DNA from: Synechococcus sp. MU1617
Lineage (GTDB): Bacteria; Cyanobacteriota; Cyanobacteriia; PCC-6307; Cyanobiaceae
Assembly (NCBI RefSeq): GCF_020514235.1
Contig: NZ_VTLB01000006.1
Span: forward strand, 1-64,000
Reading direction: 5' to 3'
Length of the DNA stretch: 64,000 nucleotides
Below are positions 1 to 64,000 of the stretch, one piece after another; within the stretch, counting starts at the first letter, position 1, and each line of letters begins with the position of its first letter. The position numbers and the translations under genes are program-made. Under the pieces are notes generated by a model, which had not been told where the DNA came from, made no database searches, and saw nothing but the letters and a program-made list of their open reading frames with translations.

Positions 1-25
1 TGTGGCTCTGCAGGCTCCTGCCATC

Positions 26-118
26 GGTTGATCTGGAATCAACCTGTTCCTTCTGGAACAGCCAAAACGATTCAGATCAACTGAATCGGAAAGCCCCCTC
101 CTCGGAGGGGGCTTTTTG
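26..118 (+). ncRNA. Tail of a structured RNA or 3' UTR: three hairpins and a terminator
   Basis: Three perfect hairpins stand in a row: 26-32 with 38-44 (7 bp), 44-50 with 55-61 (7 bp, loop TTCT) and 68-75 with 81-88 (8 bp). They run directly into a Rho-independent terminator at 92-118. No open frame of note covers them, so this is either the 3' end of a small RNA or a structured 3' UTR of a gene lying left of the window. The family is not recognised. Confidence 0.5.
92..118 (+). terminator. Rho-independent terminator
   Basis: A 9-bp stem AGCCCCCTC/GAGGGGGCT with loop CTCG is followed by TTTTTG. It closes a transcript entering from the left edge. Confidence 0.85.
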
Positions 119-216
119 TTGGGCTTGTAGACCCTTAGGTGTCGGGCACTATGAAAGGAACCGTCTGCGCCTTGGGCGGCGATTGCTAAGACAAGAGCAC
201 GTCAGTGATCGTTTTC

Positions 217-423
217 ATGACCTGTGGCGACATCTTCCGGATCATCATTGCTCTGTTCGTTCCACCCCTTGGCGTCTTCACCCAGGTGGGATTGACCCAG
301 CCTTTTTGGATCAACCTGGTGATCTATCTGTTCGCTGTGGGCGGTCTTGGTTTTCCGGTGTTGTTCGGCATGTGGCCAGCCGCTGTGATTCACGCCCTGT
401 TTGTGATCCTGACCCGCAAATAA
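217..423 (+). CDS. Pmp3/YqaE-like small membrane protein
   Basis: This is a 68-residue, very hydrophobic peptide with two predicted membrane helices separated by a short glycine-rich turn. The early segment IIALFVPPLGVF matches the Pmp3/YqaE (UPF0057) pattern, in which a proline pair sits inside the first helix. Family members are small membrane proteins tied to ion homeostasis and stress; the role here is inferred only. A GTG at 205 would add four residues, but the ATG at 217 fits the family start better. The gene ends just before the convergent DUF389 gene. Confidence 0.7.
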   Translation: MTCGDIFRIIIALFVPPLGVFTQVGLTQPFWINLVIYLFAVGGLGFPVLFGMWPAAVIHALFVILTRK

Positions 424-430
424 ACACGTT

Positions 431-1675
431 TTAGCAATCTGGCTCTGAACAGATTTCAGCTTCGGCGGAATCTCCTGCTTGATCGCTTGGTTGATCTTCA
501 AGCAACTGAGGTGGTGCGAGGGCCGTTTCTGCCTCGTTGAAGATTTGCTCGAGGTCAACCTCGAGGTCCACTTCATTGCCTTCCACCACGCTCACGTTGA
601 TGCGTTGCACCTGCATCTGCAGTTCAAGGCCAGGGAATTGCCCTGCAAGTCTGCTGTTGATGGTGTCTTGAATGTTCTGAACCTGCTTGTAACTCGGCAG
701 CTTGGGATCGACGGATCGCACCACCACCCGGAAGCTTGGGGCTTGATTTTGTTCCCAGTAGTTGGGCCAGTCGAAAACGATCTTTTCGAGTTCCACGGCG
801 TCGTTGGCGCCAAAGGTCAACGTCTCATTCTTCAGGTAGTAGCTGATCTCAGATTCAATCTGTTTTTGGGCAACCTCCCGCTTCACCTTGAATCGGTATT
901 GCTCATACCTTCCATTCAGCTTTTGACCCACAATCATGGCCAAACCCAATGCCAACAGCACTGGTAAGCGTGAGCGTCGTCGTCGCTTGAGTTTCTCGCG
1001 GAAGTACGGCTCACGAATCGCCAGCACTGTGATCCCACCAATCAGAATTCCAAGCAAGTTGGCGGCATAGAGCAGTGCAGGCCCTTGGGCGCTGCTGATG
1101 TCTGGGCCGGAGAGCATCAATCCCATCACGCACACCGGCGGCACCAAGGCCACGGCAATCGCCGTGCCAGCCATAGAACTCACGGCACCGGGGTTGACCT
1201 TGGCGTAGGTCGCAATGGCACCTGCCGCCAGGGCGATTCCCAGATCAAACGTGTTGGGTTCAAGTCGGGCAGCGATCTGTTCTGGCAAGGCCTCGACCAC
1301 AAGCACGCCTTGACTGCGTGCGATCCAGCCCAATCCCATCGACAGGATCAAGGTGATCCCAGCTCCGGCCGCAAGGGTGATCAGTGATCGGGACAACAGC
1401 CTGGCCTGCCCGATCAGAATCGCGAACACCGCCACCCTCAGCGGCAGAATCCAGGGGGCTACAACCATGGCCCCAATGACGACGGCGGAGTTGTTGGCCA
1501 GTAATCCCAAGCTGGCGATCAAGCTGGCACCAATGGTCAGAACGATGAAGGATTCGTTCAGCAGTGCTTCGCCGTCGTAACTGCGGTGCAGTTCCTCGAC
1601 ACGATCTTGATCTTCGAGAAGCGATTGTTGATCAACAACCACGGATGTCGTTCGTTCAGTTGCGTCGCCCCACAA
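431..1675 (-). CDS. DUF389 (TIGR00341-type) integral membrane protein
   Basis: The product has about 414 residues. Its N-terminal half is a bundle of hydrophobic helices with the small-residue motifs NNSAVVIGAMVVAPW and GTAIAVALVPPVCVMG typical of DUF389 proteins. An arginine-rich loop (KRRRRSR) and a C-terminal soluble domain follow, ending in an acidic tail. The biochemical function of DUF389 is not established. The first codon of the open frame is TTG, overlapping the end of the upstream prohibitin gene by 20 bp; GTG at 1642 is an equally plausible start. The two genes are probably cotranscribed. Confidence 0.8.
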   Translation of the reverse strand: MWGDATERTTSVVVDQQSLLEDQDRVEELHRSYDGEALLNESFIVLTIGASLIASLGLLANNSAVVIGAMVVAPWILPLRVAVFAILIGQARLLSRSLITLAAGAGITLILSMGLGWIARSQGVLVVEALPEQIAARLEPNTFDLGIALAAGAIATYAKVNPGAVSSMAGTAIAVALVPPVCVMGLMLSGPDISSAQGPALLYAANLLGILIGGITVLAIREPYFREKLKRRRRSRLPVLLALGLAMIVGQKLNGRYEQYRFKVKREVAQKQIESEISYYLKNETLTFGANDAVELEKIVFDWPNYWEQNQAPSFRVVVRSVDPKLPSYKQVQNIQDTINSRLAGQFPGLELQMQVQRINVSVVEGNEVDLEVDLEQIFNEAETALAPPQLLEDQPSDQAGDSAEAEICSEPDC

Positions 1676-2450
1676 TTACTGGAGGCGTGTTGCCGTTGCT
1701 GCCCGGAAGGGCCGGTACAACCTCCGTTTGCCCATCCCACTTATCGAGGAACAGCTTGTAGAGCACCTGATCATCAAGGCTTCGGTTAAGGGTGTCGTAA
1801 CGCAAGGCTTCCTGTTCAGCGATCTTCACTTCGGTCTGGGCGCGGAGCAGTTGCTGCTCGGCGATCTGTTTCTGTTCAATGGCTGCGCGGTATTCCTCGG
1901 CAATCTGCAGACCTGTGAGGTCCAAACCGCGCACTTCCACATATTCAAATTTGTCTAGCTCTTCGGCGACCGTGCGCTCCACCAGCGAGGAGATGTCGTT
2001 CCATTCGGTGGCAATGGTGACCAGCTCGTACTGGGAGAAGACCGACTTCAGTGCCTTCAGCAATGACGGCTGAATGATGCGGGGGTAAATCTCGCGGTCG
2101 TTGCCGGCGATCGTCCGGTAGATCCGTCCCGCTTCGTTGGGGCGAACGGCATATTTCACGGTTGCTGTGGCTTCGATCACCTGGAGGTCTTTGGTGAGGG
2201 TGGCAAATTCCTCCGGTTTGACCTGGGTGCGCACATCAAACGGATACACCGATTGAATGAACGGCACCTTGAGATTGAGGCCGGGCAGTCGTGATCCCCC
2301 GCTCACCTTTCCCAAGGTGGTGACCACGGCCACCTTGCCGGCAGGAACGATGAACAGAGCCTGCCCCAACAACAACAGCGCGCTGAGAACGACGGCAACC
2401 ACAACGGCGAGGCTGTTGGCGGGATCGTTGATCCGTCGTGGGGTTTGCAT
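1656..2450 (-). CDS. Prohibitin/band 7 (SPFH) family membrane protein
   Basis: A single N-terminal membrane helix (about residues 12-34) is followed by a band 7 domain containing VPAGKVAVVTTLGKV and KYAVRPNEAGRIYR. A long Glu/Gln/Ala-rich helix then contains EQKQIAEQQLLRAQTEVKIAEQE cut into shorter heptads, as in prohibitins. The ATG at 2450 gives 264 residues, close to the family norm. Prohibitins form ring scaffolds in membranes; in cyanobacteria they are linked to thylakoid and cytoplasmic membrane organisation. The downstream DUF389 gene overlaps its stop region. Confidence 0.88.
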   Translation of the reverse strand: MQTPRRINDPANSLAVVVAVVLSALLLLGQALFIVPAGKVAVVTTLGKVSGGSRLPGLNLKVPFIQSVYPFDVRTQVKPEEFATLTKDLQVIEATATVKYAVRPNEAGRIYRTIAGNDREIYPRIIQPSLLKALKSVFSQYELVTIATEWNDISSLVERTVAEELDKFEYVEVRGLDLTGLQIAEEYRAAIEQKQIAEQQLLRAQTEVKIAEQEALRYDTLNRSLDDQVLYKLFLDKWDGQTEVVPALPGSNGNTPPVIVGRRN

Positions 2451-2553
2451 GGTTCGGCAAGATCCTGAGCTGATGATGTCGTGTTTGCTCGTGAGTCGTT
2501 GGCTCAGGGACCTGTTCTCGGCCAAACCGACACCATCAGGATCCGACTGACGT

Positions 2554-2832
2554 CTAGTTCAACCAGAGCGACTTAAAGGCCCTTGGGTAGGGATCTCGCA
2601 TGGTCATGGAGGTCTCGCGGATGAAGGTGATGCACGCTTTAGACCCGTCGAACACCTTCGCTTTGATCATCATTTCCATGGCTTGTTCAAGCGTTTTCCC
2701 CTCTTTGAGACTGGTGTCGATAATCTTCACTGCCTTGGCGGGTTCACAAGGACCCAGCTCCAGGGCTCGTGCAGCAGATGAGAGCACGCTTAAAGAAATC
2801 GATAGAAGCAGCACTCCGTTGAGGGCACGCAT
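2554..2832 (-). CDS. Small secreted protein of unknown function
   Basis: From the ATG at 2832 the product has 92 residues. It starts with a clear Sec-type signal peptide (MRALNGVLLLSISLSVLSS, cleavage near ARA-LE) followed by a small mature domain with two cysteines. The mature part is predicted helical (KAVKIIDTSLKEGKTLEQAM). An in-frame ATG at 2883 would add 17 residues before the signal peptide and is less likely. The family was not recognised; a periplasmic or thylakoid-lumen location is inferred from the signal peptide. Confidence 0.6.
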   Translation of the reverse strand: MRALNGVLLLSISLSVLSSAARALELGPCEPAKAVKIIDTSLKEGKTLEQAMEMMIKAKVFDGSKACITFIRETSMTMRDPYPRAFKSLWLN

Positions 2833-3078
2833 CTGGCCGGGATCCTGTGATGGATGCACGAAGCCTATGGCGTGGGTTTGCATGGATCTGACCCTTTTCT
2901 GACTGAGTTGATGTCTGATCTCACTGGCCTGGGTCCGAGCTGAAGCAGTCTCAAGTTCACCGAAATGCGTCGGATCAGCGAACAAAGTTGTGCACCTACG
3001 GCTCACCTCCGCCGCGCAGACAAGCTCCTTGGGTATGAGAGCTTTTCAGGCTGCTCTGTCTTGTGATGGAACAAGGCA

Positions 3079-3103
3079 TAAAAAAACCTCCGTTGAACGG
3101 AGG
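3079..3103 (-). terminator. Rho-independent terminator, leftward
   Basis: Read on the minus strand, a CCTCCG/CGGAGG stem with a TTCAA loop is followed by seven T residues. No annotated minus-strand gene lies close upstream (the next is at 3701-3997, beyond a plus-strand gene), which suggests a short leftward transcript from 3105-3400. Confidence 0.7.
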
Positions 3104-3116
3104 AATAAGCCAAGTA

Positions 3117-3133
3117 ATCCCCATCACCCGGCC
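3117..3133. repeat. 17-base direct repeat, copy 1
   Basis: ATCCCCATCACCCGGCC, identical to 3321-3337. This copy lies just inside the leftward terminator. Confidence 0.8.
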
Positions 3134-3162
3134 TTCCAATAAGTTTAGTGCTTCTCGTCAAG

Positions 3163-3207
3163 TTTGTGCAGCTGATCCACCACATCTGGTGGATTGAATT
3201 GCACAAA
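3163..3207. ncRNA. Nested hairpin of a candidate small RNA
   Basis: An outer 8-bp stem (3163-3170 with 3200-3207) encloses an internal loop (GCTG / TGAAT) and an inner 8-bp stem (3175-3182 with 3187-3194) capped by loop CATC. All pairs are Watson-Crick. The element works on either strand, and the region has outward-facing terminators at both ends (3079-3103 minus, 3335-3360 plus), so strand and ends of the RNA are undecided. Confidence 0.5.
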
Positions 3208-3320
3208 ACACCGCTTAGCGGTCGCTTATCCACAGGAGGGTGGAAAACTTTGGCAGTCCGTGTTGTCGCCGTTTCTTCAGAAGGCCTGCAATCACTGGTT
3301 CGTTCAGGTAGGCTGTGGAT

Positions 3321-3337
3321 ATCCCCATCACCCGGCC
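3321..3337. repeat. 17-base direct repeat, copy 2
   Basis: Exact second copy of the 3117-3133 repeat, 204 bases away. Its GGCC end overlaps the first stem of the plus-strand terminator. Confidence 0.8.
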
Positions 3338-3360
3338 GCCCGCTTGTGGCGGCTTTTTTG
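3335..3360 (+). terminator. Rho-independent terminator, rightward
   Basis: Stem GCCGCC/GGCGGC with a CGCTTGT loop is followed by six T residues. It ends a rightward transcript 40 bases before the next gene, and no plus-strand gene precedes it, which supports a plus-strand small RNA. Confidence 0.75.
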
Positions 3361-3400
3361 TGCCCGTCCTGCCAGTGTGGACCTGTATTCCACAAGCCCT

Positions 3401-3694
3401 ATGACGGTGAACCGGGAGCAGGCAAGGGACGCATTGGCGACACTTCTCGAGGTTTTCGCGGGGCCGAACTACTCGGGTGCGTTGCGCGATGGTGATCTCA
3501 CCACCCGCCTCGATCGATGCACCGGCTGGGTGAAGGCTGAAGCCTCGGAGGCGGCATCCCTGATCGAATCATGCGTTCCGCATGGCAAGCCGATGCTTGC
3601 TCAGGCTCAGCAACGCCTAGCTGTTCTGAAATCGTTGAAAACGTTGCAGGAGGTTGCCGTCAGCCATTTCGGCCCCCTTGACGATCTCAGCTAA
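3401..3694 (+). CDS. Conserved-looking hypothetical protein, 97 aa
   Basis: The ATG at 3401 gives a helical, soluble 97-residue protein (for example EQARDALATLLEVF and AQQRLAVLKSLKTLQEVA). The open frame continues upstream to 3194, but that extension reads through the terminator and the low-complexity hairpin region, so the internal start is preferred. No recognised domain. It converges on the 3701-3997 gene with a gap of only six bases. Confidence 0.55.
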   Translation: MTVNREQARDALATLLEVFAGPNYSGALRDGDLTTRLDRCTGWVKAEASEAASLIESCVPHGKPMLAQAQQRLAVLKSLKTLQEVAVSHFGPLDDLS

Positions 3695-3700
3695 TGGGCA

Positions 3701-3997
3701 TCAGTCGCGACGCAGCCAAGGCGAGGCTTTGCTGAACCAATCGCCGAGATCATCTTCTGGGTGCTCAGGGTCGTCTGGATGACGTCGCCCCAGGTCGAGA
3801 TCGGCCATCAAACCGTCGAGGCCTTGTTGTGTGCCTTCCCGTTGAAAACGCTGTGCTCTGCTCACCCATGTGCTCACGCTGCGATCGCGTTCGGCGAATT
3901 TTTGAAGGTAGACGCGTTCCTGGAGTGACACGAACTCGCCCTGGGCCAGGCGGCTGCAGATGTTTTGCAGTTTCAATCGTGTCGATGTGGTCAGCAT
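3701..3997 (-). CDS. Hypothetical protein, 98 aa
   Basis: The product is soluble, mostly helical and strongly charged, with an acidic, proline-rich patch (HPDDPEHPEDDLGDWF) near the C-terminus. No membrane segment, signal peptide or known motif is seen. The N-terminal half (LKLQNICSRLAQGEFVSLQE) is amphipathic. It is probably a picocyanobacterial orphan family; function unknown. Confidence 0.55.
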   Translation of the reverse strand: MLTTSTRLKLQNICSRLAQGEFVSLQERVYLQKFAERDRSVSTWVSRAQRFQREGTQQGLDGLMADLDLGRRHPDDPEHPEDDLGDWFSKASPWLRRD

Positions 3998-4104
3998 GAT
4001 CGATTCACCTTTTTCAGGTGATAGGGAGTCCCGACACAGGCTTCAGTTGCCCAAGGCACCATTTGTTGCACTGGTGCATGGCCTGGTTTTCATATCCTGA
4101 CGGG

Positions 4105-4593
4105 ATGGATCACGAGGAAACCCAGCGCCTAACGCCGATCTCATCTGACTCGCCCTGGTTGGAGCGCTGTGGCACGTTGTTGCGTCCGCAGAACGATCCT
4201 GCTCTGTTTGGCAAAGCCGATGCAGATCTGTACTTCGCTACAGATGGTCAACCACGTTTCTACGTGATGCGGATCCGCCGCCGGCCTCCCGTGCTCAAGT
4301 CGATGACGCGGCACCATCGTGTGAGTCAGTGTTTGGGGTCTGCAGATGCACAGCCCTGGTGGCTGGCCATGGCCCCTTCAACGGATTCCGGCTGTCCGCC
4401 CCCCGTGTCCTCCATCGCTCTGATCAAGTTTCAAGCTGGTGAAGCCTTCAAGCTGCATCCGGGAACGTGGCATGCAGGCCCTTTTGTTCGGGAGCAATCA
4501 GCACTGTTTTTCAACCTTGAAATGAGAACGACCAACGAAGATGACCACAATTCGCTCGTGTTAGAGCAGCTTTTGCTGTTGAACTTGATTTGA
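4105..4593 (+). CDS. Ureidoglycolate hydrolase-like cupin protein
   Basis: The segment ALIKFQAGEAFKLHPGTWHAGPF resembles the metal/ligand-binding strand of the ureidoglycolate lyase (AllA) cupin fold; only the short core HPGTWHAGPF is strictly diagnostic. From ATG 4105 the protein has 162 residues, the usual size for the family. An alternative ATG lies at 4078. Allantoin breakdown is not otherwise represented nearby, so the substrate is uncertain and annotation by fold only is prudent. Confidence 0.65.
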   Translation: MDHEETQRLTPISSDSPWLERCGTLLRPQNDPALFGKADADLYFATDGQPRFYVMRIRRRPPVLKSMTRHHRVSQCLGSADAQPWWLAMAPSTDSGCPPPVSSIALIKFQAGEAFKLHPGTWHAGPFVREQSALFFNLEMRTTNEDDHNSLVLEQLLLLNLI

Positions 4594-4642
4594 TTGCCCC
4601 GAGCTGTAACGGGATGAACAGCGCAACAGGGTTTGAATGGCC

Positions 4643-4748
4643 TATATTTATTTTGTAGCAACCGCTACGAACGTTCACTTCGCTACACAGCGAAGCGCAG
4701 TTCGACTCAGGGCATGGAACGGGGCCTGAGCTTTCTACGAGGAACACC
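4643..4748 (+). promoter_or_regulatory. Promoter and two-hairpin leader of the DUF4278 gene
   Basis: A -10-like TATATT (4643-4648) lies just upstream of hairpin GTAGC/GCTAC (4655-4659 with 4664-4668) and hairpin CTTCGCT/AGCGAAG (4678-4684 with 4689-4695). GTAGC can also pair with a second GCTAC at 4682-4686, which would break the second hairpin. If transcription starts near 4655, the leader is about 94 nt. Regulation is inferred. Confidence 0.4.
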
Positions 4749-4955
4749 ATGAATGCTCTTCAGCTTCTGAAGGAGCGTGAGCTGCGCGTGCAGCTCCGCA
4801 ACAACTCCAAAAAGGCCGTGGCTCGCGGATCTGAATCCAGCGACTACACCTCTGCGCATCTCTCTCCCGTCAAGTTGGCGAAAGAGAAGGTTGCTCCAAC
4901 TCAGTTGAAATACCGAGGAGTGACCTACGAGGCGATGCGTGCCAATTGGCTCTGA
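4749..4955 (+). CDS. DUF4278 domain small protein
   Basis: This 68-residue basic protein carries the DUF4278 signature KYRGVTYEA near its C-terminus (about residues 54-62). The N-terminal two thirds are charged and probably flexible. DUF4278 proteins are short and common in cyanobacteria; their role is unknown. The gene is monocistronic: it has its own promoter-like leader and a strong terminator 24 bases after the stop. Confidence 0.75.
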   Translation: MNALQLLKERELRVQLRNNSKKAVARGSESSDYTSAHLSPVKLAKEKVAPTQLKYRGVTYEAMRANWL

Positions 4956-4978
4956 ACCCTGTTTCATTCAAGGGATGA

Positions 4979-5003
4979 AGCCCCACTTCAGTGGGGCTTT
5001 TTG
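4979..5003 (+). terminator. Rho-independent terminator of the DUF4278 gene
   Basis: Perfect 8-bp stem AGCCCCAC/GTGGGGCT with loop TTCA, followed by TTTTTG. Confidence 0.9.
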
Positions 5004-5066
5004 TTTGGATGGTTCGACTAAGTGTGCAAGTTGACAGTGGCTTTTGATGTTGCGACAACCGGATCC

Positions 5067-5321
5067 ATGTCTTATCTGGATGTAAGGGATCAACTGCCAT
5101 CGATTGACCCTGAAAATCTTTCGCCGCAGGACGTGCTGACCATTCTTCTGCATCTGTTCCAGCAGCAGCCCGGGTTCGTCGACCGTGGCCATGAGGCCAA
5201 TAATAAGGAGACAGCTTGGGTGAATGGCTTTCTCTTTCGTCTTCAGAATGATGCCGCGGCTGAGCGTCTTTCCATTGAGGAAGTTGGCTCAAGCGTCGAC
5301 AAAATCTCGGCTTTAAGATGA
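5067..5321 (+). CDS. Hypothetical protein, 84 aa
   Basis: From the ATG at 5067 (MSYLDVRDQ) the product is an acidic, soluble protein of 84 residues. Its central segment LSPQDVLTILLHLFQQQPGF is predicted helical. The open frame extends to 5022, but that would start only 20 bases past the preceding terminator. No family was recognised. Confidence 0.5.
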   Translation: MSYLDVRDQLPSIDPENLSPQDVLTILLHLFQQQPGFVDRGHEANNKETAWVNGFLFRLQNDAAAERLSIEEVGSSVDKISALR

Positions 5322-5416
5322 TTACAACAGCTGATCAAGCGATCCCAATAAGTTTCTGTTGATCCTGCACATAGCCCGCGTGCTCCTCGAGCCTTTGCTC
5401 AGTTCGAGCCAAGCGC

Positions 5417-5608
5417 ATGTTTGCAGTTCAAGAGTTAACAGTTGAGGGCTGGTCCAATCGTGCTGAGCACGCTTCAAAAGACAACGCCTTCTGGCATGCC
5501 CGTGCCCGAAGTGATGCTGATGGGCACACGTATCGTCTGATCAGTGAGGAAAAGCATGTTGTGTGCCTGCTCACCAGCCGTGGGTCTGAGTGCTGGGAGC
5601 TCGACTGA
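5417..5608 (+). CDS. Hypothetical protein, 63 aa
   Basis: This short soluble protein is rich in charged and aromatic residues (EGWSNRAEHASKDNAFWHAR) and looks like a small beta-rich fold. Support comes from codon use resembling its neighbours and from lying in line with similar small genes on the same strand. Function unknown. Confidence 0.45.
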   Translation: MFAVQELTVEGWSNRAEHASKDNAFWHARARSDADGHTYRLISEEKHVVCLLTSRGSECWELD

Positions 5609-5647
5609 TTTGCTGCTCTGGTTGCCCTGTTCAGGCATGATCGGTTG

Positions 5648-5965
5648 ATGACCGACGACATGCAGCAAACCCATCCGCTTTACGCCATCGATCGCGACCA
5701 GATCGATGCTGTGTTGGGTCATGAGGGCGCGCCAGGCCCGCAGCAGTTGACAACGATTGCCGCATTGTTTTCTCGATATGCGGATTTTCCTGGCGCTGAA
5801 GATATTCGCGACGATCTGCAGAAATGTCTCACGCTATGGGGACTATCTCGCGTCGAGTTGAATCTCAAGACGCGGGAAATCTGGGAAAGTGGTTGGCGGC
5901 CTGGGCAGGATCCTGTGGCTGAGGGTGTTGGCTCTGGGGCTGATGTTGAGGATGCAGAAGCTTGA
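5648..5965 (+). CDS. DUF3288 family protein
   Basis: The pattern HPLYAIDRDQIDAVL, then LFSRYADFPGAEDI, then LQKCLTLWGLSRVEL, ending in KTREIW, matches the cyanobacterial DUF3288 family along most of its length. The usual size is about 90-100 residues; here 105, with an added acidic C-terminal tail. No enzymatic motif is visible and function is unknown. The start is one of two consecutive ATGs (5645 or 5648). Confidence 0.75.
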   Translation: MTDDMQQTHPLYAIDRDQIDAVLGHEGAPGPQQLTTIAALFSRYADFPGAEDIRDDLQKCLTLWGLSRVELNLKTREIWESGWRPGQDPVAEGVGSGADVEDAEA

Positions 5966-6618
5966 TGCGTGTCTGCATGGCTCTTCCTTTAAGTGTTGAA
6001 ACGTGGGACTGAGATGAGATCGGGCTTGTGATGTTTCATCGGTCAGCAGCCAAAGAGGAAGGCCGCCCTTCCCGGTGGAAAGACGGCCTAACTCGCTCGT
6101 TTGTGCATCGTTCAACCCATCACTTCAGCTAAGGAAAGAAAGGGTCGAAGCGTCTGGCTCGAGGCGCCCTGGGGCCATGGGCTCGAGGTGTTGGGTCGTT
6201 TTCTCCGAGGGCACCTGAGACGGTGCAAGTGGAGCGTCGATTGGCGTGGCGGACCATTGCGTGCCCACCAAAGGACCAACCCAGGTCATGGTTGAGACTG
6301 TTGGAGCAGGGGCCAGAAAGTCAGTCTGCTTCTTCGGTCTGCTGGGGTGGAGTGTCGTCCGTCATGGGCTCCTCCGATCTCGATGCCCATAGTTTTGTGC
6401 CTTCAGGGCACAAAGTCATCGGCATTAAGGCGCATTGCCTTGAGGGCCTGAACGATCGATTGTTGGGGTGGCGTGCCTTTCAGTCGGTTGAAGCAGGGTC
6501 CTGGTCTCGCGGGGATCCAGGGGCGATGGTCGTTGCGTCCGTTCTTGCTGGTTTGAGTGAGCCTTCAGTTTTGGCTGAAGACAAACCTTTGAAAACCGTT
6601 CTCGGGCAAGCGAGCTCA
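5966..6618. other. Gene-free stretch with several hairpins
   Basis: No open frame here has convincing protein character. Visible structure: a nested stem AGGCCG (6060-6065) with CGGCCT (6084-6089) around TTCC/GGAA, and two adjacent hairpins at 6394-6414 and 6427-6441. A short RNA gene is possible; nothing firmer can be said. Confidence 0.5.
6394..6441. ncRNA. Pair of adjacent hairpins, possible small RNA
   Basis: TTTGTGCC (6394-6401) pairs with GGCACAAA (6407-6414), and AAGGC (6427-6431) pairs with GCCTT (6437-6441). No U-tract follows, so a terminator role is unlikely. Strand and limits unknown. Confidence 0.25.
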
Positions 6619-6834
6619 TCAGGCCCCGGCCTGCTTTTCGACGCCCCTTGATGTGCGTTCTTCCTCCGTGAGGTATTCCTCGATGAGGGGGGAGCATTCA
6701 CCCCTTTGTACGGCAGCGATCTCCCGTTCGATGTTCTGAATGAAAAACTCGTTGCCGTTCCTCTGGGCCACCGCAAGCACACGCTCGAGGCGTTCGAGTT
6801 CCGCCTGCTGCTCGTTATTCATGCCATAGAACAT
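6619..6834 (-). CDS. Small coiled-coil-like protein, 71 aa
   Basis: The sequence is almost wholly helical and heptad-like (EQQAELERLERVLAVAQ, then NIEREIAAVQRGE), with an acidic C-terminal half. A second ATG at 6822 would remove four residues. No family recognised. A similar short helical protein is encoded just downstream on the same map at 6944-7114, and both could act as small adaptor or regulatory peptides; that is inference. Confidence 0.55.
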   Translation of the reverse strand: MFYGMNNEQQAELERLERVLAVAQRNGNEFFIQNIEREIAAVQRGECSPLIEEYLTEEERTSRGVEKQAGA

Positions 6835-6943
6835 CAGTCAACACACACGCTGGCAGGGTTGGATCAATAAATCTGAAAAAGATGGCGTGATGAGTTGCTG
6901 AACTCGATGGATTTTTGCTCCTGAGGCTTATCTCAAAACCCGC

Positions 6944-7114
6944 TTAAGCAGCCTCTGATTCCGCGTCCTCATACAGAGCTTTGAGCTGATCGAGCTCAAC
7001 CATCAGATACTGAATTTCAAGCCAGTCCGTCGAAAGGTCTATGGCGGTTTCGAGGCGGTCAATCTGACGCTTGAGAAGCTCCGACATTCCGCCTTCTGGC
7101 TGCATACCTCCCAT
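6944..7114 (-). CDS. Small helical protein, 56 aa
   Basis: A 57-codon frame (ATG at 7114, TAA at 6946-6944) encodes a peptide beginning MGGMQPEGGMSELLKRQ. The rest is an amphipathic, Leu/Glu-rich helix ending in EDAESEAA. The frame closes upstream at 7183 without another ATG. In-frame ATGs at 7105 and 7087 are possible starts. Function unknown; the regular heptads argue for a real product. Confidence 0.45.
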   Translation of the reverse strand: MGGMQPEGGMSELLKRQIDRLETAIDLSTDWLEIQYLMVELDQLKALYEDAESEAA

Positions 7115-7253
7115 GTAATCGCGCTTGATGCTGGATGCAAGCTGACTGCTGAAGTACGGAGGGGAAGGCCTTGCTGCGTTTCATCCCTACGTGTTCGCTC
7201 TCACAGACTGGATGGCTCATCTGTGGGAGTGTTCGTTGGCTTCAACACTTCCA

Positions 7254-7526
7254 ATGACCTTTTTGATGCACTGGTCTTTCAAGACCGGTTACCACGAGAT
7301 TGCGGCCAAGAAGTTTCTGGCAACGGGTGCGCCCTTCCCGGAGTGCAAGTCTTGGAAGCGCTTCCATGCACCTGGCTCGGTCGAAGGCTGGATCCTCGTG
7401 GAGGCAGACAACGCCGACGCCTGTTACGAGCACGCTGCTGAGTGGGCCGAGTGTCTCGATTGGGAGGTCACCCCAGTGCTGACAGATGAGCAGGCTGGCC
7501 CCCTGATCGCCAAGGCCTACAGCTGA
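7254..7526 (+). CDS. DUF3303 family protein
   Basis: The order HWSFKTGYHEIAAKKFLATGAP, a mid-segment ending GWILVEADNADACYEHAAEW, and a terminal DWEVTPVLTDEQA follows the DUF3303 pattern, an alpha/beta dimeric ferredoxin-like fold (key short motifs: LATGAP, VEADNA, VTPVLTDE). From ATG 7254 the protein has 90 residues, the usual length. The function of DUF3303 is not established. The open frame reaches back to 7191, but the extra residues do not belong to the domain. Confidence 0.75.
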   Translation: MTFLMHWSFKTGYHEIAAKKFLATGAPFPECKSWKRFHAPGSVEGWILVEADNADACYEHAAEWAECLDWEVTPVLTDEQAGPLIAKAYS

Positions 7527-7622
7527 CGATCTGTTTGGGTCGATGCCCCTCGCTAAACCGGGGGGCTCCGCATCCCATGGGATCGATTCCAATACTTCTT
7601 CGTCGGATTGGATTTGTTTAGA

Positions 7623-7696
7623 CGCCCCCTGATGGATTCGAACCATCGACCGACTGCTTAGAAGGCAGTTGCTCTATCCAGCTGAGCTAAGGGAGC
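7623..7696 (-). tRNA. tRNA-Arg (anticodon TCT)
   Basis: The reverse complement begins GCTCCCTTAGCTCAG, has an anticodon arm with loop CTTCTAA (TCT anticodon, reading AGA), the T-arm core GGTTCGAATCC and a 7-bp acceptor with one G-T pair. The 3' CCA is not encoded. Confidence 0.95.
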
Positions 7697-7785
7697 AGGT
7701 GATCTCATTTTGGCAGGCTGCTTCAGGGCAGGTTGGATTTAGATGCCTTGCGCCGCCTAAGGTGATGGGCTCTTGATCGGCATCC

Positions 7786-8496
7786 ATGGCCCCGCGTCGT
7801 CTCAGCGACAGCGAGAAGCAGGATCTGGTCGGTCGTTACAAGGCCGGCGAGTCAACAGCTGCTTTGGCTGAGGCCTTTGGCTGCAGTCCCAATACCGTCA
7901 GCCGCACGGTGAAAGCACTGCTGCCCGCTGATGCCTACGCCGCACTGAAGGCCAGCCGGCAAAAAGGGTCTGTCACCCCTCCACCGGTAGCCGTCACTCC
8001 GGCTGAAGAATCTGAGGCTGACTCCCTCAAGGACGACGACACCAGCCTGGCCCTCGATGACGCGGATGACTTCGGCGAGGACCCTGATGAGGAGCTAGCT
8101 GACGACGATGACAACGCCGGCGTTGAAACGTTCACGGAGCTTGTTCCCCTTCTAGGCGTAGGAGACCTCAGTGATCGCCCTCTGAATCAAGCCCAACCGT
8201 TCAGTGTCGACCTGCTGCCCGACAGCGCTTACATGCTGGTTGACAAGGTGGTCGAGCTGGATGCCCGCCCCCTCAAGGAGTTCCCCGAGTTGGGCCTCCT
8301 CGACGATGCCGAACAGGAACGCCAGGGGTTGTGCCTGTTTGTCAGCCCCCGCGCGGCCAAGCGCCAGTGCGGGCGCAGTCAACGGGTGATCAAGGTTCCC
8401 GACATGGCTGTTTTTCAGCGCACCAGCAGTTTCCTGCTGGCCCGTGGCATCACTCGCTTGGTGGTGGATGGAACCTTGATTGCGTTGGATGCCTGA
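7786..8496 (+). CDS. Helix-turn-helix protein with acidic linker
   Basis: Residues 1-50 form a transposase/resolvase-like helix-turn-helix (LSDSEKQDLVGRYKAG, then LAEAFGCSPNTVSRTVKAL). A strongly acidic linker follows (about residues 85-110: runs of Asp and Glu). The C-terminal domain of about 115 residues is unrecognised (LLPDSAYMLVDKVVELDARP and a final TRLVVDGTLIALDA). The combination suggests a DNA-binding regulator specific to cyanobacteria. No transposase catalytic residues or terminal inverted repeats are present, so it is not part of an insertion sequence. Confidence 0.65.
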   Translation: MAPRRLSDSEKQDLVGRYKAGESTAALAEAFGCSPNTVSRTVKALLPADAYAALKASRQKGSVTPPPVAVTPAEESEADSLKDDDTSLALDDADDFGEDPDEELADDDDNAGVETFTELVPLLGVGDLSDRPLNQAQPFSVDLLPDSAYMLVDKVVELDARPLKEFPELGLLDDAEQERQGLCLFVSPRAAKRQCGRSQRVIKVPDMAVFQRTSSFLLARGITRLVVDGTLIALDA

Positions 8497-8515
8497 TTAC
8501 CGGAGCTGATCGCTC

Positions 8516-8752
8516 TTAATTGAAGCGATCGCGTTGTTCGGGAAGCAACACGGCCGTAGCGGTTCCGCCACTGATCACGCCGATCACCAGAGCAATGCCC
8601 ACGAGAAAACCCGTGGGGAGAGGTACCGACCGCTGCCCACCGAGCTGGAGCGTGTGGCGATCCTGAAGGTTCTGAGCTCCGAGGCAGAGCAGCAGCATCA
8701 GCAGCAGGCCACCGCCAAAGCTGATCAGCAGAAGACGAAGGCGAATCAACAC
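8516..8752 (-). CDS. LapA-like two-helix membrane protein, 78 aa
   Basis: From GTG 8752 the peptide begins LIRLRLLLISFGGGLLLM, has a short polar linker (QNLQDRHTLQLGGQRSVPLP), then a second hydrophobic helix and a charged tail. Two helices with an intervening NP.. or QR..-type linker resemble the LapA/DUF1049 domain, but similarity is weak. The open frame extends upstream into rsmI; the GTG start just outside rsmI is the natural choice. It probably follows rsmI in one transcript. Confidence 0.55.
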   Translation of the reverse strand: MLIRLRLLLISFGGGLLLMLLLCLGAQNLQDRHTLQLGGQRSVPLPTGFLVGIALVIGVISGGTATAVLLPEQRDRFN

Positions 8753-8771
8753 GGCACAACCATCGACGGGT

Positions 8772-9629
8772 TCAGTTTGACGTGGCCTGGTGCAAGAGGG
8801 CATACAGCCGTCGTCTGGACAGCCCTGTGGTTTGGGCCAATTGCCGTGCAGCGTCACTGGCGCTTGCACCTTCGTCCTGCAACACCTGCAGCTGCCTGAG
8901 CAGCTCATCGTCGTTGGGTTCTTCCGCTTCCACCAGCGGTGCTCCCCCAAGCACAACCGTGCATTCCCCTTGGGGGGGGTGCTGCTGAAAGTGCAGCAAG
9001 GCATGGTCCACCGTCGGCCCCACCTGTTCTTCGTGGCGTTTGGTGAGTTCCCGTGCCACCTGCAGGGGACGGTCTCCTCCGCAGTGGTGCTGAAGTTCCT
9101 CGAGCAATGTGATCAGGCGGTGCGGCGCTTCGTACAGCACGATGGTGCGGGGTTCGTGGCTGATGTCGTCCAGGCGTGCCCGTCGCTCCTTGCCTTTGGT
9201 TGGCAGGAATCCTTCGAAACAGAAGCGTCCACTGGGTAAGCCGCTGCTCACCAGAGCGGTGGTGGCGGCGCAGGGGCCAGGGATGCAGATCACGGGATGC
9301 CCGGCTTGGTGCGCAGCGGCCACCAGCTCTTCACCGGGGTCGCTGATGCCCGGCAGCCCGGCATCACTGATCACCGCCATGCTTAGCCCCTCTGCCAGCA
9401 GATCCAGCAGTTGGGGTAAGCGTGTGCGGGTGTTGTGCTGATGAAAAGAGAGCTTGCGGCCGCCTGCTCCAAGACTGCTGAGCAGCTGTCCGCTGTGGCG
9501 GGTGTCTTCGCAGGCGATCACATCCACGCTGCGGAGCAAATCGCGCGCTCGTGGCGACAGGTCCCCCAGGTGACCAATGGGAGTGCCCACCAGATAAAGG
9601 CTGCCGCCGCTTGGTTCATCCCGCTGCAT
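8772..9629 (-). CDS. rsmI: 16S rRNA (cytidine1402-2'-O)-methyltransferase
   Basis: RsmI methylates the 2'-OH of C1402 in 16S rRNA with S-adenosylmethionine. The tetrapyrrole-methylase-like fold is shown by LYLVGTPIGHLGDLSPRA at the N-terminus, the EDTRHSGQLL segment, SDAGLPGISDPG (about residues 89-100) and IPGPCAATTALVSSGLP. Length 285 is typical. The ATG at 9629 is preferred over an adjacent GTG at 9632. It is divergent from cysQ with only about 26 bases between starts, so the promoters must overlap. Confidence 0.95.
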   Translation of the reverse strand: MQRDEPSGGSLYLVGTPIGHLGDLSPRARDLLRSVDVIACEDTRHSGQLLSSLGAGGRKLSFHQHNTRTRLPQLLDLLAEGLSMAVISDAGLPGISDPGEELVAAAHQAGHPVICIPGPCAATTALVSSGLPSGRFCFEGFLPTKGKERRARLDDISHEPRTIVLYEAPHRLITLLEELQHHCGGDRPLQVARELTKRHEEQVGPTVDHALLHFQQHPPQGECTVVLGGAPLVEAEEPNDDELLRQLQVLQDEGASASDAARQLAQTTGLSRRRLYALLHQATSN

Positions 9630-9655
9630 CACAATGGCGAGCGCCTCTGTTGATC

Positions 9656-10573
9656 ATGATGCCCAGCTCTGCCGTTCTCCCCGCTGGCGTGAACCAGGAG
9701 GCTCTGCTGACGGAACTGCGTCGCCTGAGTTGGGGAGCCGCCGATATCTTGCGGGCCTATGCCCGCGGCGAGCAGCCCCCGCATGGTTTTCCCAAGGCCT
9801 TGAGTGTCGATGAAGGAGGAGAGGGCCCCGTTTCTGCAGCTGACCTGGCCGTTAACACGTGGTTGCTGGACGGGCTTTCCGCGGCGTTCCCCAAGGCCGA
9901 CTGGACGTTGCTGAGTGAGGAGACTGCCAAGGAGCAGCTCACAGAGGGCCAACCGCTGCCGGCGGAGTGGCTGTGGATTCTCGATCCCCTTGATGGCACC
10001 AAGGATTTTCTGCAGGGCACAGGCGAATACGCCGTTCATCTGGCCCTTGTTCGCGACAAGCGGCCGGTGATCGGTGTTGTGCTTCTGCCGGAAGCCGATG
10101 AGCTTTGGATCGGCATCGTTGGTGAGGGTGCCTGGTGTGAAGACCGTCAGGGTCAGCGGTCTCCGGTTCGCTTCAGCGACAGAACCGAGGTTTCAGATCT
10201 GATCCTGGTGGCCAGCCGCAGCCACCGTGACGACCGTCTGGTCAAGCTGATTGATGACCTCAATCTCGGTGGTTCCAAAGCAGTGGGCAGCGTGGGCTTC
10301 AAGGTGGCCACGATTCTTAGAGGCGAAACCGACCTCTATGTCTCCCTTTCCGGCAAGAGTGCTCCTAAGGATTGGGACATGGCGGCTCCGGAGGCTGTGC
10401 TGCTGGCGGCCGGTGGTCGCTTCACCCACGCCGATCAGGCCGACCTCACCTACAACACCGGCGATGTGCGTCAGGCCGGCTGTCTGATCGCCAGCCATGG
10501 AAAAGCCCACGCCGAGCTCGGAGAGCGTGCGACGCAGGCCATGGCCGAGATCGATCCCGGCTTTCAGGTCTGA
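9656..10573 (+). CDS. cysQ: 3'(2'),5'-bisphosphate nucleotidase, CysQ-like
   Basis: This inositol-monophosphatase superfamily enzyme hydrolyses 3'-phosphoadenosine 5'-phosphate, the by-product of sulfate assimilation and sulfotransfer. The metal-binding motif LDPLDGTKDF is present near residue 111, with the upstream EE (LLSEETAKE) and the C-terminal WDMAAPEAVLLAAGG. Two consecutive ATGs (9656, 9659) can serve as start. Length 305 is a little longer than the E. coli form. The sulfotransferase at 25873-26484 would be one source of its substrate. Confidence 0.88.
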   Translation: MMPSSAVLPAGVNQEALLTELRRLSWGAADILRAYARGEQPPHGFPKALSVDEGGEGPVSAADLAVNTWLLDGLSAAFPKADWTLLSEETAKEQLTEGQPLPAEWLWILDPLDGTKDFLQGTGEYAVHLALVRDKRPVIGVVLLPEADELWIGIVGEGAWCEDRQGQRSPVRFSDRTEVSDLILVASRSHRDDRLVKLIDDLNLGGSKAVGSVGFKVATILRGETDLYVSLSGKSAPKDWDMAAPEAVLLAAGGRFTHADQADLTYNTGDVRQAGCLIASHGKAHAELGERATQAMAEIDPGFQV

Positions 10574-10580
10574 GGCCTGA

Positions 10581-12746
10581 TCAGCTCAGAGGTGCAACCG
10601 GGGTGGGCTGAGGCTCCACCTCGGAGGCCTCGCCGGCCTGGGGCACGCCCCGCAGGGTGAGGTTGATGCGGCCGCGGTTGTCGATTTCGCGCACCCGCAC
10701 GGTCACCTCGTCGCCCACCTTCACAACGTCTTCGACCTTCTCGACGCGAGCTTCCGAGAGCTGCGAGATGTGGATCATTCCTTCCTTGCCAGGAAGGATC
10801 TCCACAAAGGCGCCGATCGGGATGATTCGGGTGATCGAACCGGAGAACACTTCGCCTTCGTTGACCTTGCGGGTGAGGCCTTCGATGATTTTCTGGGCTT
10901 CTTCAGCCGCAGCACCATCGTGGGAGGCGATGGTCACGATGCCGCCGTCCTCAATGTCGATTTTGGTGTTGGTGCGCTCGGTGATCCCTTTGATCGTGCG
11001 TCCACCGGGGCCGATAACGGTGCCGATCAGCTCAGGATCAATCCGGAAGCTGAGCAGACGTGGGGCATGGGGAGACAGGTTGTCCCGAGGGGTGTCGATC
11101 GCCTCGAGCATCTTCTCGAGAATGTGGAGTCGCGCTGGGCGCGCCTGGTTCACGGCCTCAGCCACCGTCTTCACCGAGAGGCCGGTAATTTTCATGTCCA
11201 TCTGCAGGGCGGTGATGCCCTTTTCGCTGCCGGCCACCTTGAAGTCCATGTCGCCGAGGAAGTCCTCGATTCCCTGGATGTCGGTGAGGATCCGCACCTC
11301 ATCGCCTTCCTTGATCAGACCCATGGCAGCGCCACTCACGGGGGCCTTCAGCGGCACACCGGCATCCATCAGCGACAGGGTGCTGCCGCAGACGGAACCC
11401 ATGGAGGTGGAGCCATTGGAGCTGAGCACTTCGCTCACCACACGCACCACATAGGGGAAGGTGTCCTTCTCGGGAAGCACGGGAAGAATGGCCCGTTCGG
11501 CCAGGGCGCCATGGCCGATCTCACGACGACCGGGGGAGCGCATCGGCCGGGTTTCACCGACGGAGTAAGGCGGGAAGTTGTAGTGGTGCAGGTACAGCTT
11601 CTCGGTGTTGGGATGGAGGTCGTCCATCTCCTGGGCATCGCTGGGGGTGCCCAGCGTTGCGGTGGAGAGCACCTGGGTGAGTCCGCGCTGGAACAGACCG
11701 GATCCATGCACCCGTCGCGGCAGCACGCCAGCCATGGCACTGATCTGGCGCACCTCGTCGAGGCCGCGTCCATCCACGCGCTTGCCGTCCTTGAGAATCT
11801 GCTGACGCATCAGCTTCTTGGTCAGCGCCTTGAAGCTGTTACCGAGCAATTTCGGGCTGCTGGCCAGGGCCTGGCGGACGGCATGGTCTTCTTTGAGACC
11901 TGCGATGGTTTCGGACACTTCGCCCTTCACTGTTTCCAGGGCTGTGTCCCGGTCGTCCTTGCTCTGATCAAACTTGCTCAGCACAGCACTGATCGCTTTG
12001 CTGCACTGCTTCTCGAGATAGGCAGGAACAGTGCTGTCCTCTTCCGGCTTCTCTGGCTTGACCTGGGTGATGCCCAGATCCTTGAGCAGCTGTTCCTGAG
12101 CCTTGATCAGTTCGCAGATCGCTTCGTAGCCGAAATCGATCGCCTCGATCACGTCCTGCTCGGGCAGCTGGTTGGCGCCGGCCTCGACCATCACCACGCC
12201 GTCGGGGGTACCGGCGACCACCAGGTCCAGATCACCCCGCTCGATCTCCCGGTAACTCGGGTTGAGGACGAAGTCATCCCCCAGCAGACCCACCCGCACG
12301 GCTGCCATCGGGCCGTTGAAGGGGATGCCCGCCAGCAGCGTGGCTACCGATGCGCCCGTCACCGCCAGAACATCGGCGGGGACCCGCTCATCGAGGGACA
12401 GGCAGGTTGCTACCACCTGTAGGTCGTCGCGCAGCCAGCTGGGGAACAGCGGCCGCATGGGGCGGTCAATCAGTCGTGCCGTAAGCGTGGCGCGTTCGGG
12501 TGGGCGGCTCTCACGACGCATGTAGCTGCCGGGAATGCGGCCAGCTGCATAAAGCCGCTCCTCGTAGTCGCAGATCAGCGGCAGGAAATCAATGCCTTCT
12601 CGACCGCCTGAACGGGTTGCTGTCACAAGCACGGAGGTGTCGCCACACTCCACCAAGACGGATCCTCCCGCCTGTGGGGCGAAGCGCCCGGTGGTCAGTC
12701 GAATCTCGCGTCCGTCAAAGGAGATCGACTGGGTTTGTCCTTGCAC
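10581..12746 (-). CDS. pnp: Polyribonucleotide nucleotidyltransferase (PNPase)
   Basis: PNPase is the phosphorolytic 3'-5' exoribonuclease and polymerase of RNA decay. Two RNase PH domains are present (the first with RPMRPLFP and [14 protein letters not shown]; the second with [16 protein letters not shown] and [14 protein letters not shown]). A KH domain has its GPGG loop near residue 580, and an S1 domain lies at about residues 630-700. Length 721 is normal. The start is GTG. It is the last gene of the long minus-strand housekeeping block, downstream of rpsN. Confidence 0.97.
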
Positions 12747-12807
12747 GACGTCTTATGTCCTTTTGTCAATCCCAAGTCTGACATTTCATGGTTGCTCTTC
12801 ACAAGAA

Positions 12808-12828
12808 AGGGGAGGCCAAGCCTCCCCT
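12808..12828 (-). terminator. Terminator after rpsN
   Basis: A 9-bp stem AGGGGAGGC/GCCTCCCCT, read on the minus strand, is followed by TTCTTG. The U-tract is imperfect, so partial read-through into pnp is likely. Confidence 0.6.
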
Positions 12829-12852
12829 CACGACGCCATGGCGACAGCTTGA

Positions 12853-13155
12853 TCACCAGCTGGACTTGACCACGCCGGGCAGTTCTCCCTTGTGGGCGCG
12901 CTCACGCAGTTGGTTACGGCAGAGACCAAAATCGCGATAAACGCCGCGGGGCTTGCCGGTGGCCCAGCAGCGGTTGCGCACACGGATGCGTGCGCTGTTG
13001 CGAGGCAGAGCCTGGATCTTGCGATGGATCTCGAGGCGATCCATCGGATCTTCGGCTGCGTTGAAGGCTGCCATCAGTGCTGCGCGCTTGGCCGCATAGC
13101 GCTCAACCGTTTTCTTGCGCTTCACATCGCGAGCGATCATCGACTTCTTGGCCAT
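12853..13155 (-). CDS. rpsN: 30S ribosomal protein S14
   Basis: The 100-residue protein starts [10 protein letters not shown] and ends [18 protein letters not shown], with the S14 core [21 protein letters not shown]. It is the zinc-free long form: the CxxC pairs of the short form are missing. The ATG at 13155 is preferred; the frame continues 33 bases upstream. It sits between rseP and pnp, away from the main ribosomal protein operon, as is usual in cyanobacteria. Confidence 0.97.
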
Positions 13156-13212
13156 GCAGCTGAGGGCAGCGAGTGAACGAATCGTCAACGATACACGGGC
13201 GCCTTCGCCCTC

Positions 13213-14295
13213 CTAGCGACCGATCAATTGCTGGACCACCGGCAGCTGACTGGTGTCACGCACGATCAGCACAAGCGTGAGCCCCACCAGAAGAAGAAAA
13301 CCAGATTGCACGAAGGCCATTTGGATCCGCTCCGACACCGGACGACCCCGAACGGACTGAATCGCGAGCATCATCATTTGCCAGCCATCGAGCAGCGGTA
13401 GCGGCAGCGAATTGAGCACCGCCAGATTGATTGAGATCAGGGCTGAGAAGAGCACCAACCCTGATCCCCCCTGCTGGCTGAGCTGAGCCCCCATCTCAAC
13501 GATCTTCACGGGGCCACTCACCTGCCCCGCAGTGGCTCGGAAGTTGGTCAGGAGGCCGGCGTAGCCCCGCACGGTTTGCTGCAGCATTTGGCTGAATTGC
13601 GAGCCGGTGGTGAGCACCAGTTCACCGGGGTTCCGCACGGGTCGCATCTCCCCGCTGATGTTGGCCTGCAGTTGGGCGCCGATTTTCCCTGTGCCCTGTT
13701 GATCGTCGGGGACCAGTTCAACGGTGGACGTCTCGTCTCCCCGCCTTCGCTCCAAACGGATGGATTGCTCGGGTGCTGCTTTCACATCCCGCACCATCGC
13801 CTCAACGCCCCGTTGTCCTGCGGGAAGGGGGGTGGCATTCATGCTGAGGATCTGGTCACCGGCACGGAGCCCGGAGCGGGCGGCAGCACCGCCCGGTTGC
13901 ACCTGAACCACCAGGACCCCCGGATCCGGCGCGGCGGGGACGCCGACAAACGCTGCCTGAGCGAAGAGCACCACCATTGCTAAGGCCAGGTTGGCCAACA
14001 CCCCAGCAGCAACCACCAAGGCTTGCTGGGGGATCGGCCGATTGCGCAGCAGATCTGGATCATCAGCAGGGATCGTGCTCTCGTCGTCGTCGTCGGGGAA
14101 GGCGACGAAGCCACCCAGGGGCAGCAGCCGCAGGGCGTAGGTCACCCCACGCCGTTGTCTCTTGATCAGGGCTGGGCCAAAACCAATGGAAAAGCCGCTG
14201 ACGCGGATGCCCTGGAGCGTGGCAGCGAGGAAATGGCCGGCCTCATGCACCACGATCAGCAGGGCGAGAACCAGAAGGGCTGCCAACACGTTCAT
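13213..14295 (-). CDS. rseP: Site-2 protease family zinc metalloprotease (RseP-like)
   Basis: This intramembrane protease cleaves transmembrane substrates such as anti-sigma factors. The zinc motif HEAGH lies in the first helix (residues 17-21), a PDZ domain covers roughly residues 120-205 (GVLVVQVQPGGAAARSGLRAGD), and the second metal-ligand region is NSLPLPLLDGW near residue 315. Most family members carry LDGG; here the second glycine is tryptophan. About four membrane segments, length 360. It lies between serS and rpsN; no anti-sigma gene is adjacent, so the substrate cannot be inferred. Confidence 0.92.
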   Translation of the reverse strand: MNVLAALLVLALLIVVHEAGHFLAATLQGIRVSGFSIGFGPALIKRQRRGVTYALRLLPLGGFVAFPDDDDESTIPADDPDLLRNRPIPQQALVVAAGVLANLALAMVVLFAQAAFVGVPAAPDPGVLVVQVQPGGAAARSGLRAGDQILSMNATPLPAGQRGVEAMVRDVKAAPEQSIRLERRRGDETSTVELVPDDQQGTGKIGAQLQANISGEMRPVRNPGELVLTTGSQFSQMLQQTVRGYAGLLTNFRATAGQVSGPVKIVEMGAQLSQQGGSGLVLFSALISINLAVLNSLPLPLLDGWQMMMLAIQSVRGRPVSERIQMAFVQSGFLLLVGLTLVLIVRDTSQLPVVQQLIGR

Positions 14296-14319
14296 ATTTC
14301 CGTCAGGAATCCAGTCGGA

Positions 14320-15597
14320 TCATTCTGGCTGGAGTCGCTCGCGGCCGACGTAGGGCACCAAAGCTTTGGGCAGCAGGACGCTGCCGTCGGGCTGTTGGCC
14401 GTTCTCCAACAGGGCCGCCATGGTTCTGCCAACGGCCAGGCCACTGCCATTCAGGGTGTGAACCAATTTCGTGGCCTTGCCTTCTTTGGTGCGGATGGAG
14501 GAGCGTCGCGCCTGAAAATCGCCACAGACGCTGCAACTGGAGATTTCCCGGTAGGCCCCCGCCCCCGGCAGCCAGACCTCGAGGTCGTAGGTCCGGCGGG
14601 CGGAGAAGCCGAGGTCGGCGGTGCAAAGGTCCAAGACCCGATAGGGCAGCTCCAGCGCCTGAAGCACGGCTTCTGCATCGGCCGTGATCTGTTGGTGCGC
14701 CTCCTCGGAGTGATCGGGGTGCACAAACCAGTACAGCTCCACCTTGTTGAACTGGTGCAGGCGAATCAGGCCACGGGTGTCGCGGCCGTAGCTGCCGGCC
14801 TCACGGCGGAAGCAGGGGCTGTAAGCGGCGTAGCGCAGGGGCAGTTGATCTGCCGGGATGATTTCATCCCGATGCAGGGAGGTCACCGGCACCTCAGCGG
14901 TTGGTGTCAGCCAGAGGTCGTCCTCCGCGCAACGGAAGCTTTCCTCGGCGAACTTGGGCAATTGTCCTGATCCGGTGAGGCTGGCGCTGTTCACCAGCAC
15001 CGGAGGCAGCACTTCTATGTACCCCTTGCTCGCATGGAGGTCGAGCATGAAATTGATCAGGCCACGCTCCAGTCGTGCCCCCTGCCCCATCAGCGTGACG
15101 AAACGGCTCTGCGCGATGCGGACGGAGCGTTCGGTATCGAACAGCTGCAGCCGTTCCGCGATCTGCCAGTGCTCGTCCAGGTTGTCGTCAACCCGGGGGG
15201 TTCCCCAGCGGCGTACTTCAACGTTGTCGTCTTCACTGCGCCCATCAGGGCAGGCGTCGGACGGCAGGTTGGGGAATCCCAGCAGCTGTTGCTTGAGCTC
15301 ACTCGAGAGCTGCTTTTCCTCCTCCTCCAGCACCGCCACCTTCTGCTTGATGGCATTGCCCTGTTGGCGGAGTTCGGCGACCTCGTCGCCTTTGGGATCA
15401 GCGCCCGACTTGATGCGTTGGCCGACTTCTTTGCCGATCTGGTTGCCTTCCGCCTGCAGGCTGCTGCGTTGTTGCTCTAGATCGCGCTGCTGCTGGGCAA
15501 TCAGCTGCAGTTTGGTGAGATCAACAGCCTTACCTCGACGCCCCAGCTGCTGGGCAATCGTTTCGGGGTTGTCACGCACAAGGCGCTGATCGAGCAC
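14320..15597 (-). CDS. serS: Seryl-tRNA synthetase
   Basis: Class II synthetase charging tRNA-Ser. The N-terminal 110 residues form the antiparallel coiled-coil tRNA arm ([18 protein letters not shown]). Motif 2 is seen as [21 protein letters not shown] and motif 3 as [17 protein letters not shown]; the key short elements are FRREAG and GLAVGRT. Length 425 is typical. The start is GTG, between a 53-residue membrane peptide gene and rseP. Confidence 0.97.
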
Positions 15598-15639
15598 GGT
15601 TTCAGGGGCGTCAGCGCGGGCAGCCTATGGCAGTCCGTT

Positions 15640-15801
15640 TCAGAGCACCTGGCCCACCATCACAGCTGCGATGCCTGAAAACAGGGTGATGCCAAGAGCT
15701 GTGAGGGGGCTTTGTCCCTGGGCGACGGCCATCGTCGTGATCACACCGGCACCAAGGCAGGCCACGCAGAGCTGAGTGGCGATGTCGTTGCGGCTCTCCA
15801 C
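15640..15801 (-). CDS. Small two-helix membrane protein, 53 aa
   Basis: A GTG start at 15801 is preceded by AGGAG five bases upstream on the minus strand, good evidence for translation. The product begins VESRNDIATQLCVACLGAG (first residue Met in vivo). Two hydrophobic segments are separated by a polar turn (AQGQSPLTA), and it ends in GQVL. It lies in the gap between ycf46-like and serS, in the same direction as both. Function unknown. Confidence 0.6.
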   Translation of the reverse strand: MESRNDIATQLCVACLGAGVITTMAVAQGQSPLTALGITLFSGIAAVMVGQVL

Positions 15802-15879
15802 GTTGCTCCTGCTGTTGTGCGGACCGTAGGGAGCGCGCCTGCCAGCGCCTCACTCAAGGCTGGCGTTCGTTACGCCCCG

Positions 15880-17370
15880 TCAGGGTTCGTTACCTCCAGC
15901 AACAGAAGCGGGGCGGGCGCGGCCTCCGGCAGCCCATTGCTTAAGCCGCTCGAGCTGTTCGCTGGCGGTGCGGGAGAGGGGGATGAGCTGGGATGCCGCT
16001 CCAATCAGATCCGTCTCCGTCAACTCACGGTTATCGGCAAAGGCCAAGTGCATCGCCTCGATCACGGTCTGCTCCAGCTCGGCACCGGAGAAGCCCTCAC
16101 TGCGGCTCACCACGGTGTCCAGGGGAAGCTTCAGCCCCGGGCGTCGCTGTTCCAGATGAAGCTCAAGAATGCTGTTGCGCTCAGAGCTGCTGGGCAGATC
16201 GAGCATGAAGATCTCATCGAAACGCCCCTTGCGCAGCAGCTCCGGTGGCAGCTTCTCGACACCGTTGGCGGTGGCGACGACGAACACCGGGGACTGTTTC
16301 TCGGCCATCCAGGTGAGCACGTTGGCCAGAACCCGCTGGGTGGTGCCGCCGTCACTGCGGCCATCCCCCCCGAAGCCCTTGTCGATCTCATCGATCCAGA
16401 GCACGCAGGGCGCCATCGCTTCAGCCCTTTGGATCATCTCGCGGGTGCGTGCCTCGCTGGCCCCCACCAAGCCCGCGAACAGACGCCCCACATCCAGACG
16501 CAAAAGGGGCATCGACCAACTGCAGGCGATGGCTTTGGCCGTGAGTGATTTCCCTGTGCCTTGAGGACCCACGAGCAGAACGCCACGGGGCAGAGGCAGT
16601 CCGAAACGCCGTGCATCTTCCGAGAAGGCCCGGTGTCGTTGGTTCAACCAGGTCTTGAGACCGTCGAGGCCTCCGATGGCTTCGGTGCCCGCATCGCTGC
16701 GACAGAACTCCAGCACCTCACTGCGTGCAATCGTCTGACGTTTTTCGTCCAGAACGTCCTGCAGATCCTCTGAGCCCAACTGGCCGCGGCGGGCCAGGGC
16801 ACGGGCCGCAACCTGGCGAACCCGCATCTCACTGAGCCCGCTGCAGGCCTGAGCCAGCTCATCCAGGACGGAAGCTGGAAGGGAGCTGCCGCTGCTGGTG
16901 CTGATGCTGCTGATCAGTCGGCGCAGGTCGTTGTTGTCGGGAAGGGGGAGATCCAGCAAGGTGAGGCTCTCTTCCAGATCCCCTGGTGGTGTCCATTGCC
17001 CGCAGCACAGCACCAGCGTGTGCGGGGTGCTGCGCAGGGATGCCTCGAGATTGCGCAGCATCCGGGCCACACCGGGGTCATCACAGAAACGATGAAAATC
17101 CTTGGCGAGCAGCAGGGTTGGGCTGCCTGCATCCCGTTGCTGCAGCCACTGCAGCATGGCCATCGGTTGTCGGCTTCCCTGGCCATCGGCATTCACCGGC
17201 CCGCTGATGCCATCGATGAAATTCCAGCAGACCAGCTGGCGTGCAAGCCGTTGAGCGGCCTCTCCCAGCAGGCTTTCCACCCGGGCTTCTTCATTGCTGC
17301 GCACCCAGATCAAAGGTGTGCGCGCACGCACCAGAAGGTCGATCTGGTGTCCCCAGGCGGCACTGCTCAT
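15880..17370 (-). CDS. Ycf46-type AAA ATPase
   Basis: An AAA+ ATPase with Walker A GPQGTGKS at residues 268-275, Walker B VLWIDEID at 323-330, sensor 1 FVVATAN and an arginine finger region RKGRFDEIF. The N-terminal 220 residues are a degenerate second domain carrying [10 protein letters not shown] but no intact Walker A, as in the plastid-encoded Ycf46 family. Length 496 agrees. Work on cyanobacterial Ycf46 links it to photosynthesis and CO2 use; the mechanism is not clear. Its ATG overlaps the DUF177 stop by four bases. Confidence 0.88.
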
Positions 17371-17903
17371 GGCTGGTCGATCTGCTGCTGGATCTGTCGA
17401 AGGGCCTGCCAGCGGGGATCCACGTCCTTTGGCTTGGTGTTTGGGGGCACGGACTGCTGATGGAGGCCTGGTGGGCCTGGGCAGTGGTCACCGCAGTGGT
17501 TGACGACGGGCAACAGCAGATTGAGCTGTTCGAATGCCCATTGCTGGGGGTCAAATTGACCACGTGGATCGAGAACATCCACCAGACCTTCCATCTCAGC
17601 GACCTCTCCGGAGAGCTCCAGCTCGTCGGCCGTCGGTTGCTCTTCTCCCAGCCAGATCAGTTCAGAGGGCGTGCAGCTGAGCTTCTGATTGAACTGATTA
17701 AGGCAGCGATCGCAGCAGAGCGTCACGATCGTGTTGAGCTTTCCCTGAACCGCCAAGACGTTGCCGCGGTGCTCTGCGGAAACATGGCCTCGCACCGGTG
17801 TGAGCGAGGGGAGTTCATCGAGCTCACCCTCAACGTCCCAAACTTTCGCGGTGCCGAGGGCCCGGAGCTCCTGGAGGGGAACAGGCTCCAGTGCCTCAAT
17901 CAC
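17367..17903 (-). CDS. DUF177 (YceD) family protein
   Basis: The YceD/DUF177 core [13 protein letters not shown] (CxxC) is near residue 64, and a second cysteine cluster, [11 protein letters not shown], near residue 136. Bacterial YceD is coupled to large-subunit rRNA and ribosome metabolism, and plant relatives act in 23S rRNA accumulation. The start is GTG, overlapping the yidC stop (GTGA); its stop in turn overlaps the ycf46-like ATG. Length 178. Confidence 0.85.
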
Positions 17904-19030
17904 TTGCCCTTCGGTTCAAATGGCAGCCGTGAACCACCTGAGCTGGCGGAGACCGTCACCGTTTTCTGGGCCATTTGCTGGTCCAGAATTTTCTGGAGGT
18001 TGTCGGGCAGTGCCTCTTTGGTGAGGATGAAAGTCTGGAGACCTTGGAAAATGTTGGCGATCAGCATGTAGAGCAAAACGCCGGCGGGGAGGGGGAAGAA
18101 CAAAAACATCCCCGTGATCATCACCGGAGTGATTTTGTTGGCCGTGGACTGCTGAGGGTTGGCGGGCATGCCCATGCCCGACAGCAGTTGTGAAATGAAC
18201 AGGGTGACGCCGAAGCCGGCAACGAGAATGGCGATGTCCCAGTTGATGGCACCGTCGGCATAGAAGCCGACCTGACCTAGAGCTTTGATGAACAGGAAGC
18301 CACTGCGCGCTGCCAGGCCCTGAATCTTGGCTTCAACAGTGGCATCACCGGCAGCGAGAGCTGTGATTGTGCCGTCCTCACTGACGCTGACGATGTCTTC
18401 GCCCTTGGTCACCGCCCAGGTTGGGGCAAAGCGTCCAGGATTCTCAACATCCGTGAGTACATCGCTGAAAGCGCGGCCGTCCTTCGTGTGAAGGTTCACT
18501 GTGGCGCTATCGCCGACACCGATCTTGGTGCCCCGCGGCAGGCTGGCGATCACCGGCACATGGTCGGTTTCACCGATGAAGATGGAATGGCTAGCGCTGT
18601 TGAACGGTTTGGGTTCAACTGCGGCGATCTGGTCAGCCGGCAACACCTTCATGTTCAAGGTGTAGGGAACGTCGGCGAACGGTGACCCCCTCAGGGTCGC
18701 AAACAGAGCGAAGAGGATCGGCATCTGCACCAGCAGCGGCAGGCATCCCGCCAAGGGGCTGCCGAATTCCTTCATCACATTGCCCAGCTCCTCCTGCTGT
18801 TTCTGAGGATTGTTGGCATAACGGCTTTTGATCTCAGCCTGACGTTTCTGGATTACCGGTTGGGCAATGCGCATGCGCCGGGCGCTGCGAATTGATCCTG
18901 CGCTCAGGGGGTAGAGCGCGATCCGGATCACGAGGGTGAGGGCGACGATGGCCAGGCCATAGCTCGGAACCAACCCATAGAAGAAGTCCAGGATTGGAAT
19001 CAGCAGGTTGTCGGAGATGTATCCGATCAC
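17900..19030 (-). CDS. yidC: Membrane protein insertase YidC/Oxa1/Alb3
   Basis: YidC inserts proteins into the cytoplasmic and thylakoid membranes. The first helix is followed by the conserved positively charged hairpin ([20 protein letters not shown], split here as RMRIAQP and KRQAEIKSR), then [18 protein letters not shown]. Between the second and third helices lies a lumenal/periplasmic insert (about residues 150-260) whose [19 protein letters not shown] resembles a bacterial Ig-like (BIG2) strand pair. GTG start; length 376. Order rpmH-rnpA-PH protein-yidC is the classic neighbourhood. Confidence 0.95.
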
Positions 19031-19086
19031 GTTGAAGAAACGGGGGGGCGGGACGTTGTGAAGCCAGTGTGCATGAACAGCTGCAC

Positions 19087-19494
19087 TCAGGCGGCGAAAC
19101 CTTCAGTGGTTTTCTCTTGGGCTTTGGCCGCACGGCTGCTGATGCGTTCGAGGATGTAAGCCTCAACTTCCCGGAATCGAGGCATCGAGCGCAGTTCGAG
19201 CCTGGCGCCGTCCTTGAGCACCAACACCATGTCTCCCCAGGCACCGAAGCCCCGGGGCACGGTGCGCACTTCGCTGATCTGGGAATACACCACCTGGGTT
19301 TTGTCTTTGCCCATCCATCCCCCCGTCACCGAGATGCGGCGACTGGTGACGCGGAAGCGCAGCCAAAGGGCCCGAACAACGGCTCCGATGGTGAAGGGAA
19401 GGCCGATCAGCGTGAAACCAAGCAAGATATTGAAGATCAGATCCCCGCGGGCTGGTCCACCGTCGTAGTGGACATCTTCCTGAATGCTGGTCAT
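19087..19494 (-). CDS. PH domain-containing protein
   Basis: The 135-residue protein from ATG 19494 has one hydrophobic stretch ([20 protein letters not shown]) followed by a bacterial PH (bPH2-type) domain: [26 protein letters not shown] and [16 protein letters not shown]. Proteins of this kind sit between rnpA and yidC in many cyanobacteria, suggesting a link with membrane protein biogenesis. The ATG overlaps the rnpA stop by four bases. Confidence 0.8.
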
Positions 19495-19877
19495 GGATCC
19501 AGTCCGGCGATTCTCAGAAGACTGTCGCATTCTTCGAGCAATTGTGTGGGTTCGGCTTCCGCGGCTTCCGGGCGAAGGCTGATCAACAACCACCGACCCG
19601 CCAAGTCGTTTCGCTGTTCAAAACGTCGACGCAGGTGGTCATGCAGAAGCCGCCTGAGCCGGTTCCGCTTGACGGAACGTTTGCTCACCTTGTTGCTGAT
19701 CACCAGGGCGCAGCGGCAGGTTCTTTCCTGGATGCCCCGCAACTCCCGGCGAAGCAAGTTGGAGTCACCTGCAGCGACCCGCAGAACCATCAAGGTTCCG
19801 TGTTGTCGCTTGGAGGACCGGTGCAAACGGTTGAAGCATCGATGCCCGCGCAAACGCATGGAGGCGGGAAGGACCAT
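19491..19877 (-). CDS. rnpA: Ribonuclease P protein component
   Basis: The protein subunit of RNase P, which matures the 5' ends of tRNAs. The RNR signature is clear: KVSKRSVKRNRLRRLL (about residues 62-77). The protein is very basic, with the usual N-terminal beta strand containing RCFNRLHRSSKR. Length 128. The ATG at 19877 is preferred over an adjacent TTG at 19880. It follows rpmH by about 60 bases. Confidence 0.95.
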   Translation of the reverse strand: MVLPASMRLRGHRCFNRLHRSSKRQHGTLMVLRVAAGDSNLLRRELRGIQERTCRCALVISNKVSKRSVKRNRLRRLLHDHLRRRFEQRNDLAGRWLLISLRPEAAEAEPTQLLEECDSLLRIAGLDP

Positions 19878-19938
19878 CAACCAATCCTGTTTGGAGATGC
19901 CGAGGTTGGGATGAATCCGATGGATTCATCCCAGACCA

Positions 19939-20076
19939 TCAAGCTGCGAGGCGGGCGCGGCCGCGCTTGCGACGCGTGCGGATCACACGGCGGCCGGTGT
20001 GGGAGCGCATCCGTACACGGAAACCCGAGACGCGCTTCCTCTTGCGGTTTGTCCCCCCGAGGGTGCGCTTGGTCAT
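19939..20076 (-). CDS. rpmH: 50S ribosomal protein L34
   Basis: A 46-codon frame encodes the 45-residue L34: it begins [15 protein letters not shown] and ends [10 protein letters not shown], with [15 protein letters not shown] between. It is the first gene of the rpmH-rnpA-yidC block. Coordinates were set by reading the reverse complement directly (ATG 20076, TGA at 19941-19939). Confidence 0.97.
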
Positions 20077-20122
20077 GGACGTCTCCTGGCTACCGGCCGA
20101 TCTGAATCTGGGATTTTATCAG

Positions 20123-20698
20123 TCAGTCCACATCGATCAGCCAGCTGCCGCGGTAGCCGGACATCGGCACATCGCCGGGAGCCTGCACCAGGGCGTTGAA
20201 CTGATACATGCGCTTCCCTTGGGGGTTGAACAGCTTGATGTGAAGCGAGTAGTCCCCGTCAGAAGGCAGCGGAGTGTCGGGGAAGACCACGATTTCTGTT
20301 TGGTCTTTGTTGACCTCGATGACTGCCGGGATCGCTTCGAGGCACTTGCTCCGGCTCATCATGCTGCCGACGCTGGTGCGGCACAGGCGCATGCGGTGGG
20401 GCTTGAGCTTGGAGTCGAAGTAGTCCGGAACAGTGACGGTGAGTTTGAGGATCGCTGTCTTGCGGTCCTTTTCGCGCAGGGTGAGATACCACTCCGAGCG
20501 GTCGTTTTCGATGCTGGAGGTCTGGTAGTAGTACAGCTTCCGGTAGTCACGATCGCTGTCCCAGCGGAATTCCATCAGCCCCGGTGTGCCTTGGGCGTGG
20601 GCGATCTGCTCGGGAGCCCCGGTGAATGCTGAGCCAATCAGTAGAGCTGCAGCGGTGCCGGCTCCAGCAAGCAAGCGTCTGGTGGTGGAACGGACCAT
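20123..20698 (-). CDS. DUF2808 family secreted protein
   Basis: From ATG 20698 the protein has 191 residues. An N-terminal signal peptide (MVRSTTRRLLAGAGTAAAL, cleavage near AHA-QG) precedes a beta-rich domain with SEWYLTLREKDRKTAILKL, FDSKLKPHRMRLCRT, and VNKDQTEIVVFPDTPLP, a pattern matching cyanobacterial DUF2808. Two cysteines could form a disulfide. Location is lumen or periplasm; the role is unknown. The open frame extends 42 bases further upstream. Confidence 0.75.
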   Translation of the reverse strand: MVRSTTRRLLAGAGTAAALLIGSAFTGAPEQIAHAQGTPGLMEFRWDSDRDYRKLYYYQTSSIENDRSEWYLTLREKDRKTAILKLTVTVPDYFDSKLKPHRMRLCRTSVGSMMSRSKCLEAIPAVIEVNKDQTEIVVFPDTPLPSDGDYSLHIKLFNPQGKRMYQFNALVQAPGDVPMSGYRGSWLIDVD

Positions 20699-20774
20699 TA
20701 GGAAGCATCTTGATGGTGGGATTCTCCTGAGTCCAACCACGGGGCGGTGATCTCAGGGGTCGGAGACTGATCTG

Positions 20775-21158
20775 TCAGTTGTGACCAGATCGGTCTGGCC
20801 TGAGCCGCTGCGCGTCGCCTTGGTAAGGGTGCACCGGTTGCTGCTCCTGCGGGATCCAGGCGTGGGCCAGAACACGGATGCAGCGGGGGAGGTCTCCTTG
20901 AACCGCCATTTGCTGGCAGTCCAGCAGGGCCACCGTGTCCCAGCCGGGCCGCCGGCGTGCAACGGCTGCTGGGAAACAGGCGTCGAGATCGGCGGTGACC
21001 GAGAAGGTCACCGACACCAGTTGGTCTGGGGTTAGACCATTGCGATCAACAAGGGCATCCATCAAAGCGGTGACCGCCGCTTGGATGGCCTCCGTGCTGT
21101 TCTCCGTGCAGGTGGTGGCCCCGCGCAGGCCTCTCAGAACAAGTGGTGAGCTGGTCAT
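20775..21158 (-). CDS. aroH: Chorismate mutase, AroH type
   Basis: Converts chorismate to prephenate for phenylalanine and tyrosine. The AroH fold is shown by LRGLRGATTCTENSTEAI at the N-terminus, SVTFSVTADLDACFPAAVAR in the middle and the PRCIRVLAHAW strand; the arginine after L-R-G and that in PRCIRV line the active site. Length 127 is normal for the monofunctional type. The ATG overlaps the sppA stop by four bases. Confidence 0.92.
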   Translation of the reverse strand: MTSSPLVLRGLRGATTCTENSTEAIQAAVTALMDALVDRNGLTPDQLVSVTFSVTADLDACFPAAVARRRPGWDTVALLDCQQMAVQGDLPRCIRVLAHAWIPQEQQPVHPYQGDAQRLRPDRSGHN

Positions 21159-21967
21159 GGGCGGTACAGCCAAAGCACCTGACCGCTCCCCATCAATTCA
21201 ATCGAGAGGCGCTGCTGAAGTTGATGCAAGAGCTGGGATCCCGGCAGCAAGCCACTGAGCTTGCGGCGTTGCTTGCCCAAGGTGACGGGACGGATGTCGT
21301 CCGCGTCGAGATCGGCCAGCTGCGCCGCGAGGCGACGGGCATGCTCTTCGTCGCCGAGTTCATCCACCAAGCCCAGGGCCTGCGCCTGTTCTCCGCTGAA
21401 CACCCGTCCATCGGCGAAGCGCTTCACCGTCTCCAGATCAAGGTTTCGCCCCTGAGCCACAACCCCAACGAACTGGCTGTAGCTGCTGTCGATCAGCTCC
21501 TGAAGCAGTGCCCGTTCGGCATCGCTCAGCGGACGATCTGGGGAAAGGATGTCCTTGAACGGACCGCTCTTCACGGTGTCGAAGCGAATCCCGATCTTTT
21601 CGAACACCTGCGAGAGGTCGTTGCCCCGCAGGATTACCCCGATGGAACCGGTGATCGTGCCGGGATTGGCGACGATTTTCTCCGCGGCAACGCCGATGTA
21701 GACGCCTCCGGACGCGGAGATGTTGCCGAAGCTGGCCACCACGCGACAGCCCTGTTCCCGGAGTCGCAGCAGGGCTGCATGAATTTCCTGGCTGTCTCCA
21801 ACCGTGCCGCCGGGGCTGTCAATTCGCAGCAGTAGCGCTGGAAATTCCCTTTGCTTCACCTCCCGCAGCGCTTTAAGCACTCGCTTCCGCGTGGCGCCGG
21901 TGATGGGGCCATCAACAACGATGCGCGCCATCCGTCGTCGTGATTTTCGCCGCCAGGGCCAGATCAT
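21155..21967 (-). CDS. sppA: Signal peptide peptidase SppA, short form
   Basis: A serine/lysine peptidase that degrades cleaved signal peptides. LLLRIDSPGGTVGDSQEI gives the oxyanion region, GNISASGGVYIG the nucleophile serine, and GSIGVI followed by VKSGPFKDI the lysine region. At 270 residues it is the one-domain form, not the two-domain E. coli form. The ATG at 21967 (MIWPWRRK) gives a basic N-terminus without an obvious membrane helix; further ATGs lie upstream. Confidence 0.88.
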   Translation of the reverse strand: MIWPWRRKSRRRMARIVVDGPITGATRKRVLKALREVKQREFPALLLRIDSPGGTVGDSQEIHAALLRLREQGCRVVASFGNISASGGVYIGVAAEKIVANPGTITGSIGVILRGNDLSQVFEKIGIRFDTVKSGPFKDILSPDRPLSDAERALLQELIDSSYSQFVGVVAQGRNLDLETVKRFADGRVFSGEQAQALGLVDELGDEEHARRLAAQLADLDADDIRPVTLGKQRRKLSGLLPGSQLLHQLQQRLSIELMGSGQVLWLYRP

Positions 21968-22020
21968 GTTGCGCATCTGCATCGCTCCAGATCTTAAAAA
22001 GAGCACCCAAGCGCTCATCC

Positions 22021-22962
22021 ATGCCGTCATTGCGACTCTGGTTCCTCATGGTGTTGCCCTTTGCGCTCTGGGGAACGGCGATGACCGCCATGGCGCCGTT
22101 GCTCGCCAGCGCAGGGCCCTGGCTGGTTGCTGGCTTTCGCCTCGTGCCCGCCGGTTTGGCTCTTTTGCTCTGGGGCCAGTGGACCGGCCGTGGCCTGGCG
22201 ATCGATTCCCGAGATCTGCTTTGGTTCCTCCTGTTCACCCTGGTGGATGCCACTTTGTTTCAAGGCCTTTTGGCGCGGGGGTTGGAGGGCACAGGGGCGG
22301 GTCTCGGTTCCGTCCTGATTGATTGCCAACCTCTGCTGGTGGCCCTGATGGCACGCGCTCTTTTCAGGGAGTCGATCAATCCCATCGGTTGGATGGGGCT
22401 GGCCATCGGTTTGGCGGGAATCGTCTGCATTGGCCTGCCCTCTGAGCTGTTGGGACATTGGTGGTTGCTGGCTGATCCACCGGCCGTGCAGGAGGTGTTT
22501 CAGCCCGGTGAGGGCTGGATGTTGCTGGCGGCCGTTGCCATGGCTGCTGGGACGGTGTTGATCCGCTTTGCCTCACGCCACAGCGATCCGGTCACCGTCA
22601 CGGCCTGGCACATGGTTCTGGGGGGACTTCCCCTGTTCGGGCTTCATGCCCTCCAGCGCACAGATGCTGGTTTGGCCTGGACGGCAACGGACTGGGCGCG
22701 TATGGGGTACGCGAGCCTGCTCGGAAGCGCCTTGGCCTATGGATTGTTTTTCTGGTTCGCCAATCAGCGCGATCTCACCAGTTTCAGCAGCCTGGGATTT
22801 CTCACCCCTGTGTTTGCGTTGGCCACCGGTGGGTGGTTGCTGGGAGAGCGCCTTGATCTGCTCCAGTGGATCGGTGTCGTGCTGGTGCTCGTGTCGGTGA
22901 TCTTCGTCAGTCAACGGCGCCGGTTCTGGGAGCCGTTGCCGCTTACGGATCCTTCGTCATGA
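22021..22962 (+). CDS. EamA/DMT superfamily permease
   Basis: Ten hydrophobic segments in two EamA repeats, with GTVLIRFASRHSDPVTVTAW opening the second repeat and GSALAYGLFFWFANQRDLT near the end. A motif of the first repeat, FALWGTAMTAMAPLL, is typical of drug/metabolite exporters. The substrate cannot be deduced. Start ATG 22021 (313 residues). Its stop overlaps the following glycosyltransferase start by four bases, so the two are coupled. Confidence 0.85.
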   Translation: MPSLRLWFLMVLPFALWGTAMTAMAPLLASAGPWLVAGFRLVPAGLALLLWGQWTGRGLAIDSRDLLWFLLFTLVDATLFQGLLARGLEGTGAGLGSVLIDCQPLLVALMARALFRESINPIGWMGLAIGLAGIVCIGLPSELLGHWWLLADPPAVQEVFQPGEGWMLLAAVAMAAGTVLIRFASRHSDPVTVTAWHMVLGGLPLFGLHALQRTDAGLAWTATDWARMGYASLLGSALAYGLFFWFANQRDLTSFSSLGFLTPVFALATGGWLLGERLDLLQWIGVVLVLVSVIFVSQRRRFWEPLPLTDPSS

Positions 22963-24068
22963 CGGAGTCGCCGCTTCACCTCGTCATCGTCAACACGCCC
23001 ATCGGGGCTCTCGGCAGCGGCGAGGGTGGTGGTGTGGAGCTCACCCTCCGATCCTTGGTGCAGGGGTTGGTTCGGCGGGGCCACAGGCTCACGGTTGTGG
23101 CCGCCAAGGGCTCTACCCTCCCCGCCGACTGCAGCGGAGTTGAGCTGCTGGAGGTGGAGGGTGTGAACCAGCCCAGCTGGCAGCACGCTGCCGAGCATGC
23201 ACCGGTCGAAATTCCCCGCAACGGTCTCCTGCCGGCTCTCTGGGAGGCTGCGCTCGATGCGGGGCAGTCTGCCGACGCTGTCATCAACGGCGGGTACGAC
23301 TGGCTGCCTCTATGGCTGACGCAACGGGTCAGCGCCAGGCTCTTTCACCTCGTGAGCATGGGAGATGTGGCTGCGGTGATGCGCGATGTGATCGAAGCCG
23401 TCGCCGCCTGGGATTCACGTCGCCTTGCCTTTCACACCCACCGCCAGGCCGCTGATTTCCGGCTGCCTTCCCCCGCCAATGTTGTGGGCAACGGATTTGA
23501 TCTCCGCAACTACACCTTTCAGCGCCAGACCGATGGCCCCCTGGGTTGGGCGGGCCGTATCGCTCCGGAAAAGGGTCTGGAGGATGCGGCTGCGGCTGCT
23601 GCTGCTTTGGGTGAACAGCTTCTGGTTTGGGGGTTGCGTGAGGACGATGCCTATGCGCGGCAGGTGGAGTCGAGTGTTCCCAAGGGCACGATCGACTGGC
23701 GTGGATTTCGATCGACCCAGGAGCTGCAGCAGGAGATGGGCCACTGCCGCGCTCTGATCAACACACCGAAATGGAACGAGGCCTACGGCAATGTTGTGGT
23801 GGAGGCCCTTTCCTGTGGTGTTCCGGTTGTTGCCTATGACCGCGGTGGGCCGGGAGAGCTGATCTGTTCGGGTCGCACAGGTTGGTTGGTGCCGCCCGAC
23901 GATGTTGCCGCCCTTACTGAGGCTTTGCGGCGCGTCGGCAGCATTGAGCGCTCCCACTGCCGCAGCTGGGCTGAGGAGCATGCTTCCTGTGAGGTCTTCA
24001 GTCAGCGTGTTGAATCTTGGGTCCGAACAGGACTGATGGCGGATGTCAGCATCAACCCCAGACGCTGA
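22959..24068 (+). CDS. Glycosyltransferase family 4
   Basis: A GT-B fold retaining glycosyltransferase. The N-terminal half carries GSGEGGGVELTLRSLVQ; the C-terminal half has the sugar-nucleotide site with WAGRIAPEKGLEDA and the E-x7-E motif NEAYGNVVVEALSCG. The length of 369 suits the family. Donor and acceptor are unknown, but the neighbouring GT39-type enzyme and sulfotransferase suggest a role in surface glycan synthesis. Starts inside the permease stop (ATGA) and overlaps the next gene by 26 bases. Confidence 0.88.
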   Translation: MTESPLHLVIVNTPIGALGSGEGGGVELTLRSLVQGLVRRGHRLTVVAAKGSTLPADCSGVELLEVEGVNQPSWQHAAEHAPVEIPRNGLLPALWEAALDAGQSADAVINGGYDWLPLWLTQRVSARLFHLVSMGDVAAVMRDVIEAVAAWDSRRLAFHTHRQAADFRLPSPANVVGNGFDLRNYTFQRQTDGPLGWAGRIAPEKGLEDAAAAAAALGEQLLVWGLREDDAYARQVESSVPKGTIDWRGFRSTQELQQEMGHCRALINTPKWNEAYGNVVVEALSCGVPVVAYDRGGPGELICSGRTGWLVPPDDVAALTEALRRVGSIERSHCRSWAEEHASCEVFSQRVESWVRTGLMADVSINPRR

Positions 24069-25872
24069 GAGTCCCTTGTCGGTCAATGTTTCAGGACGAC
24101 AGCGGCGCCAGGTTCTGGCGCTTGTGCTGGCCCTGGGACTCGTCATCACGTTCTGGCGGCTGGGATCCACCGGCGTGGTGGATGAAACTCCGCCATTGTT
24201 TGCCGCAGCCGGGCGGGCCATGGCAGACACCGGCGACTGGCTGACGCCTCGGGTGAACGGCTTGCCCCGTTACGACAAACCGCCCCTGGTGTACTGGCTC
24301 ATGGGGTTCGGTTACGCCTTCCCCGGACGCGAGGTTTGGGATCCTCTCGGCAGTTGGGCGGCACGGCTTCCTTCCGCCCTGGCCACGGTCGGGCTGATGC
24401 TTGGCCTCGCCGATACCTTGTTGCGCTGGCCATTTTCAGGCGATGTGCGTCCGCGTTTGACGGCCTTGATTGCATCTCTGGCGTTTGCCTTCTCGCCCCT
24501 GGTGCTCGTCTGGAGCCGCACCGCGGTGAGTGATGCCCTGCTGTGTGGCCTGCTGGGTCTCAGCCTTTTGCTGCAGTGGAGGCGTTTTGCCGCTCCCCAA
24601 GAGGTGGCCTGGTGGCCGGCCTGGGTGATCCTCGGATTTGCAGTGCTGGCCAAGGGGCCTGTTGCTGTGGTGCTCTCAGGTCTCGCTCTGCTGATGTTTG
24701 GAGCGTTGCGACGGGATCTTGTTCAGCCCTGGCGGAGGCTGCGCCCGCTGCCAGGGTTGCTGCTCACCGCTCTGATCAGCCTTCCCTGGTACGCCCTGGA
24801 GTTGCTGGTGGAAGGACAGCCCTTCTGGGACAGCTTTTTCGGCTACCACAACCTTCAACGCTTCACCTCCGTGGTGAACGATCACCTCCAGCCTTGGTGG
24901 TTTTTCGGCCCGGTGATGCTCGTGGCTGCCCTGCCCTTCACGCCCTACCTGCTGTTGGGGCTGGCGCGGGTGCCCCGATCGCCGATCGCTCCGGAGCATT
25001 CGTTGCATCAATTCGCAGCTTGCTGGCTGTTGGCGGTGCTGCTGCTGTTCACCACCGCAGCCACCAAGCTCCCCAGCTATTGGTTGCCCGCCACCCCCGC
25101 GGCGGCCCTGTTGGTGGCCCAGGCCACGCTGGGCTCATCGCGCTGGCAACGGATGGCGTGGGGAACTTGCCTAGCGCTGATTGCCGTCCTGGCCGCTGGG
25201 TTTTGGCTGGGATCGCTCTGGGTTCCCTTGATCGACGATCCGGAGATGCCGACGCTGTCGGTGGATTTGCTGGCCAGCGGTCTGTTGAACTGGGCTGCGG
25301 TCTGGTTCAGTGCTGCCGCCGCGCTTGGAGCCTGTCTGTTGCTTCAGCGTCGTGCTGCCGCCAAGGCCTTGCTGGCCATGCAGGGCTGTCTGCTCGGATT
25401 TCATCTCACAGCTCTGATCCCCATCGCCGAGCTCGCCGATCGTCTGCGTCAGCAACCGGTTCGCGACGCGGCCTCACTGATGTTGTCGCAACAGCGCAGT
25501 GGAGAGCCCATGGTCATGGTTGGCGCCATGAAGCCTTCGCTGCACTTCTACACAGATCAAGTGATCGTCTACGAAGGTCAATCCGATGGGGCGTTGGTCA
25601 ACATTGCGGATCGCCTGGCCCATGAACAGCGACGCGGCTGGAGTGGATACCCCCTCGGGAGCCCGGCTGCATCCAGCACCGCGCTGGTTCTGATCGATCG
25701 CGGCACGGCAGAACGTGACCATTGGATCAACCTTGAGCCTGAGCTACTTGGTCAGATCGGGATTTACGACGTGTGGCGTTTGGACCGCAGTCGCCTTGAG
25801 CAACGGGCACAAACTCTGATAGCCGAGGGCGTCGATGCCGACTGGCGGGAACCACGTCCCGAGCGGTACTAG
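24043..25872 (+). CDS. ArnT/PMT-like glycosyltransferase (GT39/GT83 type)
   Basis: A polytopic membrane glycosyltransferase of about 609 residues with 11-13 helices. The first lumenal loop carries the acidic motif GVVDETPPLFAAAG and then YDKPPLVYWLMG, the hallmark of ArnT-like enzymes using polyprenyl-phosphate sugars. A soluble C-terminal domain follows the last helix. The substrate is unknown; lipid or protein glycosylation at the cell surface is inferred. Its stop codon abuts that of the convergent sulfotransferase gene. Confidence 0.88.
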   Translation: MSASTPDAESPLSVNVSGRQRRQVLALVLALGLVITFWRLGSTGVVDETPPLFAAAGRAMADTGDWLTPRVNGLPRYDKPPLVYWLMGFGYAFPGREVWDPLGSWAARLPSALATVGLMLGLADTLLRWPFSGDVRPRLTALIASLAFAFSPLVLVWSRTAVSDALLCGLLGLSLLLQWRRFAAPQEVAWWPAWVILGFAVLAKGPVAVVLSGLALLMFGALRRDLVQPWRRLRPLPGLLLTALISLPWYALELLVEGQPFWDSFFGYHNLQRFTSVVNDHLQPWWFFGPVMLVAALPFTPYLLLGLARVPRSPIAPEHSLHQFAACWLLAVLLLFTTAATKLPSYWLPATPAAALLVAQATLGSSRWQRMAWGTCLALIAVLAAGFWLGSLWVPLIDDPEMPTLSVDLLASGLLNWAAVWFSAAAALGACLLLQRRAAAKALLAMQGCLLGFHLTALIPIAELADRLRQQPVRDAASLMLSQQRSGEPMVMVGAMKPSLHFYTDQVIVYEGQSDGALVNIADRLAHEQRRGWSGYPLGSPAASSTALVLIDRGTAERDHWINLEPELLGQIGIYDVWRLDRSRLEQRAQTLIAEGVDADWREPRPERY

Positions 25873-26484
25873 TCAGAAGGCCGAGTGCTTGGGTGAATAT
25901 CCAGTTGCGTTAAAATCTTCTTTGTAGTACTCAACAACTTCTCGGAAATTCTTTTTTGAAAATTTCCCAAGACTGGCTGTGTCGGGTGATTTGTTTGTGC
26001 GCTTGAGCTTGGATTTGATGCGTAGAATTTTAGAAAGAATGGCGAAGTCGGTGTCAATGTTTTCCACTCTTCCGATGAACTGAGGCTTCCCTTTTTTAAG
26101 CCAATGTTTTTGGTGTTTGAAGAAGGGTATCTTCTTCAGTTTTCCATCGGTGAGATCGTCAATGATTGAGTCATAGTTTGCGTTGCTGGTGATGAGGTGT
26201 AGGCGGTATTCCTTGGATGGGCTAAGGGATTTTGAATCTGCTAGCTCCAGCTTTTTGCGTGTGGCGGTGGCCACTCTTAAGTTGTAGTTGCAGGCGGATA
26301 TGAAACGTCGAACCGGATGTCTTACAAAGGTGAACCGGAAGTAATTTTCTAGGTCGTCTGGTAGGTCGTTAACTTTGTGATGACGATGATGGTGTTTGTA
26401 TCCCAGGGCTTTTTCAATTGATTGACCTGCGCACTTCGGAATGTGCAGGAAGATCGCATTGTATTTGGGTATGAATAAACTCAT
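25873..26484 (-). CDS. Sulfotransferase family protein
   Basis: The 5'-phosphosulfate loop FLHIPKCAGQSIEKAL (about residues 12-27) and the 3'-phosphate segment FTFVRHPVRRFISACNY (about 52-68) mark a PAPS-dependent carbohydrate-type sulfotransferase. The base composition is visibly AT-richer than every neighbour, with many AAA, TTT and AAT codons, a sign of recent transfer. It is 203 residues, shorter than most, but both loops are intact. It likely modifies glycans made by the adjacent glycosyltransferases; that is inference. Confidence 0.82.
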   Translation of the reverse strand: MSLFIPKYNAIFLHIPKCAGQSIEKALGYKHHHRHHKVNDLPDDLENYFRFTFVRHPVRRFISACNYNLRVATATRKKLELADSKSLSPSKEYRLHLITSNANYDSIIDDLTDGKLKKIPFFKHQKHWLKKGKPQFIGRVENIDTDFAILSKILRIKSKLKRTNKSPDTASLGKFSKKNFREVVEYYKEDFNATGYSPKHSAF

Positions 26485-26503
26485 TTTCTTTGGGATCTAG
26501 GGG

Positions 26504-27019
26504 TTAAGTAAGGGTTTGTCTGTGGCAAAAACCGCAGTGACCCCAGAGCTTGATTTCTCCGTTGGGCCCTGGTCGGCCGCAGTCCGGGCATGTCCCCATG
26601 CCATGGACATCGGTGCGGCTCGGATGCTCGGCCCAGATGCTGGCTTCGCTTTCCAGCACAGGGGATTGAAGGGGGTGGTGTTGCTGGATACGCAGATCAC
26701 GCACCGCGTGGCCGGCTTGATGCAGGGCGGTGATGAGCTGGGGCCGGTTGTAGAGGAGAGCCTGGCGCCATTGAGGATGGCTGGCTCCCACGGTCAGCAC
26801 CCCGCGTTGCAGCGACAAGGGGCGACAGTGCGGTGCCAGTTGTGCTCCTGCAACTCTCGGCCAGTCCTGCCACAGAGCTGCCAGATGATCATCCTTGCGC
26901 CACTCCCTCTGCAGCGCGCCCAGGCAGGTTCTCAACGGTGCTGCCGGCGCTGGTGCAGCTGATTGGAGCAGCTCCAGGCCCGGTAGGCGACGCCGTTGGG
27001 AATCAGGTGCAACCGCCAT
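26504..27019 (-). CDS. DUF721 (DciA-like) protein with C-terminal zinc ribbon
   Basis: The N-terminal 115 residues form a DUF721 domain: WPRVAGAQLAPHCRPLSLQRGVLTV and PQWRQALLYNRPQLITAL (short cores WPRVAG and WRQALLYN). This domain is shared with DciA, the loader of the replicative helicase DnaB. A C-terminal zinc-ribbon-like module has CPDC and CGFC pairs about 20 residues apart. Whether it acts as a DnaB loader is inference. Length 171; divergent from vipp1. Confidence 0.75.
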   Translation of the reverse strand: MAVAPDSQRRRLPGLELLQSAAPAPAAPLRTCLGALQREWRKDDHLAALWQDWPRVAGAQLAPHCRPLSLQRGVLTVGASHPQWRQALLYNRPQLITALHQAGHAVRDLRIQQHHPLQSPVLESEASIWAEHPSRTDVHGMGTCPDCGRPGPNGEIKLWGHCGFCHRQTLT

Positions 27020-27083
27020 ACCCCGATCCTAAGCAGAACCATTGCGGAAACCTCGCTAATCTCAGCGCGTCTAAGGCCAAGTC

Positions 27084-27857
27084 ATGGGTTTCTTTGATCG
27101 GCTGAGCAGGCTGGTTCGATCCAACGCCAACGCTGCCGTCAGCGGCATGGAGGACCCTTCCAAAATCCTCGACCAATCCGTCGCTGACATGCAGGCGGAT
27201 CTGGTCAAATTGCGTCAGGCCGTTGCTCTGGCAATCGCGAGTCAGAAGCGGTTGACCAGTCAGGCTGAACAGGCTGCAGCCCAATCCAAGACCTGGTATG
27301 AGCGTGCCGAGCTGGCACTGAAAAAGGGTGAGGAATCCCTGGCTCGGGAAGCTTTGACCCGGCGCAAGACCTTCCAGGAGACGGCGACGTCACTGACCGC
27401 GCAGGTGCAGGCCCAAGACGGCCAGGTGGAATCGCTCAAAAAGAGTCTGGTCGCCCTCGAAGGAAAGATCGCCGAGGCCAAGACTAAAAAGGACATGCTC
27501 AAGGCCCGGGCTCAGGCGGCCAAGGCTCAGCAGCAGTTGCAAAGCGCCGTCGGCAGCATCGGCACCAATTCCGCCATGGCAGCCTTCGAGCGGATGGAGG
27601 AAAAGGTGGAGGCCTTGGAGGCCACCGGTCAGGCTGCGGCTGAGCTGGCTGGAACTGATCTGGAAAGTCAGTTCGCGGCTTTGGAAAGCGGTGGCGGCGT
27701 TGATGATGATCTTGAGGCGTTGCGCGCTCAGCTGAAAGGAGGCCCAGAAGCCGTTGCTCTGCCCGCGTCCGAGGCGTCTGAAGCCGTGAAGCCCGTGCAG
27801 GTGGAAGAGGTGGATGCCGAACTCGAAGACTTGAAGCGATCCATCGACAAGCTCTGA
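27084..27857 (+). CDS. vipp1: PspA/IM30 family protein (Vipp1)
   Basis: A membrane-remodelling ESCRT-III-like protein needed for thylakoid maintenance. It is 257 residues, almost wholly helical, beginning MGFFDRLSRLVRSNAN (amphipathic membrane helix), then MEDPSKILDQSVADMQADL and long coiled coils. The C-terminal extension (about residues 215-257) with the final acidic helix ELEDLKRSIDKL distinguishes Vipp1 from bacterial PspA. Confidence 0.9.
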   Translation: MGFFDRLSRLVRSNANAAVSGMEDPSKILDQSVADMQADLVKLRQAVALAIASQKRLTSQAEQAAAQSKTWYERAELALKKGEESLAREALTRRKTFQETATSLTAQVQAQDGQVESLKKSLVALEGKIAEAKTKKDMLKARAQAAKAQQQLQSAVGSIGTNSAMAAFERMEEKVEALEATGQAAAELAGTDLESQFAALESGGGVDDDLEALRAQLKGGPEAVALPASEASEAVKPVQVEEVDAELEDLKRSIDKL

Positions 27858-27904
27858 TCAACCCGGGAAAGGCGTCCGGCTTTCCATAGGATCGGTTCAG
27901 TCAT

Positions 27905-28240
27905 TTGAGTGCCTTGGCTGGAGCTGTTGCCGATTTCACCGACGCTGGTTTTGAACGTGAAGTCCTCAAGGCTTCCGGCACTGTCCTCGTCGATTTCTGG
28001 GCCGCCTGGTGTGGCCCCTGCCGACTGATCGCCCCATTGATGGATTGGGTCGCGAGCGACTACGGCGATCGCCTCAGCGTTGGCAAGCTTGAGGTGGATG
28101 CGAATCCCCAGACCCGTGACGCCTATCAGGTGCAGGGCATCCCAACGTTGATTCTGTTCCGCAACGGTGAGGTTTTGGCGCGGCATGAAGGTGCCATCGC
28201 CAAACCGCAGCTGCAGGCCTTCTTGGATGCCAACCTCTAA
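27905..28240 (+). CDS. Thioredoxin
   Basis: The redox site WCGPC is at residues 35-39, followed by the cis-proline segment GIPTLILF (about residue 79). Length 111 is that of a single-domain thioredoxin. The first codon is TTG at 27905 and no upstream ATG in frame is seen. It is followed with a 14-base overlap by an aminotransferase, so the two are cotranscribed. Confidence 0.92.
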   Translation: MSALAGAVADFTDAGFEREVLKASGTVLVDFWAAWCGPCRLIAPLMDWVASDYGDRLSVGKLEVDANPQTRDAYQVQGIPTLILFRNGEVLARHEGAIAKPQLQAFLDANL

Positions 28241-29417
28241 GCGGCTTGCCTCGCTGGGCAACGCTGTTTTTGCCCGTGTTGATGCTGCAAAGCACGCTTA
28301 TCGCGTTGAGGTGTCTCCTTCCGCACGTCCGGATCTGGTGGATCTCTCCATCGGATCGTCTGATCTTCGGCCGCCCAAGGCTTTGTTGGACACCATGGCC
28401 TCTGCGGTCGTGGAGTCCAACAGCTGCTCCTATTGCCTGCAAGCCGGGCTGAGGCCTTTCCATGCCGCCGTCGCGGACTGGTGTCGCCATCGCTTCGACG
28501 TTTCGGTGGATCCTGATCATGAGGTTCAGTTGTTGGTGGGATCCCAGGAAGGAACAGCCCATCTGCCGCTTGCGGTGCTTGATCCCGGTGACGCTGCCCT
28601 GCATCTGGACCCCTGTTATCCGTCCCATACCGGTGGATTGCACTTGGCGGGAGCCCGGACCAAGGCCTTGGCCCTCTCCCCCGAAAAAGACTGGCGTCCG
28701 GATCTAACAACCATCAGCCCCCAGCTTTGGGATCAACTGAAGCTTTTCGTTTTGGGGTATCCCCACAACCCTTCAGCCCGGGTGGGGGATCAGGAGGATC
28801 TCAATCGCATCATGGCGACCGCGGCTCGGCACGATGTGGTGATCGCTCACGACAATCCCTATGTGGATCTCGCCCTGGATGGAGAACCTCCCTCTCTTTT
28901 GCAGGCTCCGAACTGGAGAGAGTGCGGCATTGAATTCTTCTCCCTCTCGAAGGGCTGGTGCCTTGGGGGATTCAGACTTGGTTTCGCTGTTGGTGCTGCA
29001 CCGCTGATTGCCGCCCTGCGTCGTGCCAAGGCCGTCATCGATTTCAACCAGAGCCTGGCCCTGCAGCAGGGTGCGATCCAGGCCTTGCAACGCTTCCCCG
29101 ATTGGCCGCGGCAACTGCATCCGACCTATCGCGAACGACGGGATCGTGTGGTCGAGACCCTCAGGGCACGCGGTTGGTCGGTCCCCTGTTCAGAGATGGC
29201 GATGTACCTCTGGTTCCCCTTGCCTGATGCGGCCCATCGTCGGGGTTGGAGTGATGAAGATGCCGCCAGGGAACTGCTTCAGCGCAGTGGTGTCGCCTTG
29301 ACCCCTGGGTCCGGTTTTGGTGGCGGCGGTCGCCAGTGGCTGCGCATGGCGCTGGTGCGGCCGGTGAATGAGTTGGTGGAGGCTGCATCGCGACTCGCGG
29401 ATGCGATGGATGACTGA
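28227..29417 (+). CDS. PLP-dependent aminotransferase, class I/II
   Basis: A fold-type I aminotransferase of 396 residues. Visible elements are LSIGSSDLRPPKALLD near the N-terminus, the substrate-loop region YCLQAGLRPF, GYPHNPSARV, the cofactor-holding DNPYVDLA and the lysine in FFSLSKGWCLGGFRLGF. The substrate is not identifiable from the sequence; LL-diaminopimelate or aspartate/alanine types are possible. The start ATG lies inside the thioredoxin gene. Its end overlaps the birA start. Confidence 0.85.
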   Translation: MPTSKRLASLGNAVFARVDAAKHAYRVEVSPSARPDLVDLSIGSSDLRPPKALLDTMASAVVESNSCSYCLQAGLRPFHAAVADWCRHRFDVSVDPDHEVQLLVGSQEGTAHLPLAVLDPGDAALHLDPCYPSHTGGLHLAGARTKALALSPEKDWRPDLTTISPQLWDQLKLFVLGYPHNPSARVGDQEDLNRIMATAARHDVVIAHDNPYVDLALDGEPPSLLQAPNWRECGIEFFSLSKGWCLGGFRLGFAVGAAPLIAALRRAKAVIDFNQSLALQQGAIQALQRFPDWPRQLHPTYRERRDRVVETLRARGWSVPCSEMAMYLWFPLPDAAHRRGWSDEDAARELLQRSGVALTPGSGFGGGGRQWLRMALVRPVNELVEAASRLADAMDD

Positions 29418-30192
29418 TCCACGCATGCCGCAACATCGATGCCCTCACCACGGTGGTGGTCGGTTGATGGCGACGTATCGCCGCCTCGCTGGTGCCTCGG
29501 CACGCCACTGGAGCATCCGGCATGTGCCTGTGTGCAGCAGCACGGAGGAGTTGCTGGGGACCTGGATGCGCGATCAGCCCTCGTTGCTAGGGCCTCGCGC
29601 CGTCATTGCTACCCACCAACGCCGGGGAGTCGGCCAGTGGGGGCGCGCCTGGGTTTCTCCGCCAGGCGGTGTCTGGATCAGTGCTGCATTGCCCTGGCGG
29701 AGCCATGGGTCCGGTCAGGCCGGCTTGCTTGGCTTGGCGCTGGCCCTGTCTGTGGCGCAACGGCTTGAGCAGCGGGGCCTTTCGGTTCAGATCAAATGGC
29801 CCAATGACCTGCTCGTGAACGGCCGCAAATTGGCGGGCCTCCTGCCTGGGGTGGTGCAACGGGGCTCCCAGCTGCGTTTGCTGCGCATCGGCCTGGGCCT
29901 GAATGTGCGGAATTCAGTTCCTGGTAACGCCATTGCCCTGCGAAGGCTGGAAGGACAGCAGGCTGCGGATCCGATCCGGTGGACGGCGGAGGTTTTACTT
30001 GCCTTCGATCACTGTCACTTCGTTGGAGGCGATGGGTCCTGGTGCCTCGATGGAGTTCAGGCCCGGCTCTGGTCCGATCAGCTCGTCCATCCTGAAGACG
30101 GTCAGATTTGGAGGATTGCTGGCCTTGAAGGCGATGGAGGGCTTCGTTTGCGTCAGGGTTCAAGGACCGAAACCTGGCGCCGCTGGCCCTGA
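29410..30192 (+). CDS. birA: Biotin--[acetyl-CoA-carboxylase] ligase
   Basis: Attaches biotin to the carboxyl carrier protein of acetyl-CoA carboxylase. The biotinyl-AMP loop QRRGVGQWGRAW and the KWPNDLLVNGRKLAG segment are intact. It lacks the N-terminal DNA-binding domain, so it is the non-regulatory form. Start choice: ATG at 29410 (overlapping the aminotransferase stop) or ATG at 29467; the latter gives the usual size of about 241 residues. Confidence 0.9.
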   Translation: MTDPRMPQHRCPHHGGGRLMATYRRLAGASARHWSIRHVPVCSSTEELLGTWMRDQPSLLGPRAVIATHQRRGVGQWGRAWVSPPGGVWISAALPWRSHGSGQAGLLGLALALSVAQRLEQRGLSVQIKWPNDLLVNGRKLAGLLPGVVQRGSQLRLLRIGLGLNVRNSVPGNAIALRRLEGQQAADPIRWTAEVLLAFDHCHFVGGDGSWCLDGVQARLWSDQLVHPEDGQIWRIAGLEGDGGLRLRQGSRTETWRRWP

Positions 30193-30238
30193 GTTGGTGT
30201 CCCATCCATAGGATTTCTCTGCACAGCCGTCTCGTCCG

Positions 30239-31114
30239 TTGCTGGCTTGGTTCGCGCTGATCTGGGTGTTGGTTCCAGCTGCGGCTGCGCAGGGTTTTGA
30301 TCAGTCTCTCGATGGGCTGGTCCGACAACGGGTGATCACGTCCCTGGAGCGCAAGCTGCTCCAGGGTGGTAGCTCGGTGGTTCCCATGGAACGAAGCCGT
30401 TTTGAAGAGGCCTGTCGAACTGGTGCTCTGTCCCGGAAGGACTGTGCGTCCGGGGTGGCCAGGCGTCCGCCGGGGGCACCGGCTTCGGCTCGGGTTCGAC
30501 TGATCCCCTCCCGGCAACCGTTGCGTGTTCCCGTGTCAGCGCTTCTCGCCCGCGATGGCGGCACCTTTCGTCTGGAATCCGTCTTCGCTGTCACGCCTCG
30601 TCCGCTGCCCAGCCCTGGAAATGGCGACAGTCAACTGCTCTTCCCTGTGGCTGGAGACGCCTTTAAAAGCAGTGGGTTTGGTTGGCGTTTGCATCCCATC
30701 CTGGGGAGCTGGTTGATGCATGCCGGTCGGGACTTTGCAGCGCCGGAGGGCACGCCGGTGGTGGCTGCTCTTTCGGGGCAGGTCTTAAGTAGTGGTCTTG
30801 CTGGTGGGTATGGCATCGCCATCGAACTGGAACATGCCGAGCCATTGCGCCGCACGTTGTATGGCCATCTCTCGGAGATCTATGTGCGACCCGGTCAGCC
30901 GGTACGCCAAGGAGAGGTGATTGGCCGCGTCGGCAGCACGGGCCTCAGCACAGGCCCGCACCTGCATTTCGAGTTGCGCACACCATCGCGGGCAGGTTGG
31001 CAGGCCGTTGATCCTGGAGATCTGGATCTTTCCTCCGTGATGCGTGAGAACAACGATCCTGTTGCGTTGCTGCTCGACCAGGTGTTGCGCAGCCTTGAAC
31101 GCGATCAGCCCTAG
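30239..31114 (+). CDS. M23-family peptidase (LytM-type), secreted
   Basis: A signal peptide (MLAWFALIWVLVPAAAA) opens the protein; the catalytic M23 domain occupies about residues 145-260 with the zinc ligands of MHAGRDFAAP and HLHFEL. The middle carries a linker with SLERKLLQGG and a cysteine pair (EACRTG, RKDCAS). M23 enzymes cut peptidoglycan cross-links or activate amidases during division. The annotated start is TTG at 30239. Length 291. Confidence 0.85.
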   Translation: MLAWFALIWVLVPAAAAQGFDQSLDGLVRQRVITSLERKLLQGGSSVVPMERSRFEEACRTGALSRKDCASGVARRPPGAPASARVRLIPSRQPLRVPVSALLARDGGTFRLESVFAVTPRPLPSPGNGDSQLLFPVAGDAFKSSGFGWRLHPILGSWLMHAGRDFAAPEGTPVVAALSGQVLSSGLAGGYGIAIELEHAEPLRRTLYGHLSEIYVRPGQPVRQGEVIGRVGSTGLSTGPHLHFELRTPSRAGWQAVDPGDLDLSSVMRENNDPVALLLDQVLRSLERDQP

Positions 31115-31144
31115 CTCAAAGCGAAGCCGAGCGAAACAGAGACT

Positions 31145-31873
31145 TCAGTTCGATTGTTCCCTGAGGATGAATCCGACACCGCGCACGGTGTGGATGAGGG
31201 TTGGCGCATCGTCCAATTCGACTTTTTGACGCAGGTAGCGGATGTAGACGTCAAGAAGATTGTCGTCCCCATAAAAATTTTCTCCCCATACACCGTGCAT
31301 GATCTCTTGACGTTCGAGCACACGGCCTGCGCCCCGCATCAGGAAATTCAGCAGGTCGTATTCCTTCACCGACAGTCGGAGGGCACGATCTCCCCGTGTC
31401 ACATCCCGGGTTCGCGTGTTCATGCTGAGGTCGGCGACCTTGAGAATTTCGTTGACGTCGGAGCCGCTCACGGGCCCTGAGAATGTTTCAGCGCGACGGT
31501 GCATGGCCCGCAGGCGCGCCATTAATTCGTCGATGGAAAATGGCTTGATCAGGTAATCATCAACGCCGGCATCGAGAGCTTTGACCCGATCAGTGATTTC
31601 GTCGTGCCCCGTGAGCATCAGGATTGGGATGGTGATTCCTCCGGCTCGGATGCGTTGACAGATGTCGATGCCGCTGAAGTCCGGCAGGTTCCAATCCAGG
31701 ATGATCAGGTCTGGATTGGGTTCAGTACGGCTTCGGATCAGGCCGCTGGCTCCGTCAGAGGCAACATCAACGTCGTATCCCTCAACATCAAGCTCCAGAC
31801 GAAGCAGATCAGTCAGTTTGTGTTCGTCGTCAACAAGAAGGACACGGAGACGGTGCTGGGATTCCGGGGACAT
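31145..31873 (-). CDS. OmpR-family response regulator
   Basis: The receiver domain has the phosphorylation site D60 in LIILDWNLPDFSG, acidic D15/D16 in LLVDDE, and lysine in LIKPFS. A winged-helix DNA-binding domain follows (about residues 140-240) with RLSVKEYDLLNFLMRG and YIRYLRQKVE. The gene is divergent from the PAS and histidine kinase genes across 85 bases, suggesting a shared signalling unit. The regulated genes cannot be seen here. Confidence 0.9.
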   Translation of the reverse strand: MSPESQHRLRVLLVDDEHKLTDLLRLELDVEGYDVDVASDGASGLIRSRTEPNPDLIILDWNLPDFSGIDICQRIRAGGITIPILMLTGHDEITDRVKALDAGVDDYLIKPFSIDELMARLRAMHRRAETFSGPVSGSDVNEILKVADLSMNTRTRDVTRGDRALRLSVKEYDLLNFLMRGAGRVLERQEIMHGVWGENFYGDDNLLDVYIRYLRQKVELDDAPTLIHTVRGVGFILREQSN

Positions 31874-31958
31874 CCGGCCTTAAAACCTCATTCCACTCTA
31901 GGCATCGAAAGAAATTTCACTGATTTTGTCCCTACATTGAAATCGGCTGTTTTTCGCT
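31874..31958. promoter_or_regulatory. Divergent promoter region between regulator and PAS protein
   Basis: The 85 bases between two divergent signalling genes must hold both promoters. No clear operator palindrome is visible. The sequence is locally AT-rich (GAAATTTCACTGATTTTG). Confidence 0.4.
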
Positions 31959-32345
31959 ATGTCGACCCCAGGCGCCTGGACGGAAGACCGAATCCGAGCA
32001 CTGCGTGAGAAGGAAGACCTCCCCTTTGTTCGTGCCGATTCCTCTGGGATCGTGCAGGAAATCAATGATCGTTTCAAGGCCGTCTACGGCTGGTCTGAAG
32101 CCGCGCTGATTGGTCAATCCCTTGGTTTGATTTTGCCGCCAAGCTTTCGCGATTCCCATCACGCTGGGTTCGCCCGTTTCCAACTGACGGAGGTCTCCAA
32201 GGTGCTGAATCACCCGTTGAAACTGGCAACTTTTTGCTCCGATGGGCATGCCATTGAAAGTGAACATTTCATTGTGGCGGAGAAGCACAGCAATGGAAGC
32301 TGGTCGTTCGCGGCAACGCTGCGACCGTTGATGGAATCGAGCTGA
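31959..32345 (+). CDS. Stand-alone PAS domain protein
   Basis: The 128 residues are one PAS domain: FVRADSSGIVQEINDRF, YGWSEAALIGQSLGLILP and DGHAIESEHFIVAEKH. No kinase, cyclase or DNA-binding domain is attached. A sensory or protein-interaction role with the kinase encoded 15 bases downstream is likely. Co-transcription is inferred from the tight spacing. Confidence 0.85.
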   Translation: MSTPGAWTEDRIRALREKEDLPFVRADSSGIVQEINDRFKAVYGWSEAALIGQSLGLILPPSFRDSHHAGFARFQLTEVSKVLNHPLKLATFCSDGHAIESEHFIVAEKHSNGSWSFAATLRPLMESS

Positions 32346-32360
32346 GATGGGTGATTCGGC

Positions 32361-33551
32361 ATGAATAGCTCAGATTCATCGTCGTCATCCTCAAGGGATA
32401 GAGAGCTGATTGCGCAATTGCGGCAGTCCCTTGGAATGCTTCAGGTCGCTTTCGACGCGGCCAGCGAAGCGATGGTGATTGTCGATGTGCATCGAAGAAT
32501 TCACTGGGCAAATCAAGCCTCTGCCGACCTCTTTGTTGGTGGCGTGCCGATTCAGCTGGTGAATCAAACCCTGGCTGATGTTCTGAAGCTCAGGCCCTTG
32601 GATGCCCATGCCAAGGCAGCACTCCAGTTGTTGGACCCCCACCTGCCTCTGCCGCGGACGTCGGGAGAGAGCCGCTGCCAGGTGCTGTCCCCGAATGGTG
32701 ATGAATCGCAGGTGCACTTGCTGCGTTGGCGGCCGGTCGAATTGATTCAGGCGCCGTTTCTGCTGGTGTCGTTGCGCGACCTCAGCCCCGAAGAACGGGC
32801 CTTGGTTCAGCAGCAGCGCTTCATGACCGATCTCACCCATGAATTGCGCACGCCCCTGGCGATCGTGAGCGGGAATCTGCAACGGATGGCTCGGCTGAGC
32901 CCTCTCCCTGAGGCCGTCAGCTCCCGTCTCACGATGGCCCGCGAGGAAATGGCGCGGATTCAGAAGTTGCTCGGTCATCTCTCGCTGCTTACACGCCTGG
33001 AGCTGGATCCTGATGTGGTCAGCTGTGGCGACCACCTCTTGGGGCCGCTGCTTCAGCGCTGGTATGAAGCCTCTCGGGAGCTGGCTCCGAGTCTCCAGCT
33101 GAAGGGCCTGGAATGGGGGGACGAACTGGTGGTCCAAACCGACCCTCGGGCCTTGATGCTGGCGTTGGATCAGTTGCTGGACAACGCTTGCCAGCACGCC
33201 AATCGATCCATGCCGATTCAGCTCAGCCTTGCTGGCAGTGACGGGCTCGGCCATTGCATCCTGGAGTTCGCCAGTCAGAGCCTTGATGCCCCTGTGGCTT
33301 CGGAGGATCTGGAACGCTGGTCTCTACCGTTTTTCCGGGGCAAGCCCGAACGCGACGGCGAAAGGGTGGAGGGCCCTGGTTTGGGGCTCGCCTTGGTGCG
33401 CGAACTGGTCAGGGGGTGTGGAGGAACGCTTGAGCTCCATCAGCAGCCCTCACCGCAAGAAACCACCACGATCGTGCGCTTGCGTCTGAAACTCAGAACA
33501 TCGAACGCGTCTGGAGCAGTTGCGGCAGCTGTTCGAACAGATCCGGCTTGA
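32361..33551 (+). CDS. PAS-containing sensor histidine kinase
   Basis: A soluble histidine kinase of 396 residues without membrane helices. An N-terminal PAS domain (about residues 25-140) precedes the H-box LTHELRTPLAIV (H160), the N-box LLDNACQHA (about residue 275) and the G-box GPGLGLALVRELVRG. It resembles the PhoR-type kinase arrangement. The 3' end overlaps the convergent receiver gene by 59 bases. Confidence 0.92.
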   Translation: MNSSDSSSSSSRDRELIAQLRQSLGMLQVAFDAASEAMVIVDVHRRIHWANQASADLFVGGVPIQLVNQTLADVLKLRPLDAHAKAALQLLDPHLPLPRTSGESRCQVLSPNGDESQVHLLRWRPVELIQAPFLLVSLRDLSPEERALVQQQRFMTDLTHELRTPLAIVSGNLQRMARLSPLPEAVSSRLTMAREEMARIQKLLGHLSLLTRLELDPDVVSCGDHLLGPLLQRWYEASRELAPSLQLKGLEWGDELVVQTDPRALMLALDQLLDNACQHANRSMPIQLSLAGSDGLGHCILEFASQSLDAPVASEDLERWSLPFFRGKPERDGERVEGPGLGLALVRELVRGCGGTLELHQQPSPQETTTIVRLRLKLRTSNASGAVAAAVRTDPA

Positions 33552-33879
33552 GCACGTAGGCCTCCGCTCCGTTAGCCAGAGCTTCGCGTTTCTTGTCGGC
33601 ATCATTGAGAGCCGTCACGATCACCACCCTTAAAGCAGGCTCGGAAGGGGACTTGAGCTGCAGCTGTTTCAGGCAGGCCAAGCCGTCCATGCCCGGCAGC
33701 ATCAAATCCAGCAGCAGCAGATCAAAGCGCTCGGAGCTTGCTTCGACGAGAAAGTCTTCTGCGGAACCGAAGCAGATGCAGGCGTGCCCCTCATCGGTGA
33801 TTTCAGCGCTGATCAGCTGCTGAATGCGTGGGTCATCCTCCACGACTGCAATATGCAGAGCCTTGGGGGGCTTCACCAT
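33493..33879 (-). CDS. Single-domain response regulator
   Basis: The 128-residue receiver has acidic E14 D15 D16 in VVEDDPRI, phosphorylation site D58 in LLLLDLMLPGMDG, T89 and K111 (YVLKPD). No output domain is attached, so it acts as a phosphate shuttle or protein partner. It converges on the kinase gene with 59 bp overlap, implying antisense transcripts at the tails. The open frame extends upstream to 33978; the ATG at 33879 gives a clean receiver. Confidence 0.85.
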   Translation of the reverse strand: MVKPPKALHIAVVEDDPRIQQLISAEITDEGHACICFGSAEDFLVEASSERFDLLLLDLMLPGMDGLACLKQLQLKSPSEPALRVVIVTALNDADKKREALANGAEAYVLKPDLFEQLPQLLQTRSMF

Positions 33880-33898
33880 GAGCGCAGGGGCACTGCAC

Positions 33899-34597
33899 TC
33901 ATTGTGGACATCCTGTGAGTGCCCGACCATCCTGGAACCGAGCAATGCGCTGTGCTCGGGCCGCCACATCGTCCTCATGGGTCACCATCACCAGGGTGAT
34001 GCCCTGCTGGTGGAGTTCATCAAACAGTTCCAGTACCTCGGCGGTGGTGCTGGAATCCAGGGCCCCTGTGGGTTCGTCCGCCAGCAACAGACTGGGGCGA
34101 TTGATGATGGCTCGGGCAATGGCCACCCGTTGTTGCTGCCCTCCGGAGAGCTGATTGGGCTTGTTCTCCAGACGCTGCGCTAGGCCAACACGGCGCAGTG
34201 CCGATTGGGCACGCTCGACCCGTTCGTCCCTGGGAACCCCCGCATAAATCATCGGGAGCATCACATTCTCCATGGCGCTGGCGTGGCCGAGCAGATGGAA
34301 CTGCTGAAAGACAAACCCCAGCGAGCGGTTGCGAACGTCGGCTAACGCATCGTCCTCCAACTGTTCAACAGCCATGCCATTGAGCCGGTAGGTCCCTCTG
34401 GTGGGCCGGTCGAGGCAGCCAAGGATGTTCATTGCCGTGCTCTTGCCGGAGCCGCTGGCGCCCATCACCGCCAGGTAATCCCCCTCCTGGACGGTGAGAT
34501 TCAGTTGATCAAGGGCTTTGACTTCGAGATCACCGGATCCGTAGATCTTGCTGATACCCCGGAGCTCAGCAACTGGCGGTCGCGCAGGCTCAGCCAA
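33899..34597 (-). CDS. ABC transporter ATP-binding protein, MacB/LolD type
   Basis: Walker [10 protein letters not shown] (about residues 46-54), signature [15 protein letters not shown] and Walker [13 protein letters not shown] match the MacB/LolD/DevA branch. No permease gene is adjacent: ndhB is upstream and the receiver downstream, so the partner is encoded elsewhere. The first codon is TTG, overlapping the ndhB stop by eight bases. Confidence 0.9.
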
Positions 34598-36161
34598 GGC
34601 CCTTCAGGCTGGAGAGGGCGATGGCCTGCTGAAGCAATGGAGTTCCTGCAACCGCTGTGTTGGCCCACTGGAACAGTGGATTGGAGAGGATTCCGCCAAC
34701 GGCGGTGATGGCCACACATCCAATTAGGGCAACCCGCAGCGGCTGCATCCCCATCAACGACCAGTTCACGTCGGGATAGGCCTTGACCACATCGGAGGCC
34801 TCTTGGGGCTCCTTCACCACCATCATCTTGATGACTGAGATGTAGTAGTAGATCGAGATCACAGAGGTGACCAAGCCAACCACCACCAGCAGGTACTGGT
34901 GGTTGGCCCAACCGGCAAAGAACAGATAGATCTTTCCGAAGAAACCCAGCATTGGAGGAATTCCCCCCAGGGAAAGCAGGCAAAGACTGAGGCCGAGGGT
35001 GATTAGGGGATCCTTCTGGTAAAGCCCGGCGTAATCGGAGATTCGATCACTTCCTGTGCGGATCGAGAAGAGGATGATGCAGGCGAAGGCCCCCAAGTTC
35101 ATAAACAGGTAGGCCGCCATATACAAAACCATGGCCGCAAAACCGTCCTCTGTGCCGCAGACCATGCCGATCATCACGAAGCCGGCCTGGCCAATCGAGC
35201 TGTAGGCCAGCATTCGCTTCATCGAGGTCTGTGCGAGGGCAACAACGTTGCCCAAGGTCATGCTCAACACCGCCAGAACGGTGAATAGCAATTTCCATTG
35301 ATCGTCGAAGGCACCGAAGCAGCCCACCAGGATGCGAAGGGCTAGTGCAAAACCGGCTGCTTTGGAACCCACGGAGAGGAACGCCACCACAGGGGTTGGT
35401 GAGCCTTCGTAAACGTCAGGCGTCCACTGGTGGAAGGGAACGGCTGCGATCTTGAATGCAACGGTGGCCAAGACGAACACCAGGGCCAAAGCGGCCAGAG
35501 GTGTGGTGCTGGTCTGCAGGGCCAGGCCGATGGTGTCGAGGCTGGTGCTGCCGCTCAGGCCGTAGAGAAGGGAGGAGCCGTAGAGGAAAACAGCAGCAGC
35601 TGCCGATCCCACAAGCAGGTATTTGAGTGCTGCTTCCGAACTGCGGGCATCCCGCTTCATGTAGCCCGACAGCAGATAGCTGGCGACAGAGAGCGTTTCC
35701 AGCGAAATGAACACACTCACCAGATCCGTTGCCCCGCAAAGAAGCATGGCGCCGAGGGTGGCGGCGAGAAGGATGGCGGCGTACTCGCCAACAGGAGTGC
35801 CGCTCTTCTCGGCATAACGCCAGCTGATCAGTAGCGAAAGAAGCGTGGACAGGGCAATCACAGCCCTGAAGGCCACCGCCAGGTTGTCGGCGAGAAAGGA
35901 CCCGAGGAAGGATGGCTCTAGGGGTGCATTCCACTGCAGGGCCAGCAGAACCAGGGAGGTCCCTAGGCCGATGTAGCAAATCGGGGGCACCCAGCGTGTG
36001 GCGACCTTTTCGCCCGCCAGGTCCACCAAGAGGGTGGCGATCATCGCCAGCAGCACTGCTGCTTCGGGCAGCACTGCGGAAGCATTGAGAGAGAGATTCA
36101 GCAGCTCACCAGGGGCAGCCATGGCCTGGGTGGCGAGAAGGGAAGCACCCATGTCGGGCAT
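34590..36161 (-). CDS. ndhB: NAD(P)H-quinone oxidoreductase subunit 2 (NdhB)
   Basis: A core membrane subunit of the cyanobacterial NDH-1 complex, pumping protons in respiration and cyclic electron flow. From ATG 36161 the product has 523 residues, the family norm, with about 14 helices. Proton-channel landmarks include the [20 protein letters not shown] segment (short core GYMKRD), [13 protein letters not shown] and the [12 protein letters not shown] loop. The frame extends to 36263, but the added N-terminus is not needed. Confidence 0.95.
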
Positions 36162-36272
36162 GACAGCCTGGAACCGTTGCGCTGCGGCGACTGTAGCGGC
36201 GCTTGACGCGCCGACGATCATGCAGAGCGCTGCTCGGTGCGATAAAGAAGGGGAACGGTTCACCTGCCGCTA

Positions 36273-38972
36273 GTGGCGCACACCCTCGTCATCGTTGAAA
36301 GCCCCACGAAGGCCAAGACCATCCGTGGCTTTCTGCCCAAGGGATTCAAAGTTGAAGCCTCCATGGGGCATGTCCGCGACCTTCCCAACAACGCCAGCGA
36401 GATTCCGGCATCGGCCAAGGGGCAGAAATGGGCCAATCTCGGTGTGAACACCGACTCGGATTTCGAGCCGCTTTACGTGGTTCCGAAAGACAAGAAGAAG
36501 ACGGTTCGCGAACTCAAGGACGCCCTCAAGGGGGCTGATCAGTTGCTGCTGGCGACGGACGAAGACCGGGAAGGCGAGAGCATCAGTTGGCACTTGCTCC
36601 AGTTGCTGGCGCCGAAGGTGCCGGTGAAGCGGATGGTGTTTCACGAGATCACCAAGGAAGCCATCGGCAAGGCCCTTGACCAAACCCGCGACCTGGACAT
36701 GGAGCTGGTCCATGCCCAGGAAACCCGGCGCATTTTGGATCGCCTTGTGGGATACACCCTGTCCCCTCTCCTCTGGAAAAAGGTGGCCTGGGGACTCTCC
36801 GCAGGGCGGGTGCAGTCCGTTGCGGTTCGGCTCCTGGTCCAGCGGGAACGGGCCCGGCGTGCCTTCCGCAGCGGCAGTTACTGGGACCTCAAGGCCCAAC
36901 TTGAGCAGTCGGGCAGCGCCTTTGAGGCCAAGCTCACCCATGTGGGTGGCCAGCGGATCGCCACCGGCAACGACTTCGACGAGAGCACCGGCGGGCTGAA
37001 AGCGGGCAGTGCCGTGCGGCTGCTCAGCGAGATCGAGGCCAAGGCGTTGGCTGAAGCCGTGCGATCCACCGCCTGGACGGTGGACGCGGTGGAGGAAAAG
37101 CCCACCGTGCGCAAGCCGGTGCCTCCCTTCACCACCAGCACCCTCCAACAGGAGGCGAATCGCAAGTTGCGCCTCTCAGCCCGGGAAACCATGCGCTGTG
37201 CCCAGGGGCTCTACGAACGCGGTTTCATCACCTATATGCGGACCGACTCGGTTCACTTGTCGGATCAGGCGATCAATGCATCACGCAGCTGCGTGGAGAG
37301 CCTCTACGGCAAGGAGTATTTGAGCAAGGGGCCGCGGCAGTTCAGCACCAAAGCCCGCAATGCCCAGGAGGCTCATGAAGCGATTCGTCCGTCGGGCGAA
37401 AGCTTCCGAACCCCCGGTGAGACCGGTCTTGATGGGCGAGATCTGGCGGTCTATGAGCTGATCTGGAAGCGCACCGTGGCCAGCCAGATGGCCGAGGCCA
37501 GGCTCACCATGCTGTCGGTTGATCTCAGCTCAGGCGAGGCCAGTTTCCGGGCCAGCGGCAAGCGCATCGACTTCCCCGGTTTCTTCCGCGCCTACGTGGA
37601 GGGCAGCGATGATCCCGATGCTGCCATTGAGGGGCAGGAAGTGTTGTTGCCGGCATTGAGCGTTGGCGATTCACCAGAGCCGAAGACTGTCGAACCTCTC
37701 GGGCATCAGACCCAGCCGCCGGCACGGTTCAGCGAGGCATCGCTCGTGAAGATGCTGGAAAAAGAGGGCATCGGCCGGCCGTCGACCTACGCCTCGATCA
37801 TTGGAACGATTGTTGATCGCGGCTACGCGACGCTGCTCGGCAATGCTCTTACCCCCAGCTTCACCGCCTTTGCCGTGACGGCGCTGCTCGAGGAGCATTT
37901 CCCTGAACTGGTGGACACCAGCTTCACCGCCCGGATGGAGAACACCCTCGATGAGATCTCTCACGGCAAGGTGCAGTGGTTGCCTTACCTGGAGGGTTTC
38001 TACAAAGGAGAAGAGGGCCTGGAAACCCAGGTGCAGCAGCGGGAAGGGGACATTGACCCAGGTGCATCCCGCACCATCGATCTGGAGGGCTTGTCTTCCG
38101 TGGTTCGTATCGGCCGTTTTGGCGCCTACCTGGAGGCCAAACGTGTTAGCGACGACGGTGAGGAAGAGCTGATCAAGGCCACCTTGCCCCGGGAGATCAC
38201 TCCGGCTGATCTGGATGAAGAGCAGGCCGAACTGATCCTCAAACAGAAGGCCGACGGCCCTGAAGCCATCGGTGAGGATCCCGAAACGGGTGATTTGGTC
38301 TACCTGCTCTTCGGTCAGTACGGCCCGTACGTGCAGCGGGGCCAGGTGAGTGATGAGAATCCCAAGCCCAAGCGCGCGTCGCTGCCCAAGGGGCAGAAGC
38401 CTGAAGATCTCACCTTGGAGGATGCCCTCGGACTGCTCCGCTTGCCGCGTCTTCTCGGTGAACATCCCGATGGTGGGCGCATTCAGGCGGGGCTGGGCCG
38501 ATTTGGCGCCTATGTCGTCTGGGACAAAGGCAAAGGCGAGAAGGATTACCGATCCCTCAAGGGGGACGACGATGTTCTGGCGGTGGGGCTGAGCCGTGCC
38601 CTCGAGCTGCTGTCCATGCCCAAACGGGGGCGGGGTGGACGCACCGCCCTCAAGGACCTCGGTAAGCCGGAGGGCAGTGATGAAACGATTCAGGTCTATG
38701 ACGGCCCCTACGGCCTTTACGTCAAACAGGGCAAGGTGAATGCCTCGCTGCCGGAAGGTAAAGGCGCTGACGATGTGACCCTTGAGGAGGCGGTGGAACT
38801 GCTTGCCGCCAAGGCAGCATCGAAAAAGGGCGGTCGTAAAACTGCCGCGAAAAAACCGGCGGCGAAGAAGCCAGCTGCCAAAAAACCTGCCGCCAAGAAA
38901 CCCCCCGCCACCACCAAGACCGGTCGGCTAAGGGCCAGTGCGGTGCGGGTGATCAAGCCGGCTGACAATTGA
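36273..38972 (+). CDS. topA: DNA topoisomerase I
   Basis: A type IA topoisomerase relaxing negative supercoils. The Toprim domain begins [12 protein letters not shown] and has the [12 protein letters not shown] acidic triad; the active Tyr is Y321 in ITYMRTDS. The C-terminus has two repeated domains with GRFGAYL and [13 protein letters not shown], then a lysine/alanine/proline tail of AAKKP repeats (about residues 855-885) in place of zinc fingers. Length 899, GTG start. It heads an operon with four overlapping downstream genes. Confidence 0.97.
38848..38913 (+). repeat. AAKKP repeat tract at the TopA C-terminus
   Basis: Four consecutive AAKKP units give a basic, histone H1-like tail at the DNA level visible as repeated gccgccaagaaacc-like blocks. 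It is likely a DNA-binding extension. Confidence 0.7.
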
Positions 38973-39385
38973 TGGCCCGTCTGCTTTGGCTGCTGCCTGT
39001 GGGGCTCCTGCAGGCCTGTGCCGGTACACCGGTCGCCGAGCAGTTGGAGCGATCCTTTGCGGTGCCTGAAGACAGACCGGTTCAGCTAACTGCGCCCGTC
39101 CCGGCTGTGAAAACCAGTCCAACGGTTGCAAGTTCCACTGCTGAGCCTCCCTCCGCATCGGAGCCCGAGGCTGTTTCCCGGCCTGAGGCAGAGAATGTCC
39201 CTGAGCTTGTGCCGCAGCCAAAACCGCGGACGGTGGCATCCCAACGTCTGCCCCAGGCGCCATACCGGATCACCATCCGTTTGGCCGGAGCCGACCCTGC
39301 CGCTCCTGCTGAAGCCGTTACCCGCGCCCTGCGCGAGGCGGGTGTTGGCTTCGCTGTGGAACGGATTGAGCGGGTTGAACCATGA
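38972..39385 (+). CDS. Small lipoprotein of unknown function
   Basis: From ATG 38972 (overlapping the topA TGA) the protein opens with the lipoprotein signal [18 protein letters not shown], the lipobox being LQAC. A Pro/Glu/Ala-rich linker leads to a C-terminal domain with YRITIRLAGADPAAPAEA and VGFAVERIERVEP, which looks like a short alpha/beta fold. No family recognised. It is coupled to the next gene by an ATGA overlap. Confidence 0.6.
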   Translation: MARLLWLLPVGLLQACAGTPVAEQLERSFAVPEDRPVQLTAPVPAVKTSPTVASSTAEPPSASEPEAVSRPEAENVPELVPQPKPRTVASQRLPQAPYRITIRLAGADPAAPAEAVTRALREAGVGFAVERIERVEP

Positions 39386-40035
39386 CCGAGGCGACTCCCC
39401 GGTTGAGCCGCCAGCAGGCTCTGAGGCTTGTTGAGGGGGCGTATCTCGCGGCCGCGACGGGGCTGATCTGGTTAGCCCTCTACTACTTACCGGTGGGTGG
39501 TGCGCTGTTCCGTCTGGCCCTTCCCCTGCCCCTGATCCTGCTGCAGTTACGGCGCGGCAGTCGTTCTGGTGCCGAGGGGCTGTTGCTTTCCGTGCTTCTG
39601 CTCACGGCCTTGATGGGGCCTTTGCGTGGGCCGCTGCTGCTGTTTCCCTATGGGCTTTTGTCGCTGTGGCTGGGTTGGAGCTGGTGCCGGGGGGTCAGCT
39701 GGTGGCTGAGCTGGTCGGGGGGCATCGTTCTTGGAACAGCAGGTTTTTTGGTCCGAGTTCTCGTGCTCTCGTTGCTGGTGGGAGAAAACCTCTGGGTGGT
39801 GATCACCCGGGCTGGCTCCGCTCTGCTCGACCGCTTGATCGCGGCGCTGCATCTGCCGATCACACCGGATCTCACCCAGGTGCAGTTGATGGCGCTGCTG
39901 TTGGTGGTGGTTCAGGAGGTCATCTACGTCCTGTCCCTTCATGCTCTGGCGTACTGGATCTTTCCCCGCCTGAAATCACCGATTCCGGAGCCCCCGAGGC
40001 TGCTTCATGGACTCATTGCCCTCGATCCCCTCTGA
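39382..40035 (+). CDS. DUF2232 membrane protein
   Basis: A polytopic membrane protein of 217 residues with about six helices (for example LALPLPLILLQLRRGSRSG, LLLFPYGLLSLWLGWSW and LLLVVVQEVIYVLSLHAL). The size and the charged LLQLRRGSRSG loop match DUF2232. Function unknown; cotranscribed with the CobT-like gene, whose start overlaps its end by 29 bases. Confidence 0.7.
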   Translation: MTEATPRLSRQQALRLVEGAYLAAATGLIWLALYYLPVGGALFRLALPLPLILLQLRRGSRSGAEGLLLSVLLLTALMGPLRGPLLLFPYGLLSLWLGWSWCRGVSWWLSWSGGIVLGTAGFLVRVLVLSLLVGENLWVVITRAGSALLDRLIAALHLPITPDLTQVQLMALLLVVVQEVIYVLSLHALAYWIFPRLKSPIPEPPRLLHGLIALDPL

Positions 40036-41206
40036 AACCTCGGTGTTGCCTGAGGGCTGTCAGCAGCTGGGACGTCTCGGTGCAAGCGCTCTGGATGCAG
40101 CGGCACTCCGTCCCTGGACCTCCAACGATCAACCGCTGGATCTGTTGCTCGTTCTGGCGGCAACACGAACGGCGGAGCATGAGGGGATCTCTGCCGCTGG
40201 CTCCACCGTGGCTTCGCGGCGCTACACCGCCCTGGCTGATGCGGAGCTCCTGATCTGTGGTCCGGCTGGACAGCGCCGTTGGCCCCTACCGCCACTGCCC
40301 GCTGGGGTCTCCCCCGCCCTGCTCAGTTATGTCGCGGCGCGACGCTTGAAGTTGACGCCGCAGGTGGCGGCTCTTGGCTTGGTCCAGAAACCCGATTTTC
40401 CCCACCTGGACATTGAGCCCCTGGATCAAGGCCCCTCGGCTTGTCTATCCACTGGTACGGCGATGCCATTGCTGCGGGTGCAGTATTTGTGGCGACAGGG
40501 AGAGCTGCTGGGGCGGCGGTTACAACGCCCCCTGGTGGTGGCGGAGTGTGTTCCAGGAGGCACCACAACCGCTCAAGCGGTGTTGACGGCCCTCGGCGTG
40601 GAGGTTGCCCATCTGATCAGCGGTAGTGCTCTTCATCCGCCGCAGCAGCTCAAGCAAGAGCTCGTTACCCGAGGGCTGCAGCGGGCGTCTCTTGGCGCAC
40701 ATCCTTCGGCCGAGCAGATCCTGGCTGCTGTTGGTGACCCTTTTCAGGCCTTCACCGCAGGGGTGTTGGTGGGTGCGGTCTCGGCGGGACAACCGCTGTT
40801 GCTGGGGGGCGGTTGCCAGATGCTGGCTGTTCTGGCCTTGGCGATGCATGCTTTGCCCGCCCGTCAGCGGGAACACCTGGCGGCCCAGGTGCTGATCGGC
40901 ACCACCGGCTGGCTTGCTGATGAGGGTGCGGCCGCTGCGGGGCAGTCACCCTTTGGCGGGTTGGTGGATGCCACCGCGAGCCACCTGGCTGCCGCACTGT
41001 CCGTCTTGGCCTGTGGCGTGCGTTTTCACAGCAGTACCCATCAACCCTTAAGGGACTATGAACGGGGCTATGTGAAAGAAGGGGTGGGGGCCGGAGCCCT
41101 CTTGCTGCTCGCACAGCTGCGCGGTTGGTCCTGTGACGACCTGGTGCTGGATTGTGAGCATGCCTTGGAGCAGCTGCTCAGCCGCCCCGTAACGTCAAGC
41201 CCATGA
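40007..41206 (+). CDS. CobT-like phosphoribosyltransferase (TIGR00303/UPF0284)
   Basis: Related to nicotinate-nucleotide:dimethylbenzimidazole phosphoribosyltransferase. Visible conserved parts are VVAECVPGGTTTAQAVL (substrate loop), DPFQAFTAGVLVGA, QPLLLGGGCQMLAVLAL and HQPLRDYERGYVKEGVGAGA. Marine Synechococcus are known to make pseudocobalamin, so the true acceptor base is uncertain. Length 399. It sits between DUF2232 and the binding-protein gene in a coupled operon. Confidence 0.85.
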   Translation: MDSLPSIPSETSVLPEGCQQLGRLGASALDAAALRPWTSNDQPLDLLLVLAATRTAEHEGISAAGSTVASRRYTALADAELLICGPAGQRRWPLPPLPAGVSPALLSYVAARRLKLTPQVAALGLVQKPDFPHLDIEPLDQGPSACLSTGTAMPLLRVQYLWRQGELLGRRLQRPLVVAECVPGGTTTAQAVLTALGVEVAHLISGSALHPPQQLKQELVTRGLQRASLGAHPSAEQILAAVGDPFQAFTAGVLVGAVSAGQPLLLGGGCQMLAVLALAMHALPARQREHLAAQVLIGTTGWLADEGAAAAGQSPFGGLVDATASHLAAALSVLACGVRFHSSTHQPLRDYERGYVKEGVGAGALLLLAQLRGWSCDDLVLDCEHALEQLLSRPVTSSP

Positions 41207-42216
41207 ACGTCTGGAGTGAGCGGTTGGGTCCCTTGAGCCGGCGCCATGTGCTCCAGATGATCGGGGCGACCGGCACCGTGCTGTTGGCGGGCTGTCGTCC
41301 TGCGACAGCCGCACCAACAATGATGGCTCCGGCTGGGGTTTTGCCGAAACTGTGGGCTGATGCCTTGCCCAAGCCCTGGCGCCTGACGCTGGCCCCAGCC
41401 CAGCAGGACTGGACGCCGGCGGATCAGGCGCGTGCCGATTTGTTGGTGATGGCTGATGGGTGGCTTGATGCCCATCCAGCGGACAAACTCCAGCCCATCG
41501 CCTCTGAACCGCTCTTCAGCCAGTTGGATGGTCAGGCCAAGGCTCTTCTGGCTGACCTCGGTGCCCTGCAGGATCGGGTGTTGCCGCTGTCCGTCAGCCC
41601 CTGGGTGATGCTGCTGCGGGATGACCCAGCCATGACCCAGAAGGGGTGGTCCCTGTTGCTGGATTCCTCCATGGCAGGACGTGTGGTGCTGCCCGCCAGC
41701 CCCCGCCTGGTGATGAGCCTGGCGGACCATCTGGGCGGAGGCCAAGCTTTGAGTGCGCTGCGTCGCCAGGTGCTCACCTACGACGACCGGCAAGCCATCA
41801 ACTGGCTGCTCAAGGGTGAGGCCAAGCTGGTGGTTCTTCCGCTCAACCGTTGCATCGCTCTGCTGGGGAGGGATCCCCGTCTTCGGGCGGTGCTGCCTGC
41901 CTCCGGTGCTCCCTTGCACTGGACTGTTCTGCTCCGACCGGAGGCCAGTCGTGAACCGGTGCCCCAGAGCTGGGTCGAGCAGGGATGGGGGGATCCCCTG
42001 CGTCGCCGATTGGTGCAGCAGGGATGGCGGGCGCCGATTGCATCGTCAGGGGCGATGGCGGATCAAAACGCCCTTTCGGCGCGTCTGCGGCCTCTGCTCT
42101 TTCCGTCTGCAGACACCTGGTCACGCTGCTGGTCGCTGCCACCGCTGTTGCCCCACGACCGGAGTGCCTTGGAAGAGCTCTGGCGAGATTCAGCTCCAGA
42201 GCCGCCGTCGCGGTGA
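41203..42216 (+). CDS. Substrate-binding-like lipoprotein without adjacent transporter
   Basis: The N-terminus SRRHVLQMIGATGTVLLAGC combines twin-arginine-like residues with a lipobox (LLAGC), so it is probably a Tat-exported lipoprotein. The rest resembles the polyamine/Fe-type periplasmic binding fold (WSLLLDSSMAGRVVLPASPR and QAINWLLKGEAKLVVLPL). No ATPase or permease is adjacent. Length 337; the ATG overlaps the CobT-like stop, and the end overlaps the convergent aldo/keto reductase by 27 bases. Confidence 0.7.
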   Translation: MNVWSERLGPLSRRHVLQMIGATGTVLLAGCRPATAAPTMMAPAGVLPKLWADALPKPWRLTLAPAQQDWTPADQARADLLVMADGWLDAHPADKLQPIASEPLFSQLDGQAKALLADLGALQDRVLPLSVSPWVMLLRDDPAMTQKGWSLLLDSSMAGRVVLPASPRLVMSLADHLGGGQALSALRRQVLTYDDRQAINWLLKGEAKLVVLPLNRCIALLGRDPRLRAVLPASGAPLHWTVLLRPEASREPVPQSWVEQGWGDPLRRRLVQQGWRAPIASSGAMADQNALSARLRPLLFPSADTWSRCWSLPPLLPHDRSALEELWRDSAPEPPSR

Positions 42217-43311
42217 AGCCTCCAGGCTTTGGTGGGTGTCTGCCAGCAGATCAGGGATGGGCAAGTGATGCGGGCAACGGGGAAGGCACTCCCCACAGCG
42301 TTCACAGTCCGAAGCATCGTTCTCTTCCCACCAGTGGCCGGCACGGCCGATCAGGTTGTAGCGCTCCTGCGCGAATGCGGTGAGCCCATGGCCTATGGCC
42401 AGATTGCGCAGCCGTAAGAGTTCGGGAATCGGGACCTCGTTCGGACAGGGAATGCAGGCCTGACACTGCTTGCAATGATCCTGGCCGAGGCGTTCCTGCT
42501 GCCGCCTTTCTGCCGTGATCAGGGCCTGTTGCTCTGCCTGGCTGAGGGGGCCATCCTCTTGAGCCAGTGTTGCGGCGAGTTGAAGATCGCCTGCAGCTGC
42601 GGCACCAACGGTCAGGGTGCTGATGCCCTGTGCCAGCAGGAACCGGTAGGCCAGCTGAAGGGGAGCAAAGGGGGTGCAGTCCTCCACCAGTGTTGGGCTG
42701 GGGGCCTGTAGGCGACCGCCTTTGTCTGCAGGGGAGATTGCCATCACACCGAGGCCTTGCTCAAGGGCCCAACGGGCCAAGGGCAGGCGCTGGGGATCCA
42801 GCCAATGCAGGTGCAGGCTGCAGAAACTGAAGCGCTGGCTGCGCAGCGCCCGATCGATCAGCGGGTTGCTGCCATGGCTGCTGAAGCCCACCTGGCTGAC
42901 GCGGCCGCTGCTGAGGGCCCAATCCATAAGCCTGGACCCATCGCCCACCAGGGCCCAGTCCAGATGTTCCTCCCGGTTGATGCCATGGATGGCGAGGTTG
43001 TCGAGCTGTGGACAGCCCAGCCGCTCCAGAATCTGATCAAGGTGGCGTTGTCCCTCTTCGAAACTCAGCCCCGGCAGCAGTTTGCTGGTGATCACCCAGT
43101 GGCCTGATCTTGTCCGGCTGTTCTGGCGAAGGGCCTCTCCCAGAAAACGTTCCGCAGGTCCGTAGGCCGGGGCGGTTTCCAGGTGATTGATTCCAGCTGC
43201 AGCTGCCGCGTCAAGCACTTCGGCCATCTGGGCCGCTGAGTTCAGGGCACGCATCGTGCCCAGGCTGAACAGGCTGACGGGGCGGCCGCTGCCGAAGGCG
43301 CGGGTTTTCAC
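42190..43311 (-). CDS. Aldo/keto reductase with C-terminal 4Fe-4S motifs
   Basis: The N-terminal 265 residues are an aldo/keto reductase barrel: LGTMRALNSAAQM, INHLETAPAYGPAE and LDNLAIHGINREEHLDWAL. The C-terminus adds two ferredoxin-type clusters, CKQCQACIPCP and CERCGECLPRCP, typical of the YdjG/Fe-S AKR subfamily. Its physiological substrate is unknown. GTG start, overlapping the bifunctional nuclease stop. Length 373. Confidence 0.88.
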   Translation of the reverse strand: MKTRAFGSGRPVSLFSLGTMRALNSAAQMAEVLDAAAAAGINHLETAPAYGPAERFLGEALRQNSRTRSGHWVITSKLLPGLSFEEGQRHLDQILERLGCPQLDNLAIHGINREEHLDWALVGDGSRLMDWALSSGRVSQVGFSSHGSNPLIDRALRSQRFSFCSLHLHWLDPQRLPLARWALEQGLGVMAISPADKGGRLQAPSPTLVEDCTPFAPLQLAYRFLLAQGISTLTVGAAAAGDLQLAATLAQEDGPLSQAEQQALITAERRQQERLGQDHCKQCQACIPCPNEVPIPELLRLRNLAIGHGLTAFAQERYNLIGRAGHWWEENDASDCERCGECLPRCPHHLPIPDLLADTHQSLEASPRRRLWS

Positions 43312-43856
43312 TCCTCCGAGGGTGCTTCGCTGTCTTGGTTGCGCAGATGGCGCACCAAGGCGGCAGGGCTGAGGTCGTCGACGAAACGGCTGAAGGCACT
43401 TTGATCTTCAGCATCGGCCTCCGCATCCACAGGAATCGAGGCTTCCGCTACCACCTCCTCCAGCATCCAGATGCTGCTCCCGGTTCGGATCGCCAGCGCA
43501 ATGGCGTCGCTGGGTCGGGCATCCACTTCAATCAGCTCCAGCACTTCGTCTTCGGCCAACTCCGCTTCGTCCAGGTCTGGTCGCAGCTTCAAGACCGCAT
43601 GAAAGGTGTTGTCTTCGATCGCATGAACAATTACGCGCTCCAGCTCGAGGCCCCCAGCCACCAAGAGTGCTGCCATCAGGTCATGGCTCAGGGGGCGTGG
43701 TGGTGCACCTCCCTGCAGCCCCGCCATGATGTTGTGGGCTTGTGCTTGGTCGATCCAGATCGGAACTTGACGTCGACCGCTTGGATCCCGCAGCAGCACC
43801 ATGGGTGTGCGGCTGGCGGCATCGAGGGCAATTCCGGCGACGCTCATTTCGACCAT
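43308..43856 (-). CDS. Bifunctional nuclease (DUF151) family protein
   Basis: The DUF151 core is present: VLLRDPSGRRQVPIWIDQAQAHNI, RPLSHDLMAALL and EVDARPSDAIALAIRTGS (short marks PIWID, DARPSDAIALA). Plant members act as bifunctional nucleases in defence; in bacteria the role is not settled. An added C-terminal acidic extension resembles a UvrC-like helix region. Divergent from ribE with 49 bases between starts. Length 182. Confidence 0.87.
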   Translation of the reverse strand: MVEMSVAGIALDAASRTPMVLLRDPSGRRQVPIWIDQAQAHNIMAGLQGGAPPRPLSHDLMAALLVAGGLELERVIVHAIEDNTFHAVLKLRPDLDEAELAEDEVLELIEVDARPSDAIALAIRTGSSIWMLEEVVAEASIPVDAEADAEDQSAFSRFVDDLSPAALVRHLRNQDSEAPSEE

Positions 43857-43905
43857 GTCGGCGGCGCAGCTCTATCCGATTATGGCCAGAGAGCCGCTGC
43901 GAGCG

Positions 43906-44574
43906 ATGTTCACGGGGCTAGTGCAGTCAGAGGGAAGGATCGAGCGTCGTGCAGGGGCGGTGGTGGTTTGGGGCTGCGCTCCTTTTGCCCCATTGGCGCT
44001 TGGCGACAGCGTGGCTGTGGATGGCGTTTGCCTCACGGCGGCAGAGCTGATGGGAGATGGCTTCCGCGCCGATGTGAGTGAAGAAACCCTTCGCCGCACC
44101 ACGTTGGGACGCAAGGCGGATCGTGGTGGAGCCGTGAACCTCGAGCCGGCGCTTCGGCTGAGCGACCGCCTTGGTGGTCATCTGGTGAGCGGTCATGTGG
44201 ATGCCATCGGTGAAGTCACCCACTTGGAGACTCTCCCTCACTCCTGGGCCCTGTCGATCCGCTGGTCGGAACCCCGATTCGGCCGTTATGTCTGTGAGAA
44301 GGCCAGCATCGCGGTGGATGGGATCAGCCTCACGGTGGCTGAATGTTCAGCAGATGGAACGACATTCACTCTCGCTGTCATCCCCCACACCTGGGAGGCA
44401 ACGACCCTGAGGCACCTGGCTGTTGGGGACACCGTGAACCTGGAGGCCGATCAACTGGCCCGTTATGCCGAGCGGCTGCTGCATGCCACCGCTGCCGATA
44501 AAGGAAACGCCGATGGCCGAAACAAGGATGAGGATCTGTCAGCCAACTGGCTGGCTGCTCACGGCTGGTCTTGA
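43906..44574 (+). CDS. ribE: Riboflavin synthase alpha chain
   Basis: Catalyses the dismutation of two 6,7-dimethyl-8-ribityllumazine to riboflavin. Two lumazine-binding repeats begin MFTGLVQSEGRIERR and GHLVSGHVDAIGEV; each has the GDSVAVDGVCLTAA or ASIAVDGISLTVAE type segment. Length 222 is normal. No FMN riboswitch fits in the 49-base gap to the divergent nuclease gene. Confidence 0.95.
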   Translation: MFTGLVQSEGRIERRAGAVVVWGCAPFAPLALGDSVAVDGVCLTAAELMGDGFRADVSEETLRRTTLGRKADRGGAVNLEPALRLSDRLGGHLVSGHVDAIGEVTHLETLPHSWALSIRWSEPRFGRYVCEKASIAVDGISLTVAECSADGTTFTLAVIPHTWEATTLRHLAVGDTVNLEADQLARYAERLLHATAADKGNADGRNKDEDLSANWLAAHGWS

Positions 44575-44930
44575 TCCATCTGCTGAAGAACAATCATTCC
44601 GGAGTCCCGCTGGAGCTCGATCTTGAACTCCTGGCCGGGTTCCAGGCCGAGCCGACGGGTGTAGGCGTGGCCGATCAGCAGGTTGCCGTTGCCATGCACT
44701 CGGGTTCGGAATTCGGCCTGGCGACCACGGCTGCCGCCTGAGGAACTGCTGCTGCTTTTCGGCAATTGCCATCCCTGGGCCGCCGCTTTGGCCTCCACCA
44801 GGGCTCGATAAAAACTCTTTTTGAGCAGACGTCCGCTTGGGCCGACGTAGCCGCAGCCGCGAGCGATGTCATCTTCAGGCCGATTGCTGAGCGATCTGGC
44901 CTTGTCCAGCAGTTCCTTGCCGACCAGCAT
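44559..44930 (-). CDS. AbrB family transcriptional regulator (cyAbrB)
   Basis: Cyanobacterial AbrB proteins tune nitrogen, carbon and hydrogenase genes. The N-terminal cyanobacterial part has MLVGKELLDKARSL and DDIARGCGYVGPSGRLLKKSF; the C-terminal AbrB swapped-hairpin DNA-binding fold is at GNGNLLIGHAYTRRLGLEPGQEFKI. From ATG 44930 the protein has 123 residues; an upstream TTG at 44975 would extend it. It converges on ribE with 16 bases overlap. Confidence 0.88.
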   Translation of the reverse strand: MLVGKELLDKARSLSNRPEDDIARGCGYVGPSGRLLKKSFYRALVEAKAAAQGWQLPKSSSSSSGGSRGRQAEFRTRVHGNGNLLIGHAYTRRLGLEPGQEFKIELQRDSGMIVLQQMDQDQP

Positions 44931-44984
44931 TTCAGGATCTAATTCAACTGAATTCTGACCATGCTCGCCAATCAAGGCAAGGGA

Positions 44985-45584
44985 TCAGAGCAGATAAAGG
45001 ATCACGAAGAGAATCACCCAGATCCCATCAACAAAGTGCCAGTACAACTCAGCTGCTTCCAGGGGGAAGTGGTCGGCTGCAGTCACACGGCCCTGCGGCT
45101 GCCTCGCCTGCCACCAGACGATCAGGGTCATCAGTGCCCCGAGGGTCACATGGAGACCATGAAATCCCGTGGCGGCGAAGAAGGTACTGGCGTAGAGGTT
45201 GTCGGTGAGGCCAAAGGGAAGGGTGAAGTACTCCACCATCTGGCTCACCAGAAAGGCCAGGCCGAGGCCTGCGGTGATCAGCAGCCAACGTCGACAGCGG
45301 CCGTGGTCGTCCTGTCGGATCGCCTGGCCGGCTCGGTGGAAAGTGGCACTGCTCACCAGGAGCAGAATGGTGTTGAGGATGGGCAGGGGCAGCTCAAGTT
45401 CATAGATGGCCCCATCCGGTAGGGGGTTCACCGCTTTAAAGGTGAGGTAGGCCGCAAAAAAGCCGGCGAAGGTCATGGCGTCCGCCACAAGAAACGTGGC
45501 CAGGCCAAACATGCGGTGATCGGGATGCTCGGCATGCTCCCCCTGGCTGTGGTCCTGATCCTTAATGGGCGCTGTGGTAGTCAT
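44985..45584 (-). CDS. ctaE: Cytochrome c oxidase subunit III
   Basis: The heme-copper oxidase subunit III, about five to seven helices, 199 residues. FGLATFLVADAMTFAGFFAAYL opens the first helix (short core LFLxSExxxFxG type), and FFAATGFHGLHVTLGALMTLIVWW carries the conserved GFHGLHV. The final WHFVDGIWVILFVILYLL is typical. ATG overlaps the ctaD stop (ATGA). Confidence 0.95.
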   Translation of the reverse strand: MTTTAPIKDQDHSQGEHAEHPDHRMFGLATFLVADAMTFAGFFAAYLTFKAVNPLPDGAIYELELPLPILNTILLLVSSATFHRAGQAIRQDDHGRCRRWLLITAGLGLAFLVSQMVEYFTLPFGLTDNLYASTFFAATGFHGLHVTLGALMTLIVWWQARQPQGRVTAADHFPLEAAELYWHFVDGIWVILFVILYLL

Positions 45585-47248
45585 TTGCCGCTGCTCCAGA
45601 GATCACGACCGCTGGCTGCGCTCAGGTCCAGCTCGTCAGGCGGGACGCCGTAGCCGTAGGGCTCTTCCACGAGAGGGGCCTCGCCAATCCAATTCTCGAC
45701 CGGTGGCGGAGAACTGGTTAGCCATTCGGGCGTGAGCGCTCTCCAGGGGTTGTCCCCTGCGACTGGGCCGCTGAGGGCGCTGTGGATCACATTCCATAGG
45801 AAGGGCAGGGTGCTGATGGCCATCAGCAGGGCTCCGACGGAGCTGATCTGATTGATCAGGGTGAATTGAGGGTCGTATTCAGCGACGCGTCGCGGCATTC
45901 CATTGAGGCCGAGCCAGTGCTGAGGGCCGAAGCACAGGTTGAAGCCGATGAAGGTGAGGGCACAGTGAAGGCGGCCGAGATCTTCGTTGAGCATTCGGCC
46001 GGTGAACTTGGGATACCAGTGGTAGACCGAGGCGAAAATCACGAACACCGATCCACCGAAGACGATGTAGTGGAAGTGGGCGACAACGAAGTAGGTGTCG
46101 TGCACATGAATGTCGAATGGCACCTGTGCCAGGGCGACCCCTGTGATGCCTCCAAGCACGAAGTTCACAATGAAGCCGCATGAAAACAGCATGGCGCTGT
46201 TGAGGCTGATGCGTCCGCCCCAGAGTGTTGCCAACCAGTTGAAGAACTTGATTCCGGTGGGAACGGCGATGAATGCGGTTGCAATGGTGAAGAACAGACG
46301 CATCCAGGGAGGTGTGCCGCTGGTGAACATGTGGTGCGCCCACACAATCAGGCCCAACACAACGATGGCCATGATCGAATACACCATCGTCACGTAGCCG
46401 AATAGAGGCTTGCGCGCATGAACCGGCAGGATTTCGCTCACCAAGCCAAAGGCCGGCAAGACCATGATGTAAACGGCTGGGTGCGAATAAAACCAGAACA
46501 GATGCTGGTAAACCACCACATTGCCTCCCAGGGTGGGATTGAAGAAGCCTGTATGGGCAACGATGTCGAAACTCAGCAACACCAACGTTCCCGCCAGAAC
46601 CGGCGTTGAGAGAACCACAAGAATGCTGGTGCCCAGCATCGCCCAGCAATACATGGGAAGCTGCATTAATTTCAAGCCGGGGCGTCGCAGCTTGAGAATG
46701 GTGGCGATGAAGTTGATGCCTCCAAAAATCGAACTTCCGCCCAGGAGCAGCACGCTCAGGATCCAGATGATTTGGCCAGTTGCTGGCGTGGTGATACTGA
46801 GGGGTGGATAGGCCGTCCAGCCCGATTGAGCAGCACCCGTGAGGAAATAGCTGGTGATCAGCATCAAACCTGCTGGAGGAATCAGCCAGAACGCAACAGC
46901 ATTGAGGCGTGGGAAGGCCATATCCCGAGCACCCACATAAAAGGGAATCAAATAGTTCCCAAAAGCACCGTTCACCACGGGGACGATCCAGAGAAAGATC
47001 ATCACCGTGCCGTGGAGGGTCAGCACCTGGTTGTAGACATCTCGTGCCATGAAGTCGGACACGGGACTGGTGAGTTCCGTGCGAATGGCACCGGCTAGGG
47101 CACCGCCAATCAGATAAAAAACAAAGCCGCAGACGAGATATTGCAGCCCGATCACCTTGTGATCAACGCTGAAGCTGAAATACCGCAACCAACCGCTGGG
47201 TTGAAGCCGTGGAGGGCTGGATGTTTCCGGGGGCAAGCTGATGGTCAT
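45581..47248 (-). CDS. ctaD: Cytochrome c oxidase subunit I
   Basis: The aa3-type catalytic subunit with hemes a and a3 and CuB. From ATG 47248 it has 555 residues with 12 helices. Ligand segments visible: LTLHGTVMIF (heme a), WFYSHPAVYIMVLPAFG (CuB with the cross-linked His-Tyr), AHHMF and HDTYFVVAHFHYIV. The frame runs upstream to 47395 inside ctaC, which is not coding. One base separates it from the ctaC stop. Confidence 0.96.
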   Translation of the reverse strand: MTISLPPETSSPPRLQPSGWLRYFSFSVDHKVIGLQYLVCGFVFYLIGGALAGAIRTELTSPVSDFMARDVYNQVLTLHGTVMIFLWIVPVVNGAFGNYLIPFYVGARDMAFPRLNAVAFWLIPPAGLMLITSYFLTGAAQSGWTAYPPLSITTPATGQIIWILSVLLLGGSSIFGGINFIATILKLRRPGLKLMQLPMYCWAMLGTSILVVLSTPVLAGTLVLLSFDIVAHTGFFNPTLGGNVVVYQHLFWFYSHPAVYIMVLPAFGLVSEILPVHARKPLFGYVTMVYSIMAIVVLGLIVWAHHMFTSGTPPWMRLFFTIATAFIAVPTGIKFFNWLATLWGGRISLNSAMLFSCGFIVNFVLGGITGVALAQVPFDIHVHDTYFVVAHFHYIVFGGSVFVIFASVYHWYPKFTGRMLNEDLGRLHCALTFIGFNLCFGPQHWLGLNGMPRRVAEYDPQFTLINQISSVGALLMAISTLPFLWNVIHSALSGPVAGDNPWRALTPEWLTSSPPPVENWIGEAPLVEEPYGYGVPPDELDLSAASGRDLWSSGK

Positions 47249-47249
47249 G

Positions 47250-48080
47250 TCAGGCGTTCGAGATGGTGAGCGTTTCGTCTTCAGGTGCGGCTTTGGCGTT
47301 GTCCCTGTACCAGCTGTCCCAGTCCTCCGGACTTTCCACCACAACGGTGGAGCGCATTCCACCGTGGTAGGGGCCACAGAGTTCGGCGCAAACAATTGGA
47401 TAACGGCCGGTGCGGGTGGGCGTGAAACTCAGCTGGGTTGGTTGGCCTGGAATGATGTCCTGCTTCAGGCGAAATTCAGGAACCCAGAAGGCGTGAATCA
47501 CATCTTTTGCTTCCATCCGCAGGGTGATTGGTCGGTCGGCTGGAACATGAAGTTCACCTGATGTGATGTCTCCCTCTGGGTAATGAAAGAGGAAGGCGAA
47601 TTGCATGGCTGTTACTTCAACGGGCAAGACATTTGTTGCCGCTGCTGATTGAATTGAGCCTGAACTGATTCCTCCCCAGATCTGCTCCTCGTGCGCTCCG
47701 CCCATGTGGTCATGGGCCAGAGGCACCATGCCACCCATGCGGTCGTAAATGTCGTAGCTGTAAAGACCAACAAACAGCACCACAACAGCAGGAACTGCTG
47801 TCCAGAAAATTTCGAGTGGCAGATTTCCCTCGATGGCCAGGCCGTCGCCGAGCTGGCCGCTGCGTCGCCTAAATCGAATCAAGCTGAAGACGAGAAGGCC
47901 AACGATTCCGACAAACAGAATGCTGCCAATCGTGAATAGAACCTTAAAAAGCTCGTCGTAAATCGGCGCGTTGGCGCTCGCATCGATGGGGAGGAGGTTG
48001 ATGTTCTGGCCGATCCAAAGGCCGCCCAGAGCAAGGACCATACCGATCACCAACGTGAGGATGGCGGATGGGATCTGCAC
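47250..48080 (-). CDS. ctaC: Cytochrome c oxidase subunit II
   Basis: Two N-terminal helices anchor a cupredoxin domain carrying the CuA site: CAELCGPYHGGM with the upstream HAFWVPEFRLKQD. It takes electrons from cytochrome c6 or plastocyanin. GTG start at 48080; length 276. First gene of ctaC-D-E, divergent from ctaA. Confidence 0.95.
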   Translation of the reverse strand: MQIPSAILTLVIGMVLALGGLWIGQNINLLPIDASANAPIYDELFKVLFTIGSILFVGIVGLLVFSLIRFRRRSGQLGDGLAIEGNLPLEIFWTAVPAVVVLFVGLYSYDIYDRMGGMVPLAHDHMGGAHEEQIWGGISSGSIQSAAATNVLPVEVTAMQFAFLFHYPEGDITSGELHVPADRPITLRMEAKDVIHAFWVPEFRLKQDIIPGQPTQLSFTPTRTGRYPIVCAELCGPYHGGMRSTVVVESPEDWDSWYRDNAKAAPEDETLTISNA

Positions 48081-48211
48081 CTGATCAATCCCTGGTTTTC
48101 AACAGCGTATGGGCCTGGCTGCGGTTCTCCATGAAGTGATTGTTAAGGCCTTATTTGTGTCAGGAAAAGGGGATGATTTTTCCTCATTTGTGTTGCAGAC
48201 GTCCACACAGC

Positions 48212-49207
48212 ATGACGTCATCTTCTGCATCGCTACGGTCCAAGCAATCCCTTTTGGATGCATCGGATGGAGCTTGTTCGATGATGCTTTCCTCAATGTC
48301 GACATTGCGTCGACGTCTCGGGTTGTTATCGGCTCACCTAGTGGTTGCGGTGATCGCTTTGGTGGTGATCGGTGGAGCGACTCGGGTGATGGAGGCCGGT
48401 TTGGCCTGTCCGGACTGGCCCCTGTGCTTTGGCTCATTTTTGCCGGGTCGCCAGATGAATGTTCAGGTTTTCCTGGAGTGGTTTCATCGCCTCGATGCTT
48501 TCGTCATCGGCATCGCCCTGGTGGTGATGGCTGTGGCGACGACGCTCCAGCGGCATCAACTACCGCGATGGCTGCCCTGGCTGGCCGCTGGCCTGATGGT
48601 TCTGGTGGCGATGCAGGGAGCTTTGGGTGCGCTGACGGTGACCCGGCTGCTCCCCTCCGGTGTGGTGACAGCTCATCTGGCACTCGCTCTCACCCTTGTG
48701 GCGCTCCTTAGTGGGCTGACCCAACGCTTGCTTCACCCCGCTGCTGTCGTCGCTCCGCTCTGGTGGCGCATCGGGGCATCGCTTGGCCTGTTGTCGATCT
48801 TTGTGCAGTGCCTGCTTGGTGGTCGTATGGCCACCGCTTGGGCAGGGCAGCGTTGCCTTGCTGGAGGAGAGGCCTGCCAGCTGGTTCTCTCCCATCGCGT
48901 GACGGCGATGCCGGTGGCCGTTCTTGTGCTCGCCTTCGCCGGGGCAGCAGTTCTCGCGGGTGGTTGGGCTCGCCAGCAGTGGCCCTGGCTGGCTGGGGCC
49001 GTGCTCTTGGTGCTGGTTCAGGTGGCTCTTGGCGTTCTCACCCTTCGTCTTGGTTTGTCGCAACCCGCAGTGACCGTCGCGCATCAGCTGGTGGCTGCCC
49101 TGCTGATCGCTCTGTTGGCGGCGCTTCTGGTCCGCTCTCCGGACCTCCCCTCATCGTCCCGTTCCGTCGTCCTCGACGACACCTCCTTGGAGGCCTGTCA
49201 TGGCTGA
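48212..49207 (+). CDS. ctaA: Heme A synthase (COX15/CtaA)
   Basis: Oxidises heme O to heme A for the aa3 oxidase. Eight helices; [17 protein letters not shown] and [15 protein letters not shown] carry heme-binding histidines, and [24 protein letters not shown] the conserved CPDWPLC motif (short core). Start uncertain: ATG 48212 gives 331 residues, while 48281, 48284 or 48296 give the compact form. Its stop overlaps the ctaB start by eight bases. Confidence 0.93.
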
Positions 49208-50183
49208 AATCACTGCAACCGTTCGTCCGACCCGTGAGGAGGTGGTTCCCTCCCGCAAGCGGGTGAAACTTCCGGCCTGGCTGGAAGTCGCCAAACCCCG
49301 CCTTATTCCTCTGCTGCTGGCCACCACCCTGGGTGGAATGGCTCTCAGTGAGGGCTGGCCTCTCTCATCTCCGCGGCTCGTCTGCACCCTGGGGGGAGGG
49401 GCGCTTGCCTCCGCAGCTGCAGGGGTTTTGAACTGCTTGTGGGAGCAGGATCTCGATGGTCGGATGGCCCGCACCAGCGGTCGCGCACTCCCCTCCGGTC
49501 GGCTGTCGCCCACCAGTGCATTCATCGGCGCCATCGCCTGCACCCTGGCGGCGGCGATGCTTCTGGTGAGCGGTGTGAACTGTCTCGCTGCCGGGTTGTC
49601 CCTGCTCGGTCTGTGCAGTTACGTGCTGCTCTACACAGCTTTGCTCAAGCCGCGGACGTCCCAGAACATCGTCATCGGTGGGGTCGCCGGGGCCATTCCG
49701 CCCCTCGTGGGAGCAGCCGCCGCCACGGGCCATGTGGGCCTCGGGGGCTGGTGGCTGTTCGCTCTGGTGATGGTCTGGACGCCAGCTCACTTCTGGGCCT
49801 TGGCCCTGCTGTTGCGTGAGGACTATCGCGCTGTCGGGATCCCGATGCTCCCCGTGGTGAAGGGACCTGTGGTGACGGCCCGGGCGATCAAGACCTATGG
49901 CTGGATCACCGTCCTGCTTAGCGGTTTGGGCGTGTTTGCTCTGCCTTCAGGCGGCGTCTTCTATGGCGTGATGCTGCTTCCTTACAACGGTCGATTGCTG
50001 CAGCTCGTTGATCGGCTTTCCTTGGATCCCGACAGCCTTGTCAATGCCAAGGCTCTGTTCCGTTGGTCAATTCTGTATCTGTTTGGTCTCTGCCTGCTGC
50101 TCATTCTCAGCCGGACGGATCTGGCTTCAGGCTTTGCTCAACAGGTGATGCAGCTCCTCTCCCTGCTAACGGGAGTGCAATGA
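49200..50183 (+). CDS. ctaB: Protoheme IX farnesyltransferase
   Basis: A UbiA-superfamily enzyme making heme O from protoheme and farnesyl diphosphate. The first aspartate motif lies in [24 protein letters not shown] (core NxxxDxxxD as [12 protein letters not shown]), and the second in [21 protein letters not shown]. Nine helices; length 327. Coupled to ctaA by overlap. Confidence 0.95.
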
Positions 50184-50233
50184 GCACTCTCTAGATTCCC
50201 TGAATTGGCCGAGCAAGTCCCTGACGGTGCCTG

Positions 50234-51247
50234 ATGGCGTTGATTGAACTGCGGAAGATCTCCAAGGCCTACGGCACGGTATCGGCTCTGCGTGAGCTTG
50301 ATCTCACCGTTCCTGAAGGGTGCCTTTACGGGCTGCTTGGCCCGAACGGTGCCGGTAAAACAACGGCCATGCGCATCCTGGCCACCCTGCTCGCCCCCGA
50401 CAGCGGCTCAGTGGTTGTGGGTGGTGTCGATGGTCTGGCGCAACCACGAGAGGTTCGTCAGCTCATGGGCTATGTGGCCCAGGAGGTGGCCATCGACAAA
50501 ATTCTCAGTGGCCGGGAACTTTTGCAATTGCAAGGGGATCTCTATCACTTGCGGCGGAACGATCGCGAAAGTCGCATCGCTGATTTGATTGATCGCCTCG
50601 CGATGGGCGACTGGATTGACCGCCGCTGCGGTACCTATTCCGGTGGCATGCGCCGGCGGCTGGATTTGGCGGCTGGTCTGCTGCACCGACCCCGGTTGCT
50701 TGTGCTCGATGAACCCACCGTGGGACTGGATATCGAGAGTCGCAGTGCCATCTGGCAACTGCTGCGTCAGTTGGTTGAGGGGGGCACGACTGTTCTTCTG
50801 AGCAGTCACTACCTCGAAGAAGTGGAGGCTCTGGCGGATCAGATGGCGATTATCGACGCCGGTCGTGTGATTGCCGAAGGCAGCCCTGACCAGCTCAAAC
50901 AACGGCTTGGGGGTGATCGCGTCACCCTGCGGGTCCGAGAGTTCAGCAATGCCGATGAGGCGACCCAGGTGCGTACCCTTCTTGAACCCCTGGATGGGGT
51001 GCGACAGGTGGTGGTGAACCGATCCCAGGGATTTTCCCTGAACCTGGTGATTGAGGGTGGTGCCGTGATTGATCAGCTGCGTCAGACCCTCGAGGCTGCA
51101 GGTCTGCCTGTGTTTGCCCTGGCCCAAAGCCGTCCCAGCCTGGATGATGTCTACCTTCAGGCCACAGGACGCACCCTGATGGACGCTGAACTGGCCATCG
51201 CAGGCCAGCGCGACGTCAAACAGGAAAAGCGTCAATCCATGCGTTGA
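50234..51247 (+). CDS. ABC exporter ATP-binding protein, DrrA-like
   Basis: Walker A GPNGAGKTTAMR (about residues 37-48), signature YSGGMRRRLDLAAGL and Walker B LLVLDEPTVGLD, followed by the H-loop SSHYLEEVEALAD. A C-terminal extension of about 100 residues matches DrrA/NodI-type ATPases. Cotranscribed with the permease ten bases downstream; location next to ctaB suggests a link with oxidase assembly but this is inference. Confidence 0.92.
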   Translation: MALIELRKISKAYGTVSALRELDLTVPEGCLYGLLGPNGAGKTTAMRILATLLAPDSGSVVVGGVDGLAQPREVRQLMGYVAQEVAIDKILSGRELLQLQGDLYHLRRNDRESRIADLIDRLAMGDWIDRRCGTYSGGMRRRLDLAAGLLHRPRLLVLDEPTVGLDIESRSAIWQLLRQLVEGGTTVLLSSHYLEEVEALADQMAIIDAGRVIAEGSPDQLKQRLGGDRVTLRVREFSNADEATQVRTLLEPLDGVRQVVVNRSQGFSLNLVIEGGAVIDQLRQTLEAAGLPVFALAQSRPSLDDVYLQATGRTLMDAELAIAGQRDVKQEKRQSMR

Positions 51248-51256
51248 GCTCCAACG

Positions 51257-52111
51257 ATGACTTCCCCAACAGCATCTGTTGCTCTCCAGCAGCAGCAATC
51301 CGGAGCCCTCGCAGAGCTCAGTCAGGAAACGTGGGCCCTCACTCGGCGCCTCTTCCTTCAGTTGATGCGTCGCCCTTCAACCTTGATTGCCGGGGTTCTG
51401 CAGCCCCTGATCTGGTTGATTCTGTTCGGTGCGCTCTTCGCCAACGCCCCTGAGGGGCTGTTGCCAGGAGGCATGAGCTACGGCCGTTTTCTTGGTGCTG
51501 GAGTGATTGTCTTTACGGCCTTCAGCGGTGCTTTGAATGCCGGCTTGCCGGTCATGTTCGACCGCGAATTCGGTTTCCTCAATCGTTTGCTTGTGGCACC
51601 GCTTCGGAGCCGCAGTTCCATCGTGCTGGCGTCGGTGATCTACATCACGGCGCTGAGCCTGCTGCAGAGTCTGGCGATCATGGGCATGGCAGCCGTGCTG
51701 GGTTATGGATGGCCAGGCATCAGCGGCCTGGCCCTGGTGCTGGTGACGCTGCTGCTCCTTGTCTTTGCTGTGACGGCCCTCAGCCTCGGACTGGCGTTCG
51801 CTTTGCCAGGGCACATCGAGTTGATCGCCGTGATTTTTGTGGCCAATTTGCCGTTGTTGTTTGCCAGCACGGCCTTGGCCCCGTTGTCGTTCATGCCGAC
51901 CTGGCTGGGCTGGCTTGCGGCCTTGAATCCCCTTACCTTCGCGATAGAACCCATTCGAGCGGCTTACCAAGGTCCTCTGGACCTCTCGGCCGTTCTGCTG
52001 GAGGCCCCCTACGGAGATGTCACCGGCATCAGCTGCCTGCTGATCCTTCTGCTCCTCACCATCGGGCTGTTTCTTGCGATTCGCCCTCTGCTCAACCGCA
52101 AACTTTCCTGA
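51257..52111 (+). CDS. ABC-2 type permease
   Basis: Six hydrophobic helices following an N-terminal cytoplasmic segment with RRLFLQLMRRPSTLIAG. The ABC-2 signature is seen as MFDREFGFLNRLLVAPLRSRSSIVLAS and WLAALNPLTFAIEPIRAAYQG (short marks REFGFLNRLLVAP and NPLTF). Partner of the ATPase at 50234. Substrate unknown. Length 284. Confidence 0.9.
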   Translation: MTSPTASVALQQQQSGALAELSQETWALTRRLFLQLMRRPSTLIAGVLQPLIWLILFGALFANAPEGLLPGGMSYGRFLGAGVIVFTAFSGALNAGLPVMFDREFGFLNRLLVAPLRSRSSIVLASVIYITALSLLQSLAIMGMAAVLGYGWPGISGLALVLVTLLLLVFAVTALSLGLAFALPGHIELIAVIFVANLPLLFASTALAPLSFMPTWLGWLAALNPLTFAIEPIRAAYQGPLDLSAVLLEAPYGDVTGISCLLILLLLTIGLFLAIRPLLNRKLS

Positions 52112-52115
52112 ATCC

Positions 52116-52646
52116 GTGCTTTCTCATCCGTTCCAGCAGCCGTCACCTCGACAGAACGCTCTGGCCCTTCAGATCCAGGAGGCCAGGACCTCAGGTAATG
52201 AGCCCTTGCTGGCGGGTCTGATCAGTCAGTGGGTTCACCGCTACGGCTTTGACGGAGCAGCCGAGCTCGACCTGAGCTTGCCGGAGCCTGTTGCTGTGAA
52301 TCGTGAGTTCAGCCCCACGCCGATGCCGTTCGCTGAGGAGCAGATTGCTGCTGAAGACGACGTATTTCTGCAGAACGGGGCCGTCGCTGAGGACGAGATG
52401 GTCCTTGAAGAAGCGGAGGAGATTGCTGTCGAAGACGACGTGCTGCTGGAGGACGAGGTAGTGGAGAACGAGGTGGTCGCTGAACAAGAAACGTTCGTCG
52501 AAAAGGAAGAGATTGCCGCTGAAGAAACGCTGCTTCAACGCAGCTTCCCGGCTGCTCCTGTTCCGGCCCCACCGATCAGCACACCCCGTTCGCTGCGGCG
52601 TTGGCTCCCCCGTCGGGAGGATGACGCTTTCCCCAAGGCGTCCTGA
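52116..52646 (+). CDS. Acidic low-complexity protein
   Basis: From GTG 52116 the protein has 176 residues. A short helical N-terminus (ALALQIQEARTSGNEPLLAG, WVHRYGFDG) is followed by an acidic tract (about residues 70-155) in which EDDVFL, EDEMVLEE, EDDVLLEDEVVENEVV and EKEEIAAEE blocks repeat with slight change. A basic C-terminus ends in RRWLPRREDD. No family recognised. The GTG starts four bases after the permease stop, so it belongs to that transcript. Confidence 0.55.
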   Translation: MLSHPFQQPSPRQNALALQIQEARTSGNEPLLAGLISQWVHRYGFDGAAELDLSLPEPVAVNREFSPTPMPFAEEQIAAEDDVFLQNGAVAEDEMVLEEAEEIAVEDDVLLEDEVVENEVVAEQETFVEKEEIAAEETLLQRSFPAAPVPAPPISTPRSLRRWLPRREDDAFPKAS

Positions 52647-52651
52647 ACACC

Positions 52652-53341
52652 ATGATTCCGAACCCTGAATCCCTGTATCAGGGGCTGATCGTTTCGGTGC
52701 AGGCACCCCTGGGTTCGCCGATGCGCGATCCCGATGTGATCGCTGCCATGGCGGATGCCGCCCTGCGCAATGGGGCTGTGGGTGTGCGCTTGGAAAGCCC
52801 TGAACACATCGGTGCTGTGCGTCGGCGCTGTCCGGATGCCTTGATCATTGGCCTCTGGAAATGCACGTTTCCAGACAGCTCGGTGTACATCACCCCGGGC
52901 TGGAAAGAAATTCAGGCCGTGTGGTCTGCGGGGGCCGATGTGATCGCGATCGATGCCACAGCCCGTCCGCGTCCTGCGGGGGAGGACCTGGCCGCGTTGA
53001 TTCAGCGCACCCGTGATGAGCTGAAGGCCCCCTTGATGGCCGATGTGGATTCGCTGGAGAATGGCTTGCGCGCAGCCGATCTCGGTTGTGACTGGGTTGG
53101 GACCACGCTCTATGGCTACACGGAAGACACGGCGCAGCAGCGCCCCCCCGCATTTGATCTGCTCCCCCAACTTCGCGCTGAACTTCCCAGCTCGGTTCGT
53201 CTGATCTGTGAGGGGGGAATTGCTTCTCCAGTGGATGCACGGTTGGCATTGCAGGCCGGAGCAGACACCGTTGTGGTGGGGACGGCGATCACCGGAGTGG
53301 ATCTCCAGGTGATCGCCTATCGCCAGGGAATGATCAGCTGA
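52652..53341 (+). CDS. nanE: N-acetylmannosamine-6-phosphate 2-epimerase-like protein
   Basis: A TIM barrel of 229 residues. The motifs LIVSVQAPLGSPMRDP, IIGLWKCTFPDSSVYITP, ADVIAIDATARPRP and LICEGGIASPVDARLAL match NanE over the full length. The enzyme normally converts ManNAc-6-P to GlcNAc-6-P in sialic acid breakdown, but no other nan gene is present here, so its substrate in a photoautotroph is open. Confidence 0.85.
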   Translation: MIPNPESLYQGLIVSVQAPLGSPMRDPDVIAAMADAALRNGAVGVRLESPEHIGAVRRRCPDALIIGLWKCTFPDSSVYITPGWKEIQAVWSAGADVIAIDATARPRPAGEDLAALIQRTRDELKAPLMADVDSLENGLRAADLGCDWVGTTLYGYTEDTAQQRPPAFDLLPQLRAELPSSVRLICEGGIASPVDARLALQAGADTVVVGTAITGVDLQVIAYRQGMIS

Positions 53342-55021
53342 TCACATCATTCCGGGCATGCCCATTCCACCCATTCCGGGCATGCCCATACCACCCATTC
53401 CGCCCATGCCACCCATGGGGTCTCCGTCTCCGGCGGGAGCCGGTGCAGGGGGTTCTGGCTTGTCGGCGATCACAACTTCGGTAGTGATCAGGAGAGAAGC
53501 GATCGAAATCGAATCCTGCACGGCCAAGCGCACCACCTTGGCGGCATCAACGATGCCAGCAGCCATCAGGTCTTCATAGGCACCACTGAGGGCATTGAAT
53601 CCCTGGCCGCTGCTGCGCATGCCAGCAATCACAACGTCACCGTTCTGACCGGCATTGGTGGCGATCTGATGAATCGGCGCCGTCAGTGCCCGCTGCACGA
53701 TCTCCACGCCGGTGCGTTGGTCGCCGTTGAGGGATGCGGCCAACGCATCCAGGCTGTCGGAGAGTTGCAGCAAGGTGCTGCCGCCGCCGGCAACGATGCC
53801 CTCCTCGATGGCTGCACGGGTGGCATTCAGGGCATCTTCGATCCGCAGTTTGCGGTTTTTCAGTTCCGTTTCCGTCGGTGCACCGACCTTGATCACAGCC
53901 ACGCCGCCGGCCAGCTTGGCGATCCGCTCTTGAAGTTTTTCGCGGTCGTAATCGGATTCGGTGGCCTCCAGCTCACGTCGGATCGCACCAACGCGCTCGC
54001 TCACCGCCTGGCGATGGTCGTCGGTGGCGACAATCGTGGTGTTCTCTTTGCTGATGGTGACGCGGCGCGCTTTGCCGAGATCCTCGAGGGTCACTTTGTC
54101 GAGGGTCATCGCCTTGTCTTCGCTGATCAGCGTGCCGCCGGTGAGGATGGCGATATCGGCAAGGGCGGCCTTGCGGCGTTCGCCAAATGAGGGTGCGCGA
54201 ACAGCCGCCACCTGCAGAACCCCACGGCTCTTGTTCATCACCAGCGTGGCCAGGGCTTCGCCTTCCACTTCCTCAGAAAGGATCAGCAGGGGAGAACCAC
54301 TCTTCTGAACGGTTTCCAGCACAGGGACCAGATCTGTGATCGTGCTGATCTTGCGATCCGTCAGCAGGATCAGTGGGTTTTCAAATTCACAGACCTGACG
54401 GTCGGCATCTGTGACGAAGTAGGGGGAGCTGTAGCCCCGGTCGAAGGCCATGCCTTCAGTGATTTCAAGTTCCGTGGCCAGAGACTTCGATTCCTCAACC
54501 GTGATCACCCCATCGGTGCTCACCTTGTCCATCGCCTCGGCGATCATCCGTCCGACTTCGTCGTCACCCCCGGAGCTCACTGTGGCCACCTGACGAATGG
54601 CATCGCCGGCCACGGCCTGGCTCCGCTCCCCCAGCCCCGCAACAATCTGTGCAGCGGCCTTCTCCATGCCTCGGCGGAGTTCCACAGGACTCGCACCAGC
54701 AGCGGTGTTGCGCAGACCTTCACGCACCATGGCCTGAGCCAAAACGGTTGCTGTCGTGGTGCCGTCTCCGGCCTTGTCCTTGGTCTTCGCGGAGACCTGC
54801 TGCATCAGCTTGGCGCCCAGGTTCTCGAACGGGTCGTCCAGTTCGATTTCACGGGCGATCGAGTCGCCGTCGTTGACGATGTCGGGTGCGCCGAATTTCT
54901 TTTCGAGCACAACGTTGCGACCCTTGGGGCCGATCGTGACGCGCACCGCATCGGCGAGTGCATCAACACCCCGCTCCAGGGCGCTGCGGGATTCGTCAGA
55001 GAAAGAAAGGAGTTTGGCCAT
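53342..55021 (-). CDS. groL: 60 kDa chaperonin GroEL (monocistronic copy)
   Basis: ATG 55021 gives 559 residues. The equatorial nucleotide motifs [19 protein letters not shown] and [14 protein letters not shown], apical [10 protein letters not shown] and C-terminal GGM repeats are present. No groES lies upstream and no CIRCE element (TTAGCACTC-N9-GAGTGCTAA) is visible, unlike the heat-shock groESL operon, so this is likely the second GroEL of the genome. Confidence 0.95.
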
Positions 55022-55151
55022 AGTCGCGGGCACGCCGTTGGTCACTGTCCCACAGCGATGCGGCGCTCGTGGAGAGGCCTTGCGGTGGGGAAAGCCGAAT
55101 GGTTGCAGCAGCTCGGATGCCGCTCTGAAATGAACTGATTAGGGTCCGGTT

Positions 55152-55328
55152 ATGGGTGAATCTGGAGCGCTCTTCTTTGTTCTGATGGCGGGGCTGGCCG
55201 GTTCGATGGCCCTGGTTTACGTGCCCCTGCGCATCTTTCTCACCGCCACCGCCCGCAGCCGTCGGCTACGCCTGCTCCAGCGCATCCGCCGCCTGCGGGA
55301 TGAGCTGGCTCAACCCCTTGATTCGTAA
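55152..55328 (+). CDS. Small membrane protein, 58 aa
   Basis: ATG 55152 to TAA 55328 encodes a 58-residue peptide beginning MGESGALFFVLMAGL, with one membrane helix followed by a strongly basic amphipathic helix (ARSRRLRLLQRIRRLRDE). It stands alone between the divergent groEL and convergent fabG genes. Membrane-anchored, arginine-rich form suggests interaction with lipids or nucleic acid. Function unknown. Confidence 0.55.
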   Translation: MGESGALFFVLMAGLAGSMALVYVPLRIFLTATARSRRLRLLQRIRRLRDELAQPLDS

Positions 55329-55336
55329 TCCTGGGG

Positions 55337-56089
55337 TCAGGCCATCACCATGCCGCCATCCACCTGCAGCACCTGACCTGTGATGTAAGCCGCGGCCGGG
55401 TCGGCTGCAAGGAAGCGCACGGCACCGGCCACCTGCTCCTGGGTGCCAAAGGTTCCCAAGGGGATGTCTTTGAGGATGGCCTCAGCATCGAGGCCTTTGG
55501 TCATATCCGTCGCGATGAAACCTGGAGCCACGGCGTTCACGGTGATGCCACGGCTGGCAAGCTCTTTGGCGGTGCTGCGGGTGAGACCGATAACGCCAGC
55601 TTTGGCGGCGGCGTAGTTGGCCTGTCCTGCGTTGCCCATCAGTCCCACAACGGAGGTGATGTTGATGATCCGACCACTCTTCTGCTTCAGCATCGGGCGT
55701 GCCACTGCTCGCGTGCAGAGGAACACTCCACTGAGGTTGAGGTCGATCACCGATTGCCAATCGTCGGTTTTCATTCGCATCAGCAGGCCGTCCCGCGTGA
55801 TGCCTGCGTTGTTCACCAACACATCAAGACGGCCGCTGCGCTCCAGCACCGTCTTGATCAGGCCATCAACCTCGGTCTCGACCGACACGTTGGCTTGCAG
55901 GGCGTAGGCCTTCCCCCCTGCCGCGGCGATGGCAGCGACCACTTCATCTGCTGAAGCGGCGGAATTGGAGTAGTTCACAACCACTTCTGCACCCGCTTCG
56001 CCAAGGGCCAGGGCGATGGCCCGGCCGATGCCGCGCCCTCCTCCCGTCACCAGGGCGGTCTGTCCGGCAAGAGAAGCGCTGGGAGACAT
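55337..56089 (-). CDS. fabG: 3-oxoacyl-[acyl-carrier-protein] reductase
   Basis: A short-chain dehydrogenase that reduces 3-oxoacyl-ACP in fatty acid elongation. TGGGRGIGRAIA (NADPH binding), NNAG, SxxxYxxxK seen as Ser in NITSVVGLMG and YAAAKAGVIG, and the C-terminal GQVLQVDGGMVMA. Length 250 is typical. Divergent in position from groEL; convergent with the 58-residue peptide gene. Confidence 0.95.
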   Translation of the reverse strand: MSPSASLAGQTALVTGGGRGIGRAIALALGEAGAEVVVNYSNSAASADEVVAAIAAAGGKAYALQANVSVETEVDGLIKTVLERSGRLDVLVNNAGITRDGLLMRMKTDDWQSVIDLNLSGVFLCTRAVARPMLKQKSGRIINITSVVGLMGNAGQANYAAAKAGVIGLTRSTAKELASRGITVNAVAPGFIATDMTKGLDAEAILKDIPLGTFGTQEQVAGAVRFLAADPAAAYITGQVLQVDGGMVMA

Positions 56090-56136
56090 TTAGGCACCGT
56101 TGATCGAAGGATCGTACGGAGCCGTCGTCATCCAGC

Positions 56137-57192
56137 TCAACCCGGCATGGTCTCAACCGTGTCGACGGCCTCCCCAAGCAACGACTGAAAGGTGGCGAGT
56201 TGGGTTGTGCTTCCCAGCACGATCAGGAGTTGCCCCGGTGCCATCTGGGTGTCGCCGCCTGGATTAGCGATCAACTTTCCGTTCTCACGGATCGCCAGCA
56301 CCATGGCCCCGCTGCGACGGCCAAGCTCCAGTTCCGCCAGGCTCCGCCCGCGGATCTCCATCAGGTGCAAAGGGTCGTGACTCAGCTGGAATTCCTCAAT
56401 TTCATAGTCGGAACCCGCCAACAGCTCCATGAAGTTGAGGGCCAGAGGTCGCAGTGCAGAAGCGGCCATCACCCGACCACCGGCCACATAGGGACTGACC
56501 ACAACCGTCGCGCCGGCCAGCCGCAGCTTTGAGGCGGCTTCATCGCTGTTGGCGCGTGCAATCAAGCGGCACTCCGGTCGTAGGTCTTTGGCGCTGAGGA
56601 TCACGTAGAGATTGGATGCATCGCTGGGAAGGGCTGCCACGAGGCTGCAGCAGCGTGCGAGACCTGCGTCCAGCAAGGTTTCATCGAGGGTTGCATCGGC
56701 TTGAAGCACCCAAAGGCCATTTTCGTCGGCCACGGCTCGTCGTTCTGGATCGGTTTCGATCACGACGAGTGGCACCGCGTCCCGTTGCAGTTGAGCGGCA
56801 ATCTCCTGTCCGATTCGTCCGTAGCCGCAAAGAATTACGTGGTCGTGCAAGCCTTCCAGCATGCGGAGGAAGCGGAATTCCCTCAGTCTGCGGAAATATC
56901 CCGACTCTTTCAGCCCAAGAACGCGTTGGATGGCCAGTTGCACAACCACCAAGCCACCCACCACGATCAAGACGGTGACCAGGCGGCCTGGAGGTGAAAG
57001 GGGGGCGACTTCTCCAAAGCCGATGGTGCTGATGGTGATCAGCACCATCCAGAGGCAATCGCCCCAGTTCCATCCCTCCGTGATCCGATAACCGACGGCA
57101 CCAGCGAAGATCACGGCACTGAGGGCGCTGATGGGCCCCCGCCATGGAGCTGTGATCAACTTCAGCTCTCCCCTGGCTCGGCGCCGCCTCAT
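56137..57192 (-). CDS. Two-helix potassium channel with RCK (TrkA-N/TrkA-C) domains
   Basis: Two membrane helices flank the pore loop WMVLITISTIGFGEVAP; the selectivity filter reads GFG instead of GYG. A Rossmann RCK domain follows (VILCGYGRIGQEIAAQL with GxGxxG) and a TrkA-C domain (IRGRSLAELELGRRSGAMVLAI). It is a ligand-gated K+ channel or channel-like protein of the MthK type. Length 351. Confidence 0.88.
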   Translation of the reverse strand: MRRRRARGELKLITAPWRGPISALSAVIFAGAVGYRITEGWNWGDCLWMVLITISTIGFGEVAPLSPPGRLVTVLIVVGGLVVVQLAIQRVLGLKESGYFRRLREFRFLRMLEGLHDHVILCGYGRIGQEIAAQLQRDAVPLVVIETDPERRAVADENGLWVLQADATLDETLLDAGLARCCSLVAALPSDASNLYVILSAKDLRPECRLIARANSDEAASKLRLAGATVVVSPYVAGGRVMAASALRPLALNFMELLAGSDYEIEEFQLSHDPLHLMEIRGRSLAELELGRRSGAMVLAIRENGKLIANPGGDTQMAPGQLLIVLGSTTQLATFQSLLGEAVDTVETMPG

Positions 57193-57203
57193 GGGAACGT
57201 CCT

Positions 57204-58037
57204 TTAAAAACCGAGGGCCGTCAGAACATCACTGCTCTGAAGCGTGGCGAGCTCCTGCGGGCAACCGAGGCAGCGGATCTCCTGGCGCTCGGGAAGGTCT
57301 GCGGCCTCTGCTCCGAGGGCAACCAGGGGGGTGCCGCAATAGGCCGCTAGGCGCTGGGACACCGGGCAGCTGCTGAGCACGACATCGGCATTGGCCACCA
57401 GTGCCGCGCGCTTTGAAAGGCTGAGCTCCGCTGGCAGCACCATGCTGCGCAGCGCCGGTAGGCGGCTTTTGATCGTCTCAGGCAGCTTGTGCCACTCCGT
57501 TGCAGGCCAGTCATCCCCCAGGCCGGATGGAGACATCAGCAGTAGGGGGCCGTCACCGCTGGGTAGTGCTTCACGGGCTTCATCAAGAACCTCTGCCGCC
57601 ACGGGCAGGCGGAACTGATCGGCATCGAGTTCAAGCCCTAGGGATTGGAGAAAAGGGTTGAGACGCTGCGCCTTCCAGCCGAGGCCGAGGCTGACCTGGT
57701 CGGTGCAGGCAAATCCCTCAACTGCCAACCGTTTGGGGATATGGCTCATCGACAGCATCAGGTTCACCTGTTGCCCTTCAGCGAAGTTGATGCAGATTTG
57801 AAAATCGGGTTCGCGCACACAGCCGAGCAGGTTGGCCCAGTCCGCAAGCGTGGGGTTGGCCTCGAAGCTGAACGGCAACAGCTTCTCCAGGCACGGCAGA
57901 AGCTTCCATGGAGCTGCTTGCTGGGGGTCACAGGCCACCTGCAGTGTGGCGTTGAGTTTCTGGCAGATGTCGGCCAGAGCCGGTAGACGGTCCATCTGGT
58001 CTTCGAGCGAACCCGGGCTCAGGGCAAGAACTCGCAT
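57204..58037 (-). CDS. Glycosyltransferase family 9-like protein
   Basis: A GT-B-like protein of 277 residues from ATG 58037. [21 protein letters not shown] at the N-terminus, [17 protein letters not shown] and [30 protein letters not shown] resemble ADP-heptose:LPS heptosyltransferases (GT9; short marks [15 protein letters not shown]). It is shorter than usual and the catalytic aspartate is not evident, so it may be divergent or inactive. Confidence 0.7.
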
Positions 58038-58109
58038 GAAGCGCCGCCATCCATGGTGCGAGCTGATTGTATGGAGGTCGTTTACGCCTGTCCGGGGCAG
58101 GAGTCGCTT

Positions 58110-58790
58110 GTGCATCTGTTGATTGCTGCGGCGGGAAGCGGTCGGCGCATGGGTGCAGATCGCAACAAGCTGCTGCTGCCATTGGCCGGACGTCCCGTCA
58201 TTTCCTGGACCCTCGAGGCGGCCCTGCGGTCTCAACGGATTGAATGGATTGGGATCGTCGGCCAGGAGGTCGATCGAGAGGCCATCCTTGCGTTGCTGGA
58301 CGCACCCAGCAAGCCGGTGCATTGGATCCAGGGCGGCAGCACGCGGCAGGAGTCGGTGCTTTGTGGTCTGGCGGGGTTGCCGGAGCAAGCCCGCCACGTC
58401 TTGATTCATGACGGCGCCCGTTGTCTTGCTGAACCGGAGTTGTTTGATCGCTGTGCAGCTGTGGTGGAGGACGGCACGGCGCTGATTGCTGCAACGCCGG
58501 TGAGCGACACGATCAAGCGTGTGGGATCCGACGGTTTGATTCGCGATACACCGGATCGATCGGAACTTTGGGCGGCGCAGACGCCGCAGGGCTTTGCCGT
58601 TGATCAGCTGCGTCGCGGCCACGCTGAGGCGGTTGCCCAGGGCTGGATGGTCACCGACGATGCGTCGTTGTACGAGCGTCTGGGTTGGCCTGTGCAGGTC
58701 TTGGATGCCGGCCCCGCCAACATCAAGGTCACCACGCCTTTTGACCTCACCGTGGCGGAGGCGGTGCTTGCCCTCAGGTCAGCAGGCTGA
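58110..58790 (+). CDS. ispD: 2-C-methyl-D-erythritol 4-phosphate cytidylyltransferase
   Basis: Third step of the MEP isoprenoid pathway. [28 protein letters not shown] is the nucleotide loop; [31 protein letters not shown] and [17 protein letters not shown] complete the family pattern. GTG at 58110 is preferred because AGGAG lies six bases upstream (CAGGAGTCGCTTGTG); it gives 226 residues, the usual size. ATGs at 58071 and 58053 lack such a site. Confidence 0.95.
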
Positions 58791-59658
58791 GCCGGCCGCT
58801 TTGCCCGTCGAGGCGTGCCATTGCTCCTATGGGCAGGGCTGCGTTGCCGGATCGGTGACCAACGGGTAGGTCCATCACCCTGGGAATGCCGAGATCGGCC
58901 GTGCGCTCCTCAAGAACCTGCTCAAGGTTGAAGCTTTCGGAGGCGTCTCTGGTTTCGTCGGCGCACTCCTCGAAATTGCCAAATGCCAGACCCGCCAAGC
59001 CCTGCAAACTGCCATTCAGCCTCCACTGAGTCAGCATCCGATCAATGCGGTAGGGGGCTTCGCCCACGTCCTCCAGCACCAGAACGGCTCCTTTGAGGGG
59101 GGGGACGAACCGGCTTCCCAACAGGTGGGTGGCCACGGTCAGATTGGCCGCGAGCAGGGGACCTCTCCCCACACCGCCGCCGCCACCACGACCTTGCAGG
59201 TCGGGGACGGCGTTGCCGAAGAGCAGGTTGCGCAAGCGGTCTCGGCTCCATTGCGGCTCCTCCGCAAGCGTGGTGAGCAAGGGGCCATGGATCCCCCCTG
59301 AAAAACCTGCTGCTTGGCGGGCCCAGAGCAGAGCTGTCACGTCGGAAAAGCCCAGCAGCCAGCCGCTTTGCCAGCGGATGGGCTGCTCAAGCAGCCGAGC
59401 AGCCCCCCATCCACCGCGGGCACAGGCGAGCAGCGCTGCGGGTTCGGCCGGATGCAGATCGGCGTGGCGCGCGTCATCGCGCCCTGCGAAGTAGCCCCAA
59501 CGTCGGGTGGCCAAGGCCTGGGGTTGAACATCCAGCCCCCAGCTCTGCAAAACAGCAATGCCCTGTTGCAGCTTGATGTCGTCTTGAAGGGCTGAACTGG
59601 CGGCCACGCAGGCCACACGGTCTCCAGTCCGGAGCGGTGGAGCCGGGGTGATGCGCAT
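58774..59658 (-). CDS. LD-carboxypeptidase (S66)
   Basis: Removes the terminal D-alanine from murein tetrapeptides in cell-wall recycling. The catalytic serine is in [12 protein letters not shown], with the Glu and His in [16 protein letters not shown] and [11 protein letters not shown]. Length 294 is typical. The ATG at 59658 overlaps the ubiA stop by one base, so they are cotranscribed. It overlaps the ispD end by 17 bases. Confidence 0.9.
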
Positions 59659-60551
59659 TAGGCTCCCAACCCCCTGGCCAGAACCAGGCCGAGCCAGAGC
59701 AGCGTCCCTGCCTGCACCTGTTGGGCAAAGTGCTTCCCGTAGGTGCCCATGGAGGCATCTTGCTTGTTTAAGGGGTTGCAGCTGAACTGCATGAAGACTG
59801 TGGCAAGCAACCAGAGAGGCCAGAAGGGTGCTGCGATCTGAGCCGTCCAGGCCGCAATGGCAAGGGTGATGGCTGTCACGAGGTAGCAGCCCCGCACCAC
59901 AGGCACCACGCGGGATCCGAGGCTCAAGGCGCTGCTGCGCAGGCCGAGGCTGGCATCGTCACGTCGATCGGCCATGGCATAGACCGTGTCGAAACCAAAG
60001 GTCCAGACCACGGTTGCCAGCCAACTGCACACCAGGGCAGGACTCCAGCTCAAGGAGGCCGTCGCAGCGGACCAGGGGATCAGCACCGCGAAGCCCCAGC
60101 ACAGCGCCAAGATCACCTGGGGGAAGGCGAACCATCGCTTCGCTGATGGATACCCGAGGATCGGCAGCACGGCCGTGCAGGCCAACGTGAGACAGAGTCT
60201 GAGGCTGGCGGCCGGAAGACTCAGCACGACAGCCAGGCTGAGGCCCAGCAAGGTCAGCAGCAAAGCGAAGGCTGGTCCTCGCTGCAGCGCACCCCTGGCC
60301 AGAGGGCGACGTTTTGTGCGTTCCACCTTGCCGTCGAACCGCTGGTCCCACAGGTCATTGGCGATGCAGCCCGCACCGCTTACTGCCATGCCCCCCAGCA
60401 GGATCTGCAGGATCAGCACAACACTTGGAGGAGCGGTTGGATTCAGCCAGAGGGCCCAGCCTGCTGGGATCAGCAGAATCAGCCGGCCGGTGGGTTTGTT
60501 CCATCGGAGCAGTTCGATCCAGGGCTGAAGACGTGCAGAGCTGCTGATCAC
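59658..60551 (-). CDS. ubiA: 4-hydroxybenzoate/solanesyl prenyltransferase
   Basis: UbiA-type prenyltransferase, in cyanobacteria leading to plastoquinone. First aspartate motif ANDLWDQRFDGKVERTKRRPLARG (core NDLWDQRFD) and second FDTVYAMADRRDDASLG. Nine helices. The natural start is GTG at 60551 (297 residues); the longer open frame upstream runs antisense into ppx. Divergent from ppx. Confidence 0.93.
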   Translation of the reverse strand: MISSSARLQPWIELLRWNKPTGRLILLIPAGWALWLNPTAPPSVVLILQILLGGMAVSGAGCIANDLWDQRFDGKVERTKRRPLARGALQRGPAFALLLTLLGLSLAVVLSLPAASLRLCLTLACTAVLPILGYPSAKRWFAFPQVILALCWGFAVLIPWSAATASLSWSPALVCSWLATVVWTFGFDTVYAMADRRDDASLGLRSSALSLGSRVVPVVRGCYLVTAITLAIAAWTAQIAAPFWPLWLLATVFMQFSCNPLNKQDASMGTYGKHFAQQVQAGTLLWLGLVLARGLGA

Positions 60552-60587
60552 AATCAACGGGATTTGAAGAACCCTAGTCAGGGCCTG

Positions 60588-62276
60588 ATGGCCTCGGCCG
60601 TCAGTGGCAGAGTGGATTCCATTGCCGCTCTGACGTTGATGCTGGATGCCAAGGCCCCAGCCCAGCCAACGGAACAGAACAACGGCGTGCCTCAGGCAGC
60701 GAATCCTGATCTGCGCCGGATCGCCGCCATCGACATCGGCACCAATTCCTTTCATCTTCTGGTGGCAGCCGTTGATCCGAAGCTGCGCACGTTTCGGATC
60801 ATCCAGGCCGAAAAGGCCACCACGCGTCTTGGGGAGCGTGATCCCGAGACCGGTGAGCTGACATCGGCGGCGATGCAACGGGGGCTGGAAACTCTCCGCC
60901 AGTTCAGAGATCTCGCCGCCAGTCACCGGGTTGAGCAGATCGTGACGGCCGCGACGAGTGCCGTTCGTGAAGCGCCCAATGGTCGCGATTTCCTCCAGAC
61001 CATTCTCGACGATCTGGGGATGGAGGTGGATTTGGTCAGCGGCCCCGAGGAGGCCCGGCTGATCTACCTGGGTGTCCTCTCAGGAATGCCTTTTGGAGAT
61101 CGTCCTCATCTTCTGCTCGACATCGGCGGTGGCTCCACGGAACTGATCCTTGCCGATGGTCGTGATGCCCGCGCCCTCACCAGCACCCGTGTGGGGGCTG
61201 TGCGCCTCCAGCGGGACTTTGTTCGGGATGATCCGATGCCTCCCCAACGGCGATCGTTTCTGCAGGCTTTCATTCAGGGGTCGCTTGAACCTGCGGTCGA
61301 CAAAGTGCGTCGCAGGATCAAACCCGGTGAAACTCCTGTGTTGGTGGCCACCAGCGGCACGGCCATGGCGATTGGCTCACTGGCTGCGAGTGAAGAGGAG
61401 CGTCCACCCCGCAAATTGCATGGGTACCGCGTCACCCGGCAGCGCCTGGACCAGGTGGTCGATCGTCTGATCACGATGACCCCTGCTCAGCGGAGGGAGT
61501 TGGCTCCGATCAATGACCGTCGGGCCGAAATCATTGTTCCCGGCGCGCTGATCCTGCAAACCACCATGAAGATGCTGGGAGTCGAGGACTTGGTGCTGAG
61601 TGAGCGTGCGCTCAGGGAAGGTCTGATTGTTGATTGGATGCTTCGCCAGGGGCTTCTGGAAGACCGCTTCAGCTTTCAGAGCAGCATCAGGCAACGCACC
61701 GTGATTCATCAGGTTCAGCGTTTTGCGGTGAATCAGATCAGGGCTGAACGGGTCGCCAGCCATGCCCTAAGCCTCTACGACGCAACGCGAGGAGTGATGC
61801 ATGACGACAGCGGCGAAGGTCGCGAACTGCTTTGGGCTGCCGCCATGCTCCATTCCTCTGGCCAGCACATCAACATCAGCGCTTACCACAAGCACACCTG
61901 GTACTTGATTCGTCATGGTGAGCTGCTGGGCTATTCCGAGGCGGAGCACTTGATGGTGGCGGCCATTGCCCGCTATCACCGCCGCAGCCTGCCGAAGAAA
62001 CGCCATGAGTCTTGGCAGCTTGTGGCCACCCGAGAAAACCGTCGTTGCGTTCATCAGATGGCCCTGCTGCTGCGCTTGGCCGCGGCCCTGGATCGCAGGC
62101 CTGAACCGGTGATTTCAGCACTCCGCATTCATGCGGTGAAAGGAACTCTTGAGCTGGAAATCGTCCCTGAGCGGGTCAACCAGAACGTCAGCCTTGAGCA
62201 ATGGAGCTTGGAGAGCTGCGCTGAGGTGGTGAAGGAGGCTGTCGGGGTGGATCTGCGCGTCAGCGTTCAGGGTTGA
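60588..62276 (+). CDS. ppx: Exopolyphosphatase (Ppx/GppA family)
   Basis: Hydrolyses inorganic polyphosphate. ASKHA-type ATPase fold: AAIDIGTNSFHLLVAAV and DIGGGSTELILADG, with the catalytic Glu in VTAATSAVREAPNGRDF. A C-terminal HD-like domain (about residues 320-560) includes HSSGQHINISAYHKHTWYLI and YHRRSLPKKRHESW. ATG 60588 gives 562 residues; ATG 60639 is possible. Tail overlaps the convergent RodZ-like gene. Confidence 0.93.
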   Translation: MASAVSGRVDSIAALTLMLDAKAPAQPTEQNNGVPQAANPDLRRIAAIDIGTNSFHLLVAAVDPKLRTFRIIQAEKATTRLGERDPETGELTSAAMQRGLETLRQFRDLAASHRVEQIVTAATSAVREAPNGRDFLQTILDDLGMEVDLVSGPEEARLIYLGVLSGMPFGDRPHLLLDIGGGSTELILADGRDARALTSTRVGAVRLQRDFVRDDPMPPQRRSFLQAFIQGSLEPAVDKVRRRIKPGETPVLVATSGTAMAIGSLAASEEERPPRKLHGYRVTRQRLDQVVDRLITMTPAQRRELAPINDRRAEIIVPGALILQTTMKMLGVEDLVLSERALREGLIVDWMLRQGLLEDRFSFQSSIRQRTVIHQVQRFAVNQIRAERVASHALSLYDATRGVMHDDSGEGRELLWAAAMLHSSGQHINISAYHKHTWYLIRHGELLGYSEAEHLMVAAIARYHRRSLPKKRHESWQLVATRENRRCVHQMALLLRLAAALDRRPEPVISALRIHAVKGTLELEIVPERVNQNVSLEQWSLESCAEVVKEAVGVDLRVSVQG

Positions 62277-63036
62277 GAGGGATCCAGCGGATGTCGTTCA
62301 CGGCGCCAAGGGTTCGTGTCTCTGCGTCGGGGTAACTCAGCTGGACCAGATCAGGCCGGCCGGCGTAGATCTCCACCAGATCGGGATTTTCAATCCTGCG
62401 CTCACCATTCAGGAGCCCTTCGAATTCCACAATTCCCTCACGCCGCAAGGCGATCCAGCTGGGTTCGCTGCTGCTGATCGTGAGTCCCAGCTCTGCGGTG
62501 GGTGGAGCTGGAACGATGAGAGCATCGAGCTCCTCTACAACCTCGGCCACCTCGAGGTCTGCCTCGCTTGGTTCAAGGGTTTGATTGGTAGGCCTCAACC
62601 CTTGGGCGAAGCGCGTCAACTCGGAGGAGTTGCTCCACACAACAAAGCCAAGCCCAGCAAGCCCGGCTAGGGCCAAAAGGGGAAGCGGATGAACTGTTCT
62701 TTGTTTCTGAGGGGTGATGCCCCGCGTTGTTGCCCCGGGAGTCGCCCGTTTGGGCTGGTTGGTGGTGAGGGGACCGAGGGTCTGAACCATGGCGTCAGCA
62801 TCCAAACCCAGATGGGAGCTGAGCCGGCGCACCATGGCCTTGATGAACACGGGTTCAGGAAGTTCGGCTTGATCGCCGCGTTCCAGTGCTGCGAGTTGCT
62901 CCTCGCCCATGTGCATCTGGCCGGCAAGCTGGTTCTGGGTCAGGCCCGCTGCAGCCCGTGCCTCGGCCAACTGTCGCCCTGCCTCTACAAGGCCCGTGGC
63001 TTTGCCTTGGTCGTCCGCAAGACTCCGCTCGTTCAT
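62260..63036 (-). CDS. RodZ-like protein with HTH, TM and C-terminal domain
   Basis: An N-terminal HTH_25 domain (LAEARAAAGLTQNQLAGQM, LAALERGDQAELPEPVFIKAMVRRL) is followed by a membrane helix (about residues 118-135: PLPLLALAGLAGLGFVVW) and a C-terminal domain with LGLTISSSEPSWIALRREG and RRIENPDLVEIYAGRPDLVQLSY. This order is that of RodZ, the cell-shape factor, although helix pairing residues differ. ATG 63036; length 258. Confidence 0.78.
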   Translation of the reverse strand: MNERSLADDQGKATGLVEAGRQLAEARAAAGLTQNQLAGQMHMGEEQLAALERGDQAELPEPVFIKAMVRRLSSHLGLDADAMVQTLGPLTTNQPKRATPGATTRGITPQKQRTVHPLPLLALAGLAGLGFVVWSNSSELTRFAQGLRPTNQTLEPSEADLEVAEVVEELDALIVPAPPTAELGLTISSSEPSWIALRREGIVEFEGLLNGERRIENPDLVEIYAGRPDLVQLSYPDAETRTLGAVNDIRWIPLNPER

Positions 63037-63136
63037 CAATGAGTAAGTCGACCTAGCTCAGGGCTGAACCTAGGCCCATTCCACAGTGCAGTCAGCCCTT
63101 GATGAACGCCGAAGGATTAAGTGCCACCAAAAAATA

Positions 63137-63208
<72 letters not shown>

Positions 63209-63233
63209 GCACAAATCGATCCTAAACCACTGC

Positions 63234-63995
63234 CTATTGGGCTTTCGGACGGAACAGGTGGTCGTGGTCAGGCGAGTAAAGGCGTGAGCGTTGAGGACCA
63301 CCGGCGAGGGCCGGACTGACTACGTAGAGCGTTGTTCGAATCAGATTCCGTTCCCGACTGACCGCAGCCATCTCCCTGAGAGGAACCACTGTGAGCATCT
63401 GATCGGGCCAGCTCACCCGATGTCCTATGGCTACTGGCGTGTCGGCGGGATAGTGCTCCAGAAGGGTGGTTTGCACCTCTTCAACGTGTCGTGCACTCAA
63501 ATAGATGCAAAGGCTGGCGCGCAGGGCGGCCAGCCGATCCAGCTGTTCCCGTTCCGGCACGCCGGTGCGACCTCCAGCGCGACTGAGAACAATGGTCTGC
63601 ACCACGCCTGGAAGGGTGAGTTCGCTGGCCAGTCCGGCGGCTGCCGCTTGGTAAGCGCTGATCCCGGGGATTACTTCCACGGGGATTTTGGCGTCGTTTA
63701 AGGCGCAGATCTGTTCGTTGATAGCGCTGTAGAGCGCAGTGTCTCCGTCGTGGAGTCGCACCACCCGTTTGCCCTGGCGGTGTCGATCGATCAGCAACGG
63801 GATCAGGTCTTCGAGCGTGGTCGTGCTGGTGCGGATCCGTTCGCAATCAGCCGGAGCCAGATCTGCGATGGCTGGACAGACCAGGGAATCCGTCCAGATC
63901 AGCACATCGGCCTGTTTAAGACGTTCAGCTGCGCGAAGGGTGAGCAGGTCTGGGGCACCCGGGCCTGCGCCGACGAAACTGACAACTTGACTCAA
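63234..63995 (-). CDS. cobM: Precorrin-4 C11-methyltransferase (start near window edge)
   Basis: Tetrapyrrole methylase adding the C-11 methyl in cobalamin synthesis. VVSFVGAGPGAPDLLTLRA, VRLHDGDTALYSAINEQI, IPGISAYQAAAAGLASELTLPG and VLSRAGGRTGVPE follow the CobM family pattern. The first codon seen is TTG at 63995; an upstream start outside the window is possible, so the 5' end is uncertain. Length 253 agrees with the family. Confidence 0.92.
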   Translation of the reverse strand: MSQVVSFVGAGPGAPDLLTLRAAERLKQADVLIWTDSLVCPAIADLAPADCERIRTSTTTLEDLIPLLIDRHRQGKRVVRLHDGDTALYSAINEQICALNDAKIPVEVIPGISAYQAAAAGLASELTLPGVVQTIVLSRAGGRTGVPEREQLDRLAALRASLCIYLSARHVEEVQTTLLEHYPADTPVAIGHRVSWPDQMLTVVPLREMAAVSRERNLIRTTLYVVSPALAGGPQRSRLYSPDHDHLFRPKAQ

Positions 63996-64000
63996 CTGCG

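Follow-up and report, generated by a model that had tools for sequence, protein, structure and literature searches.

The block at positions 3079-3360 of the window, by which we mean the whole stretch of 64,000 nt that was analyzed, is bounded by two outward-directed intrinsic terminators, one on the minus strand at its left end (3080..3103; stem 3103-3087, U-run 3086-3080) and one on the plus strand at its right end (3334..3359; stem 3334-3354, T-run to 3359). Next to each of them lies an exact copy of a 17-nt direct repeat on the plus strand, ATCCCCATCACCCGGCC, which we call the box. The left copy (3117..3133) is conserved at the locus, and the right copy (3321..3337), which shares 4 nt with the right terminator, is a linear target complementary to the sRNA predicted below. 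A two-tier inverted repeat (3163..3207; arms 3163-3170/3200-3207 and 3175-3182/3187-3194) lies between two candidate promoters and contains the inner palindrome CACCACATCTGGTG (3178-3191). A first-pass annotation had listed the outward terminators, the exact direct repeat, and this hairpin of 8+8 pairs, and all of them were recovered at these positions. It had also described the block as gene-free, which holds in the sense that no known family was found in it, with no Rfam family match in the block, whereas mechanically called ORFs do cross it. The plus-strand ORF 3194-3694 is an upstream extension of a 97-aa ORF (3401..3694, plus strand) that starts 78 nt after the CCCC of the right box, has no Pfam match, and could be a read-through target. 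This 97-aa ORF was found with the adjoining right box in 11 relatives. Further downstream, a glutamine-II riboswitch (RF01704, 62.4 bits) is located at 4669-4730 of the window, upstream of a 68-aa ORF (4749-4955).

The region 2800-3600 contains five terminator-like sites, compared to 1.1 in shuffled sequences (sd 1.2), and the folding z-score of the block is -3.1 on the minus strand and -2.4 on the plus strand. A chance origin of the features is disfavored by their conservation in relatives and by the recurrence of same-strand box pairs elsewhere in the own genome, which comprises 2.32 Mb in 10 contigs. Besides the pair in the window, three further same-strand pairs and additional single copies were found in this genome (the four pairs being C1:378057/378232, C1:394948/395100, C3:77394/77554, and C6:3119/3323). 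By exact motif, the genome has five left modules. The pairs have a common layout, namely a terminator on the minus strand, a box, palindromes, a second box, and a terminator on the plus strand.

Outside the own genome, the block itself gave a match in 20 of the 34 genomes of the genus, and in 11 of the 34, own genome included, the match was nearly full length with 83-100% identity. The motif CCCATCACCYGGC is present in 32 of the 34 genus genomes, as compared with a single match overall for a reversed control pattern. This 14-base motif was also detected in 176 of 251 genomes of the family, covering 51 of 59 genera, with the reversed control in 10 of 251; some of the motif matches lie inside genes. 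Copies were counted as paired if two boxes on the same strand were separated by 90-280 nt and had no more than three mismatches in total. This yielded 43 copies, to which 10 Prochlorococcus copies were added by hand to give 53 elements; the selection misses copies with decayed boxes, such as the one with a decayed left box in genome G008. At the window locus, the distance between the boxes is 204 nt in 10 of 11 copies and 203 nt in the remaining copy, and the spacing of 204 nt was found in the divergent copies of genomes G021 and G024, which had been identified by sequence match. As subfamily A is defined by spacing, we cite spacing only for copies that were found by sequence. Judged by eye, the left and right boxes within elements did not change jointly.

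The family can adjoin different genes, and the clusters of neighboring proteins around the elements mostly represent orthologous loci. One small protein family recurs near eight elements of different subfamilies (L018, L021, L062, L098, L100, L102, L104, and L112). A compact form, with boxes 112-113 nt apart, is found at L210, L199, and similar Prochlorococcus loci. At L116 (1957-2084), two boxes lie on opposite strands, with an antibox hairpin just upstream of a 110-aa ORF, and boxes in such opposite orientation also occur in other genera of the family. Another copy, L113 (C1:376000-380200 of genome G000), lies in a shuffled region, short pieces of which match many scattered places in all 10 relatives searched. 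Unrelated bacteria were among the matches listed in a scan of named genomes with the 17-mer, and these are likely chance matches. Carriage by viruses was considered and rejected: 18 viral contigs contain the 17-mer, several of them resembling coding sequence by eye, and none has a second box within 280 nt.

The first-pass annotation had named missing stem conservation in related genomes, together with a lack of transcripts, as a refutation. The terminators are kept and the inner palindrome is mostly kept, but a complete outer tier of the hairpin in the middle of the block is seen only in the window row of the locus alignment; judged by eye in this alignment, the outer tier has a shorter arm in most relatives and is largely lost in L009-L012. 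The left hairpin is treated below and shows no two-sided covariation. The pattern of the inner palindrome occurs at seven sites of the own genome, compared to four for a reversed control pattern, and four of the seven lie in or beside box elements. The inner palindrome may be bound by a regulator common to both modules, as a putative operator between them.

The left module is predicted to encode an sRNA of ~56 nt on the minus strand (3080..3135). Its start was placed near 3135 based on the hexamer TAAACT (3142..3147, minus strand), a candidate -10 element, and left modules were compared in an alignment termed A2. For A2, the 53 elements were reduced to 36 left modules (6 omitted by name, 1 without an A-run, 10 near-identical), of which L008, L021, L112, and L240 were dropped and to which the window was added, giving 33 rows. 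Among 32 representatives, which are not strictly independent of one another, TANNNT was found upstream of GGGTGAT in 30, at 9-14 nt in 18 of them and at 32-35 nt in the other 12, within windows that were picked after inspecting the sequences. Control windows, which skip both peaks and the region around 49 nt, averaged 0.66 and 0.41 (maximum 2), and shuffled sequences 4.0 (maximum 11) and 2.8 (maximum 9). A third peak at 49 nt comprised 6 of 32. A stricter criterion (4/6 identity to TATAAT at 12-14 nt) gave a weak result, with 6 of 32 representatives compared to 2.2 in shuffles (maximum 7) and up to 9 at other offsets. A sigma-70 scan detected no promoter in the block, and the hexamers have no recognizable -35 element. 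In the distal class (32-35 nt), the hexamer is followed by an extra 5' hairpin that is more stable on the minus strand in 11 of 12 cases, in two of them by only 0.1 kcal/mol.

The predicted sRNA contains the antibox GGCCGGGUGAUGGGGAU within a hairpin (3107..3134, minus strand) that exposes GGGG in its loop (3119-3122), as indicated by the pairing of the arms. In the 28 unique arm sets of the 53 copies, 177 of 196 positions pair on the minus strand, with 124 Watson-Crick, 53 G.U, 19 other, and no A.C combinations, whereas only 135 of 259 positions pair when the right box is read as arms in the same way. Of the non-Watson-Crick positions, 53 of 72 are G.U on the left versus 60 of 184 on the right, a share that we estimate to be about what chance gives for a G/U-rich arm. 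In A2, 92.4% of the cells are paired, compared to at most 66.7% when the arms are slid. This pairing is not compensatory covariation, as all changes in A2 are one-sided, and covariation cannot be claimed because, in addition, the letter-shuffling control was uninformative: 500 of 500 shuffles scored as high, since the 5' arm hardly varies. The covariation terms in whole-alignment folding were likewise weak. In all 43 paired copies, folding of the left box is more stable on the minus than on the plus strand (mean -12.5 versus -5.5 kcal/mol). The sign of this preference is not specific, as the minus strand is likewise favored at the right box in all 43 copies, with a smaller difference (-5.2 versus -3.0). 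The terminators of the left modules showed a wobble bias for the minus strand, with 42 G.U compared to 13 A.C in 45 unique stems (p = 1e-4).

The right module is predicted to give a plus-strand RNA of ~39 nt (3321..3359) with the box at its 5' end and the terminator directly behind it. Its position follows from the candidate -10 hexamer TAGGCT (3309..3314, plus strand), which stands at a recurrent distance before the box. In 20 of the 37 right representatives, the end of such a -10-like hexamer lies 5-8 nt upstream of the box, again in a window chosen after inspection of the sequences, and the other 17 have no -10 at the expected place; other offsets averaged 1.0 (maximum 4) and shuffles 3.4 (maximum 10). 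Counted from a position immediately upstream of the box through the last T of the T-run, the right RNA has a median length of 39 nt with a range of 36-47 nt in all 53 modules. The wobble bias for the plus strand at the right terminators was weak (17 to 8, p = 0.11). Of the 51 copies with enough flanking sequence, 26 have a plus-strand ORF of at least 60 aa that starts 38-160 nt after the box, 11 of them at the window locus and some of the rest possibly mechanical, and in 25 no plus-strand ORF of 60 aa follows the right module.

The box and terminator are also found in front of trpD. The eight trpD leaders examined all have a hexamer, GATAGT or GATATT, whose end lies 8 nt upstream of the box; behind the box come a terminator and, at a distance of 50-89 nt from the box, the start of an ORF of 346-355 aa. 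These loci were chosen from matches already seen in the own genus and in other genera of the family, and eight of eight is not a rate. The downstream proteins scored above the TIGR01245 (trpD) cut-off in five of five cases tested. A strict version of the leader pattern was present in 3 of 146 genomes of the phylum (3 of 6 within the family and 0 of 140 outside).

As the 17-nt repeat is direct, the sRNA predicted on the minus strand is exactly complementary to the box. For the predicted RNAs of 56 and 39 nt, the 17-bp duplex amounts to -39.2 kcal/mol, and the net gain upon cofolding is -16.7. The duplex spans the first four bases of the plus-strand terminator stem. In an equilibrium folding calculation, blocking of the box reduced the energy of the window terminator from -13.4 to -6.3, and for the 53 right modules the mean terminator energy dropped from -12.9 to -4.4 kcal/mol, a loss of about two thirds, with at most half left in 51 of 53. 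With the trpD leaders, the sRNA of the window gained -10.9 to -15.5 kcal/mol, and blocking of the box weakened the trpD terminators, which had energies of -17.1 to -19.7 kcal/mol, down to -9.0 kcal/mol. Antitermination at trpD is nevertheless less certain, as the overlap of the duplex with the trpD stem is small (~2 nt).

The model that we favor is that of a divergent promoter region shared by two tiny RNA genes with complementary 5' parts, one of them an sRNA and the other its target or decoy, and we assign it a probability of about 0.5. What it directly builds on is conservation, recurrence, left-arm pairing, hexamer distances, complementarity, and the computed loss of terminator stability; transcription, start sites, binding, and regulation we infer from these. 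Leftward transcription would produce the ~56-nt sRNA, consisting of one hairpin that displays the GGGG loop and the intrinsic terminator behind it. Rightward transcription would produce the ~39-nt RNA with an unpaired 5' box, AUCCCCAUCACCC, and the intrinsic terminator directly after it. The GGGG loop of the sRNA could make contact with the CCCC in the box, and pairing could then extend to the 17-bp duplex, which would also cover the first part of the terminator stem. The right RNA would act as a decoy for the sRNA or, where a gene follows, such as the 97-aa ORF here or trpD elsewhere, as a leader in which pairing with the sRNA could open the terminator. The mode of action is possibly antitermination. 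The model is weakened by the right-box folding control and by the strict left-hexamer test. It also has to accommodate that an RNA of 39 nt is unusually short and that a stable sRNA hairpin must open for pairing.

That RNAs are made from both strands, as the first-pass annotation had proposed, agrees with the recurrence of the -10 hexamers, with terminator conservation, and with the strand-specific folding predicted for the left hairpin; the part that did not hold up so well is an overlapping antisense pair. With one start predicted at each repeat, the RNAs would run outward without overlap, and from the sequence arrangement it is most likely that they do not overlap. The 53 paired copies likewise suggest two divergent tiny RNA genes rather than an overlapping pair. 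Two long antisense RNAs, each crossing the block to the far terminator, would explain why both outward terminators are conserved, and some copies of subfamily C have a TATAAA upstream of the left terminator on the plus strand. However, no such TATAAA was seen in the subfamily of the window, the recurrent hexamers adjoin each box and point outward, and the left box folds less well on the plus strand in 43 of 43 copies, which together make this arrangement improbable. Alternatively, the left module alone may encode a regulatory sRNA. The right one would then be a terminator preceded by a conserved motif, to which a protein might bind, and the two would be neighbors by chance. Left modules without a partner by the criteria used (e.g. 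L115, L064, and L088) and a lone right module (L119) would fit this idea, as would the better representation of TANNNT in left modules (30 of 32) than of the -10 in right ones (20 of 37). We consider it unlikely, though deserving of attention, as divergent copies retain the antibox complement in their right modules, the distance of the hexamer is constant in the eight trpD leaders, and the own genome has four same-strand box pairs.

A function of the box other than base pairing, for instance as a site bound by a protein, is possible. A further explanation is DNA that binds a protein, for example at DnaA boxes, as the block has one exact 9-mer of the DnaA type, with TTATCCACA and a near-complement at 3226 and 3314. 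But near matches in the window are at chance level (6 compared to 5.0) and the TTATCCACA sequence can form a local hairpin in subfamily A, so we give this explanation hardly any credence. The suggestion of a mobile RNA-like element was not supported. A non-autonomous element of the PATE or MITE type with hairpin ends would account for the dispersed, multi-copy occurrence, the direct repeats at both ends, and the location of one copy within a shuffled region. Sites read by a transposase are not known to vary in sequence in the way that these terminators do, whose stem sequence varies while the stem is kept. In addition, the own genome gave no match to PF01797 (Y1, IS200/IS605-type), which was matched in 5 of 14 control genomes. 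A clean empty site was not seen; the 4.2-kb stretch around another copy gave many short scattered matches among those listed, with no clean empty site shown. A mobile element is therefore very improbable.

Several known systems resemble the two-gene arrangement in part. In Prochlorococcus MED4, the sRNA genes Yfr10, Yfr12, and Yfr18 lie beside Yfr2, Yfr4, and Yfr5, with motifs that can pair (PMC2518516), and Yfr2 interferes with Yfr1 and Yfr10 (PMC6778093). Several yfr2 copies are found at unconserved loci, and ncRNA genes are often located in genomic islands (PMC2518516; PMC6778093). These gene neighbors are the closest natural precedent that we found. The Yfr2 family (Cyano-1, RF01701) shares adjacent sRNA genes and pairable motifs. 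It differs in the motifs, ACUCCUCACAC and its partner there versus CCCCAUCACCCGG and its complement here, and in that complementarity is exact over 17 nt here. In Yfr2, the partner of the Yfr1 motif ACUCCUCACAC is GUGUGUAGGAG according to PMC2518516, and by eye it was not seen in the antibox GGCCGGGUGAUGGGGAU. With the Cyano-1 model, the region 2900-3500 was without a match up to E = 5, and the window was without one at the gathering score.

Yfr103 is an abundant ncRNA of 290-328 nt with seven paralogs in Synechococcus CC9605 (PMC5069720), and it resembles the present RNAs in being a multi-copy ncRNA of related organisms. Identity with Yfr103 is doubtful, as its published size fits neither RNAs of 39 and 56 nt nor whole elements, which we estimate at ~230-300 nt. 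In genome G002, 12 motif matches were found, the window locus included, and six Cyano-2 matches, five of them over the cut-off, on account of which we suspect that Yfr103 is Cyano-2. Cyano-2 (RF01702, a model of 204 positions) is a multi-copy sRNA of the same genus and a separate gene: it had no match in the window, and the one match in the own genome lies at C1:383974. A subfamily-B element is located just downstream of a Cyano-2 copy in G002 and G021. In L062 (1785-2524, G002), the subfamily-B element lies between Cyano-2 and Cyano-1 (Yfr2) RNAs, so that three sRNA types are clustered. Conserved sequence was also observed upstream of Cyano-2 copies (L337, L341, and L343).

For the putative opening of the terminator, a comparison is offered by the synthetic small transcription activating RNAs (STARs), in which an RNA opens a terminator by pairing with a linear region and the 5' part of the stem (PMC5648800). 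The right modules share this layout by computation, with a linear region and a 5' terminator stem complementary to the RNA. STARs are designed, however, and the pairing here covers 4 stem nt in the window and ~2 of the trpD stem. One could extend the two-RNA model to a natural, family-wide antitermination network, in which sRNAs with GGGG loops open box-terminator leaders at trpD and other genes and the small right RNAs serve as spare-leader decoys. We regard this extension as tentative and, on balance, rather doubtful. In the literature covered, which for the most part did not include subscription papers, we recognized no description of such a complementary RNA pair.

Few phototrophs are as abundant as marine Synechococcus and Prochlorococcus. 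Regulatory proteins are reported to be very few in Prochlorococcus (PMC2518516), and cyanobacteria are described as lacking Rho (PMC13289151). A repeated pair of complementary tiny RNAs that is linked by its motif to a trpD leader would represent a new regulatory layer in marine picocyanobacteria, and a terminator opened by the sRNA would be a natural case of a trans-acting RNA opening a terminator. If the antitermination network exists, it would represent a natural equivalent of the synthetic STARs and would give cyanobacteria a means of tuning genes.
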